54,491 nt of DNA, from NCBI GenBank assembly GCA_031272455.1, contig JAISTS010000068.1, forward strand, positions 1 through 54,491. The letters run 5' to 3'. Below, in pieces: positions 1 through 54,491 of the stretch. A model generated the notes under the pieces. The model made no database searches, had not been told where the DNA came from, and was given only the letters and a program-made list of their open reading frames with translations. Both the position numbers and the translations under genes were made by a program. Numbering within the stretch: the stretch's first letter is position 1; every line of letters starts with the position of its first letter. Origin of the DNA: Tannerella sp. Its GTDB lineage: Bacteria; Bacteroidota; Bacteroidia; Bacteroidales; Tannerellaceae.

Positions 1-416
1 TCTCCGCCGTCGTCAACGATGAGGTTAGGACCTTTGCCGTCGGGGAAGCGGAGGGCTTGGTCGGTGCACCACCAGTATTCTTCGAGCGATTCGCCTTTCC
101 AAGCGAAGACGGGCGTCCCTCCTGCCGCTATTGCAGCGGCGGCATGGTCCTGGGTCGAAAAGATGTTACACGAAGCCCAGCGCACGTCGGCGCCGAGCGC
201 TTTGAGCGTCTCTATCAGCACCGCCGTCTGGATGGTCATGTGCAGCGAGCCGGTTATACGTGCGCCCGCAAGCGGCTTTTGGTTGGCATACTTGCGGCGC
301 AGAGCCATCAGTCCGGGCATCTCGTGTTCCGCTATCTCAATCTCTTTGCGCCCGAACTCTGCGAGCGCTACGTCTGCTACTTTATATTGCAGATTATCAG
401 CATTTTGTATCGACAT
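1..416 (-). CDS. ahcY: Adenosylhomocysteinase (S-adenosyl-L-homocysteine hydrolase), N-terminal part, truncated by window edge
   Basis: Own reverse-strand translation (not in ORF track): [98 protein letters not shown]..., the characteristic SAHH N-terminus. Confidence 0.96.
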
Positions 417-444
417 TGACGTTTATCTTTATATTTATGAGGCG

Positions 445-472
445 CAAAGTTAATACTTTTATTCCGAACAAA
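445..472 (-). promoter_or_regulatory. Putative ahcY promoter: -7 box TAACTTTG (445-452), TTTG (469-472)
   Basis: Match to Bacteroidetes TAnnTTTG -7 element; the TTTG is at 16 bp spacing, shorter than usual (about 19-21). Confidence 0.4.
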
Positions 473-510
473 AAAATGCCGCAGCAACGTTAGGACGCAT
501 TGCCGCGGCA
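470..510 (-). terminator. Intrinsic terminator downstream of rprXY
   Basis: Minus strand TGCCGC...GCGGCA stem (510-505/482-477) followed by T7 (476-470). Confidence 0.6.
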
Positions 511-547
511 TCAGAATAACTTAAATATTTAAAAAAATGAAACGATT

Positions 548-1276
548 TTACAAAACCAATCCTTCTTCGCGTGCCTGGTCTTCACCCGACACGGTGATCA
601 GCTTGTAACCTTTGCCATGGATATTGATAATCTCAATATCCGGGTCGTCTTTCAACAGTTTACGCAACTTGGTGATATACACGTCCATACTTCTGGCGTT
701 GAAGTAGTTGTCATCAACCCAGATGGTTTTCAGCGCATAGTTGCGTTCCAGGATTTCGTTGGCGTGCGAGCAAAGCAGCGTAAGAAGCTCACATTCTTTC
801 GTAGTCAGCTTAGTTACTTTGTCGCCAATCACCAGCGTTTGTTTCTGAGTATCGAAAGTGAACGCGCCAATCTTGTAATACGGCACATCCTTGATTTTCT
901 TGCCTTTAACTCGGCGCAAAATCGCTTCGATACGCAGCAACAGCTCTTCCATACTGAACGGTTTGGTCAGATAATCATCGCCACCAAGCTTGAATCCTTC
1001 CAGCACATCTTCCTTCATCGTTTTGGCGGTGAGAAAGATAATGGGAATATCAGGATTGAGTGTACGAATTTCCTGAGCCAGTGTGAAACCGTCTTTCTTC
1101 GGCATCATTACGTCGAGGACGCACAAGTCGTATGTCCCTGCCGTAAAGCCCTTGTAACCTGCGTCCCCATCAGAGAACAAATCGGTTACGTAACCTTTTG
1201 CTTGAAGGTATTCCCTCAAAAGCATACCTAAATTTTCGTCATCTTCGCAAAAGAAGATCTTCAATTTTTCTTCCAT
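548..1276 (-). CDS. rprY: OmpR-family response regulator, RprY-like
   Basis: Receiver domain (CEDDENLG, DVMMP, TAK, KPF) plus winged-helix output domain; directly downstream of RprX-like kinase. Confidence 0.9.
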   Translation of the reverse strand: MEEKLKIFFCEDDENLGMLLREYLQAKGYVTDLFSDGDAGYKGFTAGTYDLCVLDVMMPKKDGFTLAQEIRTLNPDIPIIFLTAKTMKEDVLEGFKLGGDDYLTKPFSMEELLLRIEAILRRVKGKKIKDVPYYKIGAFTFDTQKQTLVIGDKVTKLTTKECELLTLLCSHANEILERNYALKTIWVDDNYFNARSMDVYITKLRKLLKDDPDIEIINIHGKGYKLITVSGEDQAREEGLVL

Positions 1277-1279
1277 AAT

Positions 1280-2818
1280 CTACTGTTTTTTAATGAGTGG
1301 TAATGTTATTATAAATTTAGTTCCTATAAAACCGTCTTCCTGTTCGGCGCGAATAGACCCGCCGTGGTCTGCAATGATTTTGCGGACATAGGCTAAGCCC
1401 AGCCCGAAACCTTTCACATTGTGTACATTGCCTGTTGGTACGCGGTAGAAACGGTCGAAAATCTTTTTCAGATATTCCTTCTTTATTCCTATTCCGTTGT
1501 CTTCCACGTAAATATATAGCTTGTTTGCATCGTTTTTTGTCCGTACCATCAACTGCAGCGTAACATCGTTACGGCGGTATTTAACGGCATTGTCGAGCAA
1601 ATTGTATAACACGTTCTCAATGTGCATCTTATCAGCATATATCATCGAGTCCTCTGCTTCGAGGTCTATATCTATTGTCCCGCCATATTTTTCGACCTTC
1701 AGCGAGAATGTGCCTGCCACGCTGACTATCAGGTCGTTGGCGTCAATTTCCTTAAGTTTGAAAATGGCTTTCTGCTTCTCGAAAAGCGAAATTTGCAGCA
1801 CTTTTTCGACAAGGAAACCGAGTCGCTTGCTCTCGTCGCCGATAACGCCCGAAATATGCTTGAACACATCGGTATTCTTCGTGATTTCCGGGTCTTTAAG
1901 CATCTGTGCGGCAAGCGAAATCGTCGAAACAGGCGTCTTAAGCTCGTGTGTCATATTGTTAACGAAGTCGTTCTTCATCTCCGAAAGCTTCTTTTGACGG
2001 AAGATGGTATATATTGTAAACGAGAACGTTACGAGCAAAATCAGCGAGAAAGCAACCGATGGCGCAAGGAACGAGACCGAGCGGGTGATATAGTCCGTCT
2101 TAGTCGGAAAATAGACTTGCAGATAGTTGCGTTTCGACGGCGGATCGCCCGGAAACAGCACTTCGGTCAGCAGGTCGGCTGCCTTGGCTGCTTTTTCAAA
2201 CTTTTCGCTCTGGTAGATAATCTGCCCGTCGCGATTGATAATCATGAAAATATATGGTAAATTTAACCCATTGTCGGCAAACTCAGTTTTTAAATAAGTG
2301 TTTATTTTTGCGAAATCCACGCGCTGCTCAATGGGCGTCAGATAAGCCGAATAGACCATGTTGTACGCCACTTCTTCAAGCAGCCGCGCCTGATGCTGAT
2401 AGCGCAGCAGCAGCGTGCGCTGGTTTTCTTCCGATTTCTTGACGATGGCATCTTTCGAGGTCGGATTGAGCACATTGGAGTTCTTCTGAGTGTTCACATC
2501 GAACTGCCGGAGTATCGTCCCCGTCCCGTCCTGAAGCTGATATACCGACGAGCTTTTTATCGTAAGAGATTGATTGATTGATTGTTGACTTGGCGAATTT
2601 TTGTAATTGAAATAGTCCATATCTTCTTCGAGATACTTACGCGCCTCATCATGCTCGAGCATCTCGGAGACTTGTTCGAGGCAACGCCTTACGGTCGTGT
2701 TGAATTGCTCGTTGCTTGTCTTCGAGATTACGCCGATGTAATAGACCTGCATATAAATCAATCCTGAAAATGCAAAGCCCATAACGCCTGTCAGTAACCA
2801 AATTGTTGACTTTCTCAT
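1280..2818 (-). CDS. rprX: Membrane sensor histidine kinase, RprX-like
   Basis: Two TM segments, HisKA motif NNMTHELKTPVSTI, HATPase motifs DNAVKY, DNGIGI, GFGLGL. Confidence 0.9.
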   Translation of the reverse strand: MRKSTIWLLTGVMGFAFSGLIYMQVYYIGVISKTSNEQFNTTVRRCLEQVSEMLEHDEARKYLEEDMDYFNYKNSPSQQSINQSLTIKSSSVYQLQDGTGTILRQFDVNTQKNSNVLNPTSKDAIVKKSEENQRTLLLRYQHQARLLEEVAYNMVYSAYLTPIEQRVDFAKINTYLKTEFADNGLNLPYIFMIINRDGQIIYQSEKFEKAAKAADLLTEVLFPGDPPSKRNYLQVYFPTKTDYITRSVSFLAPSVAFSLILLVTFSFTIYTIFRQKKLSEMKNDFVNNMTHELKTPVSTISLAAQMLKDPEITKNTDVFKHISGVIGDESKRLGFLVEKVLQISLFEKQKAIFKLKEIDANDLIVSVAGTFSLKVEKYGGTIDIDLEAEDSMIYADKMHIENVLYNLLDNAVKYRRNDVTLQLMVRTKNDANKLYIYVEDNGIGIKKEYLKKIFDRFYRVPTGNVHNVKGFGLGLAYVRKIIADHGGSIRAEQEDGFIGTKFIITLPLIKKQ

Positions 2819-3075
2819 TGTTTCAAAATTTCAGCATTTAATCCGCTGCAAAAATAGCACTCATTATTTTAATATTCACATAAAAAGTGTAAAAAATCGT
2901 CTGAATAAAGTTAATATTTTATAAATTAAGTTTTGAAATCTCTTTCAAAAAACAATTTTTTACTCTTTATAACACTGTATTTTAATTAAATACAAATTTT
3001 AACACAAAATTGTTGATATTTTAGCCATTTTAACACATATATCAAACGTTTTTCATGTCTTGCCAAGTCTGTTTT

Positions 3076-6000
3076 TTACACAGATTTGTTGATTTCAACC
3101 CACTTGCGGGCGTTAACGAAGGCTTCGATCCATGGCGTGGCTTCGTCATTTTTCCGTCCTTCGGGATAAAAACCGCACTGCCAGGGGAACAAAGCGCGCT
3201 CAGGATGGGGCATCATTGCCAGATGTCGTCCGTCGGCAGAGCAGACGCCTGCAACAGCCCACGGCGAGCCGTTAGGATTGGCAGGATAGCCGTCGTAAGC
3301 ATACTTCGCGACGATGTGATAAGCCTTTTCTTCGTAGGGAAAATCGAACTTTCCTTCGCCGTGAGCCACCCATACACCTAATTTTGAGCCGCTTAACGAA
3401 CCAAACATCACAGAGTGATTTTTCGGTATTTCGATCGACACAAACGAGGATTCAAACTTGTGCGAGTCGTTATGCACCATCCTGTGCTTTTTCTCATGGT
3501 CGGGATAGAGCAAACCAAGCTCCGCCATCAGCTGACAGCCGTTGCAGATACCCATACTCAATGTGTCGGGACGGGCATAATAGGCTTCGATGGTCTTTTT
3601 CGCCCGCTCGTTGTAGAGGAAACCGCCTGCCCAACCCTTAGCCGAGCCTAAGACATCGGAATTGGAAAAGCCTCCGCAGAAAACGATAAAGTTCACATCT
3701 TCAAGCGTTTCGCGACCGGTTGAAAGGTCAGTCATGTGCACATCCCTGACATCGAAACCGGCAAGATAGAGCGCAAAAGCCGTCTCGCGCTCACACTGTG
3801 AGCCTTTTTCGCGCAGCACGGCGGCACGTATGCCCGACACCGATTTGCGATCGAAAGTAAGTCCGTATTGCGACAGCTTGCCCTCAAAATTTTTCGGATA
3901 ACGGAACGTAACAGGCTGTACCTTATAGTTTTCAAAGCGATTGCCTGCCGCCGCAGCGCCGCTTTGACGTATGTCGAGCCTGTAAGAGGTCGAATACCAC
4001 ACATCACGCAGATAATCAATGCCAAACTGATAGTCAGCTCCATCTTTCGATACGAGGATATGACGCTCGGCAACAGGCTTTGCAATGACCACGCCGCCAA
4101 CGCCCGCATCTCGAAGCAACTTCTCAAAACGCTTCCCATCAGATACTTGTACCAGCACTCCGGGGTTTTCGGAAAAGAGTATCTTTATCACATCGCGCTC
4201 GTCAATCACGTCGAGGTTGACCTCAAGCCCTCCTTCGGTATTGCCAAAACACATCTCAAGCAAAGCCGTAATCATCCCTCCGCCTGAAATATCGTGCCCC
4301 GCAAGCACAATTCCCTGTTCCACAGCATCCTGAATAGCATTGAAAGCGTTACGGAAATATTCAGGATCGGTAACCGCAGGCGTATTGTTGCCAAGGTAAT
4401 TCAGCGACTGAGCAAACGCCGAGCCTCCAAGCTGCAGTTTGTCGAACGAAAAGTCTATATAATATATGTACGCGCGCGTACTATTATTAATTACAGGCGA
4501 TACGATTTTCCTGACATCGCTGACTTCGGCTGCCGCAGAGATGATGACTGTTCCGGGCGAGAGCACTTTGTCTTTGCCGTATTTCTGCGTCATCGACAGG
4601 CTGTCTTTGCCGGTAGGAATATTGATACCCAGCGATATAGCGAAATAGGAGGCGGCTTTTACGGCATCGTACAGACGCGTATCCTCGCCTTCGTTACGGC
4701 AAGCCCACATCCAGTTGGCGCTCAGCGAGACGCCCGACAGGCGGTCGGTCAACGGAGCGAACACAATGTTTGTCAAAGCCTCAGCTATAGCCAGTACAGA
4801 TCCTGCAGCAGCATCGACTACGGCAGCCTGAGGCGCATGACCAATCGACGTGGCTATCCCCGACCTGCCGCGATAGTCCAGAGCAACGGCGCCAAGGTCG
4901 CTCAGCGGCAACTGTATTTCTCCCTGACACTGCTGACGCGCCACTTTACCCGTTACCGAGCGGTCAACCTTGTTTGTCAGCCAGTCTTTGCAGGCGACAG
5001 CTTCGAGCTGAAGTACGTTTTCGACGTATTGATGAATATCCGACACCCTGTAAACCACCGGTTTATAGCTCGTGTAAACCGTCCGGTCGTTCATAACCGT
5101 GCGCGGCGGTTTGCCAAACATATATTCGAGGCGGATGTCTATCGGTTTCGCTCCGTCGGCTTGCTCAAAGACAAACTGCATATCGCCCGTTGTCTCGCCA
5201 ACAACATAGAACGGCGCCCTTTCGCGCTCGGCTATACGTCTGACGCGCTCGACATCTTTCTCTTTCATCAGCAAGCCCATACGTTCCTGACTTTCGTTGC
5301 CGATAATTTCTTTAGCCGAAAGCGTCGGGTCGCCAATCGGCAATTTGCTCATATCTATATGCCCTCCGGTCGTTTCGACCAACTCCGACAGGCAGTTTAG
5401 ATGCCCGCCTGCGCCGTGGTCGTGGATCGAGATGACCGGATTGTCGTCGGATTCGGCAAGCGCACGGATGACATTAGCCGTCCGTTTTTGCATTTCGGGA
5501 TTGGCTCGTTGCACGGCGTTTAGCTCTATTCCGCTGGCATACTGACCGGTATTGACCGACGAGACAGCGCCGCCGCCCATTCCAATCCTATAGTTATCGC
5601 CGCCTGTAACGACGATCTTCTCGCCCGCTTCGGGAACGCCCTTGAGCGCGTCGCGTTTGTTGGCATACCCTACCCCGCCGGCAAGCATTATCACCTTGTC
5701 GTAGGCAAGTTTTTTTTCGTTTTCAGTATGCTCAAATGTCAGCACAGAGCCGCAAATCAGCGGTTGACCGTATTTGTTGCCGAAGTCCGACGCCCCGTTC
5801 GACGCCTTGATAAGTATCTGTTCCGGAGTCTGATAGAGCCATGGGCGCGGGTCAAGGATTTTCTCCCAGGCTTTAGCGCCGTCGGTGCGCGGGTACGATG
5901 TCATATAGACGGCTGTACCTGCCAGCGGCAACGACGACTTGCCACCGCCGAGACGGTCGCGTATCTCGCCTCCGGAGCCTGTAGCGGCGCCATTGAACGG

Positions 6001-6768
6001 CTCAACTGTCGTTGGGAAATTGTGCGTCTCGGCTTTCAGCGACAGCACAGTGTCGATCTTTTTGACCGCATAATAATCGGGCTTATCGCCTGACAGAGGC
6101 GCAAACTGCTCGATTTCAGGACCTTCGACAAACGCCACATTATCCTTATAAGCCGAAACCAATTTGTTGGGATTTTCGGCTGAAGTCTTTTTGATGAGCG
6201 CAAACAGCGAACTTTCTCGCTCCACTCCGTCGATAACAAATGTGCCTCCGAAAATCTTATGACGACAATGTTCGGAATTGACTTGCGAAAAGCCAAACAC
6301 CTCGCTGTCAGTCAGTTTGCGTCCAATCTTAGCGCTCACCGAGTTCAGGTACGCCACTTCTTCGTCGCTCAGAGCCAGCCCTTCGGCGCTGTTATACGAG
6401 GCTATATCGTCGATCGAAATTATCGGGTCGGGCTGCCTGTTGATCGTGAAAATATCCTGATTCAGCCCTTCATAGATGCGTTGCAGCATAGGGTCGAAGG
6501 TAGCGTCGCCGGTTTCTACGGCAAAAAATTCTTCTATTCGCGTAATGCCACGGATGCCCATATTTTGCGTGATTTCCACTGCGTTAGTACTCCATGGCGT
6601 AATCATTTCGCGACGAGGACCTACAAACCAGCCCGACACTGCGTCGCCGTCAACAGGCTTGGCGTCACTAAACAGCCAGATTAGCGCGGAAATATCTCTC
6701 TGCGACAGCCGGTTTTCGGTTTCTACGGCAAGCGTCGTGCCGCTAACTGATTGAAAGAATGTTATCAT
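3076..6768 (-). CDS. purL: Phosphoribosylformylglycinamidine synthase, large single-chain form
   Basis: 1230 aa; KAETHNFPTTVEPFNGAATGSGGEIRD, SVNTGQYASG, C-terminal glutamine amidotransferase GICNGCQLMAELGLLP-like and PHPER. Confidence 0.97.
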   Translation of the reverse strand: MITFFQSVSGTTLAVETENRLSQRDISALIWLFSDAKPVDGDAVSGWFVGPRREMITPWSTNAVEITQNMGIRGITRIEEFFAVETGDATFDPMLQRIYEGLNQDIFTINRQPDPIISIDDIASYNSAEGLALSDEEVAYLNSVSAKIGRKLTDSEVFGFSQVNSEHCRHKIFGGTFVIDGVERESSLFALIKKTSAENPNKLVSAYKDNVAFVEGPEIEQFAPLSGDKPDYYAVKKIDTVLSLKAETHNFPTTVEPFNGAATGSGGEIRDRLGGGKSSLPLAGTAVYMTSYPRTDGAKAWEKILDPRPWLYQTPEQILIKASNGASDFGNKYGQPLICGSVLTFEHTENEKKLAYDKVIMLAGGVGYANKRDALKGVPEAGEKIVVTGGDNYRIGMGGGAVSSVNTGQYASGIELNAVQRANPEMQKRTANVIRALAESDDNPVISIHDHGAGGHLNCLSELVETTGGHIDMSKLPIGDPTLSAKEIIGNESQERMGLLMKEKDVERVRRIAERERAPFYVVGETTGDMQFVFEQADGAKPIDIRLEYMFGKPPRTVMNDRTVYTSYKPVVYRVSDIHQYVENVLQLEAVACKDWLTNKVDRSVTGKVARQQCQGEIQLPLSDLGAVALDYRGRSGIATSIGHAPQAAVVDAAAGSVLAIAEALTNIVFAPLTDRLSGVSLSANWMWACRNEGEDTRLYDAVKAASYFAISLGINIPTGKDSLSMTQKYGKDKVLSPGTVIISAAAEVSDVRKIVSPVINNSTRAYIYYIDFSFDKLQLGGSAFAQSLNYLGNNTPAVTDPEYFRNAFNAIQDAVEQGIVLAGHDISGGGMITALLEMCFGNTEGGLEVNLDVIDERDVIKILFSENPGVLVQVSDGKRFEKLLRDAGVGGVVIAKPVAERHILVSKDGADYQFGIDYLRDVWYSTSYRLDIRQSGAAAAGNRFENYKVQPVTFRYPKNFEGKLSQYGLTFDRKSVSGIRAAVLREKGSQCERETAFALYLAGFDVRDVHMTDLSTGRETLEDVNFIVFCGGFSNSDVLGSAKGWAGGFLYNERAKKTIEAYYARPDTLSMGICNGCQLMAELGLLYPDHEKKHRMVHNDSHKFESSFVSIEIPKNHSVMFGSLSGSKLGVWVAHGEGKFDFPYEEKAYHIVAKYAYDGYPANPNGSPWAVAGVCSADGRHLAMMPHPERALFPWQCGFYPEGRKNDEATPWIEAFVNARKWVEINKSV

Positions 6769-6858
6769 AACGGTAAAGGTAAATGTCTGACGTTATTTTA
6801 CGGCAAAGGTACTATGTTTTTTTAGATTATACGCACGGATGAGAAAAATTTTCGGCAT

Positions 6859-6891
6859 AAAAAAAAGGGCAGACCCTCTCGGTTCACCCTT
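6859..6891 (-). terminator. Putative intrinsic terminator upstream of purL
   Basis: Minus strand AAGGG...CCCTT hairpin with internal loop, followed by T8. Confidence 0.5.
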
Positions 6892-7212
6892 CTTTAGAAA
6901 ATAAAAAGTAAAGTTTTTTTTATCAGGGTATTACTATAAGATTAATAAAAGAATTTTTCAGCATTAGCTAAAAAAATCTTATAAAAAAACTAAGTGTTTT
7001 ATTAACTAATTTTTATATTTTTTTTTTGCGAGAACACACCCGCTTGCGTATTCTTTTCTGAATGGTTGTCATTTTTCTTCTCCAATTTACTACTCTTAGC
7101 ATTGTCGGATGCAAAAATACAATAAATTCTTGTAATTGAGCAAGAAAAATCAAATATTTTTTTTTATATTTTCACCACCTATTTCTATCAACCTGATTTA
7201 TAGATATTTATA

Positions 7213-7797
7213 CTATTTTATTAAGTTCATAAATTCTTCCCTTGTTTTCGCTTGCTGGAAAAAACCGGTAAAATCGGAGGTTGTTGTCAGCGAATTTTGC
7301 TTTTCGACCCCGCGCATTTGCATACACATGTGCTGCGCTTCGATGACGACCATCACTCCGAGGGGGTCGAGAGTTTTCTGGATGCAATCTTTGATTTGTA
7401 GCGTGAGGCGTTCCTGAATTTGCAGTCGGTGCGCAAAAATATCAACAATACGCGGTATCTTACTCAAGCCCGTGATGTATTTTCGCGGGATATATGCGAC
7501 GTGCACCTTGCCGAAAAATGGCAACAGATGATGCTCGCAGAGCGAATAAAAGTCTATGTCTTTGACGATTACCATCTGTTTATAGTCTTCTTCCCTGAAC
7601 ATCGCCGAGGCGAGCACGGCTTCGGGATCCTGACTGTAACCCTGCGTCATAAACTGCATGAATTTCGCAGCGCGGCGCGGGGTTTTCAGCAATCCTTCCC
7701 TGCCGACATCTTCGCCAAGCAAGCCGACGATTTTTGCATAATACGACGCTATTTCATCAAGCGCAGCCTGATTTACTTCATTTTTTGCCATAAACAA
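7213..7797 (-). CDS. folE: GTP cyclohydrolase I
   Basis: [20 protein letters not shown] and [10 protein letters not shown] motifs. Confidence 0.96.
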
Positions 7798-7803
7798 CTC
7801 GCT

Positions 7804-8289
7804 CTAATCCAACAGAATACGCACTTCTTCCTCCTTAAAAACGTTTATTTCGTGCTTGAACGAAGGAAACGATTTGTCGAGGTTGTACTTGGCGTTCAGC
7901 GCTTCTTCGTACGAAGTGAAATCGCCGACACGCAGGCTCCAGAATGGCGAACGGTATCTGACATAAGTAGCCATTTCGGGATACAACTGCTTGATTTGAC
8001 GTTCTTTAGCAAATGCTTCATCCTTAGCCTGACGTTGATTATTGCCCGAAAAAACCTGTACGCGATAGCCGGGCACAAGCAGATAGCGGCGTCCGTTTTC
8101 TTCCTCAGTTTTAGCGCCTTCGGGTATCATCCCGACAAGACGACGCACGGCATTTGACTGATGGATAACCACTCCGCCTTTTCCGGCGCTGTTGTTTGAA
8201 AGGACGTCAAAAATCACGCTTTGCGCTGATATTCCGCCACTTACAGACAGCAGCATCACGAACAACGATATGATAATTTGCGGTTTCAT
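7804..8289 (-). CDS. SPOR-domain exported protein
   Basis: Start moved to MKPQIIISLFVMLLSVSGGISAQ (signal peptide); C-terminal GYRVQVFSGNNQRQA...YPEMATYVRYRSPFWSLRVGDFTSYEEA SPOR pattern. Confidence 0.85.
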   Translation of the reverse strand: MKPQIIISLFVMLLSVSGGISAQSVIFDVLSNNSAGKGGVVIHQSNAVRRLVGMIPEGAKTEEENGRRYLLVPGYRVQVFSGNNQRQAKDEAFAKERQIKQLYPEMATYVRYRSPFWSLRVGDFTSYEEALNAKYNLDKSFPSFKHEINVFKEEEVRILLD

Positions 8290-8305
8290 CGTGTTTTCAG
8301 CCGGT

Positions 8306-9061
8306 TTACCACGCTTCGATGATCGGCAGGAATTTGTCAACTCCGAGCGATGCACCGCCAATCAGACCGCCATCGACATCGGGATTTGAAAACAACTCTT
8401 TGGCATTGCCTGCGTTGCAGCTGCCTCCGTAGAGGATCGAGGTGTCGTCGGCAATCGTCTTACCGTACTTGCCGGCAAGGGTTTGACGAATATGCGCGTG
8501 CATTTCCTGAGCCTGCGCTGCTGTGGCGGTTTTGCCTGTGCCGATAGCCCAGACCGGCTCATAAGCGAGCACGATTTTGGAGAAATCTTCGGGCGAAAGG
8601 TCGAACAGCGACTCCTTGATTTGAGAGTCAACGACCTCAAAATGAATACCTTTTTCGCGTTCTTCCAGCACTTCGCCGATACAGAAAATCGGTGTCAGAC
8701 CGTTGGCGAGCGCCAACTCAACTTTCTTTTTCAGTATTGCGGGCGTTTCGTGATAATATGCCCTGCGCTCGGAGTGTCCGAGAATGACGTATGTGGCGCC
8801 GGTCGAGGCTACCATAGCTGCCGACACCTCGCCGGTGAAAGCGCCGGACACCTGATCTGCAGCGTTTTCGGCTGCTACGGCAATGCGTTTTGTGTCGATC
8901 GCGGCTGCGATGCTTGCTAAATGCGTGAACGGCGTGCCGATTACTACTTCGCAGCGTAAAGTCTTGCCTTTCAGCGCTTCGTCCAATCCTTTTGCTAATG
9001 CTAAACCTTCAGGCAGGGTCGTGTTCATTTTCCAGTTACCTGCAACAATTTTTTTTCTCAT
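8306..9061 (-). CDS. tpiA: Triosephosphate isomerase
   Basis: [34 protein letters not shown]. Confidence 0.98.
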
Positions 9062-9091
9062 AAGAATCTTATATTTAATTATTTATTTATA

Positions 9092-10393
9092 TTATACTCG
9101 TTTACTTTTCCTGACAATTAAGAAATCGTACAACCAAATGAGCAGCAAAGGTACAAAAAATGCCGCTGAAATGAACAACCAAAAGTTCGCTTTTTGAGGC
9201 GAAGTAGCGGGTTTCCATTTGGCGTCGAGAACTGCTTCGTCAATATAACTCTGATAATCAGCCGCAAGCGCGAGAATATCGTCGGGCGACGGAAAATCGT
9301 TGAAATGATATTTATTGAGAATTGTGCCTTCGCGCAGCACTAACAGTCCCGGGTTTGAGCGAATCATCGTTTTCAGCACGACATCGTCAGCTGTAAGCAT
9401 CTGATAATCAGAGCCTGTGTCTATTCGCCAGCTTGCAATTTCTTCGTCCGACGAAGCGGTTGCAAAATAGAATTGCAAGCCATCGGTTTCCTGTGCAAAG
9501 TCGTACAGATTATTTATCTTGGAGGCGCTTTTTTCGCTCGCTTCGTCAAGATGAGGCGACACAAAAAGCATCACTAATTCAGGCTGTTGCAGGATATCTT
9601 CGGCAAGATTTATGTTGTTTTCGTCAAACAGCTCGAACGAGCCGATCTTCGGAACAAATCCTTTACTCACAAGTCGGGCGTCAACGTAGGTCCACGCAGA
9701 ATCGCCTGCAGGCGAATTATCGAGCGTAAATTCTTTCGTAACTCCTTCTTTTTCATAGATAAACACATATTCGTCCTGCGGAGCGTCGGGCGGGATATTC
9801 ATCAGCGACGGGATATTTTCGCCGACTTTGTAAGGACGAAAATCTATGACGGGCAGATGTGCAAAGTTCCAGTAACAGAAGCCGATACAGAAGAAAAATG
9901 CGAACAGCGCAATAAATCCCTGCAAGGAACGGCTGTAAATCTGTTCGAGTTTGTTCCTGTAAATGAACACTATAACCGCGGCGGCAAGCAGTACGATATT
10001 TTTATAGAACGTCTGCCAGTTAGTGATAACAAGCGCATCGCCAAAACATCCGCAATCGGCAACAGGGTTATACAGAGCGAGATAGAGCGTCAATGGCGTC
10101 ATCACGCACATAAAAACGAGCGTCAGGAGCGACGACCACCAGCGAAGCACAGCCAGCAGCACGCATACTCCGAGCGCAAACTCGATTGATGACAGATTGA
10201 ACGACAGGAACATACTGAGCCACGATGGGTGTGGAGCGCCGAACGACTCAAGATATTCGCCTATTTTGATGGCAGAGCCTGTCGGGTCAACAGATTTGAC
10301 GAAACCCGAAAAAATAAACACCGCTCCAATAAGGATGCGGCATATTTCCGCCGTGATTTTCAGACTTTTATTATTATTCATCTCCAAATTCAA
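9092..10393 (-). CDS. DoxX-like membrane protein with C-terminal thioredoxin-like region
   Basis: N-terminal ICRILIGAVFIFSGFVKSVDPTGSAIKIGEYL plus several TM helices (DoxX/MauE-like); C-terminal alpha/beta region; alternative start at 10381. Confidence 0.75.
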   Translation of the reverse strand: MNLEMNNNKSLKITAEICRILIGAVFIFSGFVKSVDPTGSAIKIGEYLESFGAPHPSWLSMFLSFNLSSIEFALGVCVLLAVLRWWSSLLTLVFMCVMTPLTLYLALYNPVADCGCFGDALVITNWQTFYKNIVLLAAAVIVFIYRNKLEQIYSRSLQGFIALFAFFFCIGFCYWNFAHLPVIDFRPYKVGENIPSLMNIPPDAPQDEYVFIYEKEGVTKEFTLDNSPAGDSAWTYVDARLVSKGFVPKIGSFELFDENNINLAEDILQQPELVMLFVSPHLDEASEKSASKINNLYDFAQETDGLQFYFATASSDEEIASWRIDTGSDYQMLTADDVVLKTMIRSNPGLLVLREGTILNKYHFNDFPSPDDILALAADYQSYIDEAVLDAKWKPATSPQKANFWLFISAAFFVPLLLIWLYDFLIVRKSKRV

Positions 10394-10919
10394 GTTTAAT
10401 TAATCCGAACATGGCATAATTTACCATATCCATATAGTTGGCGTCGATACCTTCGGAAATCAAGGTCTGCCCTTTATTGTCTTCGATTTGTTTTGTGCGG
10501 CAGATCTTGGTGAGTATCAAGTCGGTATAAGAGCTGATACGCATACTGCGCCAGGCTTCGCCGTAGTCGTGGTTTTTGGCGTACATCAGTTCTTTGGTTT
10601 GAGTCATATATTTGTCGTACAGTTGCAGAGCTTCGGACGGAGGCATTTCTGTTTTGTCCATAGCCGGACCTAAAGCTATCTGTATCAGCCCGATAATGCC
10701 ATAGTTTACTATGCCGATAAATTCCGGTTTGATGCCTTCGCCGACAAGATTGACGCCGTTCATTTCGATATTGCGGATACGATTTGCCTTGATAAATATC
10801 TGGTCTGTAATGGATTGCGGACGCATTATGCGCCACGAAGCGCCATAGTCTTTAAGTTTCTTTTCAAAGACGCCGCGACAAAGACTGATTATTTTCTCAA
10901 ACTGCTGTTTTGTATCCAT
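10374..10919 (-). CDS. DUF1599-family protein with two tandem domain copies
   Basis: Internal repeat KDYGASWRIMRPQSITDQIFIKANRIRNIE / HDYGEAWRSMRISSYTDLILTKICRTKQIE. Confidence 0.8.
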   Translation of the reverse strand: MDTKQQFEKIISLCRGVFEKKLKDYGASWRIMRPQSITDQIFIKANRIRNIEMNGVNLVGEGIKPEFIGIVNYGIIGLIQIALGPAMDKTEMPPSEALQLYDKYMTQTKELMYAKNHDYGEAWRSMRISSYTDLILTKICRTKQIEDNKGQTLISEGIDANYMDMVNYAMFGLIKLEFGDE

Positions 10920-10936
10920 TTATCCCGCGATTAAAA

Positions 10937-12409
10937 TTACGAGCAACGGAGCGAGCGCCCTACCTGCAAGACTGTCGTCGATGTGATATTATTGAACTTG
11001 CACAGCTCGTCAACCGTCAGTCCGTGTTTCCTTGCTATTGAGCTTAATGTGTCGCCCTTTTGGATGCGGTAATAAACGGGGGAAGCCGCCTTGTTCGTCG
11101 GAGTATCAGCCTTAGTTTCAGTCGTTTGCGCCGTAGCGGGCTTAACCATCTTATAGCACAGTTTGTCGCCGGCTTTAATCTTGTCGGTGGTGTAGATATT
11201 GTTCAGCTTGCAGAGCGCGTCAACCGTCGTATTGTATTTTCTTGCTATCGAGCTGAGCGTTTCGTTCTGTTGAATGGTGTGATACACAGGCACTAACGCG
11301 GATGTTTCGGTTTCGATTTCGGCAGGTGTCGCCGCTACGGTTTCCGAAGCTGTAGCTGTGGGAGTCGGTGTCGTTGTTGCCGGAGTGGTTGTAGTTGAAG
11401 CGGTTACCGTCTCCTGCTTCGCGCGTACATTTGTAGTACCGCAACGGATAGTCTGCCCGATGCGCAAGGTCGATGTGCGTTTCAGACCGTTGAGGCGGCA
11501 GAGTTCGTTGACAGTAGTATTGTAGAGAAGTGCGATTTTTCCAAGCGTTTCGCCTTGTTTAACTCGGTGATATACAATATGTTCCGATGTAGAAGTATAG
11601 ATATTTCCGCTATTGCCGAAATTGTGCTTATAGACGGTGTAATATCTTTCATAAGGCTTACCGCTCTCGAAATCAATGATATCGGCGGGATTGAGCGCCT
11701 GTCCGAGGAATCGCGTCTCGAAATGCAGATGCGTACCCGTCGAACGTCCGGTACTTCCACCAAGTCCTATCGGCATTCCGGCTGTAACGATAGCATTTTC
11801 TTCGACGAGGAATTTTGACAGATGACCGTAAACCGTTTCCAGCCCGTTAGGGTGGCGCAGCACGAGATAATAGCCATAACCTCTTCGCTCATAAGCTCTT
11901 ATACGCACTTTTCCTGAGAACGCAGCGCGTATCGTGTCGCCTTTCTGCACTTTCAGGTCTATGCCTTTGTGCATCCGTCGGCGGCGAGGTCCGTACTTTG
12001 ACGTAACTTTTATGTCAACATCAATCGGGATCACAAATGCCTGACAGTCAATGTTAAACGTATCGGGGAAATCAATTTCGTTGGTTTTGGTACGGAACGG
12101 ATTGACCCACAGCGTGTCCCACGAGCCGTACAATTCATCAGCCGGAAACATCAGCTCTTCCGATTCAACGAGATTATCCTCCGAAAGATAATCAATATCA
12201 ATCAATGAGGCTGTCGCAAGCGGCTGTCGCAAGCCTACATGGTCAGCCATAAGGTCGGATATGCGTTCGTTTATCACCTGTAATGATGTGATATTCTGTT
12301 GATTATCCGCCTTTCCGTTTTGCGCCTGCACGTCTGATGCGGTTGCAATAACCAGACAACAAACTAATGCAGACAAAAATTTTATCTTCATAAATCTGCT
12401 ATTAATCAA
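10937..12409 (-). CDS. Secreted M23-family peptidase with three LysM domains
   Basis: M23 motifs HKGIDL, GYYLVLRHPNGLETVYGHLS, GTHLHFE; three LysM repeats (VKQGETLGKIA, IQQNETLSSIA, IQKGDTLSSIA); likely start 12391. Confidence 0.92.
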   Translation of the reverse strand: MINSRFMKIKFLSALVCCLVIATASDVQAQNGKADNQQNITSLQVINERISDLMADHVGLRQPLATASLIDIDYLSEDNLVESEELMFPADELYGSWDTLWVNPFRTKTNEIDFPDTFNIDCQAFVIPIDVDIKVTSKYGPRRRRMHKGIDLKVQKGDTIRAAFSGKVRIRAYERRGYGYYLVLRHPNGLETVYGHLSKFLVEENAIVTAGMPIGLGGSTGRSTGTHLHFETRFLGQALNPADIIDFESGKPYERYYTVYKHNFGNSGNIYTSTSEHIVYHRVKQGETLGKIALLYNTTVNELCRLNGLKRTSTLRIGQTIRCGTTNVRAKQETVTASTTTTPATTTPTPTATASETVAATPAEIETETSALVPVYHTIQQNETLSSIARKYNTTVDALCKLNNIYTTDKIKAGDKLCYKMVKPATAQTTETKADTPTNKAASPVYYRIQKGDTLSSIARKHGLTVDELCKFNNITSTTVLQVGRSLRCS

Positions 12410-12579
12410 ACTAAGTTAAAAACACGATGAAATCGTGCATTTTTAGCCAAAAAACGTCCAAATTTCGACATTTTCGTTATAATGACCAAATTTTTTAACA
12501 TTTTTATTTTTTCAACGGGACTTACAGCACTGTTTTGATGCTATATAAACATTTAATTTTTAATTCATTATAAACAAAA

Positions 12580-12595
12580 TATGTTTTACAACATA
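12580..12595. promoter_or_regulatory. 16-bp palindrome TATGTTTTACAACATA in divergent intergenic region
   Basis: 6-bp perfect arms TATGTT/AACATA; same architecture as palindromes at 38186 and 38218. Confidence 0.45.
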
Positions 12596-12669
12596 TTTTT
12601 CGGATATGTTAAAAAATCTTTAGACTGCCTGAAACTGCCGACAAATAGTTTACTTTACATTTTGATTGA

Positions 12670-13671
12670 TTGCTTATGATACCCTATACAAAAATAGAAA
12701 CGCCTGAATATCAGGAGCGTATAAGCTATGGCACATCTTTGATGGCTATCGGTTCGTGCTTTGCCGAAAGCATTGGCGGAGCTTTGCTGAAGAACAAGTT
12801 CGACATCGACGTCAATCCGTTTGGAGTGATATATAATCCGTCGTCGGTCGCGCAGTCGCTTAAAATGCTGATACACAACGATCGTCAGACTAAGGAAACG
12901 CTGTTTTTGCACGACGGGCTGTACCACAGCTTTAACCATCACAGCCGTTTTTCTGACGTTTCGCAGGACGAATGTCTGCGCAAAATCAACGAGCGCCTTG
13001 CTATTTCGTCGGCAAACATACGCAAAATCAGCTATTTACTGATAACGTTCGGGACAGCATGGATTTACCGTCGGAAAGACACGGGGCAGACTGTCGCCAA
13101 CTGTCATAAACTGCCGGAGCAGACTTTTGAGCGTTCGCGGCTGACTGTCAGCGAGATAACGCGCGAATGGAAGGCGCTGCTTAGCGAATTGCGGTCAGTG
13201 AACAGCGCGGTAAAGGTGATTTTCACTGTCAGTCCGGTGCGCCATCTGAAAGACGGAGCCATTGAAAATCAGCGGAGTAAAGCGACATTGCTATTGGCGG
13301 TCGGCGAATTGTGCGCGAGCAATCCGGATGTTGCGCTCTATTTTCCGGCTTACGAAATAATGATGGACGAGCTTAGAGATTATCGTTTTTATGCCGACGA
13401 TATGCTTCATCCCTCGGAAATGGCTGTAAGACATATATATAACAGATTTGCGGAAGCGTTTATGGACGACGAGACACGCGAGCTGACAGCCGAAGTCGTA
13501 CGAATAAATAAGCTATTGGAACACAGACCTGTACATCCGACGTTGCAATCTTATAACCATTTTACAGAACAATTAACATTCAGAACGGAACAACTTAAAC
13601 AAAAAACGCCGTACATTTGCTTCGACAAAGAAATGGAGGAAGCGAAGCGTTTCTTTGGAGTTCACGAATGA
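12670..13671 (+). CDS. GSCFA-domain protein
   Basis: AIGSCFAESIGGALLKNKFDIDVNPFGVIYNPSSVA; likely start 12676. Confidence 0.92.
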   Translation: MLMIPYTKIETPEYQERISYGTSLMAIGSCFAESIGGALLKNKFDIDVNPFGVIYNPSSVAQSLKMLIHNDRQTKETLFLHDGLYHSFNHHSRFSDVSQDECLRKINERLAISSANIRKISYLLITFGTAWIYRRKDTGQTVANCHKLPEQTFERSRLTVSEITREWKALLSELRSVNSAVKVIFTVSPVRHLKDGAIENQRSKATLLLAVGELCASNPDVALYFPAYEIMMDELRDYRFYADDMLHPSEMAVRHIYNRFAEAFMDDETRELTAEVVRINKLLEHRPVHPTLQSYNHFTEQLTFRTEQLKQKTPYICFDKEMEEAKRFFGVHE

Positions 13672-13693
13672 CTTAACTTGCTGAAAATAAGGT

Positions 13694-16162
13694 ATGAGAT
13701 ATAACATCAAAGCACTAGCGGAAATTATCGAGCCGACAGAATTTGTTTTCCGCAACGACTGTACGATAGACTATTTGTTGACCGACAGTCGAACGCTATC
13801 TTTTCCGGAAGCAACGTTGTTTTTTGCGCTGACGACGAAGAGCAACGACGGGCATAAATATGTCGCCGATTTGTACAATTTGCGTGTTCGTAATTTTGTG
13901 GTTAGCAAGATGTTGCCGAAATTCAATTTGATGAGCGACGCCAATTTCATCATCGTCGATAATGTGCTTGCGGCGCTCCAGAAACTTGCGGCAAAGCACA
14001 GGCGGCAATTCAGTTATCCGGTCATCGGCATAACGGGCAGCAACGGCAAAACCGTTGTAAAAGAGATGCTTTACCAGATATTGCAGGACGATTTCAATAT
14101 TGTCCGTTCGCCGCGGAGCTACAATTCGCAGCTCGGCGTGCCGCTTTCGGTATGGCAAATGAACGCAAAAAACACGCTTGCCATATTTGAGGCGGGCATT
14201 TCGCAGCCCGATGAGATGGAAAATCTGCGCCGTATCATCGCGCCGACAATCGGCATATTGACCAATATTGGCAAGGCGCATCAGGAAAATTTCTCGTCGG
14301 CGTCGCACAAATGTATGGAAAAGCTGTCGCTGTTCAAAGATTGCGAACGTATAATCTATAACGCTGATGATGAGGCGATTTCTACAGCTTTCGACACGGT
14401 ATGTCTGCTGGACAAGGGCTTAGGATGGAGCCGCGTCAACTCTGAGGCGCCGCTGTTTATCCGTTCGATCGTCAAAAATGAGTCCTCGACGCTGATACAC
14501 TGCATTATGCTGGGCGTAGAGCGGGCTTTTGAGATCCCATTCACCGACGATGCATCAATAGAAAACGTCATCCACTGTATCGCGCTTACACTCTGCCTTA
14601 AACCAGCAGGCATCAATCCGCAGGTCTTCAGCCGATTGGAGCCGGTAGCGATGAGGCTTGAAGCGAAACAGGGACGCAACAACTGCCTGTTAATCAACGA
14701 CACATACAATTCCGACATCAATTCGCTTCAGATCGCTCTCGACTTTATGCAGAGCCGTCGCGCAGATAAAAACCTGAAAACGACGGTAATACTGTCGGAC
14801 ATACTGCAGTCGGGCATATTACCTAAAATGCTGTACAGGCGTGTGGCTGAGCTGTTGCGCGAGAAACATACCGACAGATTTATCGGCATCGGACGCGACC
14901 TGAAGCTGTTTGGCGAGATGTCGGGCATAGAATGTGAGACCTATCTCACGACTGAGGAATTTCTGCGTTCAGACGCCATAAACACGTTTCACGACGAGAT
15001 TGTGCTGCTCAAGGGCGCACGGATATTCCATTTCGAGCGTATCACCGAGATGCTCGAAGAAAAAGTCCACGAGACCATCCTCGAAGTAAACCTTGACGCG
15101 ATGGTCAACAACTACAATTATTTCCGTGCGCGGCTGCATCCGACAACGAAAATCGTCTGTATGGTAAAGGCTTTCGGCTACGGAGCGGGCGCTTTTGAAA
15201 CGGCAAAGACGCTGCAAGACCACCACTGCGATTATCTTGCCGTTGCTGTTGCCGACGAAGGTATGGAACTGCGCCGCGAGGGTATCTCCATCCCGATTAT
15301 TGTGATGAATCCCGAATTGAGCAGTTTTAACAATATTTTTGAATATCGGCTCGAACCCGAAGTGTATAATTTCCGGCTGCTCAACGCTTTAATCAAAGAA
15401 GCGCGACGGCGTGGCATCACCTCTTATCCCGTACATATTAAAATAGACACCGGTATGCACAGGCTTGGTTTCAGTCGGCAGCATATACCCGAATTGTGCC
15501 GACTGCTGCGCAACAACGCCGAGCTGCGAGTATGCTCCATTTTTTCACATCTTGCGGGAAGCGATTCGGATGAATACGACGATTTCACCCAGCAGCAGGT
15601 CGAGACTTTCGCATCAGCGGCTTTGCTTATCGAGCAAGAGCTTGACTATAAAGTGATTAAACATATTCTCAATTCGGCAGGAATAGAGCGTTTCCCTGAA
15701 TATCAGATGGATATGGTGCGGCTCGGAATCGCACTTTACGGCTTTGGCACTACTTCGGAAGCCAAGCGGCTTCAGCCTGTAAGCTCGCTCAAAACCACCG
15801 TGTTGCAAATCACCGACGTGCCGAAAGGAGACTCGGTCGGGTACAGCCGTAAAAGTTACGTCAACCGCAACTCGCGAATTGCCGCAATACCAATAGGTTA
15901 TGCCGACGGTTTGCGCCGCAATCTGGGCAATGGCACAGGCGATGTCGTCATCCGCGGCAAACGCTGTCCCATAATCGGCAATATCTGTATGGACGTTTCG
16001 ATGATTGATGTAACCGACATCGACGCTCGCGAAGGCGACGAAGTGGAGATTTTCGGTAAAAATCTGCCTGTTACGGAAATAGCCGCCAAGACCGGCACCA
16101 TCCCATACGAGATACTGACTTCCGTCTCGCCGCGAGTAAAAAGAGTTTATTTCAAAGAATAA
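13694..16162 (+). CDS. murF-alr: Bifunctional MurF (UDP-MurNAc-tripeptide:D-Ala-D-Ala ligase) / alanine racemase fusion
   Basis: Mur ligase GITGSNGKTVVKEM and NDTYNSD, followed by Alr EVNLDAMVNNYNYFRARL...MVKAFGYGAG, HIKIDTGMHRLGF, GNICMDVSMIDVT. Confidence 0.95.
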   Translation: MRYNIKALAEIIEPTEFVFRNDCTIDYLLTDSRTLSFPEATLFFALTTKSNDGHKYVADLYNLRVRNFVVSKMLPKFNLMSDANFIIVDNVLAALQKLAAKHRRQFSYPVIGITGSNGKTVVKEMLYQILQDDFNIVRSPRSYNSQLGVPLSVWQMNAKNTLAIFEAGISQPDEMENLRRIIAPTIGILTNIGKAHQENFSSASHKCMEKLSLFKDCERIIYNADDEAISTAFDTVCLLDKGLGWSRVNSEAPLFIRSIVKNESSTLIHCIMLGVERAFEIPFTDDASIENVIHCIALTLCLKPAGINPQVFSRLEPVAMRLEAKQGRNNCLLINDTYNSDINSLQIALDFMQSRRADKNLKTTVILSDILQSGILPKMLYRRVAELLREKHTDRFIGIGRDLKLFGEMSGIECETYLTTEEFLRSDAINTFHDEIVLLKGARIFHFERITEMLEEKVHETILEVNLDAMVNNYNYFRARLHPTTKIVCMVKAFGYGAGAFETAKTLQDHHCDYLAVAVADEGMELRREGISIPIIVMNPELSSFNNIFEYRLEPEVYNFRLLNALIKEARRRGITSYPVHIKIDTGMHRLGFSRQHIPELCRLLRNNAELRVCSIFSHLAGSDSDEYDDFTQQQVETFASAALLIEQELDYKVIKHILNSAGIERFPEYQMDMVRLGIALYGFGTTSEAKRLQPVSSLKTTVLQITDVPKGDSVGYSRKSYVNRNSRIAAIPIGYADGLRRNLGNGTGDVVIRGKRCPIIGNICMDVSMIDVTDIDAREGDEVEIFGKNLPVTEIAAKTGTIPYEILTSVSPRVKRVYFKE

Positions 16163-16227
16163 ATACGTCGTTTTAACGATAATTCAAAATTTTTCAATAT
16201 TTTTGCGGCGCTAAATGACGCGAAAGT

Positions 16228-16845
16228 ATGTTGGTGAAAATCTATCCCGAAAATCCTAACGCAAAGGAAATCGGCAAGGTCGTAAAGATTTTGCAGGATG
16301 GAGGGCTTGTTATCTATCCGACCGACACGCTTTATGCTATCGGCTGCGATGCGATGAATATCCGCGCGGTTGAACGCATTTGCCGTATTCGAGGTCTTGA
16401 CCCACAAAAATGCAGACTGTCAATCATTTGTGCTGACATATCCAATATCAGCGAATACGTTAAAATCAACAATACGGCTTATAAACTGCTGAAACAGTAC
16501 CTTCCCGGACCTTACACCTTCATCCTGCCGACCATTCACGGAAGCGAACTGCCGCGTATTTTTCGTAACAGGAAAGAAATCGGGATACGCATTCCCGACT
16601 GTCAGATCACCCTTGAGCTGGTACGCACGCTCGGCAATCCACTGCTCACAATGTCAATTAATTATGACGAAGCCGAGAGCGAATATACAACCGACCCCGA
16701 ATTGATTGAAGAAAAGTATAGTAACGTGGCGGATATAGTCATCGACGGCGGATTTGGCGGAACGGAAGGCTCGACGGTTGTCGATTGCACTACAGACGAA
16801 ATAAGCCTCGTCAGGCAGGGGAAAGGAATATGCGATTTTTTATAA
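16228..16845 (+). CDS. Threonylcarbamoyl-AMP synthase-type YrdC/Sua5 protein
   Basis: GGLVIYPTDTLYAIGCDA, LPGPYTFIL, GIRIPD. Confidence 0.92.
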   Translation: MLVKIYPENPNAKEIGKVVKILQDGGLVIYPTDTLYAIGCDAMNIRAVERICRIRGLDPQKCRLSIICADISNISEYVKINNTAYKLLKQYLPGPYTFILPTIHGSELPRIFRNRKEIGIRIPDCQITLELVRTLGNPLLTMSINYDEAESEYTTDPELIEEKYSNVADIVIDGGFGGTEGSTVVDCTTDEISLVRQGKGICDFL

Positions 16846-16862
16846 CTAATTATAAACCAACG

Positions 16863-18986
16863 ATGAAAAAGATTTTATTACCTATTGCCACAGTATGTTT
16901 CTGTGCATGTCAACAAGGCGACAAACCGCCCGTTGCAAAGATTATCCCACACGAGATGACGCTGTTTGATGATACGCGTGTGGACAATTATTACTGGATG
17001 CGTCTGAGCGACGAACAGAAGAGCGCCGCCACTCCCGACGCGCAAACTCAGGATGTGCTCGACTATATCAGCGCCGAAAACGCCTATCGCGAAGCGCAGA
17101 TGCAACCGACCCTTGCCCTTCAAAACGAGCTTTTTGAAGAGATGAAAGGGCGTATCAAACAGGACGAATCGACCGCGCCCTATCTTGATAACGGGTTCTG
17201 GTACTGGACTAAATATGAGGAGGGTAAGGAATACCCGCTGTACTACCGCAAGGCTGACAGCGAAGGCGCGGCTGACGAGCTGCTGCTCGACGTCAACCGC
17301 CTTGCCGAAGGCAAGAAATATTGCAGCGTTACGAGCCTGAGCGTCAGTCCCGACAACAAAATCCTCGCTTATGCCGTCGATTACGTCAGCCGTCGCCGCT
17401 ATACGCTCCATTTCATCGACCTTGCGAGCGGTCAACTCATCGGCGACAGCATACCCGACTGTTCGGGAGGAGTGTGGGCAAACGACAGTAAGACACTGTT
17501 TTATGTCGCCAAAGACATACAGACGCTGCGCAATTATCGCGTGCTGCGCCATACGATAGGCACGCCTGCCTCGGCTGACGCGCTCTGCTTCGAGGAAACG
17601 GACGAGACATTCAATATCAGCCTCGACAAGTCGCAGAGCCGCAAATACATACTGTTGGAGTCGCATCAGACGCTTTCGACCGAGACGCTGATTCTCGACG
17701 CCGACCATCCCGAAGGAACGTTCAAGGTGTTTAACCCGCGCGAAGCCGACCACCTCTACTCCATCGACCATATCAACGGCACGTTCTATATCCTTTCAAA
17801 CAAAGACGCGCTCAACTTCAAACTGATGAAGACAGCCGAAACCGCGACGGAAGAAAAGAACTGGCAGGAAGTGATAGCGCACCGTCAGGATGTGCTGCTC
17901 AGCCGCCTTGTGCTGTTCAACAATTTCTTTGCCGTGAGCGAGCGTCAGAACGGGCTTTACCGTTTCCGTATCGTCAATCTCAAAGACGGCTCCGAGCAGT
18001 TTGTGCCCTTCGCCGAAGAGGATTATGCCGTGTCGTTCAGCAACAACGTCGAACCGGCGTCTGCCGAGTTGCGCTACAACTATTCGTCGCTCACAACTCC
18101 CAATTCCGTCTTTACATATAATATGCTGAACGGCGAGACGAAACTGCTGAAAGAGGCAACCGTACTCGGCGGCTTCGACAAGAATAATTATGAAACAAAA
18201 CGCCTGTGGGCGACAGCAAAAGACGGCACAAAAGTGCCAATATCAATCGTTTATCGCAAAGGCTTCAATAAAGACGGCAACGGAAAAATGCTGCTTTACG
18301 CCTACGGTTCTTACGGCAGCCCGTCGGAATCGAGCTTCAACTCGCAGGTATTGAGCCTGCTCGATCGCGGTTTCGCTTATGCCATCGCACATATCCGCGG
18401 GGGCAGCGAGATGGGACGTCAATGGTACGAAAACGGCAAACTGCTCCACAAAATCAACACGTTCACCGATTTCAACGACTGCGCCCGTTTCCTGATTGAG
18501 GAGAAATACACCTCGCCGTCGGGGCTTTTTGCTATGGGACGCAGCGCGGGCGGACTGCTGATGGGCGCCGTTATCAATATGGAACCCGAACTGTATCAAG
18601 GCGTTGTCGCAGGCGTGCCGTTTGTTGACGTCGTTTCTACGATGCTCGACGCCAGCATCCCGCTGACCACTTTTGAGTGGGATGAATGGGGCGACCCGTC
18701 GAAGAAAGAATATTACGAATATATGCTTTCGTATTCGCCCTACGATCAGGTCAAGGCGCAAAACTATCCTAACCTGCTGGTTACTACGAGTTTCTGGGAT
18801 TCGCAGGTGCAATACTGGGAGCCGCTGAAATGGGTCGCCAAGTTGCGTGCTTTAAAAACCGACAACAACGCGCTGTACCTCTACTGCAATATGAACGCAG
18901 GACACGGAGGCGCGTCGGGACGCTTCGAGCAGCTGCAATCGCGGGCTATGGAATATGCGTTTATCCTGTCGCTCAGCGGAAAATAG
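16863..18986 (+). CDS. Prolyl oligopeptidase family (S9A, oligopeptidase B-like) lipoprotein
   Basis: Start moved to ATG 16863 (MKKILLPIATVCFCACQQ, lipobox-like); DDTRVDNYYWMR, GSYGSPSESSFN, active site GRSAGGLLMG, MNAGHGGASGR. Confidence 0.92.
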   Translation: MKKILLPIATVCFCACQQGDKPPVAKIIPHEMTLFDDTRVDNYYWMRLSDEQKSAATPDAQTQDVLDYISAENAYREAQMQPTLALQNELFEEMKGRIKQDESTAPYLDNGFWYWTKYEEGKEYPLYYRKADSEGAADELLLDVNRLAEGKKYCSVTSLSVSPDNKILAYAVDYVSRRRYTLHFIDLASGQLIGDSIPDCSGGVWANDSKTLFYVAKDIQTLRNYRVLRHTIGTPASADALCFEETDETFNISLDKSQSRKYILLESHQTLSTETLILDADHPEGTFKVFNPREADHLYSIDHINGTFYILSNKDALNFKLMKTAETATEEKNWQEVIAHRQDVLLSRLVLFNNFFAVSERQNGLYRFRIVNLKDGSEQFVPFAEEDYAVSFSNNVEPASAELRYNYSSLTTPNSVFTYNMLNGETKLLKEATVLGGFDKNNYETKRLWATAKDGTKVPISIVYRKGFNKDGNGKMLLYAYGSYGSPSESSFNSQVLSLLDRGFAYAIAHIRGGSEMGRQWYENGKLLHKINTFTDFNDCARFLIEEKYTSPSGLFAMGRSAGGLLMGAVINMEPELYQGVVAGVPFVDVVSTMLDASIPLTTFEWDEWGDPSKKEYYEYMLSYSPYDQVKAQNYPNLLVTTSFWDSQVQYWEPLKWVAKLRALKTDNNALYLYCNMNAGHGGASGRFEQLQSRAMEYAFILSLSGK

Positions 18987-18987
18987 C

Positions 18988-19000
18988 GCGATTTAATCGC
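18988..19000. terminator. Possible short bidirectional hairpin between convergent stops
   Basis: GCGATT-T-AATCGC, followed on + strand by TGTTTTT; overlaps the GH2 stop codon. Confidence 0.35.
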
Positions 19001-21434
19001 TGTTTTTGGCGACCGAAAGGCTTACTTCTACGCTTTTAAGCCATGGCGAGGTGAAGGTCGCTTTCACTTCGCCGCCCTCGCCCTCAGCGCGAATATATGC
19101 CAGCAACCGCCCGTGAAATGCTCTCTGGCGGTTGTCGGTATAATCGCCCATATCGGTGTTGTTGCTCGCTTCGAGACCTGACAGCTTTGCCGAACCGGTC
19201 AGACGGCAGGTTATCTCGTCGTCCGACAGCATCACCGGCACGCCATCTTCGTCAACAACCTGCACGATAACCTGCGCTGTTTCAGGCGTTTCGCCATCGG
19301 GATGATAGACGCTCACCTGCAATGCGTAAGGACGTTTGGACGAACGGATGGCATAACGCGCCGTTTCGTTGCCTGCGCTGTCGTATCCTATGGCTTCGAG
19401 CTTGCCCGATTGATAGGGTATATCCCAGGATATCACCCCGTTAGCGCTGTCGTACGCTTTCATTTCGCCGACCTGACGCCCGTTAAGTTCGAGTTTGGCT
19501 TTGGCGGCATTGGTATAGCAAACCACGCGAATTGTCTGCCCTTCGTCGTAATTCCATATCGACCAGGCGTCAACCGACGGGCTGCGTTCAGGTCTGCCTG
19601 CCGGATATGTGCCGAGATAAATAACGGGAGATGAAGACCATAGCGACTGGCGGAAATAGCCGCGCGGCTTGATAAAGCCTCCGAAATCGACCAATCCTGA
19701 ATAAAATCCGCGCGAGGGCCACGCGCCCGATTCGCCGAGATAATCAATTCCCGTCCAGAGAAATTGCCCGAAAATATGCTCATTGTCCGTAACGGCTTTC
19801 CATGCTTCAAGGTCGTGCCGGTTTTCGCTGCCGTAAATCACGCGCGACGGATATTTCTGATGGTCTGACAGATAGCGACTTTCGGTATAATTGTATCCTG
19901 CGATATCGAGCGATCCGGGGTATTCTGTCTCGTTCGACATAGCAACTCCGGCAAGACCTGCCGTTACGGGTCGCGAGCTGTCGTAGCGTTTTACCGCCGC
20001 CACTAATCGCTTGGCTATCACGCCCAAACGCATAGCGTCGGGTGCGTCGGGCTTGTAGCCGCCGAACATTTTCTGGGTGAAGCCGTCGTTGCCGCCGTCG
20101 AGGATCGGATGCGAATACGGGTCGTTGGGATAATCGACTTCGTTGCCTATGCTCCAAGCAAAAATCGAGACGTGATTGCGGTCGCGGCGCACCATATCTT
20201 CGAGGTCGCGCTCGCCCCAGTCGGCAAAAATATCGAACGAACCCTGATGTCCGGGCGTTCCGACATTCCATCCTGCAATCCACTTATTTTTAGGAAATTC
20301 CCATTCGTCGTAGGCTTCGTTCATCACTAAAAAGCCGAGCCTGTCGCAGAGGTCGTACAGTTCGGGAGCCTGCGGATTGTGGCTGGTGCGGATAGCGTTG
20401 ACACCTATTTCTTTGAGCGCCAGCAGGCGACGATGCCATACTTCGCTCGGTACGGCGGCGCCAAGCACTCCGGCGTCATGATGGATACATACGCCTTTCA
20501 TTTTCAGGCTTTTGCCATTCAACGCAAATCCTTTGTCGGCATCGAACGTGAAAGTGCGAAATCCCGTTACGGTCGTCGTTTCGTCAACCTTCTGACCGTC
20601 TTTTAATATGCTGGTTTTCAGTGTATAAAGTTTCGGATTTTCCAAATCCCATAGCACGGGATTGCTGACCGGCAAATCCACATTGAAACGGACTAAATCA
20701 GCCGTTGACGCGACCGTTTGTGTGCGGTTATTACGGGCTGCAAGTTTACCGTCGGGCGTATATAACTCGTTGACAACCGTGAGTTTACCGGCGAAAGCCG
20801 CGCCGTTTACCACTTCGGTTTCGACGTGAAGTTTGGCGCTTTTGCGGTTTGCAGCGACATCAGGCATGGCATAAACACCCCATTGAGCGATATGCACCGG
20901 ATTGGCATAAACAAGCCAGACATCGCGGTAAATGCCTGATCCTGTGTACCATCGCGAGTCGGCGCTTTGGCTGTGGTCAACGCGGACGGCGATAACATTA
21001 TCAGTGCCGAAGCGGATATACGGCGTCAGGTCGAAGGCAAACGAGATATAGCCGTTGGGACGACTGCCGACCGGCTGCCCGTTGACGAACACCTCGCTGC
21101 GGTTGTAAACGCCTTCAAAATAGATATATACCTTTTCGTTTTGCCTGTCCGACGGTACTGTCAGCATCCGTCTGTACCATCCGATGCCGCCCGGAAGGAA
21201 GCCCTGGCAGCTGGCATTGCCCGCGCTAAGCGGCTGTTTCACACTCCAATCGTGCGGCAGATCGACAGTTTGCCATTTTGCATCGTCGAAATCCGCGTTC
21301 TTCGCATCGGCTATGTCGCCCAAAATAAATTTCCATCCGTCGTCCAAGTTCTCTGCCTGTCCGAACGATGTCTGCGCATAAACAGCAACAGATGAGAGCG
21401 TTGCTGATATCAAAAGAATAATTATCCGTTTCAT
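18993..21434 (-). CDS. Glycoside hydrolase family 2 (beta-galactosidase-like), secreted
   Basis: WYRRMLTVP, GVYNRSEVFVNGQPVGSRPNGYISFAFDLTPYI, GVCIHHDAGVLGAAVP, IRTSHNPQAPELYDLCDRLGFLVMNEAYDEW, FAWSIGNE. Confidence 0.93.
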   Translation of the reverse strand: MKRIIILLISATLSSVAVYAQTSFGQAENLDDGWKFILGDIADAKNADFDDAKWQTVDLPHDWSVKQPLSAGNASCQGFLPGGIGWYRRMLTVPSDRQNEKVYIYFEGVYNRSEVFVNGQPVGSRPNGYISFAFDLTPYIRFGTDNVIAVRVDHSQSADSRWYTGSGIYRDVWLVYANPVHIAQWGVYAMPDVAANRKSAKLHVETEVVNGAAFAGKLTVVNELYTPDGKLAARNNRTQTVASTADLVRFNVDLPVSNPVLWDLENPKLYTLKTSILKDGQKVDETTTVTGFRTFTFDADKGFALNGKSLKMKGVCIHHDAGVLGAAVPSEVWHRRLLALKEIGVNAIRTSHNPQAPELYDLCDRLGFLVMNEAYDEWEFPKNKWIAGWNVGTPGHQGSFDIFADWGERDLEDMVRRDRNHVSIFAWSIGNEVDYPNDPYSHPILDGGNDGFTQKMFGGYKPDAPDAMRLGVIAKRLVAAVKRYDSSRPVTAGLAGVAMSNETEYPGSLDIAGYNYTESRYLSDHQKYPSRVIYGSENRHDLEAWKAVTDNEHIFGQFLWTGIDYLGESGAWPSRGFYSGLVDFGGFIKPRGYFRQSLWSSSPVIYLGTYPAGRPERSPSVDAWSIWNYDEGQTIRVVCYTNAAKAKLELNGRQVGEMKAYDSANGVISWDIPYQSGKLEAIGYDSAGNETARYAIRSSKRPYALQVSVYHPDGETPETAQVIVQVVDEDGVPVMLSDDEITCRLTGSAKLSGLEASNNTDMGDYTDNRQRAFHGRLLAYIRAEGEGGEVKATFTSPWLKSVEVSLSVAKNSD

Positions 21435-21608
21435 TTTATCTGCATTTTAATTTCTCGCAAAATTACAATATTTTCGTAAAAATCATACCTCAGTTATTGA
21501 TTGTCAGAAAATTTTTTGAAAAATATTATTTTTCTTTTGAACAAAAGTTTGTAATTTTGCTTTTTCAAATTGATAATAAATAACTGAATTGCTCGCAAAA
21601 CGTTTATA

Positions 21609-22520
21609 ATGAGCGAAGTAAACATTTTTTACCATATTCCTGCACTGTACGGCGAGAGCCTTGACGGATTAAACATCAAGCCGTCGGGGGTTTATATTGA
21701 CCTGACTTTCGGTGGCGGCGGTCATTCGCGCGGCATCCTCAGTCGGCTTGGCTCGGACGGCAGGCTGTACGGCTTCGATCAGGATGAAGATGCGCAGGCT
21801 AATATTCCTGACGATAAGCGTTTTACGTTTGTTCATTCCAATTTTCGCTATTTGTCGAACTTTATGCGTTATTACGGTGTGGAGCAGGTTGACGGCATTT
21901 TGGCAGACCTCGGCGTGTCGTCGCATCATTTTGACGACGAGGGGCGCGGCTTTTCGTATCGTTTCGACGGTTCGCCCGATATGCGGATGAACACACGCGG
22001 CGGCAAAACGGCTGCTGAGGTGCTGAACAGCTATTCTGAAGATGCTTTGGAGGCGCTTTTCAGGAAATATGGCGAAGTAAGCAATGCCTCGCGTCTTGCT
22101 ACGGCAATCGTCAAGGCGCGAAGTACGGCTCCGATTGGTTCGATAGAGGATTTTATGAAGATTATCAGACCATTAGCGATATGGGAGAACGACAAGAAGT
22201 ATTTCTCGCGCGTCTTTCAGGCAATACGCATCGAGGTCAACGACGAGTACGAAGCTCTGCGCGAGATGCTTCCTCAGGCGCTTAAGCTGTTAAAATCCGG
22301 CGGACGGTTAGCTATAATAGCCTATCATTCGCTCGAAACCCGTTTGGTAAAGAAATTCTTCCGTACGGGAAATGCCGAAGGCGAGAGTTTGACAGATTTT
22401 TACGGACACCGCTCGACGCCTTTCCGTCTGATAGGCAGCAACATAAAGCCGTCGGCAGAAGAGATTGCAAATAACCCGCGCTCGCGCAGTGCACATTTAC
22501 GTATAGCAGAAAAGATATGA
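21609..22520 (+). CDS. rsmH: 16S rRNA (cytosine1402-N4)-methyltransferase
   Basis: YIDLTFGGGGHSRGIL, LADLGVSSHHFDDEGRGFSYRFDGSPDMRM, IAYHSLETRLVKKFF. Confidence 0.97.
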   Translation: MSEVNIFYHIPALYGESLDGLNIKPSGVYIDLTFGGGGHSRGILSRLGSDGRLYGFDQDEDAQANIPDDKRFTFVHSNFRYLSNFMRYYGVEQVDGILADLGVSSHHFDDEGRGFSYRFDGSPDMRMNTRGGKTAAEVLNSYSEDALEALFRKYGEVSNASRLATAIVKARSTAPIGSIEDFMKIIRPLAIWENDKKYFSRVFQAIRIEVNDEYEALREMLPQALKLLKSGGRLAIIAYHSLETRLVKKFFRTGNAEGESLTDFYGHRSTPFRLIGSNIKPSAEEIANNPRSRSAHLRIAEKI

Positions 22521-22867
22521 AACAGAACAGTCAATCGCGTGAAAAGATAAAAAAAAGCTCATTTTCGATAGTAAGATTCCTGAGCGGAGGCGTGCTGCAG
22601 GAAGGATTTTTGACAAAATACGGCGGCATGGCGGCGCTGATAGTCTTTATGCTGTTTTTTTTCATCGCCAATCGCTACACCTGCCTGCTGAAAATGCGCG
22701 AGATAGACGTTTTGCAAAACGAACTGCGCGACCTGAAAATCCGTTCGGTCGAGATTTCCACTAATCTGACGGGCAGCAACCGCCTGTCGGAGATAGAGAA
22801 AATCGTTGAACAGCAGCATCTCGAACTCGAAAGCGCGACACATCCACCATATATATTAACGAAATAG
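22517..22867 (+). CDS. FtsL-like cell division protein
   Basis: 116 aa, single TM (ALIVFMLFFFIANRY) plus coiled coil; position between rsmH and ftsI. Confidence 0.8.
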   Translation: MKQNSQSREKIKKSSFSIVRFLSGGVLQEGFLTKYGGMAALIVFMLFFFIANRYTCLLKMREIDVLQNELRDLKIRSVEISTNLTGSNRLSEIEKIVEQQHLELESATHPPYILTK

Positions 22868-22887
22868 CAAATCAACAGTCAAAAAAA

Positions 22888-24912
22888 ATGGAAGTGAACA
22901 AAAATAATTCGGTTGATAACAGCATACAGGTACGCTATTTTATCGTCATTGGCTTGCTATTGATTATTGTCGGAGGCATACTATGGAACCTCTTTAAGGT
23001 AACAATCATCGAACGGGAAAAATGGCTGAACACCTTAATGAAGCAGATCAACACATCGAATGAAGTGGTCGTGTCGCCAAATCGCGGCAATATCTATTCG
23101 TCCGACGGCAAACTGATGTCAACGACGCTGCCTGTTTACAAGCTGTATATCGACTTCAAACTTGGCAACGCATATCCCAAAGAGGCATTTATGGACGCTC
23201 TCGATTCACTTTCGCTATGCCTGTCGAAAAAGCTTAAAGACCGTTCGCAGGCGGATTACAAAAAACATTTACTTCAGGGATTGAACAGTAAAAGTACCGA
23301 ATTTAAGCTATCGTCCAAGAAGGTATCATACGTGGATATGAGGGAGATACAGCAATTTCCTTTCTTCAGGCTCGGACGCAACAAAAGCGGATTATACACT
23401 AAGGAGGAATTGCAGCGGCACAAACTGTTCGGTTCTATGGCAGACCGCACTCTCGGCAACATCGATATGTATTATTGGGAACACCTGTCAAAGGGCAAGA
23501 CAGGAATTGAATTTATTCACGACAGCATTTTGAGCGGCAAAACGGGTCTCGGACGCAATATAAAGGTCGGCGGACGCACGATTTTCGTGATTTCGCAAAA
23601 GCCTGTTGACGGTTTAGATATTGTTACGACGATTGACACCCGCATACAGGACATTGTAGAGAAGGAGCTACGCGAAAAGACACTCGCCTTTCGCCCTCAA
23701 ACGGCTATAGCCATAGTGATGGAGACCAAAACCGGCGAAGTCAGGGCTATAACCAACCTTGTCAGCAACGGCTCCGGCGTCTATTCCGAAATAAAAAATG
23801 AGGCTGTCAGCGGGCTGTACGAGCCTGGGTCAACATTCAAAACCGCCACAATGATGGTCGCCCTTGAAGACACCGTATGTACACCAACAACAACGCTACA
23901 ACGTGGCAACGGCATATTGGTATTTAACGGAAAGAAGATTACCGACCATAATGCCGGTCGCGGTCCGACAGTCATCACAGCAGAGCAGGCGATGTGGTAC
24001 TCATCGAACGTCGGGATGGCGCGTATAGTACTCGACGGCTACGAAAACAATCCTGAGAAATTTATTAGAGGACTGTACAGAGTAGGCATTCTCGACTCGC
24101 TGAACATAGAAATCAGCGGCGCAGGCAACCCCAAAACTACATGGAACACTTTGCGCTGGTCGAAGCAGTCGCTGCCACGTATGTCGTACGGCACCGAAGT
24201 ACAGCTGCCGCCGATAAACACGCTGGCGTTTTATAATGCCATTGCCAACGACGGCAAACTCGTCAGACCCATCTTTACGAAAGCCATACGCGACGGCGAA
24301 AAAACGGTCAGAACGTTTGAGACAGAGGCGATTGTTGAAAAAATATGCTCCGAAAATACTTTGAGAACCATCCGTCAAATGCTGAAAGACGTCGTCAACC
24401 AGCCCGACGGAACGGGCAAGCCCGCACATTCGGACGCCGTAACCATTGCAGGCAAAACGGGCACGGCTCAGATTATCGCAGGCGGTGGCGTCAGCGGTCA
24501 TAACGTCTCGTTTTGCGGCTATTTTCCTGCCGACAAACCGAAATATTCGTGTATCGTCTTTATGCACCGTCCGCAGGGCACGCCATCCGGCGGAAATATG
24601 TGCGGCACAGCGTTCAAAGCTATCGCCGAGAAAATCTATTCTCTCGAATCTGAAATCAAAGTCAGCGAAATGAAAGCAGACTCGGCGCTTGTTGCCGTTC
24701 CGCAGGTGAAAAAGACAGAAAAAGACATAAAAATACAGGATGGACTTGTTCCTAACGTAGTCGGGATGGGCGCCAAAGACGCCATTTTCATCCTCGAACG
24801 CAGCGGGCTTAACGTCCGCATAGCGGGCAGGGGGCGCGTCGAAAGACAGTCGCTGACGCCCGGACAACGCATCACGAAAGGACAGTCGATCACTATCACT
24901 CTTAAAGGATAA
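22888..24912 (+). CDS. ftsI: FtsI-type penicillin-binding protein with C-terminal PASTA domain
   Basis: [57 protein letters not shown]. Confidence 0.95.
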
Positions 24913-24922
24913 ATATCTGAAA

Positions 24923-26365
24923 ATGAAACAGACAGAAATAGATAAAATAATTACGGAGGTGAGACCTCGACAGGTCGTATCGGACTCGCGCAAGGTGCAG
25001 GCAGGCGATGTGTTTGTCGCCGTCAGAGGAACTCAGGTTGACGGACACGATTATATCGGCGCCGCCATAGCTCAGGGCGCGGCAGCTATCGTATGCGAAG
25101 TCGTTCCGAAAGAATTTGAGACCTCGCCGGTGCAGTTTATTACGGTTGCAGACACATCTGAAGCGCTTGGCGTATTGCTTGATGCTTTTTATGATCACCC
25201 TTCGTCGAAACTGAAACTCGTTGGCGTTACCGGAACGAACGGCAAGACGACCGTCGCGACTGTGCTGTATGAACTTTTCCGTCGCCTCGGCTATAAAGCC
25301 GGACTGTTATCGACGGTATGTAACTATATCAACGGCATTCCCGAAGCGGCTACGCATACAACTCCCGATCCCGTTACGCTTCACAGCCTGATTGCTCGGA
25401 TGGAAGAGGCAGGATGCGATTATGTGTTTATGGAAGTAAGTTCGCACGCCGTTGACCAGAAAAGAATAAGCGGTCTGACGTTCAGCGGCGGCATTTTCAC
25501 CAATCTGACACGCGACCATCTTGATTATCATAAAACGGTAGATAACTACCTGAAAGCGAAAAAGACGTTTTTCGACAACCTGCCCGCTTCGGCTTTTGCG
25601 CTGACAAATATTGACGACAAGACGGGCGAAGTGATGCTGCAAAACACCAAAGCCCGCAAACTCGGCTACTCTCTGTTTACGTTGACGGACTTCAAAGGGA
25701 AAGTGATAGAGTCGCATTTTGAAGGCTCCGAAATTCAAATCAACGGGCGCGAAGTCAATGTTCATTTCGTCGGGCGGTTTAATGCATATAACCTGTTGGC
25801 AGTTTATGGCGCCGCCATAGCTCTCGGACAAGATCCGGAAGAAACGCTGATCGTCTTGAGCGCTCTGCATCCCGTGGCGGGACGCTTTGAGACCATCCAT
25901 TCGCCGCTCGGCTATACAGCTATTGTCGATTATGCCCATACGCCCGACGCACTGACAAACGTGCTGAACGGCATACAGGAAGTGCTGAACGGCAACGGAC
26001 GGATCATCACCGTGGTTGGCGCAGGCGGCAATCGCGACAAGGGCAAACGTCCCCTGATGGCAAAAGAGGCTTGCCGGATGAGCGACCAGCTTATCCTGAC
26101 ATCCGATAATCCGCGATTTGAAGAGCCTGACGAGATAATTCGGGATATGGCAGCCGGACTGACAACCGACGATCTGACGCGCACACTTTGCATCACCGAC
26201 CGTGCGCAAGCCATCGCAACAGCTACCCGTCTGGCGCAAAAAGGCGACGTCATCCTCATAGCCGGCAAAGGACACGAGGATTATCAGGACGTCAAGGGCG
26301 TCAAACATCACTTCGACGACCGCGAGACAGTTAAAAATATTTTTGCAACACAACAAAAAAACTGA
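24923..26365 (+). CDS. murE: UDP-MurNAc-L-Ala-D-Glu:meso-DAP ligase
   Basis: [55 protein letters not shown]. Confidence 0.96.
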
Positions 26366-26374
26366 TATAACGAT

Positions 26375-27637
26375 ATGCTGTACGACCTGTTCAATTATTT
26401 AGACGTGAATTTCGACCTCCCCGGCGCCGGAGTATTCAAGTATATTTCGTTCCGATCCATCTGTGCGTTAGTATTTTCGCTTTTCATCTCAACCACTATC
26501 GGCAGACGCATCATAAACAAACTGCGAGACCTTCAGATTGGCGAGTCTGTTCGTGAGCTTGGGATTGAGGGCGAACAAACAAAAAAAGGCACTCCGACAA
26601 TGGGCGGCATCATTATCATCATAGCCATCATCGCGCCGGTGCTGCTCTTTTCGCGGCTTAACAATATTTATCTCATAACGATGCTGATAACTACGCTTTG
26701 GATGGGCAGTCTCGGTTTTATCGACGACTATATCAAGGTGTTTAAAAAAGACAAACAGGGATTGCACGGATGGTTTAAGATAATTGCGCAGGTAGGGCTT
26801 GGAATTATTGTCGGGGTAATAATCTTTTTCAGTCCCGACGTCGTCATACGCGAAAACATCAAGGTCGAAGACAGTCAGAATATCGAAAATGTGATGTTTC
26901 ACAACGTTCACGTCAAATCGACCCAGACAACGATACCGTTCATCAAGAACAATAACTTCGACTACGAATGGCTGGCATCTTGGGCGGGCGACTATACCAC
27001 CGCTGCTACTTTTATCATTTTCATACTGATAGTCATACTCATCGTTACCGGAGTGTCGAACGGCGCCAACCTGACTGATGGATTAGACGGTTTGGCGACG
27101 GGCAGCTCAGCCATCATCGGGACGGCTCTCGGCATCCTCGCCTATATGTCGTCGCACCTCGAATTTGCATCATTCCTGAATATTATGTTCATCCCCGGAG
27201 CCGAAGAATTAGTGATTTTCGCGGCGGCATTTATCGGCGCGACCATCGGTTTTCTGTGGTACAACGCATATCCGGCACAGGTCTTTATGGGCGACACCGG
27301 CAGCCTGACGCTCGGCGGGATCATCGCCGTTTTCGCTATCCTGATACGCAAAGAGCTGCTCATACCTATTCTGTGCGGTATCTTTCTTGCCGAAAGCCTG
27401 TCGGTAATGCTTCAGGTGGCATATTTCAAATACACAAAAAAGCACCGCGGCGAGGGCGTAAGGATATTTAAGATGACGCCCCTGCACCATCATTTCCAGA
27501 AAGCAGGCGATCAGAGCATCAAAGCATTGCTCCAAAAACCCAAAAACATAGTTCCCGAAGCCAAAATCGTCATCCGTTTCTGGCTGATAGGCATCATTCT
27601 GGCTGCGCTGACGATAGCCACATTAAAAATCAGATAA
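26375..27637 (+). CDS. mraY: Phospho-MurNAc-pentapeptide transferase
   Basis: [49 protein letters not shown]. Confidence 0.97.
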
Positions 27638-27642
27638 AGAAA

Positions 27643-28998
27643 ATGATGATATATAATATAAAGGAAAAAGCGAACAAAGACATCAGCCTTGCGGAGTTTA
27701 TGCCGTTGGCAATGGAAAGGATAGTCGTTCTCGGCGGTGGCGAAAGCGGCGTCGGCGCAGCTGTCCTTGCCAAAAAGTGCGGATTCGATGTTTTCCTTTC
27801 CGATTTGGGTGAGATAAAACCTGAATATAAGGCTATACTCGGCAGATATAGCATTGAATATGAAGAACATCATCACACCGAAGAACTTATCCTGAATGCC
27901 CGTGAAATCGTCAAAAGTCCGGGTATCTCGGATAAAGCGCCGATAATACAGGCTGCGGTACTACGCTCAATCCCAATCATCTCCGAAATCGAGCTGGCAG
28001 GACGCTATACCGATGCGAAAATGATTTGCATCACCGGCAGCAACGGCAAGACTACAACGACGATGCTGACTTATCATATCCTGCGACAAGCCGGTTTAGA
28101 CGTTGGACTTGCAGGTAATGTGGGCGCCAGCCTCGCCTTGCAGATTGTTGAGTCGCCACACAAATATTACGTCATCGAATTGAGCAGTTTCCAGTTAGAC
28201 AATATGTACGACTTCAAAGCCGATATTGCTATCCTGCTGAATATTACGCCCGACCATCTCGACCGTTATCATTATGAATTTCAGAATTACGTTGATGCCA
28301 AGTTCCGTATTCTGCAAAACCAGACGGCAGATGATGCTTTTATCTTCTGGAACGACGACCCCGTCATAGCCCGCGAAATAGAAAAACGCCATCCGCAAGC
28401 GACGCTATATCCATTCTCCAAAACCTTGACGCACGGACTGAAAGAATTTGTGAAACTGAAAGGGCTTCATAACCTGTACAATTCGGTCGCGGCAGGTATC
28501 GCAGCGCGGCTTGTCGGGGTTGACGACGAACAAATCCGCCGGTCGTTTGCCGATTTCAACGGCGTCGAACATCGTCTTGAAAAAGCCGGACAGATCGACG
28601 GCGTGGAATACATAAACGATTCAAAGGCTACAAACGTCAATTCGTGCTGGTATGCCTTGCAAAGTTTCGACACGCCAATAGTGCTGATTCTCGGCGGAAC
28701 GGACAAGGGTAACGATTATTCCGAAATCGAACAGCTTGTTTGCAATAAAGTCCGCGCCCTCGTCTATCTCGGAATCGACAACAACAAACTGCACAGTTTT
28801 TTCGACGGAAAAGTGTTACAGACTGCCGATGCCCGTTCGATGGAAGAGGCTGTCGGTTTGGCGCGAAGTTTTGCTGTTGCAGGCGACGTCGTACTGCTCT
28901 CACCCTGCTGCGCCAGTTTCGACCTGTTCAACAACTACGAAGACCGCGGCAGACAATTTAAGGAATGTGTCAAACAATTAAAACACAACGCACAATGA
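27643..28998 (+). CDS. murD: UDP-MurNAc-L-alanine:D-glutamate ligase
   Basis: VLGGGESGVGAA, CITGSNGKTTTTMLTYHIL, ELSSFQLD, NDSKATNVNSCWYAL. Confidence 0.96.
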   Translation: MMIYNIKEKANKDISLAEFMPLAMERIVVLGGGESGVGAAVLAKKCGFDVFLSDLGEIKPEYKAILGRYSIEYEEHHHTEELILNAREIVKSPGISDKAPIIQAAVLRSIPIISEIELAGRYTDAKMICITGSNGKTTTTMLTYHILRQAGLDVGLAGNVGASLALQIVESPHKYYVIELSSFQLDNMYDFKADIAILLNITPDHLDRYHYEFQNYVDAKFRILQNQTADDAFIFWNDDPVIAREIEKRHPQATLYPFSKTLTHGLKEFVKLKGLHNLYNSVAAGIAARLVGVDDEQIRRSFADFNGVEHRLEKAGQIDGVEYINDSKATNVNSCWYALQSFDTPIVLILGGTDKGNDYSEIEQLVCNKVRALVYLGIDNNKLHSFFDGKVLQTADARSMEEAVGLARSFAVAGDVVLLSPCCASFDLFNNYEDRGRQFKECVKQLKHNAQ

Positions 28999-30311
28999 AT
29001 GAGAATGATAATATAAAAAAAATACTCCCGGGCGACATCGCAGTATGGATGATTTTCCTGTTTCTGTGCGGTTGTTCGCTTGTTGAGGTATTCAGCGCCA
29101 CGAGCCAGCTGGCATTCAAAAGCTCGAATATCTGGCAACCTATTATCCGACACTCGTCGTTCCTGTTTGGCGGAATTGCTGTTGTATCGCTTTTGAGCCG
29201 TATTCATTACAGATATTTCTCCATCGTTCTTATATTTTTGCCGTTTGTGATTATTCTGCTTGCCCTGTTGCCGATCATCGGTACGACGATAAATCAGGCA
29301 TCGCGGTTTATCAGCATTTCGGGCATACAGTTTCAGCCATCCGAAATAGCTAAATTGCTCTGTATCATTTGGGTTGCGTTCTGGCTGAGCAAACGCGGCA
29401 AGATGTCGGACACTACGGTGTTTCGCGGCATTTTATGGGGCGTCGTCCCAACCGTCGTCTGCATATTTATCTCCGGCGTTTCTACGGCTTTGATGCTCGG
29501 TTTTATCTGTTTCCTGATGATGTTTATAGGTGGTTTGCCGGCTCGCAAGTTGTGGAATCTGGCTCTCGTAGTCATCGTTATCGGTCTGATTGCCGCTCTT
29601 GCCGTAATGGTATTGCCCGACAGCATACTTATGAAATTCGGCGGTCAGCGCCTCCCTACCGTACGCGAACGTGTGGTAGATTTCGTAAAAATCAACCATT
29701 CCGATAAAAAAGACGTTGCCCTCGATGCCACAACTACAAAAAACGATTCGACTTTTGCAATCAACGACGACAACCTGCAGGTGAGCCGTGCAAAAATGGC
29801 TATTGCCAACGGCTGGTTTTTAGGCAAACTGCCGGGTCGAAGCGTCCAGCGCGATTACCTTCCGCAGGCATATTCCGATTTTATCTATGCCATCATATTC
29901 GAGGAGACGGGCGTTCTCGGCGGATTAAGCATCCTGATACTGTATCTTTGGCTGTTGGGGAGGGTGGGAAGTATCGCAAAACGATGCGAAAAGCCGTTTG
30001 CCAAACATCTTGTCATCGGATGCGGACTGCTGATTGGCGTTCAGGCGCTTGTAAACATTTCTGTCGCTGTCGGCTTTTTCCCCGTAACAGGTCAGCCGCT
30101 GCCCCTGATAAGTCGTGGCGGCACTTCAACTATACTGACTTGCGCATACATTGGCATAATTCTGAGCGTCAGTCGTTTCGGCGCCAAGATGGGCGTCGTT
30201 ACTCCTGAAGTTGCGGTCGAAGAAGACGAACCTGAGTCGGAAACCGAAGAGATGCATACAGAAGACCGTCAGGAAGATATTGAATTAATAACCAATATGT
30301 TAGATAGATGA
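28995..30311 (+). CDS. ftsW: FtsW (SEDS lipid II polymerase)
   Basis: Start at ATG 28995 overlapping the murD stop (ATGA); FQPSEIAKLL, LPEAYSDFI-like LPQAYSDFIYAIIFEETG, GQPLPLISRGGTS. Confidence 0.95.
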   Translation: MNENDNIKKILPGDIAVWMIFLFLCGCSLVEVFSATSQLAFKSSNIWQPIIRHSSFLFGGIAVVSLLSRIHYRYFSIVLIFLPFVIILLALLPIIGTTINQASRFISISGIQFQPSEIAKLLCIIWVAFWLSKRGKMSDTTVFRGILWGVVPTVVCIFISGVSTALMLGFICFLMMFIGGLPARKLWNLALVVIVIGLIAALAVMVLPDSILMKFGGQRLPTVRERVVDFVKINHSDKKDVALDATTTKNDSTFAINDDNLQVSRAKMAIANGWFLGKLPGRSVQRDYLPQAYSDFIYAIIFEETGVLGGLSILILYLWLLGRVGSIAKRCEKPFAKHLVIGCGLLIGVQALVNISVAVGFFPVTGQPLPLISRGGTSTILTCAYIGIILSVSRFGAKMGVVTPEVAVEEDEPESETEEMHTEDRQEDIELITNMLDR

Positions 30312-31441
30312 GCGAATATAAAATCATCATAAGCGGAGGCGGTACGGGGGGACATATTTTCCCGGCTATTGCCATTGCCGACGCCTTTGTCGAGCGCCAT
30401 CCCGACACGCAAATCCTGTTTGTCGGCGCCGACAACCGTATGGAGATGGAACGTGTGCCGCGAGCCGGATACAAGATAGTCGGACTGCCTGTCAGCGGTT
30501 TCGATCGTCGTCGCCTGCATAAAAATTTCGCCGTCATAATGCGATTTCTCAAAAGTCTGCGCATAGCGAAAAGGATTATCCGCGATTTTGCTCCCGATAT
30601 TGTCGTAGGGACAGGCGGTTATGCCAGCGCACCGACCTTATGGGCAGCCTCGTCGCTCAAAATCCCGACGCTCATTCAGGAACAAAATTCCTACGCCGGA
30701 ATAACCAACAAACTGCTTGCCCGACGCGCATCAACCATCTGCGTGGCTTACGAAGATATGGAAAAGTATTTTCCCGAAAACAAAATCGTCTTCACAGGCA
30801 ATCCTGTACGTAAAGAGCTGGAAAGTTGCCGTATAGACCGGATGAGCGCCATCAGTCATTTCGGACTGAAGCCTTATCTGAAAACGGTTTTAGTCATCGG
30901 TGGCAGTCTTGGCGCCCGCTCGATAAACGACGGGATACGCAACAGACTGAAGCAGCTGGCGGAAGCAAAAGTGCAGGTAATCTGGCAAACGGGCAAAAAC
31001 TATTATGCGAATATCAAACGCGAACTGGAACAGAGCGAGGCTAAGGAGTTTATCTATTGCGCCGATTTCATCGCTGAAATGGAATATGCTTATGCTGCCG
31101 CCGATTTGGTGGTCTCGCGAGCCGGAGCAGGGTCGATTTCCGAACTCTGCCTGCAAGGAAAACCGTCTATCTTAGTGCCCTCGCCCAACGTAGCCGAAGA
31201 CCACCAGACGAAAAATGCCAACGCTGTTGCCGAACATAACGCCGCCATAATGCTCGCCGATAAATACGCCGATATTCATCTGACTGACAGCATTTTGAAG
31301 CACATTCACAACAATTCGTTACTCGAAATGCTGCGCAATAATATCCATAGTATGGGTGTAAGCAAAAGTGCAAAATTGATTGTCAACGAAATGGAAAAAC
31401 TGACGGATAAAACTGTAGATGTATGGATGCAAAAGCAATAA
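30308..31441 (+). CDS. murG: UDP-GlcNAc:undecaprenyl-PP-MurNAc-pentapeptide transferase
   Basis: SGGGTGGHIFPAIAIADA, GTGGYASAPTLWAA, QEQNSYAG, SRAGAGSISELCLQGKPSILVPSPN. Confidence 0.97.
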   Translation: MSEYKIIISGGGTGGHIFPAIAIADAFVERHPDTQILFVGADNRMEMERVPRAGYKIVGLPVSGFDRRRLHKNFAVIMRFLKSLRIAKRIIRDFAPDIVVGTGGYASAPTLWAASSLKIPTLIQEQNSYAGITNKLLARRASTICVAYEDMEKYFPENKIVFTGNPVRKELESCRIDRMSAISHFGLKPYLKTVLVIGGSLGARSINDGIRNRLKQLAEAKVQVIWQTGKNYYANIKRELEQSEAKEFIYCADFIAEMEYAYAAADLVVSRAGAGSISELCLQGKPSILVPSPNVAEDHQTKNANAVAEHNAAIMLADKYADIHLTDSILKHIHNNSLLEMLRNNIHSMGVSKSAKLIVNEMEKLTDKTVDVWMQKQ

Positions 31442-32802
31442 AATCAATATATTTCGTAGGCGCGGGAGGTATCGGGATGAGCGCCCTGATACGCTATTTC
31501 CTGTCGAAAGGATTGCGTGTGGCAGGCTACGACCGCACAGAATCGCAGCTGACCGAACAGCTCATAGCCGAAGGTGCCGCCATTCATTACGAAGATGATA
31601 TAAGCCTGATACCCACTGATTTTACCGATCCAAAGGAAACGCTTGTGGTCTATACGCCCGCCGTGCCCGAGACGCACAGCGAACTGACATATTTCCGCTC
31701 AAACGGTTTTGAGGTGCTTAAACGTTCGCAGGCGTTGGGGCTGATTACCAAATCGGCGCGGGCGCTCTGCATCGCCGGAACGCACGGTAAAACGACAACA
31801 TCCTCAATGACAGCGCATTTGCTGCATCAATCGCATATCGGATGCAATGCTTTTCTGGGCGGCATCCTCAAGCCTTACGACAGCAATCTTATGCTGTCAG
31901 CTTCGAGCGACCTGACCGTTGTCGAAGCCGACGAATACGACCGCTCGTTTCATCAACTGTCGCCGTATATGGCGGTTATCACTGCCGCCGACCCCGATCA
32001 TCTCGATATTTACGGCACTCCCGAAGCCTATCGCGAAGGCTTTGAGATTTTCACCTCGCTAATCCGCACGGGCGGTGCGCTGATTATGAAATCCGGCGTC
32101 GCCATCACGCCACGCCTGCAGCCCGATGTACGCCTGTTTACGTATTCTGCAACAGATAAAACGGCTGATTTTCACGCCGATAACATACGTATTGGCGATG
32201 GCTCAATAGTATTTGATTTCGTAAGTCCGTCGGGCACAATCAGCGATATCCGGCTTGGCGTACCCGTAACGGTAAACGTCGAAAATGCCGTGGCAGCCAT
32301 AGCTTTAGCTTCGCTAAACGGTGTGCTTCCCGACGAAATCAGACTTGCAATGGCATCGTTCGAGGGCGTTGCCCGCCGCTTCGATGTCCGTCTGAAAAAA
32401 GATAAGATCGTGCTGATAGACGACTACGCCCATCATCCCGAAGAAATACGCAGCTGTATCACCTCTGTCAGAGCGCTTTACCCCTCGCGCCGCATTACGG
32501 GAATATTCCAGCCGCACCTCTACACCCGCACCCGCGACTTTGCCGAAGGCTTTGCCGAAAGCCTGTCGCTGCTCGACGAACTGATTTTGCTTGACATCTA
32601 TCCCGCCCGCGAGGAACCTATCGAGGGCATAACGTCGCAAATCATCTTCGACCGCGCGACCGTAGCACGTAAAACGCTCTGCACAAAAGCGCAGCTGCCC
32701 GACATCATCGAATCGGGCAGTTACGACGTCGTGCTAACCATCGGCGCAGGAGATATTGACCAGCTTGTCGAACCTGTCAAACAAATACTCGAACGCAAAT
32801 GA
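31423..32802 (+). CDS. murC: UDP-MurNAc:L-alanine ligase
   Basis: FVGAGGIGMSALIRYF, CIAGTHGKTTTSSM, EADEYDRSFHQLSP, DDYAHHPEEIRSC. Confidence 0.97.
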   Translation: MDAKAIKSIYFVGAGGIGMSALIRYFLSKGLRVAGYDRTESQLTEQLIAEGAAIHYEDDISLIPTDFTDPKETLVVYTPAVPETHSELTYFRSNGFEVLKRSQALGLITKSARALCIAGTHGKTTTSSMTAHLLHQSHIGCNAFLGGILKPYDSNLMLSASSDLTVVEADEYDRSFHQLSPYMAVITAADPDHLDIYGTPEAYREGFEIFTSLIRTGGALIMKSGVAITPRLQPDVRLFTYSATDKTADFHADNIRIGDGSIVFDFVSPSGTISDIRLGVPVTVNVENAVAAIALASLNGVLPDEIRLAMASFEGVARRFDVRLKKDKIVLIDDYAHHPEEIRSCITSVRALYPSRRITGIFQPHLYTRTRDFAEGFAESLSLLDELILLDIYPAREEPIEGITSQIIFDRATVARKTLCTKAQLPDIIESGSYDVVLTIGAGDIDQLVEPVKQILERK

Positions 32803-33527
32803 AACGAATCATCACTATCCTCTTCGCCGGCTTGCTGCTCGGTTTTCTTGTGTTCGTTTTCCTGTTTGCGAACAGCAATACCGACAGACCGATATGCAGA
32901 GAGCTGATTGTCATCCTAAAAGACAGCACCAAGCGCCGTTATATCGAACCAAACGCCATCGTTGCTTCGCTGAAAAATTCGCAGCTCTATCCGGTTGACC
33001 GTTTCGCCGATAATATAAATACCGATGCCATAGAAAAACATCTGCTGCAAAACAAAATGGTAGCTTCAGCCGATGTTTATAAGACAGTGTCGGGCGCAGT
33101 AAAAATAATCATCACTCAAAAAACGCCTGTCCTGAGGGTTTTCGGCAACGACGGAAGCTATTATATCGACGTCAACGGCGAGGTTTTGCCCGCCGACGTG
33201 AGGTTCGCAACCTACCTTCCCGTGGCGACCGGAAACATAGAAAAATCGCTCGCGAAGTCGGAATTATATAAATTTGCATTATTTTTGCAGAAAAATGCGT
33301 ATTGGAACGAACAGATTGAACAGATATACGTTCACCCAAATAAGGAAGTCGAACTTGTGCCACGTGTTGGTAATCACCGGATTATACTGGGCGACTTCTC
33401 CCGTTTCGAGGAAAAAATGGACAACCTGCGACGGTTTTACGAGCAGGCTATTCCGAAAATCGGATGGGAAAAATATGATGTCATCAATCTGAAATACAGA
33501 AATCAAATAGTGTGCACTAAAAAATAA
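32799..33527 (+). CDS. ftsQ: FtsQ-like cell division protein
   Basis: Single N-terminal TM, POTRA-like region, DINLKYRNQIVC-type C-terminus (VINLKYRNQIVCTKK); between murC and ftsA. Confidence 0.85.
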   Translation: MKRIITILFAGLLLGFLVFVFLFANSNTDRPICRELIVILKDSTKRRYIEPNAIVASLKNSQLYPVDRFADNINTDAIEKHLLQNKMVASADVYKTVSGAVKIIITQKTPVLRVFGNDGSYYIDVNGEVLPADVRFATYLPVATGNIEKSLAKSELYKFALFLQKNAYWNEQIEQIYVHPNKEVELVPRVGNHRIILGDFSRFEEKMDNLRRFYEQAIPKIGWEKYDVINLKYRNQIVCTKK

Positions 33528-33532
33528 TTTTT

Positions 33533-34897
33533 ATGGCAAAAGAACAGTATATAGCAGTCATTGACTTGGAAACCAGCCGTTTCACAGGCGTAGTAGCGAA
33601 GAAAGAGCAGAACGGTTTTATAGACATTCTCGCTCACGTCAGCGAAAACGCACTCGACAGTATGCGGCACGGGAAAATCGTAAAAACGAAAGAAGCGACA
33701 GGATTGATAAAAAAACTTGTAAGTAAACTCAAGAATGCCCTGTTGCAAACGGCAGAGCTTAAAGGCAAAGAATTTGAAATCAAAAAACTCTATTTCGGGG
33801 TCAACTGTCAGTCTCTCAAATCAATAGAGGTAACGGAGTCTATAGCTATTCCGAATAAATCGTTCGTTACTACGGACGATGTAGAAAGTCTGCTCGCCCA
33901 GTGTGCTGGCAATATGTCGGAAGATTACATCCCGCTCGACATGTTGCCTCCGACGTATTATGCTGACAACAAACCCGTTAAAGACCCAAAAGGCTTAGAA
34001 TGTAACCGGTTGAAAGCAAATTTCCGCTTAATCGCAGCCCTGCCATACGTCCGCTCGACAATTGAGCACGTAGCCAAAGGAGCAGGATACGAACTTGCGC
34101 AAATCCTTGCCTCGCCCGTAGCTCTTGCCGAAGCCCTGACGGACAAAAGCGAACGCGAAACCGGATGTATCTTCGTCGATTTCGGCAGATACGTAACGTC
34201 GGTGGTCGTTTTTCGCGACGGGGAAGTTTTGAACCTCGGCGTTGTGCCTTTCGGATATTCGCTGATAATTAGCGATTTAGCCGAAGGATTTGATATGAAA
34301 GATTCGAAAGACGCCGAACAGCTGCTGTTTGCCTATGCCAACTGCTCGGAACACCGTAGCGACGACGCAGCTAAAACCCCCGATTATATCGTCAACAGCC
34401 GTAAATACAACAGCATCACAACAGACCTGATAGCCACCGCAAGGGCAAAAGAAATCATTGCCAACGCCAAAAGCATAGCGGGGCAAACGCTGACAGACGG
34501 CATTGTACGCATCACCGGACAACTGTCCGACGCAAAAGGCATCAGTAAGCTGACGGCAAGCATCTTCGGTCTGGAAGTCGGACAGACGGACATCCCCGCA
34601 GAATGGGGCAACTACGATCGCGACGAGTTCGCAGCAATCAGCCTGCTGACACGAGCAAAAGACAACTGCCTGACAGTAGAAATGCCTCCTGAACCGGATC
34701 CTCCGATTGACGGTCAGCCAAATCCGGATAACAGCCCTGACGACCCCGACGAACCTGTCAACCCTATTGCGTCTTTATTGAAATTCTTCTCTAAGAATAA
34801 GGATAAACCTAAAAAAGAGAAAGAAAAAGGCGATTCCATCGGTAAAAAGTTCGGCAACTTTGTAACCGATATGGCATCTATAGCTTTTGAAGAGTAA
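33533..34897 (+). CDS. ftsA: Cell division protein FtsA
   Basis: YIAVIDLETSRFTGVVAKK, CIFVDFGRYVTSVVVFRDGEV, acidic/proline linker and C-terminal helix GKKFGNFVTDMASIAFEE. Confidence 0.92.
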   Translation: MAKEQYIAVIDLETSRFTGVVAKKEQNGFIDILAHVSENALDSMRHGKIVKTKEATGLIKKLVSKLKNALLQTAELKGKEFEIKKLYFGVNCQSLKSIEVTESIAIPNKSFVTTDDVESLLAQCAGNMSEDYIPLDMLPPTYYADNKPVKDPKGLECNRLKANFRLIAALPYVRSTIEHVAKGAGYELAQILASPVALAEALTDKSERETGCIFVDFGRYVTSVVVFRDGEVLNLGVVPFGYSLIISDLAEGFDMKDSKDAEQLLFAYANCSEHRSDDAAKTPDYIVNSRKYNSITTDLIATARAKEIIANAKSIAGQTLTDGIVRITGQLSDAKGISKLTASIFGLEVGQTDIPAEWGNYDRDEFAAISLLTRAKDNCLTVEMPPEPDPPIDGQPNPDNSPDDPDEPVNPIASLLKFFSKNKDKPKKEKEKGDSIGKKFGNFVTDMASIAFEE

Positions 34898-34933
34898 CGG
34901 CAACAAAATCAATAATTTAAAATTGAAAAGAAT

Positions 34934-36217
34934 ATGTTTAACAGAAATGACATACCAGATATGATAGATATAAAATTCGCAGCGTCGATCGATACCACGA
35001 ACATTATCAAGGTCGTAGGCGTAGGCGGCGGCGGCGGAAATGCCGTTGCGCACATGTTTCACGAAGGAGTGTCCGATGTCTCTTTCCTGCTTTGTAATAC
35101 CGACAAACAGGCATTGGACGCCCAAAAAATCAATGTGCCCAAACTTGTTATGGGCGGACTTGGAGCAGGTGGAAAGCCTGAAAAAGGCGAAGAGGAGGCG
35201 CTGAAGTGCGAAGAGCAGATAAAGCAAGCCTTTAACGACGGCACGCAGATGGCATTCATCACAGCAGGTATGGGCGGCGGAACGGGCACCGGAGCCGGAC
35301 CTGTCGTCGCGCGAATAGCCAAAGACGCCGGAGTGCTGACTGTCGGCATCGTTACCATCCCGTTCGTTTTTGAAGGACGACCGAAAATCCTGCAAGCCCT
35401 CCAGTGGCTCGAAAAAATGAACCGCAACGTTGACGCTATGCTCGTCATCAACAACGAACGCCTGTTTGACATCTACAAATCTCTGAAAGTAACCGAGGCG
35501 TTTGCTGAGGCAGACAACACGCTGACCGTAGCAGCACGGAGTATCGTCGATATGATAATGAAACCGGGCAAAATCAACCTTGACTTTCGCGATGTGGAGT
35601 CAACTTTGAAAAACGGCGGCGTAGCATTGATGAGCGAAGGCTTAGGCGAAGGCGAAGGACGGCTCGAACTCGCTATCGAAGAGGCATTTAAATCGCCCTT
35701 ACTGAACAACTCCAACGTTTATAACGCCAAGAAAATACTGTTCAACATCACGTCGGGCACGGGAGACGACGAATTGACTGCCGATGAATTAGCTGATGTT
35801 CAGTCGTTTAGCGAAAGATTTAATACCAACCAAATCGAAGTCATCTGGGGATTTCGTCTTGACGAATCGCTCGGCGCAAAAGTCAAATTCACCGTCCTCG
35901 CAACCGGCTATCAGTTAGACGAAGATGCCCCCGAAGGAATGAAAATTCCCGACGATAACACCGAATTGACCGCAGCCGAAATGGAGGCGTACAAAGACTA
36001 TCTGTTCAGAAAATATTATGGCGACAAAGGCATCAGTCGTCCAGCGCCGACCATAGCAATACTGACGCCCGAAGAAATGGAAAACGACGTCCTCGTGAGC
36101 CTGATTGAAAACAATCCGACCTACAAACGCAATCCGTCGCTGATAAAAAATGAACGCAGCAAGATTGAGTTTGAACGCAAAAACGCCGAGGCTGAAACCG
36201 CCGTATTGTTTACTTAA
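34934..36217 (+). CDS. ftsZ: Cell division GTPase FtsZ
   Basis: VVGVGGGGGNAVAHM, CNTDKQAL, TAGMGGGTGTGAGPVVA. Confidence 0.98.
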   Translation: MFNRNDIPDMIDIKFAASIDTTNIIKVVGVGGGGGNAVAHMFHEGVSDVSFLLCNTDKQALDAQKINVPKLVMGGLGAGGKPEKGEEEALKCEEQIKQAFNDGTQMAFITAGMGGGTGTGAGPVVARIAKDAGVLTVGIVTIPFVFEGRPKILQALQWLEKMNRNVDAMLVINNERLFDIYKSLKVTEAFAEADNTLTVAARSIVDMIMKPGKINLDFRDVESTLKNGGVALMSEGLGEGEGRLELAIEEAFKSPLLNNSNVYNAKKILFNITSGTGDDELTADELADVQSFSERFNTNQIEVIWGFRLDESLGAKVKFTVLATGYQLDEDAPEGMKIPDDNTELTAAEMEAYKDYLFRKYYGDKGISRPAPTIAILTPEEMENDVLVSLIENNPTYKRNPSLIKNERSKIEFERKNAEAETAVLFT

Positions 36218-36242
36218 TTGTTTAATTTTTATTTTAAAGAAA

Positions 36243-36698
36243 ATGAGTTTATTCGACCAAATTAGTGAAGACATCAAAGCCGCCATGCTGGCAAAAGACA
36301 AAGTGCGGCTGAGCGCATTGCGCAACGTGAAAAAAGTGCTCCTCGAAGCCAAAACAGCGCCCGGAGCTAACGACACCGTAACCGACGAAACGGCAATCAA
36401 GCTGATCCAAAAGCTTGTGAAACAGGGCAAAGACTCCGCCGCGATCTATACGGAACAGAACCGTCCCGACCTGGCGGAAGAAGAGCTGGCGCAGGTGCAG
36501 GCTATCGAACCCTACCTGCCCAAACAGCTGTCTGCCGACGAACTCGAAGCCGAGCTGAAAAAGATTATCGCACAAACGGGCGCCGCCGGTCCGCAGGATA
36601 TGGGCAAAGTTATGGGCGTAGCATCGAAAGCCTTAGCCGGAAAAGCCGAAGGACGCGCCATCTCCGAAACGGTGAAGCGTCTCTTAGCTGCCGGATAA
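36243..36698 (+). CDS. GatB/YqeY domain protein
   Basis: Start moved to MSLFDQISEDIKAAMLAKDKVRLSALRNV; YLPKQLSADELEAELKKII, GKVMGVASKALAGKAEGRAISE. Confidence 0.93.
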   Translation: MSLFDQISEDIKAAMLAKDKVRLSALRNVKKVLLEAKTAPGANDTVTDETAIKLIQKLVKQGKDSAAIYTEQNRPDLAEEELAQVQAIEPYLPKQLSADELEAELKKIIAQTGAAGPQDMGKVMGVASKALAGKAEGRAISETVKRLLAAG

Positions 36699-36718
36699 CA
36701 CATTAAAAGTCAACGCAA

Positions 36719-38152
36719 ATGTTCACTTTTATTGGCTACCTCGCCCTGCTTATCGGCGGATACATAGTTTACGGCGCTGTCGTCGAACGCATCTTCGGCA
36801 TCGACCGCTCGCGCCCGACGCCTGCCATCGCGATGAACGACGGAGTGGATTATGTACCTATGCCGTGGTGGCGCGTGTTCCTGATACAATTCCTTAATAT
36901 TGCGGGACTTGGACCGATTTTCGGCGCCATAATGGGGATGATGTACGGACCGGCTGCTTTCCTATGGATAGTGCTGGGGACGATTTTTGCCGGCGGCGTG
37001 CACGACTATTTTTCCGGTATGATGTCTGTCCGCGAGCGTGGCGCCAGCCTGCCCGAACTGATTGGCAATGAGCTGGGTAAATACATCAAACTGTTTATGC
37101 GCCTGTTTTCCGTCCTGTTGATGGTGCTGGTCGGCGCCGTGTTTATCTCCGGACCGGCTGGTCTGCTTGCAGGTCTGACGCCCGGCATAAGCGCACTTAT
37201 CTGGACGGCAATAATTTTCGCTTACTACGTCCTTGCGACGCTCCTGCCTATCGACAAGCTGATCGGCAAGATTTATCCCATTTTCGGCGCCGCCTTGCTG
37301 TTTATGGCTGTCGGCATCCTTTTTGCGCTGTTCTGGAACAAAGCGCCCATCCCCGAACTGACTGCCGGTTTCGCCAACAGCAACCCTAACAAGAGCCTGC
37401 ATATCTTCCCGATGATGTTTGTCAGCATAGCTTGCGGCGCCATTTCGGGCTTCCACGCCACCCAATCGCCGATGATGGCGCGATGTATCAAAAACGAAAA
37501 ATACGGACGGCGATGTTTCTATGGCGCGATGGTTGCCGAAGGCGTCGTAGCGCTGATCTGGGCTGCCGCCGCCTCGTCGTTCTTCGGCTCGGTCGAAGGG
37601 CTGCACAAGTTCGTCGCCGACCTGCCCGCGACGGCAAACAAAGGCGCCGAAGTCGTAAACCTCATTTCCAACCGATGGCTGGGCGTTGTTGGCGGTGTGC
37701 TGGCTATTCTCGGCGTAGTGGCGGCGCCCATCACTTCGGGCGACACGGCTTTGCGCTCGGCACGCCTGATCGTAGCCGATTTCCTGCACCTCAACCAGAA
37801 ATCCATAGCCAAGCGACTGATGATATCCATTCCCATTTTCGTGCTCACTTTCGTGATACTGAATATGGACTTCGACGTGCTGTGGCGCTATTTCGCTTGG
37901 TGCAACCAGACGCTCGCCGTCTTTACGCTCTGGGCTATAACCGCTTATCTGTGCCGACTAAGAAAATTCTATTTCATCACGCTCGTTCCGGCAATATTTA
38001 TGACTTATGTCAGCTCGACTTATCTTTTTGCCGCCGCCCGCCCCGAAGGCATAGGACTGCCCTACGAAACGGCGCTAATCGTCGGAGCAGGCATTACCAC
38101 AGCGGTTTTCAGCGTTTTTGTCGTCTCGCTGAAAAAACTGCAAAAAAACTGA
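36719..38152 (+). CDS. cstA: Carbon starvation CstA-family transporter
   Basis: QFLNIAGLGPIFGAIMGMMYGPAAFLWIVLGTIFAGGVHDYFSGMMSVR; FHATQSPMMARCI. Confidence 0.95.
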   Translation: MFTFIGYLALLIGGYIVYGAVVERIFGIDRSRPTPAIAMNDGVDYVPMPWWRVFLIQFLNIAGLGPIFGAIMGMMYGPAAFLWIVLGTIFAGGVHDYFSGMMSVRERGASLPELIGNELGKYIKLFMRLFSVLLMVLVGAVFISGPAGLLAGLTPGISALIWTAIIFAYYVLATLLPIDKLIGKIYPIFGAALLFMAVGILFALFWNKAPIPELTAGFANSNPNKSLHIFPMMFVSIACGAISGFHATQSPMMARCIKNEKYGRRCFYGAMVAEGVVALIWAAAASSFFGSVEGLHKFVADLPATANKGAEVVNLISNRWLGVVGGVLAILGVVAAPITSGDTALRSARLIVADFLHLNQKSIAKRLMISIPIFVLTFVILNMDFDVLWRYFAWCNQTLAVFTLWAITAYLCRLRKFYFITLVPAIFMTYVSSTYLFAAARPEGIGLPYETALIVGAGITTAVFSVFVVSLKKLQKN

Positions 38153-38185
38153 AAGGAAATTTTTTGCCGAGAAAGCCGAAAATCG

Positions 38186-38233
38186 TATGTTGCATAACAT
38201 ATCGATTTTTCCAATAATATGCTGCAAAACATA
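38186..38233. repeat. Two direct copies of a 16-bp palindrome: TATGTTGCATAACATA (38186-38201) and TATGCTGCAAAACATA (38218-38233)
   Basis: Start-to-start 32 bp; lies upstream of a TTTG/TAACTTTG promoter. Confidence 0.6.
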
Positions 38234-38241
38234 TAATTAAG

Positions 38242-38273
38242 TTTGCACACAATTTTTTGTAGCCGTAACTTTG
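38242..38273 (+). promoter_or_regulatory. Bacteroidetes-type promoter TTTG-N20-TAACTTTG
   Basis: TTTG 38242-38245, TAACTTTG 38266-38273. Confidence 0.6.
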
Positions 38274-38278
38274 CAGTC

Positions 38279-38348
38279 GCATAACTATAAAAAAATTGAA
38301 TTGTTAAACCAGAACCTGCCCGACCGTGAGGTCGGGCTTTTTCTTTTT
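38279..38348 (+). ncRNA. Candidate short (about 70 nt) transcript between promoter and terminator
   Basis: Promoter at 38242-38273 and intrinsic terminator at 38318-38348; no credible ORF between. Confidence 0.4.
38318..38348 (+). terminator. Strong intrinsic terminator
   Basis: GCCCGACC-GTGA-GGTCGGGC 8-bp perfect stem followed by TTTTTCTTTTT. Confidence 0.9.
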
Positions 38349-38364
38349 ATTTGCTTTTGATTTT

Positions 38365-39111
38365 TTATTCCTCGAAACGCTTAAGCGTCAAATCGGCGCC
38401 ATCCCATTCGACGTAGGAAAACAGCTGCATCCAATCGCCTGTAACAATGACCTTTACGCGCGACGGCAACTCGTAATCGAACAGCACGTGGCGATGACCG
38501 AAAATGAAATAATCCACTCCCTGCATAGCATTTTTCTGCACGAAATCGAACAGATAATCCGAGTCATCTGCCTGCATTTCACGTATTTGTCCTGTCTTAC
38601 GGCTGTGATAAGACCATAATCGTGCAAAGGCAAATGTCCAGCGCGGATGAACCGAAGCATAAAGCCACTGGCATAATTTATTGCGAAACAGCGCACTGAT
38701 AATCCTGTACGTCAGCGGACGCTTGCCGACTTCATCGCCGTGAGCGAGGAAAAACTGTTTGCCCGAAAGACTGACAGTGAACGGCTTACGATGCACTGCG
38801 GCGCCGATCTCCTTTTCCAAATAATCGAACATCCAGATATCGTGATTGCCTGTAAGAAAGTGAATTTCAATGCCTTGATCCGCCATCTCCGCGACTTTTC
38901 CAAGAAAGCGCACAAATCCTTTCGGCACAACATACTTATATTCATACCAGTAGTCGAACATATCGCCGAGAAAATACACTGCCTGAGCATCGGCGCTGAT
39001 GCTGTCGAGCCAGCGGACAAGTTTCTTTTCCGACTCTACGACGTCGGGCAGAAATCGGTTGCCCAGATGGGCGTCGGATGCAAAATACACTTTTTTCGCT
39101 GTAGTTGTCAT
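38365..39111 (-). CDS. lpxH: UDP-2,3-diacylglucosamine diphosphatase (LpxH-like metallophosphoesterase)
   Basis: FASDAHLGNRF, FLGDMFDYWYEYKYVVPKGF, LTGNHDIWMFDYL, LAHGDEVGKRPLTYRII, GHRHVLFDYEL; start placed at MTTTAKK. Confidence 0.9.
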   Translation of the reverse strand: MTTTAKKVYFASDAHLGNRFLPDVVESEKKLVRWLDSISADAQAVYFLGDMFDYWYEYKYVVPKGFVRFLGKVAEMADQGIEIHFLTGNHDIWMFDYLEKEIGAAVHRKPFTVSLSGKQFFLAHGDEVGKRPLTYRIISALFRNKLCQWLYASVHPRWTFAFARLWSYHSRKTGQIREMQADDSDYLFDFVQKNAMQGVDYFIFGHRHVLFDYELPSRVKVIVTGDWMQLFSYVEWDGADLTLKRFEE

Positions 39112-39121
39112 TACGGTTGGT

Positions 39122-39442
39122 TTATAAAAATCCAAGTTCGAGTTTCGCTTCGTCCGACATCATATCTTTAGTCCATTCAGGTTCGAAAACGATGTTGATG
39201 TTGACGCTTTTGACGCCTTCTATAGCTTCGGTTTTCATCTTCACATCTTCGGTGATATAATCGGCTGCAGGGCAGTTGGGCGCCGTAAATGTCATATCAA
39301 CAGCTACATTTTTGTCGTCATCGACTTCGATACGGTAAACAAGCCCAAGGTCGTAGATATTGACGGGGATTTCGGGGTCGTAAACCGTTTTCAAGACGGC
39401 AATTATCGCTTCTTCGGTTTGCAAAAATTCATTCTGGCTCAT
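39122..39442 (-). CDS. DUF59/MIP18-family Fe-S assembly protein (SufT/PaaD-like)
   Basis: IIAVLKTVYDPEIPVNIYDLGLVYRIEV, DMTFTAPNCPAADYI. Confidence 0.92.
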   Translation of the reverse strand: MSQNEFLQTEEAIIAVLKTVYDPEIPVNIYDLGLVYRIEVDDDKNVAVDMTFTAPNCPAADYITEDVKMKTEAIEGVKSVNINIVFEPEWTKDMMSDEAKLELGFL

Positions 39443-39472
39443 TTCGCATTTGTTTTTATAAATAACTGCTGT

Positions 39473-40195
39473 TCACTGTTTTTTATTGTGCAAGCTATCG
39501 CTGATACGTCCTTCGTCGGCATAGCTGTAATACGTTGAATCGCTGAGTATGATATGGTCGAGGATGCTGATATTGAATATTCGGGCTGCCTCTATCAGCT
39601 TGAATGTCAGCCTGTCGTCTTCGGCGCTTGGCGTCGTGTTGCCCGACGGGTGATTGTGGCAAAGCACTATTCCGGCGCTGAGCGTTTCTATCGCCGCCTT
39701 CATAATCAATTGGATGTCAACCTGTAAAGAGCCGACGCCGCCCTGCCCGATTTTCACCTTGTTCATCACTTTGCCTGCTCGGTTGGTCAGCGCCACCCAC
39801 ATTTCTTCGTAAGGCAGGTCGCAGAGTTGCGGATAGAACAGGTCGAAAGCGTCGCGGCTGCATCTGATGACGTGTCGTTCGGGCGCCGAGGTCGCACGTT
39901 TACGCCGTCCAAGCTCAAGCGCAGCGACTATGGCTACAGCCCGCGCCTCGCCTATTCCGCGAAACGACATCAGGTCTTTGACCGACAGCTTTCCGAGGGC
40001 GTTAAGGTTGTTGGAAACGGAGTTAAGGATACGCTGTGCCAGCTGTACGACGGTTTCTTCGGTATTACCTGAGTTGATCAGGATAGCTAACAGTTCGGCG
40101 TCGCTGAGCGCCGAAGCGCCCTTGAGCAACAGTTTCTCGCGCGGACGGTCTTCGGCTGCCCACTCTTTGATACGTAGCCTCGCGTCGGGTTCCAT
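39473..40195 (-). CDS. radC: RadC family (JAMM/MPN+) protein
   Basis: RPREKLLLKGASALSDAELLAILI, LCHNHPSGNTTPSAEDDRLT. Confidence 0.96.
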   Translation of the reverse strand: MEPDARLRIKEWAAEDRPREKLLLKGASALSDAELLAILINSGNTEETVVQLAQRILNSVSNNLNALGKLSVKDLMSFRGIGEARAVAIVAALELGRRKRATSAPERHVIRCSRDAFDLFYPQLCDLPYEEMWVALTNRAGKVMNKVKIGQGGVGSLQVDIQLIMKAAIETLSAGIVLCHNHPSGNTTPSAEDDRLTFKLIEAARIFNISILDHIILSDSTYYSYADEGRISDSLHNKKQ

Positions 40196-40197
40196 TT

Positions 40198-40761
40198 TTA
40201 TCTTACCCGTCCGACATACGAGCCGTCGCGGGTGTCAATTTCTACCATATCGCCCACGTTAATAAATAGAGGTACGCGAACCTCGGCGCCTGTTTCCAAA
40301 GTAGCCGCCTTGAGCGTGTTGGTCGCCGTATCGCCTTTGATACCCGGCTCAGTATAAGTAACTTCGAGCGTTACGTGAGCGGGCAGCTCGCAAGTCAGGA
40401 TCGTCTCGCTCTCGGCATGCACCATCGCTTCGACCGTATCGCCGTCTTTGAGAAACTGCACTCCGTCGATGCTTTCGCCGGGCAGCGAAATCTGCTCAAA
40501 CGTTTCGGGGTGCATAAAGTTGTATCCCATATCATCCTTATACAGAAACTGATACGGACGACGCTCGATACGCACTTCCTCAACTTTGACGCCCGAATTC
40601 CAAGTCTTGTCGATGACACGACCGGTCGTAACATTTTTCAGCTTTGTACGCACGAAAGCCGGACCCTTGCCGGGCTTGACGTGGAGAAATTCAACAATAA
40701 AAAAATACGAGCCGTCGATGTCAAGACACATCCCGTTTCTAAAATCTGCTGTTGTAGCCAT
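40198..40761 (-). CDS. efp: Elongation factor P
   Basis: [44 protein letters not shown]. Confidence 0.97.
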
Positions 40762-40853
40762 AATTTTTGTTTGTTATTCTTAATTTTTTGCGCAAAAGTA
40801 GCACTTTTTAAGCAATTCTACAAATATTTTTTTAACAATTAAGGAAATTTAAA

Positions 40854-40883
40854 TTTGTATTACAAAAAAAGATTTTACCTTTG
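40854..40883 (+). promoter_or_regulatory. Promoter TTTG-N18-TACCTTTG upstream of lipoprotein gene
   Basis: TTTG 40854-40857, TACCTTTG 40876-40883. Confidence 0.6.
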
Positions 40884-40934
40884 CGGCGTGATTTACTTTG
40901 TATTTTAATGGTTTATGAATATAAATTTTAAATT

Positions 40935-42041
40935 ATGAACAAAAAACTTAGCTTTGAGAAAGCGCTTGCGCTTGGAATTATTATTGTATCTGCATTCGCC
41001 GTGTTTCTGCCCGGATGCAAAGATGATTACGATCCGCAGTTCGAGTACATCAATCACCGTATAGACTCTGTCAATCAGCAATTTACGGCGTTGCGCAACG
41101 AACTTAATTCACGGATTGCCCAAATTCAGTCGTCGCTCAGCGGCAACTACTCTATCAAGGAAGTCCAGACCATCACCACCGGCACCGGCGGCATCAGATT
41201 GATAATGACCAACCCCGACGGTCAGGACATACAGTATGTTATCCGAAACGGAGCTGACGGCGCTACGGGAAGCGTCTGGGATATCGACGACTATACCGGA
41301 AACTGGATATGCGATGGCGAATTGACCGACTACAGGGCTGTCGGCGTCAATGGCGTCAATGCAAAGGCTCCTTATATCAGGGCTTCCGATTCGCTGTGGG
41401 TCATCCCGCAGTGGAACGCGACCACGCAGACGTACGTTGACTCCGTAACGACCATCAAGGCGGCGGGCAGCAGCGGCACTACGATGATTACGTATGCGAC
41501 AGGGGATACTTACGGCAACTACACCCTGCACGTTGTCGGCAACGACCTTGCTACGTGGTACGACATCCCGCTGTATTCAGGAAAAACCCTGCAACTGCTT
41601 GGGCATATCCGCAGGTATCAGCTGCTTACCAACCTGTCGCTCAGCGAAATAAGCACCGACACGCTGAAATTTACGGCTTCGCTGTCGGGCAGCACGGTTG
41701 TTACTTCGCTTCAGTCAGACAGCGTTGCTCTTGTTATCAGCACCGACGCATCATCAGCTGCGCTGACAAATCTGCGTCTCAAAAATTCTAAGGGCGCTGT
41801 GCTTCCGCTGAAGTTTGGCACTCCGGTAGCTATGAGTTCAAGCGGCGTAGTAACGAAATCATTGGAGCTGAACGGCGGCAATACGATTTACTATCTCCCG
41901 CTGCTGAACGAGACATTGGATTCATACTCCACAGTTGCAGATTTCAAACTCAATTTCGTATCAGGGGCAGTCTATTATCTCGCCAACGATTTGAATTTGA
42001 CGTCGAACTATTCGTCATGGACAATCGTGCCTGAACCTTAA
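40935..42041 (+). CDS. Putative lipoprotein with N-terminal coiled coil (DUF4988-like) and beta-rich C-terminus
   Basis: Lipobox-like FLPGC, then YDPQFEYINHRIDSVNQQFTALRNELNSRIAQIQSSL; GADGATGSVWDIDDYTGNW segment. Confidence 0.65.
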   Translation: MNKKLSFEKALALGIIIVSAFAVFLPGCKDDYDPQFEYINHRIDSVNQQFTALRNELNSRIAQIQSSLSGNYSIKEVQTITTGTGGIRLIMTNPDGQDIQYVIRNGADGATGSVWDIDDYTGNWICDGELTDYRAVGVNGVNAKAPYIRASDSLWVIPQWNATTQTYVDSVTTIKAAGSSGTTMITYATGDTYGNYTLHVVGNDLATWYDIPLYSGKTLQLLGHIRRYQLLTNLSLSEISTDTLKFTASLSGSTVVTSLQSDSVALVISTDASSAALTNLRLKNSKGAVLPLKFGTPVAMSSSGVVTKSLELNGGNTIYYLPLLNETLDSYSTVADFKLNFVSGAVYYLANDLNLTSNYSSWTIVPEP

Positions 42042-42094
42042 CGGCGATTTCAGGCAAAACGCACATACAGGGAGCAGGGCTGTCGGCAGGATTT

Positions 42095-42847
42095 TCATCC
42101 CGTCGTCAGCCACTTCTTGAAGTGCGACGCCTTGTTCTTGCTGATGTAAATACGTTCGGGAGTATCAACGTCGAGCGTGATTAGCAGGCGGTTATCGAAC
42201 CAGATTGTAATGTTCTTGACGCAGTCTTTGGCGATGATAAACTGTTTGTTGGCGCGAAAAAACTTCGAGGGGTTGAGCGAGTCGAAAATATTATCTAACG
42301 GCTTGACGTAGTGATAATTAGCATCATCTTTCAGTACGACGCGCGTATTGCCTCCGCTGCAATAGAAATACGCTATACGGTCAACGCTGACGGGGATAAG
42401 TTCGTTGTTGACGGGCATCAGCAGGCGTTCGGAGAACTTGCCCGCGAGCATCAGTTGCGAAAAATCGGGAAAATCGCGCAGGCTCGTCGTTTTGGTTAGC
42501 TTGCGGAACTTGTCCAAGGCGCGTTTCAGATCGTCCGCCTCGATCGGTTTCAGCAGATAATCAATGCTGTTGACCTTGAACGCTTCGATGGCGTATTCGT
42601 CGTAAGCGGTCGTAAAAATGACGGGCGCATCAACAGCCGCAGCAGCAAAAATATTGAACGCCGAGCCGTCGGACAGATGTATATCCATAAAAATCAGATC
42701 GGGCGCCGGATGCTGGTTAAGCCATCTGACGGTCTGGATTACGCTCTCGGTATGACCGGCTACTTCCACGGTCGGGTCAACTTCGGTAATGATACTTTTC
42801 AGGTTGTCAAAAGCCGCGTTTTCATCTTCAACAATAAGTACTTTCAT
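42095..42847 (-). CDS. LytTR-family response regulator
   Basis: Start placed at MKVLIVEDENAAFDNL; receiver DLIFMDIHLSDGSAF, KPIEADDL; LytTR-like SVDRIAYFYCSGGNTRVVLKD...FRANKQFII. Confidence 0.92.
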   Translation of the reverse strand: MKVLIVEDENAAFDNLKSIITEVDPTVEVAGHTESVIQTVRWLNQHPAPDLIFMDIHLSDGSAFNIFAAAAVDAPVIFTTAYDEYAIEAFKVNSIDYLLKPIEADDLKRALDKFRKLTKTTSLRDFPDFSQLMLAGKFSERLLMPVNNELIPVSVDRIAYFYCSGGNTRVVLKDDANYHYVKPLDNIFDSLNPSKFFRANKQFIIAKDCVKNITIWFDNRLLITLDVDTPERIYISKNKASHFKKWLTTG

Positions 42848-42943
42848 TTTTTGTTCGTTAAAAGTTTTTCGCATTACAAAATTAAGACTTTCCCGCGAAA
42901 CAGTCAAATTTTTTTACTACTTTTGCCTAAATTTTTAAGCCGT

Positions 42944-43969
42944 ATGATAAGAGAATGGATTGATAAATTAAAGTCGTACAGGATTTTATTTCTCGTCAGC
43001 CTGATTACGGGCGCCTTCATAATCTATCCGCTGATATTCGACCTGCCCGAAGAACTGATGAGCCTGACGAGCCAAGAGGAGTATGTCGAGCATATTATCT
43101 TTTTCATTTACAGATATTTATACTTTTGCTTGCTGACTTGGCTGCTGCTCAAATACAACGTTCACCATCTCAAAAAACCGTTTTTCCCCGAACGGCTGTC
43201 GGTGATGGCGCTCATTACTGTCGCCGCTTACGGCGTTTACGCCCTGATAGCCGGATTATCGGCAACTATCAGCGACGCAGGCAGCGGATTGCTGATTTTC
43301 CAGTTCGTCGTAAACTTTCTGATTTGCATTTTCATTGCCGGTCTGATAGCGATGTACTCAAAACAGCGTGAGCATATACTTGAAATTGAGCACCTTAAAA
43401 CGGATAATCTGAAAAGCCGTTTCGACGCGCTGTCGGGACAGATCAACCCGCATTTCTTTTTCAATTCGCTCAATGGCTTGTCGTCGCTCGTCCGCAGCAA
43501 CAAGAAACAGCAGACGCTCGAATACATCAACAAGCTGTCGGAAGTCTTTCGCTACATACTCCAGAGCGACAAACGCAGCCTCGTTGAGCTGAACGACGAG
43601 CTTGGATTCCTCGCCTCGTTCGGATACCTGCAGGAATTGCGCTACGGCGAGCATCTGCGGATTATCGTCAATGTGCCCGAAGACAAAAAAACCAAACAGT
43701 TGCCGGTGCTGTCGCTACTGCCGCTGATAGGCAATATAGTGAAACACAACGTTATAGACAGTGAAAACAAGATGGTTGTCGTCGTCAGTGTAAACGAAAA
43801 CGACGAATTGCTGATTTCAAATCCCGTCCGCCGCAAGCTCGAAGAAGACGGACCGCACGGACTGGGGCTGACCAATCTTGCCGACCGGTTTGCGCTTATG
43901 CTTAACAAAAAAATAAGGATTGAACCCGATGAGGATGGCTATTTCAATGTATATCTGCCTCTTACGTGA
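42944..43969 (+). CDS. LytS/YehU-type sensor histidine kinase (HisKA_7TM-less, PF06580 type)
   Basis: Start moved to MIREWIDKLKSYRILFLV; QINPHFFFNSLNGLSSLV; GLGLTNLADRF. Confidence 0.9.
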   Translation: MIREWIDKLKSYRILFLVSLITGAFIIYPLIFDLPEELMSLTSQEEYVEHIIFFIYRYLYFCLLTWLLLKYNVHHLKKPFFPERLSVMALITVAAYGVYALIAGLSATISDAGSGLLIFQFVVNFLICIFIAGLIAMYSKQREHILEIEHLKTDNLKSRFDALSGQINPHFFFNSLNGLSSLVRSNKKQQTLEYINKLSEVFRYILQSDKRSLVELNDELGFLASFGYLQELRYGEHLRIIVNVPEDKKTKQLPVLSLLPLIGNIVKHNVIDSENKMVVVVSVNENDELLISNPVRRKLEEDGPHGLGLTNLADRFALMLNKKIRIEPDEDGYFNVYLPLT

Positions 43970-44041
43970 ACTGTGCCGGGGTCGAACCGGCGACCTCCGC
44001 CCTGTCAAGGCGGCGCTCTGAACCAACTGAGCTAACAGTTC
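43967..44041 (-). tRNA. tRNA-Val (anticodon GAC), CCA not encoded
   Basis: Reverse complement GAACTGT TA GCTC AGTTGGTTCA GAGC G CCGCC TTGACAG GGCGG AGGTC GCCGG TTCGACC CCGGC ACAGTTC A; all four stems pair, loop TTGACAG gives GAC. Confidence 0.95.
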
Positions 44042-44116
44042 ATCGTTTGCGGGTGCAAAATTATAAAAAAAAATCCATACCTTTGCCATCTCTTAACGAA
44101 ACAGAACAAAAAAAAT

Positions 44117-45595
44117 ATGGGACAAAACGTTAATTTAACGATTTACAATACGTTAACACGGCAGAAAGAAGTTTTCGAGCCTCTGCATCCGCCGCACGTC
44201 GGTATGTACGTTTGCGGTCCGACGGTTTACGGCGACCCGCATCTTGGTCACGCACGCCCGGCTATCACTTTCGACGTGCTTTTTCGCTATCTGCAACATC
44301 TCGGCTACAAGGTGCGTTACGTGCGCAATATCACCGACGTAGGTCATTTGGAAAACGACGCCGACAGCGGCGAAGACAAGATTGCCAAGAAGGCGCGTGT
44401 CGAACAGCTTGAACCGATGGAAGTTGTGCAATATTACCTGCTGCGCTATCAGGACGCAATGCGGGCGCTCAACGTGCTGCCGCCAAGCATCGAGCCGCAC
44501 GCTTCGGGACATATCATCGAACAGATTGAGCTTGTCAGTCAGATTCTTGACAACGGCTATGCCTACGTCAGCGAAGGCTCGGTCTATTTCGACGTTGTGA
44601 AATACAACAACGACCATCGCTACGGCATACTTTCAAACCGTAATATCGACGATATGCTCAACACGACACGCGAGCTTGAAGGGCAGGACGAAAAACGCAA
44701 TCCGCTTGATTTCGCCCTCTGGAAAAAGGCTCAACCCGAGCATATTATGCGCTGGTCATCGCCATGGAGCGACGGGTTCCCCGGCTGGCATTGCGAATGT
44801 ACGGCTATGGGACGCAAATATCTCGGCGAGCATTTCGACATACACGGCGGCGGGATGGATCTGATTTTCCCGCATCACGAATGTGAAATAGCGCAAGCTG
44901 TGGCATCGCAGGGCAGCGATATAGTCCGCTACTGGATGCACAACAATATGATAACCGTCAACGGTCAAAAAATGGGCAAGTCGCTCGGCAATTTCATCAC
45001 GCTCGAACAGTTTTTCACCGGCTCTCACCCGATGCTCACTCAGGCTTACGCGCCGATGACGATTCGTTTCTTTATCCTCCAAGCGCACTATCGCAGCACG
45101 GTCGATTTCAGCAACGAGGCTCTGCAAGCCGCCGGAAAAGGGCTGGAACGCCTGCTCGAAACCTTCGAGCGGCTCGGCAAACTGACGCCTTCTGCCGCTT
45201 CGACCGTCGATGTGAAAGGCTTGCGCCAACGCTGCGAAGAAGCGATGTGCGACGACCTGAATACGCCTGTCGTCATCTCGCATCTCTTTGACGCCGCAAA
45301 AGCGATAAACACCGTCAGCGACGGCAACGGCACGATTTCGGCAGCCGACCTCGACGAGCTGAAAGCCGTTTTTGCCCTTTTCATCGGAGATATTCTCGGA
45401 CTGAAATCAGCCGACAGCGGCGGCGATGCCAAACGCGAAGAAGCCTATCGCAAAGCTGTTGATCTGCTGCTCAATATCCGACTGCAAGCCAAGCAAAACA
45501 AAGACTGGGCGACCTCGGACAGGATACGTAACGAGCTGACAGAATGTGGATTCACTGTAAAAGATACAAAAGACGGATTTGAATGGACAATATGA
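44117..45595 (+). CDS. cysS: Cysteinyl-tRNA synthetase
   Basis: [57 protein letters not shown]. Confidence 0.98.
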
Positions 45596-46002
45596 ACGGA
45601 ATAAAAGATTTTTTCAAAAACGACGCCTTCGCAGCCAATGCCGGCGTCGAACTGCTCGAAGCGGGCAACGGATATGCGCGTGCGCGTATGGAAATCAAGC
45701 CGATGCACCTCAACGGAGGCGGCGTATGTCAAGGCGGAGCTATCTTTACGCTGGCAGACCTCGCCTTTGCCGTCGCTTGCAACAGCCACGCAACGCTCAC
45801 ACTGTCAATTACTTCGGCTATTCAGATTTTCAAGTCCGAAAAGTCGGGATTCCTGTATGCCGAAGCGCGTGAGATTTACGACCATAAACGACTGTCGCAC
45901 TGCGAAGTACGCATTACCAACGAACATGGCGACCTCGTCGCGACCTTCAACGGCACGGGCTATCGCAAAGACACCCCGCTGCCTTTCGAGCCTCTGAAAT
46001 GA
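45583..46002 (+). CDS. PaaI-type hotdog-fold thioesterase
   Basis: [25 protein letters not shown]; overlaps the end of cysS. Confidence 0.9.
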
Positions 46003-46035
46003 TATTTAGTAACCCATATATATTAATGTATAGCA

Positions 46036-47058
46036 ATGAGAAGTTTTGCAAGCGACAACAATTCGGGCGTTCATCCGCTGATAATGGATGCAGTAGTCAG
46101 CGCCAACCTCGACCATTCGGTAGGTTACGGCGACGACCCGTGGACAGTAACCGCCCTGCGTAAGTTAAAAGAGACCTTCGGCGAGACAGCCGAGCCGTTC
46201 ATAGTGTTCAACGGAACGGGCGCCAACTCGGTAGCCCTGCAAGCCGCAGCCCGCTCGTTCAACAGCATAATATGCTCACAGACAGCCCATATCTATGTGG
46301 ATGAATGTGGAGCGCCCGCGCGTCTTACCGGCGCAACAGTGATTGCCGTCCCGACCGCCGACGGCAAACTGACGCCCGACCTCATCCGTCCCCACCTCCA
46401 TAATTTCGGCGTATGCCATCACTCCTGCCCGAAAGCCGTCTATATCTCGCAGGCAAGCGAACTGGGCACGATTTATACCATCGACGAGACGCACGCTATA
46501 GCCGACCTGCTGCATCAATACGATATGTACCTGCACGTTGACGGAGCACGGCTCGCCAACGCCTGCGCCGCCCTCGACTGCACGATGAAAGAACTGACTG
46601 TCGATGCGGGAGTGGACATTTTGAGCTTCGGGGGAACGAAAAACGGGATGATGACGGGCGAAGCAGTCATAGCGTTCCGCCCCGAACTGGCTGAAAACCT
46701 GCACTATTTTCGCAAACAGTCGGCTCAGCTCGCCTCGAAAATGCGCTACCTCTCAGCCCAGTTTATCCCCTACTTGGAGAACGACCTCTGGCTGCAAAAC
46801 GCCGCTCACGCCAACCGTATGGCGGCTAAGCTCGTCGCCATACTGCAACAGTTCCCGCAAGTGAAACTGACGCAAAAACCTGAGACAAACCAGATTTTTT
46901 TCACTATGCCACCGAAGGCAGCCCGCAAGCTGGCAGAGAAATATTTTTTCTATTACTGGAACGAAGACGCCTGCGAAGTGCGGCTTGTAACGTCTTGGGA
47001 TACAACTGACGACGACCTCGCCGGCTTGGAACGGGCGCTGACAGAGGCTATGGCTTGA
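46036..47058 (+). CDS. Low-specificity threonine aldolase / beta-eliminating lyase family
   Basis: MRSFASDNNSGVHPLIMDAV, HVDGARLANACAAL, SFGGTKNGMMTGEAVI (PLP lysine). Confidence 0.92.
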   Translation: MRSFASDNNSGVHPLIMDAVVSANLDHSVGYGDDPWTVTALRKLKETFGETAEPFIVFNGTGANSVALQAAARSFNSIICSQTAHIYVDECGAPARLTGATVIAVPTADGKLTPDLIRPHLHNFGVCHHSCPKAVYISQASELGTIYTIDETHAIADLLHQYDMYLHVDGARLANACAALDCTMKELTVDAGVDILSFGGTKNGMMTGEAVIAFRPELAENLHYFRKQSAQLASKMRYLSAQFIPYLENDLWLQNAAHANRMAAKLVAILQQFPQVKLTQKPETNQIFFTMPPKAARKLAEKYFFYYWNEDACEVRLVTSWDTTDDDLAGLERALTEAMA

Positions 47059-47143
47059 TTTTTCCATTTTTCCGTTAAACCGTTTTTAGAACAAGCAATC
47101 TGACATAGAACACAGATTTTTTTTGTCATTTTGCGCCGTAATT

Positions 47144-47175
47144 TTTGCACATAAAAAAAATGTTGCTTACCTTTG
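47144..47175 (+). promoter_or_regulatory. Promoter TTTG-N20-TACCTTTG for the susC operon
   Basis: TTTG 47144-47147, TACCTTTG 47168-47175, 42 bp before the susC ATG. Confidence 0.65.
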
Positions 47176-47217
47176 ACGGCTGTAATCAACAAATATTAAC
47201 AAGTAATTTCAATTTTT

Positions 47218-50200
47218 ATGATTAAAAATGGTTTATGCAAATGGATTAGCAGAATTTTTATCTGCTTGACAATCACAATGTTATGGGGGGGGGCATTCGC
47301 CCAGACCACGTCGCGCATCAGCGGTACGGTAGTGGACGAAAACGGCGAAACCCTCATAGGAGTCAACGTGGTAGTAGTCGGCACGACGCAGGGAACGGTT
47401 ACCGATATCGACGGTAATTTCTCGCTTCAGGCTGCCGAAGGCGCTACGCTGAGAATATCTATGGTGGGCTTTAAGACGCTCGATGTCAAAGCTCGCACGG
47501 GCGGTATGCGTATCATACTGTCTGAAGACACCGAACTGCTTGAAGAAGTGGTCGTTACCGGTTATGGCGTTACCAAAAAAGCGGCATTTACAGGTTCCGC
47601 ACAGGTGATAGGTAACGACGTGGTAACCAAGAGGATAGATGCCAACGTCCTCAAATCGCTTGAAGGTGCAGTTACGGGTGTACAAGTCAACAATGGCACG
47701 GGACAGCCCGGCGCTTTCGCCTCAACGACCATCCGCGGTATAGGCTCGGCAAACTCCGGTACGGAGCCTCTGTTCGTCATCGACGGCATACCTATCTTCA
47801 CCGATAAGGTTGGCGGCTGGACAGATATGGAAGTCAGCCCTATGGCAAACATCAATCCGAATGACATTGAGAGCATTACGGTGCTGAAAGACGCAACGGC
47901 AACGGCAATTTACGGCGCCCGCGCAGCTAACGGCGTAATCGTCATCTCGACAAAGAAAGGTAAAGCTGGCAAGACACGCTTCAACTTCAGCGCAAAATAC
48001 GGCAAGACGTTTATCGCGCACGTACAGCCCGGCTATCGCATGGTAGGACTGGACAAGTACAAGGAGATCTGGACCGAAGGCTATATAAATTCGGGCGATG
48101 CCGAGACAAGAGAAGAAGCCTACGCCCTGCTGAAAGAAAATGCGCTCAACTGGTACGACACCGATATCGACGCCGTACCGAGCGTTGACTGGCTCGAGCT
48201 TGCTATGCAAACCGGTCGCGTACAGGAATATAACATCGACCTGCAAGGCGGCGGCGAGAACGAACGCCACTACGTCAGCCTCGGTTATTTCGAGAATCAA
48301 GGCTCGCTGATAGGTTCGGGTATGAAACGCTATACCGGACGCCTCAATCTCGAAGGCGAGTCGGGACGTATCGGATACGGCATCTCTATCAATGCGGGAT
48401 TTTCCGATATCGACAATATCCCGAACAACAGCTCATATACGCATCCTATCGTGATGGTTTACGACAGCCGCCCGTTTGAACAGCCCATCCTGCCCGACGG
48501 CACCTACGGAATGTATCAAATCGGCTCGTACAATCTCGTTGCTCTGTACGACAAGGAAAAGGGCGACATCAAAAATCAAAAAAGCACGTCGGCGGTTATC
48601 AATCCGTTCTTCACCTACCGGATAGGTAAGGATTTTCTCTGGAAAACGAATGCGGGATTGAGCATCTTCGACCTGAACGAGTTCTATTACTACGGACCGT
48701 ACAGTCCCGAATACGGACAAAACGGTATGAACGGCGAGAAAGTGTTGAACCGCTCGACTATCTACAACATTACCAACACATTGAGCTATAATCACACCTT
48801 CAATTCGGTGCATACGCTGAATGCTATGCTGGGACAGGAGGCGCAACGCTCGTCGCTGACAGGCGTCAAAGCCGAAGCCACCAATTATCCCTCCGACGCC
48901 GTGATTGAGCTTGTCAACGCCTCGACACCCAAAAACGCCGAGTCAACCAGCCGCGCAAGTACGCTGGCATCGTTCTTCTTCAATGGCGAATACGACTACA
49001 GCAGTAAATATTATTTCTCGACATCGTTCCGCTACGACGCATCCTCGCGCTTCGGTACGAACAACCGCTGGGCGCCCTTCTGGTCGGTCGGCGGTAAATA
49101 CCGTATCTCGCAGGAAGAAGCTTTTCAAAGTACAAAGAGCTGGCTGTCAGACCTTACCGTTCGCGCAAGCTACGGTACGGTAGGTAATCAGGATATTTTC
49201 AGCTCGTATTATCCTTATCTTGGACTGTATAAGTTCGGATATCCATACAACTCCAATCCGGGAGCACGTCCGACGCAGATCTATTCGCCCGACCTGAAAT
49301 GGGAAACGGTCAAGAAATTCGACGTCGGTTTGAACGCCGTCCTTTTCGACCGCCTCTCGCTCGAATTTGACTTCTACAACCAGCGCACTACGGATATGAT
49401 TTTCGAGGTACCCCTGTCGCTGACTACCGGCTATTCCAATGTGCTTCAGAACATTGGCGAAATGGAAAATCAGGGCATTGAGTTTATGGTCAACCTCGCT
49501 GCCGTCAAGACCAAAGATTTCTCTTGGGACATCCGTCTGAACGGCACTGCCAACCGCAACAAAATCGTCGCTCTGGCTACCGACAAACCTATCGAAGGCA
49601 CGTGGTACATACGCAAGGTCGGACTGCCCTACAACACGTTCTATCTGCAGAAATTTGCAGGCGTTGACACGGAGACAGGTCAAGCGCTGTTCTATGTTGA
49701 CGAGACCTGTACGACGACGACAACCAGCATCAACGAAGCCAAACAGCAGAATGTAGGCTCGGCTGACCCGAAATTCTACGGCGGTATAGGCACATCGTTC
49801 GCTTACAAAGGTTTCGACCTCTCGCTCGACGGCTCGTTCTCGCTCGGCGGACACGTCTTTAACTCCGGCGCACGCTACGACCTGATGGCTGGACACTACG
49901 AACTCGGTCCCGTTGCCGAATATGTTTACGAACACCGCTGGAAACAGCCGGGCGATGTTACCGACATCCCGAAGTTTATAGCCGGCGGCAACAGCGATTT
50001 CGGCAAACGCCATTCGCGCTTCGTTTACAGCTCGTCGCACTTCCGTATGAAAGCAGTTAATTTCGGCTATACGATACCGAAAAGCCTAAGCAAAGCTCTC
50101 ACCATCGACAATCTGAGAGTGTTCCTGACAGCCGATAACCTGTTTATCATCACGGCAAAAGATTTTCAGGGCTTCGACCCGCAAGCTACATCAGACGGCT

Positions 50201-50262
50201 ATCAGCAATGGACTTATCCCATCCCGACAACCGTTCTGTTCGGATTAAATATTTCATTTTAA
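47218..50262 (+). CDS. SusC/RagA-family TonB-dependent outer membrane transporter
   Basis: SGTVVDENGETLIGVNVVVVGTTQGTVTDIDGNF; EEVVVTGYG; IRGIGSANSGTEPLFVIDGIPI; YGARAANGVIVISTKKGK. Confidence 0.97.
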   Translation: MIKNGLCKWISRIFICLTITMLWGGAFAQTTSRISGTVVDENGETLIGVNVVVVGTTQGTVTDIDGNFSLQAAEGATLRISMVGFKTLDVKARTGGMRIILSEDTELLEEVVVTGYGVTKKAAFTGSAQVIGNDVVTKRIDANVLKSLEGAVTGVQVNNGTGQPGAFASTTIRGIGSANSGTEPLFVIDGIPIFTDKVGGWTDMEVSPMANINPNDIESITVLKDATATAIYGARAANGVIVISTKKGKAGKTRFNFSAKYGKTFIAHVQPGYRMVGLDKYKEIWTEGYINSGDAETREEAYALLKENALNWYDTDIDAVPSVDWLELAMQTGRVQEYNIDLQGGGENERHYVSLGYFENQGSLIGSGMKRYTGRLNLEGESGRIGYGISINAGFSDIDNIPNNSSYTHPIVMVYDSRPFEQPILPDGTYGMYQIGSYNLVALYDKEKGDIKNQKSTSAVINPFFTYRIGKDFLWKTNAGLSIFDLNEFYYYGPYSPEYGQNGMNGEKVLNRSTIYNITNTLSYNHTFNSVHTLNAMLGQEAQRSSLTGVKAEATNYPSDAVIELVNASTPKNAESTSRASTLASFFFNGEYDYSSKYYFSTSFRYDASSRFGTNNRWAPFWSVGGKYRISQEEAFQSTKSWLSDLTVRASYGTVGNQDIFSSYYPYLGLYKFGYPYNSNPGARPTQIYSPDLKWETVKKFDVGLNAVLFDRLSLEFDFYNQRTTDMIFEVPLSLTTGYSNVLQNIGEMENQGIEFMVNLAAVKTKDFSWDIRLNGTANRNKIVALATDKPIEGTWYIRKVGLPYNTFYLQKFAGVDTETGQALFYVDETCTTTTTSINEAKQQNVGSADPKFYGGIGTSFAYKGFDLSLDGSFSLGGHVFNSGARYDLMAGHYELGPVAEYVYEHRWKQPGDVTDIPKFIAGGNSDFGKRHSRFVYSSSHFRMKAVNFGYTIPKSLSKALTIDNLRVFLTADNLFIITAKDFQGFDPQATSDGYQQWTYPIPTTVLFGLNISF
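47285..47293 (+). repeat. Poly-G tract (G9) inside susC signal-peptide coding region
   Basis: ...TTATGGGGGGGGGCATTCGCC... Confidence 0.9.
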
Positions 50263-50306
50263 CACTTTAAGATATGAAACGTATAATAAATAAAACAGTA
50301 TCCGAT

Positions 50307-51701
50307 ATGAAAAAAATATATATCCTCTTAATCGCTCTGACAGGATTGACATTCGCCGCTTGCGACGACTTCCTGACCGAGCTGCCGACCGACTCTGTCG
50401 CCGACGACGTGGCGTTCAACGCGGCAACAGACTACTCGAACAACCTCAACGGTTTGTACAATGCCTTTGGCTCCTATGCGTTCTACGGACGTAATATCGT
50501 CTGCCTCGGCGATGCCGCCAGCGATGTCGCCTATCACGACAACAAATCCGGTAACTTTCAGGTGATGTCGATGTGGCAAATCACCGACACCGAGTCGGAA
50601 ATGCGCTCTATGTGGGAATATGGCTACAAAGTTATCAACGGCGCCGCCAAAATCATCAAAGCCAGCCAGGAAGCCGATTTCCCCGAATCCGAAATGCTGA
50701 TTGTTTATAAGGCAGTAGCACAGGCGTATGGTCTCAAAGCCGCCGCCGCCTTCGCGCTGACGAATATGTTTGCCCTGCCCTACAGCGAATCGACAAAAAG
50801 CTCGCTCGGCATAGTAAATGTTGACGACCCGATTGAAGCATTTCAGGAAATCAGCCGTAATACGCTTGAGCAGAATTACGAAATGATACTCTCCGACATC
50901 GCCAAAGCAAAAGAATATTTTGCAAAACCCGATGTGGACAATCCGGGCTATGCCTACATCAATCCCGTAGCTCTCGACGCGCTCGAAGCCAAGGTCAAAC
51001 TCTATCGCAAAGACTATGCAGGCGCCATCACGGCAGCTACAGCAGCTATCAATGCACGCGGAGGCAGCCTTACGACTACTTCCGACGACTATGCGGCGAT
51101 GTATCTTAACAACACGATCAATTCGGAAGATATCTTTGTCGTCGTCAAATCGGCTACCGACAACCCCGGCGCCGCTTCGCTCGGCACTATGTATCCGTTC
51201 TACGGACTGCATATCGAAGATGCTGTGCTGGCTGAATATTCCGAAACCGACATACGTATCGACCTGCTCACGGCAACCGGCAATCACGGCAAATACGCAG
51301 GTACGAGCGAAGGCTCCGACGCTCACAATATCCCCGTGCTGCGACTGCCCGAACTCTATCTGACATTGGCAGAGTCTTATGCTTACCAGAGCAATTACAA
51401 GTCGGCGAAAGAAAATCTCGTTACGCTGCTCTCGGCACGCGATCCCGAATTTGACGCTTCGTCAGTGAAAGAAGATGCGTCTATCATACCGATAATCCAG
51501 AATGCACGCAAGCTCGAACTCGTGCAGGAAGGTCATCGCCTGTTCGACGCTCGCCGCTGGGGACTGAAAATCGACGTCGTACACGGACGGTACAAGAACT
51601 TCGACCCGTCGCTGTTCTGCTATCCTATCCCGCAATACGAGATCAACGCCGGATTCGGTGTCGAACAGACCGCAGGTTGGGAACAATACTTACCTAAATA
51701 A
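50307..51701 (+). CDS. SusD/RagB-family outer membrane lipoprotein
   Basis: MKKIYILLIALTGLTFAACDDFLTELPTDSV; NNLNGLYNAF; RKLELVQEGHRLFDARRWG. Confidence 0.95.
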   Translation: MKKIYILLIALTGLTFAACDDFLTELPTDSVADDVAFNAATDYSNNLNGLYNAFGSYAFYGRNIVCLGDAASDVAYHDNKSGNFQVMSMWQITDTESEMRSMWEYGYKVINGAAKIIKASQEADFPESEMLIVYKAVAQAYGLKAAAAFALTNMFALPYSESTKSSLGIVNVDDPIEAFQEISRNTLEQNYEMILSDIAKAKEYFAKPDVDNPGYAYINPVALDALEAKVKLYRKDYAGAITAATAAINARGGSLTTTSDDYAAMYLNNTINSEDIFVVVKSATDNPGAASLGTMYPFYGLHIEDAVLAEYSETDIRIDLLTATGNHGKYAGTSEGSDAHNIPVLRLPELYLTLAESYAYQSNYKSAKENLVTLLSARDPEFDASSVKEDASIIPIIQNARKLELVQEGHRLFDARRWGLKIDVVHGRYKNFDPSLFCYPIPQYEINAGFGVEQTAGWEQYLPK

Positions 51702-51712
51702 ATTCATTGTAA

Positions 51713-54304
51713 ATGAGACCAAACGTATCATCAAAAATCATCGCAGCGGCGGCAGGGCTTATTCTTGTCGCCGCTACCGCCGGCGCGCAGCCTAAACCCG
51801 TAGCTTTCGATACCGAGCTGTCGTACTATATGCCGAAAGAGTGGAAATACACCCTGAAGCAGGATGTCCCGACACCGAAAGCGGCGCTGGGCTTCGAGCT
51901 TGGCGAACAGCACGTCGAATGGCTGCAGGTCGTCGATTATATGAAGACGCTTGCCGCCGTATCGCCGCGTATCACCGTCAAGGAATACGGACGCACTTTC
52001 GAGCAGCGCCCGTTTATCTGCGTAACCATCACCTCGCCTAAGAACCAGCAGAATATCGACGCGCTTAAAACTGCGCACGCTTCGCTGGCTGACCCCGAAG
52101 CCTCGTCGAAGCTCGACCTCAAGACGCTGCCCGCCGTCGCTAACCTGATGTTCAGCATCCACGGCAACGAAGCATCGGGCGTGAACTCCTCCATCGGCTT
52201 TGTCTATTTCTTTGCAGCCGCCGAAGGTGCGGAAATCGACGAGCTGCTCGACAAAGTGATCATCAACGTCATCCCCGGTCAGAACCCCGACGGCATCACC
52301 CGCTTCGCGACATGGGCTAACAGCAACAAAAGCCGTCCCGACGTCTCCGACCCTATGACGCGCGAACTGAACGAGCCATGGCCCGGCGGACGTACCAACC
52401 ACTACTGGCACGATATGAACCGCGACTGGATACCCGTCCAAATGCCCGAAATGAAGTGCATAATGAAGATCTATCAGGAATGGATGCCCAATACCGTAGG
52501 CGATTTCCACGAGATGGGCAGCAGCACGACCTTCTTCCTCGAACCGTCCGACCCCGTTTGCTACTATCCCTTCATCCCCGAAGAGAACAAGCAACTGACG
52601 GCGCAGGTGTCGAACTACAATATGAAGGCTCTCGACCGCATAGGCTCGCTCTATCTCTCGAAAGATATGTTCGACAGCTACTACCTCGGCACGGGCGATG
52701 TCTATGGCGATGCGCTCGGCTCAATAGCTATGCTGTTTGAACAGGCTACCTCGCGCGGAAACATACAGAAGACCGACAACGGACTGCTCAAGTTCCCGTT
52801 CACCATACGCAACCAGATAACCTGCGCATTCGGCACCGTGAAGGCATCGTACGAGATGCGCGAGACGCTCAACGACTATATGCGCCGCTTCTGCAACGAC
52901 CGCTATAAAGAAGCAGGCGCCGTGCCCGAAAAAGCTTACGTATTCGACGGCAACGGCTCCGAAGCTATCAGTTTCCATTTCATCGAACTGCTTCAGGCTC
53001 ACGGCATCAGCGTATCGAAACTTGCAAAAAATATCACCCTCGACGGACACGAATATGCAAAAGAAAATGCCTATATCGTGCCCGTACAGCAACGCAACTC
53101 TATGATACTGCGCTCGCTGTTCGAGAGCACTAAGACGTTCAAAGACAGTCTGTTTTACGACGTTTCGACATGGAATATGGCAGAAGCGTTCAACCTCAAC
53201 TGTGCACCCGTAAAAACAGCCCTGAGCGGACTGACGGGCGAGGTCGTCGTCAAACCCGAATTTAAGAAAGGCGTCGTCAAAGGCGGACAGAGCGATTACG
53301 CCTACCTCTTCGACAATCGCGAATACTATGCGCCGCTGTTTGTCAAATCGCTGCAGGAAGCCGGACTGATGGTCAAGGCTTCGGGACGCGGAGCTAAATC
53401 AGCCGACGGCACAGTATCGTACGGACCGGGTATGTTTGTCCTGCCCGTCGCCAACCAGAAACTGAGCGCAAAGGATATCTACGACAAGGTAGTGAAACTG
53501 TCGGAAGAGACGGGCGTCAATGTGCAGTCGATACCCTACGGACAGATGACCGACTTCGACCTCGGACACGACGCGACGCTGACCCTCAAAGAGCCGAAAG
53601 TGGCGCTGCTGACCGGACAGGCATTGAGCACCGGCGAAGTTGGCTCGATATGGCTGCTGCTTAACTATCGCTTCCGTATGAAACCCACGCTCATCGACCC
53701 CGCGTCGATTATGCGTGCCAACCTCAACGAATACAATGTCATCATCATACCGTCGGGACGCGGAGTGCCTGTTACCGGCGCCGCCGGAACGAAACTCGCC
53801 GACTGGGTACGTGCCGGAGGAACGCTTATCGCTACAGGCGCTTCGTGGCGCGTAATAAATGACCTCAAGCTTGCCGAACTGAAAGAAAAGAAACTCTTTC
53901 ACGCCGACTCCGCCGTCTATGTCGCCTACAACCAACGCGCCGACCGCGCAGCGATGTACGACATCCCCGGCTCACATCTGCGAGTGCGTATCGACCCGAC
54001 ACACCCGCTCGCATGGGGATATACAAAATCGACTTTGCCCGTTGTGAAAGCCAATACGATAGCGTTCGAGATGCCAAAAGAAGCTAACCTCGCACCCATC
54101 GTGTATGACAAAAACCCGCAACTGTCGGGCTTCCTCCGCAAAGAACACAGCAAAGAACTCGAAGATACGCCCGCAGCATTGTGCGGTCGCGTCGGCAGCG
54201 GACATTTTATCTATTTCGCCGACGACCTCACCTTCCGCTCATACTGGTATGGCGGTGTACGTATGTTTATGAATGCTGTTTTCTTCGGACAAGTAATAAG
54301 ATAA
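51713..54304 (+). CDS. Secreted M14-family zinc carboxypeptidase-like protein with C-terminal GATase1-like domain
   Basis: Signal peptide; FSIHGNEASGVNSSIG (HxxE), DMNRDWIP, GDFHEMGSSTTFFLEP; C-terminal VALLTGQAL...YNVIIIPSGRG...LADWVRAGGTLIATG. Confidence 0.9.
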   Translation: MRPNVSSKIIAAAAGLILVAATAGAQPKPVAFDTELSYYMPKEWKYTLKQDVPTPKAALGFELGEQHVEWLQVVDYMKTLAAVSPRITVKEYGRTFEQRPFICVTITSPKNQQNIDALKTAHASLADPEASSKLDLKTLPAVANLMFSIHGNEASGVNSSIGFVYFFAAAEGAEIDELLDKVIINVIPGQNPDGITRFATWANSNKSRPDVSDPMTRELNEPWPGGRTNHYWHDMNRDWIPVQMPEMKCIMKIYQEWMPNTVGDFHEMGSSTTFFLEPSDPVCYYPFIPEENKQLTAQVSNYNMKALDRIGSLYLSKDMFDSYYLGTGDVYGDALGSIAMLFEQATSRGNIQKTDNGLLKFPFTIRNQITCAFGTVKASYEMRETLNDYMRRFCNDRYKEAGAVPEKAYVFDGNGSEAISFHFIELLQAHGISVSKLAKNITLDGHEYAKENAYIVPVQQRNSMILRSLFESTKTFKDSLFYDVSTWNMAEAFNLNCAPVKTALSGLTGEVVVKPEFKKGVVKGGQSDYAYLFDNREYYAPLFVKSLQEAGLMVKASGRGAKSADGTVSYGPGMFVLPVANQKLSAKDIYDKVVKLSEETGVNVQSIPYGQMTDFDLGHDATLTLKEPKVALLTGQALSTGEVGSIWLLLNYRFRMKPTLIDPASIMRANLNEYNVIIIPSGRGVPVTGAAGTKLADWVRAGGTLIATGASWRVINDLKLAELKEKKLFHADSAVYVAYNQRADRAAMYDIPGSHLRVRIDPTHPLAWGYTKSTLPVVKANTIAFEMPKEANLAPIVYDKNPQLSGFLRKEHSKELEDTPAALCGRVGSGHFIYFADDLTFRSYWYGGVRMFMNAVFFGQVIR

Positions 54305-54330
54305 GAACTTCATTTCTCTCACTTTTTTTA

Positions 54331-54372
54331 TGCGGCGGCGCAGTTCCATCCCTTTCTGCGTTGCCGCATTTT
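54331..54372 (+). terminator. Intrinsic terminator of the susC-susD-M14 operon
   Basis: TGCGGCGGCGCAG / CTGCGTTGCCGCA 13-bp stem (two G-U) plus TTTT. Confidence 0.8.
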
Positions 54373-54418
54373 AGGGCACCTCTAAAAATAAAAAGCACGA
54401 AAAAAAGTGTCATAATAT

Positions 54419-54449
54419 TTTGATAATCAGATGATTATTTGTATCTTTG
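54419..54449 (+). promoter_or_regulatory. Promoter TTTG-N19-TATCTTTG for the truncated final gene
   Basis: TTTG 54419-54422, TATCTTTG 54442-54449. Confidence 0.7.
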
Positions 54450-54473
54450 CAGATAATTTAAATCATCAAAAAT

Positions 54474-54491
54474 ATGTCAACGCAATATCGT
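54474..54491 (+). CDS. Start of a truncated CDS (MSTQYR...), product unknown
   Basis: ATG 25 bp after a consensus -7 box, open to the window end; only 6 codons visible. Confidence 0.45.

Follow-up and report, generated by a model that had tools for sequence, protein, structure and literature searches.

An uninterrupted run of nine guanines (G9) in the signal-peptide coding region of a SusC/RagA-type receptor gene is, judging from sequence comparison, likely to belong to a set of poly-G contingency loci, spread across the genus, by which SusC-type receptors are turned ON and OFF. The tract lies in what we call the window, the whole stretch of DNA analysed (54,491 nucleotides of a Tannerella sp. 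contig), where it covers codons 23-26 of the ORF at 47218-50262 and is read TTA TGG GGG GGG GCA; position and frame are as described in the first-pass annotation of this DNA. That annotation had also noticed nothing comparable in the rest of the window, and indeed the G9 is its longest run of G or C, with a G6 at 30346 as runner-up and only 0.023 G runs of at least nine expected per window under a first-order Markov model. The 20 further runs of at least eight found elsewhere in the genome change the interpretation of the G9 as the window's sole long run, and it is because the tract exposes a system that we consider it more interesting than was first held.

The product of the host gene scores 792.7 bits against TIGR04056 (cut-off 368) and 62.8 bits against TIGR04057, contains the Pfam domains CarbopepD_reg_2 (PF13715) and Plug (PF07715), and is encoded next to a SusD-like gene, so that profile score, domain content and neighbourhood all place it in the SusC/RagA family (Table 1). 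The SusD-like gene and the M14 zinc carboxypeptidase-like gene that follow it likely belong to the same operon; the SusC-SusD order is kept in orthologous loci, and that of the M14 gene in L081, L083, L084 and L086. Upstream, the TTTG and TACCTTTG elements are what we take to be a promoter by the Bacteroidota -33/-7 consensus, and a TANCTTTG box is found at about equal distance in all five close orthologues. As the G9 lies within the coding sequence, some 110 nt past the candidate -7 box, it would act on translation and not on promoter spacing, which rules out a promoter-spacer tract in the window. An invertible promoter, or a Bacteroides-type invertible-DNA switch, was likewise rejected, as no inverted repeat pair of at least 12 nt surrounds the promoter and start codon in 46900-47700.

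Table 1. Coordinates of the SusC locus, its poly-G tract and the neighbouring genes in the window.
Feature	Position	Strand	Basis and remarks
Candidate promoter (TTTG 47144-47147, TACCTTTG 47168-47175)	47144..47175	+	sequence
SusC/RagA TonB-linked outer-membrane receptor, 1014 aa, in frame (ON) at G9	47218..50262	+	TIGR04056, TIGR04057, Pfam
Putative signal peptide MIKNGLCKWISRIFICLTITMLWGGAFAQ, containing the tract	47218..47304	+	translation; cleavage site presumed
G9 tract (site A), signal-peptide coding region	47285..47293	+	sequence; candidate slippage switch
TAG ending the -1 reading frame (37 aa product)	47330..47332	+	computed frame
TAA ending the +1 reading frame (66 aa product)	47415..47417	+	computed frame
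SusD-like lipoprotein	50274..51701	+	Pfam SusD_RagB, SusD-like_3; 11 nt after SusC
M14 zinc carboxypeptidase-like protein	51713..54304	+	Pfam Peptidase_M14; 11 nt after SusD

The G9 is a mononucleotide tract far above chance expectation at which a one-base change would halt expression: the loss of one G yields MIKNGLCKWISRIFICLTITMLWGGHSPRPRRASAVR followed by a stop after 37 residues, just as the first-pass annotation had it, and the gain of one G, for which an early stop had been claimed in general terms, gives a computed product of 66 residues. In the mechanism that we propose, slipped-strand mispairing during replication would add one G to the run or remove one from it, presumably at a useful rate in living cells. 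With nine Gs (or six, or twelve) the SusC frame would be open and the receptor exported; with eight or ten, translation would stop within 37-66 residues, leaving a peptide that lacks the plug and the barrel, and no receptor. The downstream susD and M14 genes may also drop in this OFF state through polarity.

The genome that holds the window is a 2.75 Mb draft in 139 contigs, 85.5% complete, and contains 21 G/C runs of at least eight, 15 of which reach at least nine (7 on the forward and 8 on the reverse strand). Counting both strands, a Markov model expects about 2.4 runs of this length, and the excess grows with length, from 9 observed against 0.47 expected for runs of at least 10 to 5 against 0.02 for those of at least 12. 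The runs are enriched in surface-exposed functions: SusC ORFs account for about 4% of the genome but contain 8 of the 15 (binomial p = 3e-8), and in these SusC-borne runs the G is always on the sense strand. When the codons of 30 SusC ORFs were shuffled synonymously, 0.004 sense-strand runs of at least nine were expected, against 4 observed in open frames. Three long tracts of this genome lie outside SusC genes (G14 at L036:218-231, G14 at L044:5001-5014 and G10 at L042:1731-1740); they are located within or next to short ORFs of unknown function, and the G10 precedes, by about 110 nt, a gene for a reprolysin-like/BspA-repeat protein.

Within the SusC genes, the tracts occupy two sites. One, site A, is in the signal peptide, where the G9 of the window is joined by a G11 (L048) and a G8 (L049) in two neighbouring paralogues on contig C130, all of them in frame. 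Site B, which holds most SusC tracts of this genome, lies where the CarboxypepD-regulatory-like domain ends and immediately precedes the conserved LLED...VVVGYG (TonB-box) region; the tract there is followed by a TAA, so that a wrong frame terminates at once. Two of these site-B tracts are ON (L033 and L045, both G9) and four OFF (L038 and L040 with G9, L046 and L050 with G13). A search with TIGR04056 independently recovered four split SusC genes among about 35, whose two parts match profile positions 2-61 and 63/64/65-981; in all four the split point is a G9 or G13 tract, and among the same ~35 genes we found no full-length SusC broken anywhere but at a tract.

The site-B DNA pattern matches in 20 of the 41 genomes of the genus, a reversed control pattern in none. 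Scored by flanking protein anchors, site-B tracts of at least nine are ON in 13 cases and OFF in 23, with 11 ON and 7 OFF at G9 and 2 ON and 16 OFF at G10-G15, where the longest (G13-G15) could be mis-sized by assembly, as could the G22 of L292, which was left out of the scoring. Tracts of up to eight are ON in 8 cases and OFF in one, L250, a compound G10-T-G3 tract that is therefore grouped with the long ones; the relation between length and state gives a Fisher p of 0.007 as computed and of about 0.001 with L250 reassigned. Both length and state vary between close relatives whose ORF is otherwise intact. In one orthologue group, L256 carries a G9 and is ON, and L282 (G11, 95% identical), L050 (G13, 90%) and L252 (G15, 90%) are OFF; in another, L273 is ON with G9 and L262 OFF with G14 at 92% identity; and in a third, with identities of 87-94%, L253 (G9) and L263 (G10) are ON and L276 (G9) is OFF. 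The dN/dS of OFF/OFF pairs is 0.03-0.11, which indicates that the OFF genes are preserved by purifying selection; with the absence of other lesions, this rules out that they are decaying pseudogenes.

By the same pattern, the device looks restricted in its spread: in 393 Bacteroidales genomes, the site-B pattern recovered only the genome of the window and one false match (L301, not a SusC), although, being tuned to the genus, it could miss divergent versions elsewhere. Within the genus, the tracts from four other genomes (G013, G025, G026 and G030) are mostly intergenic, with none in a SusC gene recognisable by blastp, and a narrow signal-peptide pattern, which misses even the window tract, matched L277 and L295, neither of them an obvious SusC.

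The window tract itself was compared with five orthologues (L081, L082, L083, L085 and L086) from metagenome-assembled genomes (MAGs) deposited as Tannerella sp., in which the gene is 71-74% identical; the isolate codes of these nearest records resemble, as we take it, those of termite-gut metagenome projects. All six sequences carry TTA TGG GGG GGG GC (TTATGGGGGGGGGC) without a single nucleotide change and thus exactly nine Gs, in frame (ON). The first-pass annotation had named Trp-Gly-Gly with interrupted codons in relatives as evidence against a switch, and we found none, GGG GGG being present in 5 of 5 close Tannerella-labelled homologues. The run is absent from the sister sequence L084 (66% identical) and from distant homologues.

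One could read the run as the mere outcome of a constraint on the protein, a Trp-Gly-Gly in the signal peptide, combined with codon choice, and it is true that LWGGA is kept in the orthologues, as the sole conserved block of signal peptides that otherwise diverge. Yet GGG is the rarest glycine codon of the window (8%), GGGGGG encodes only 1 of its 101 Gly-Gly pairs, and of 469 invariant degenerate codons just 115 are the same in every one of the six sequences. Among the 64 invariant glycine columns, GGG is used throughout in two, those of the tract, and the other 62 are never GGG in all six. This invariance at the codon level amid synonymous divergence implies that the G run itself is conserved. 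Given, in addition, the synonymous shuffles described above and the lack of the motif in L084, we regard this explanation as highly improbable; as a sole cause, protein and codon constraint is ruled out by codon usage and shuffling.

Another reading is that the window tract has been retained but is locked ON, slipping rarely and with OFF variants purged, a hot spot in an important receptor, with the true switches being the site-B tracts elsewhere. The uniform G9 in frame of the six orthologues, unlike the variable site-B tracts of at least nine, of which only 13 of 36 are ON, counts against our preferred reading and in favour of this one. A G9 is also at the short end of the lengths that are OFF anywhere, and MutS (871 aa) and MutL (636 aa) are encoded as open frames in the same genome; with mismatch repair intact, which rules out a mutator through its loss, slippage is expected at a moderate rate and should be held down at a G9. 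The invariance of GGG GGG amid strong synonymous divergence is, however, hard to explain if the tract were a pure cost, as GGC would keep the protein; site-B tracts of the same length are OFF in 7 of 18 cases, and selection for ON in dominant strains would look alike. A locked tract seems to us unlikely. An artefact of assembly or sequencing, through miscounted homopolymers or poly-G read artefacts, is the least credible explanation of all: all but one of the 41 genus genomes searched are drafts broken into 110-580 contigs, which record one consensus length each, and L292 looks chimeric, but six independent assemblies agree on the tract and on its codon, tracts at homologous codons occur in 20 genomes, and many of the OFF calls are at G9, a length that short reads size well. 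In L292 (G031:C288), the G22 stands directly beside a C-rich run at the site-B tract and is probably an assembly chimera.

Poly-G switching of the SusC genes thus has to be graded by level. For the system as a whole, slipped-strand ON/OFF switching is strongly supported by the comparisons, because the runs are enriched, paralogues share their sites, OFF alleles are broken at tracts only, and orthologues differ in length and state. The earlier proposal that the G9 is an ON/OFF switch for the transporter accordingly stands as to the kind of mechanism, on the strength of the enrichment and the site-B variation, and falls short for this particular tract, where six of six orthologues are G9 in frame. 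Switching by the window's own tract is still probable; the tract may switch slowly under selection that mostly favours ON, or it may be a hot spot that has been kept but is rarely of consequence. As many SusC paralogues carry the site-B device, the cells of one population would show differing receptor combinations. More broadly, and with somewhat less assurance than for the G9 as a contingency locus, we lean towards combinatorial poly-G frame switching at the signal peptide and the linker before the TonB box, under intact mismatch repair, as controlling a large part of the SusC repertoire of the genus, so that the set of nutrient or phage receptors would differ from cell to cell.

The closest parallel in an outer-membrane receptor is offered by the haemoglobin receptors HmbR and HpuAB of Neisseria meningitidis, which are phase-variable through poly-G tracts (PMC3786947). 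There as here, the tract lies in the receptor ORF, a frameshift turns the gene OFF, and ON and OFF alleles coexist among strains. Unlike those receptors, ours belong to another phylum and to the SusC/RagA family with its SusD partners, with many paralogues sharing two tract sites (the signal peptide and the region before the TonB box), and switching has been measured in Neisseria and is deduced here from the sequences. Genome-wide poly-G/C phasomes are described for Campylobacter and Helicobacter (PMC6321876, PMC2823697). They resemble the present case in having many poly-G contingency loci, with ON and OFF states mixed within one genome. The difference lies in the targets, which are SusC receptors here and mainly surface-sugar genes in Campylobacter, and in MutS and MutL, which are intact here.

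To our knowledge, nearly all phase variation described in Bacteroidales works by DNA inversion, and in the open-licence literature we came across no account of SusC genes switched by poly-G tracts in this order. In Bacteroides fragilis, phase variation of SusC/SusD proceeds through a DNA invertase (Nakayama-Imaohji 2009, as cited in PMC11868660). Like the case proposed here, it concerns Bacteroidales receptors of the SusC/SusD family that go ON and OFF at random. It differs in that a site-specific invertase flips a segment in B. fragilis, in contrast to the coding-sequence frameshift proposed here, where 46900-47700 holds no inverted repeat of at least 12 nt. Among the Flavobacteriia, FSD genes of Ornithobacterium hominis are reported to have a putative phase-variation mechanism (PMC13183296).

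If the proposed switching is real, it would do by slippage, for the same protein family, what DNA inversion does in human-gut Bacteroides, and a second classic device, poly-G slippage, would have been recruited in Bacteroidales as well. The receptors concerned decide which polymers can be imported and possibly which phages can attack. Annotation pipelines would then label OFF SusC genes as pseudogenes, and metagenome assemblies of the genus would hide variation in nutrient uptake within populations.

Poly-G runs also occur in other contexts. An intergenic element, TTAA..AAC-G(8-12)-TA, recurs in the genome of the window (L032:439-446, L034:1848-1859, L037:2933-2942 and L039:5001-5010) and is found too at L200, L217, L218, L221, L224, L225, L229, L230 and L240, in species that yielded no site-B tract within SusC genes. 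The L039 copy lies 44 nt upstream of a SusC start and is the only one with a TAnnTTTG box nearby (13 nt downstream), and the L032 copy precedes, by about 150 nt, an ECF sigma factor gene that adjoins a SusC gene. Within the genus, G031 has by far the most runs of the set, with 63 G/C runs of at least nine and complete matches to MutS and MutL. Finally, G044, a complete 2.2 Mb genome from another family of Bacteroidales, contains 17 G/C runs of at least nine, 14 of them on one listed strand, and may represent an independent poly-G-rich lineage.
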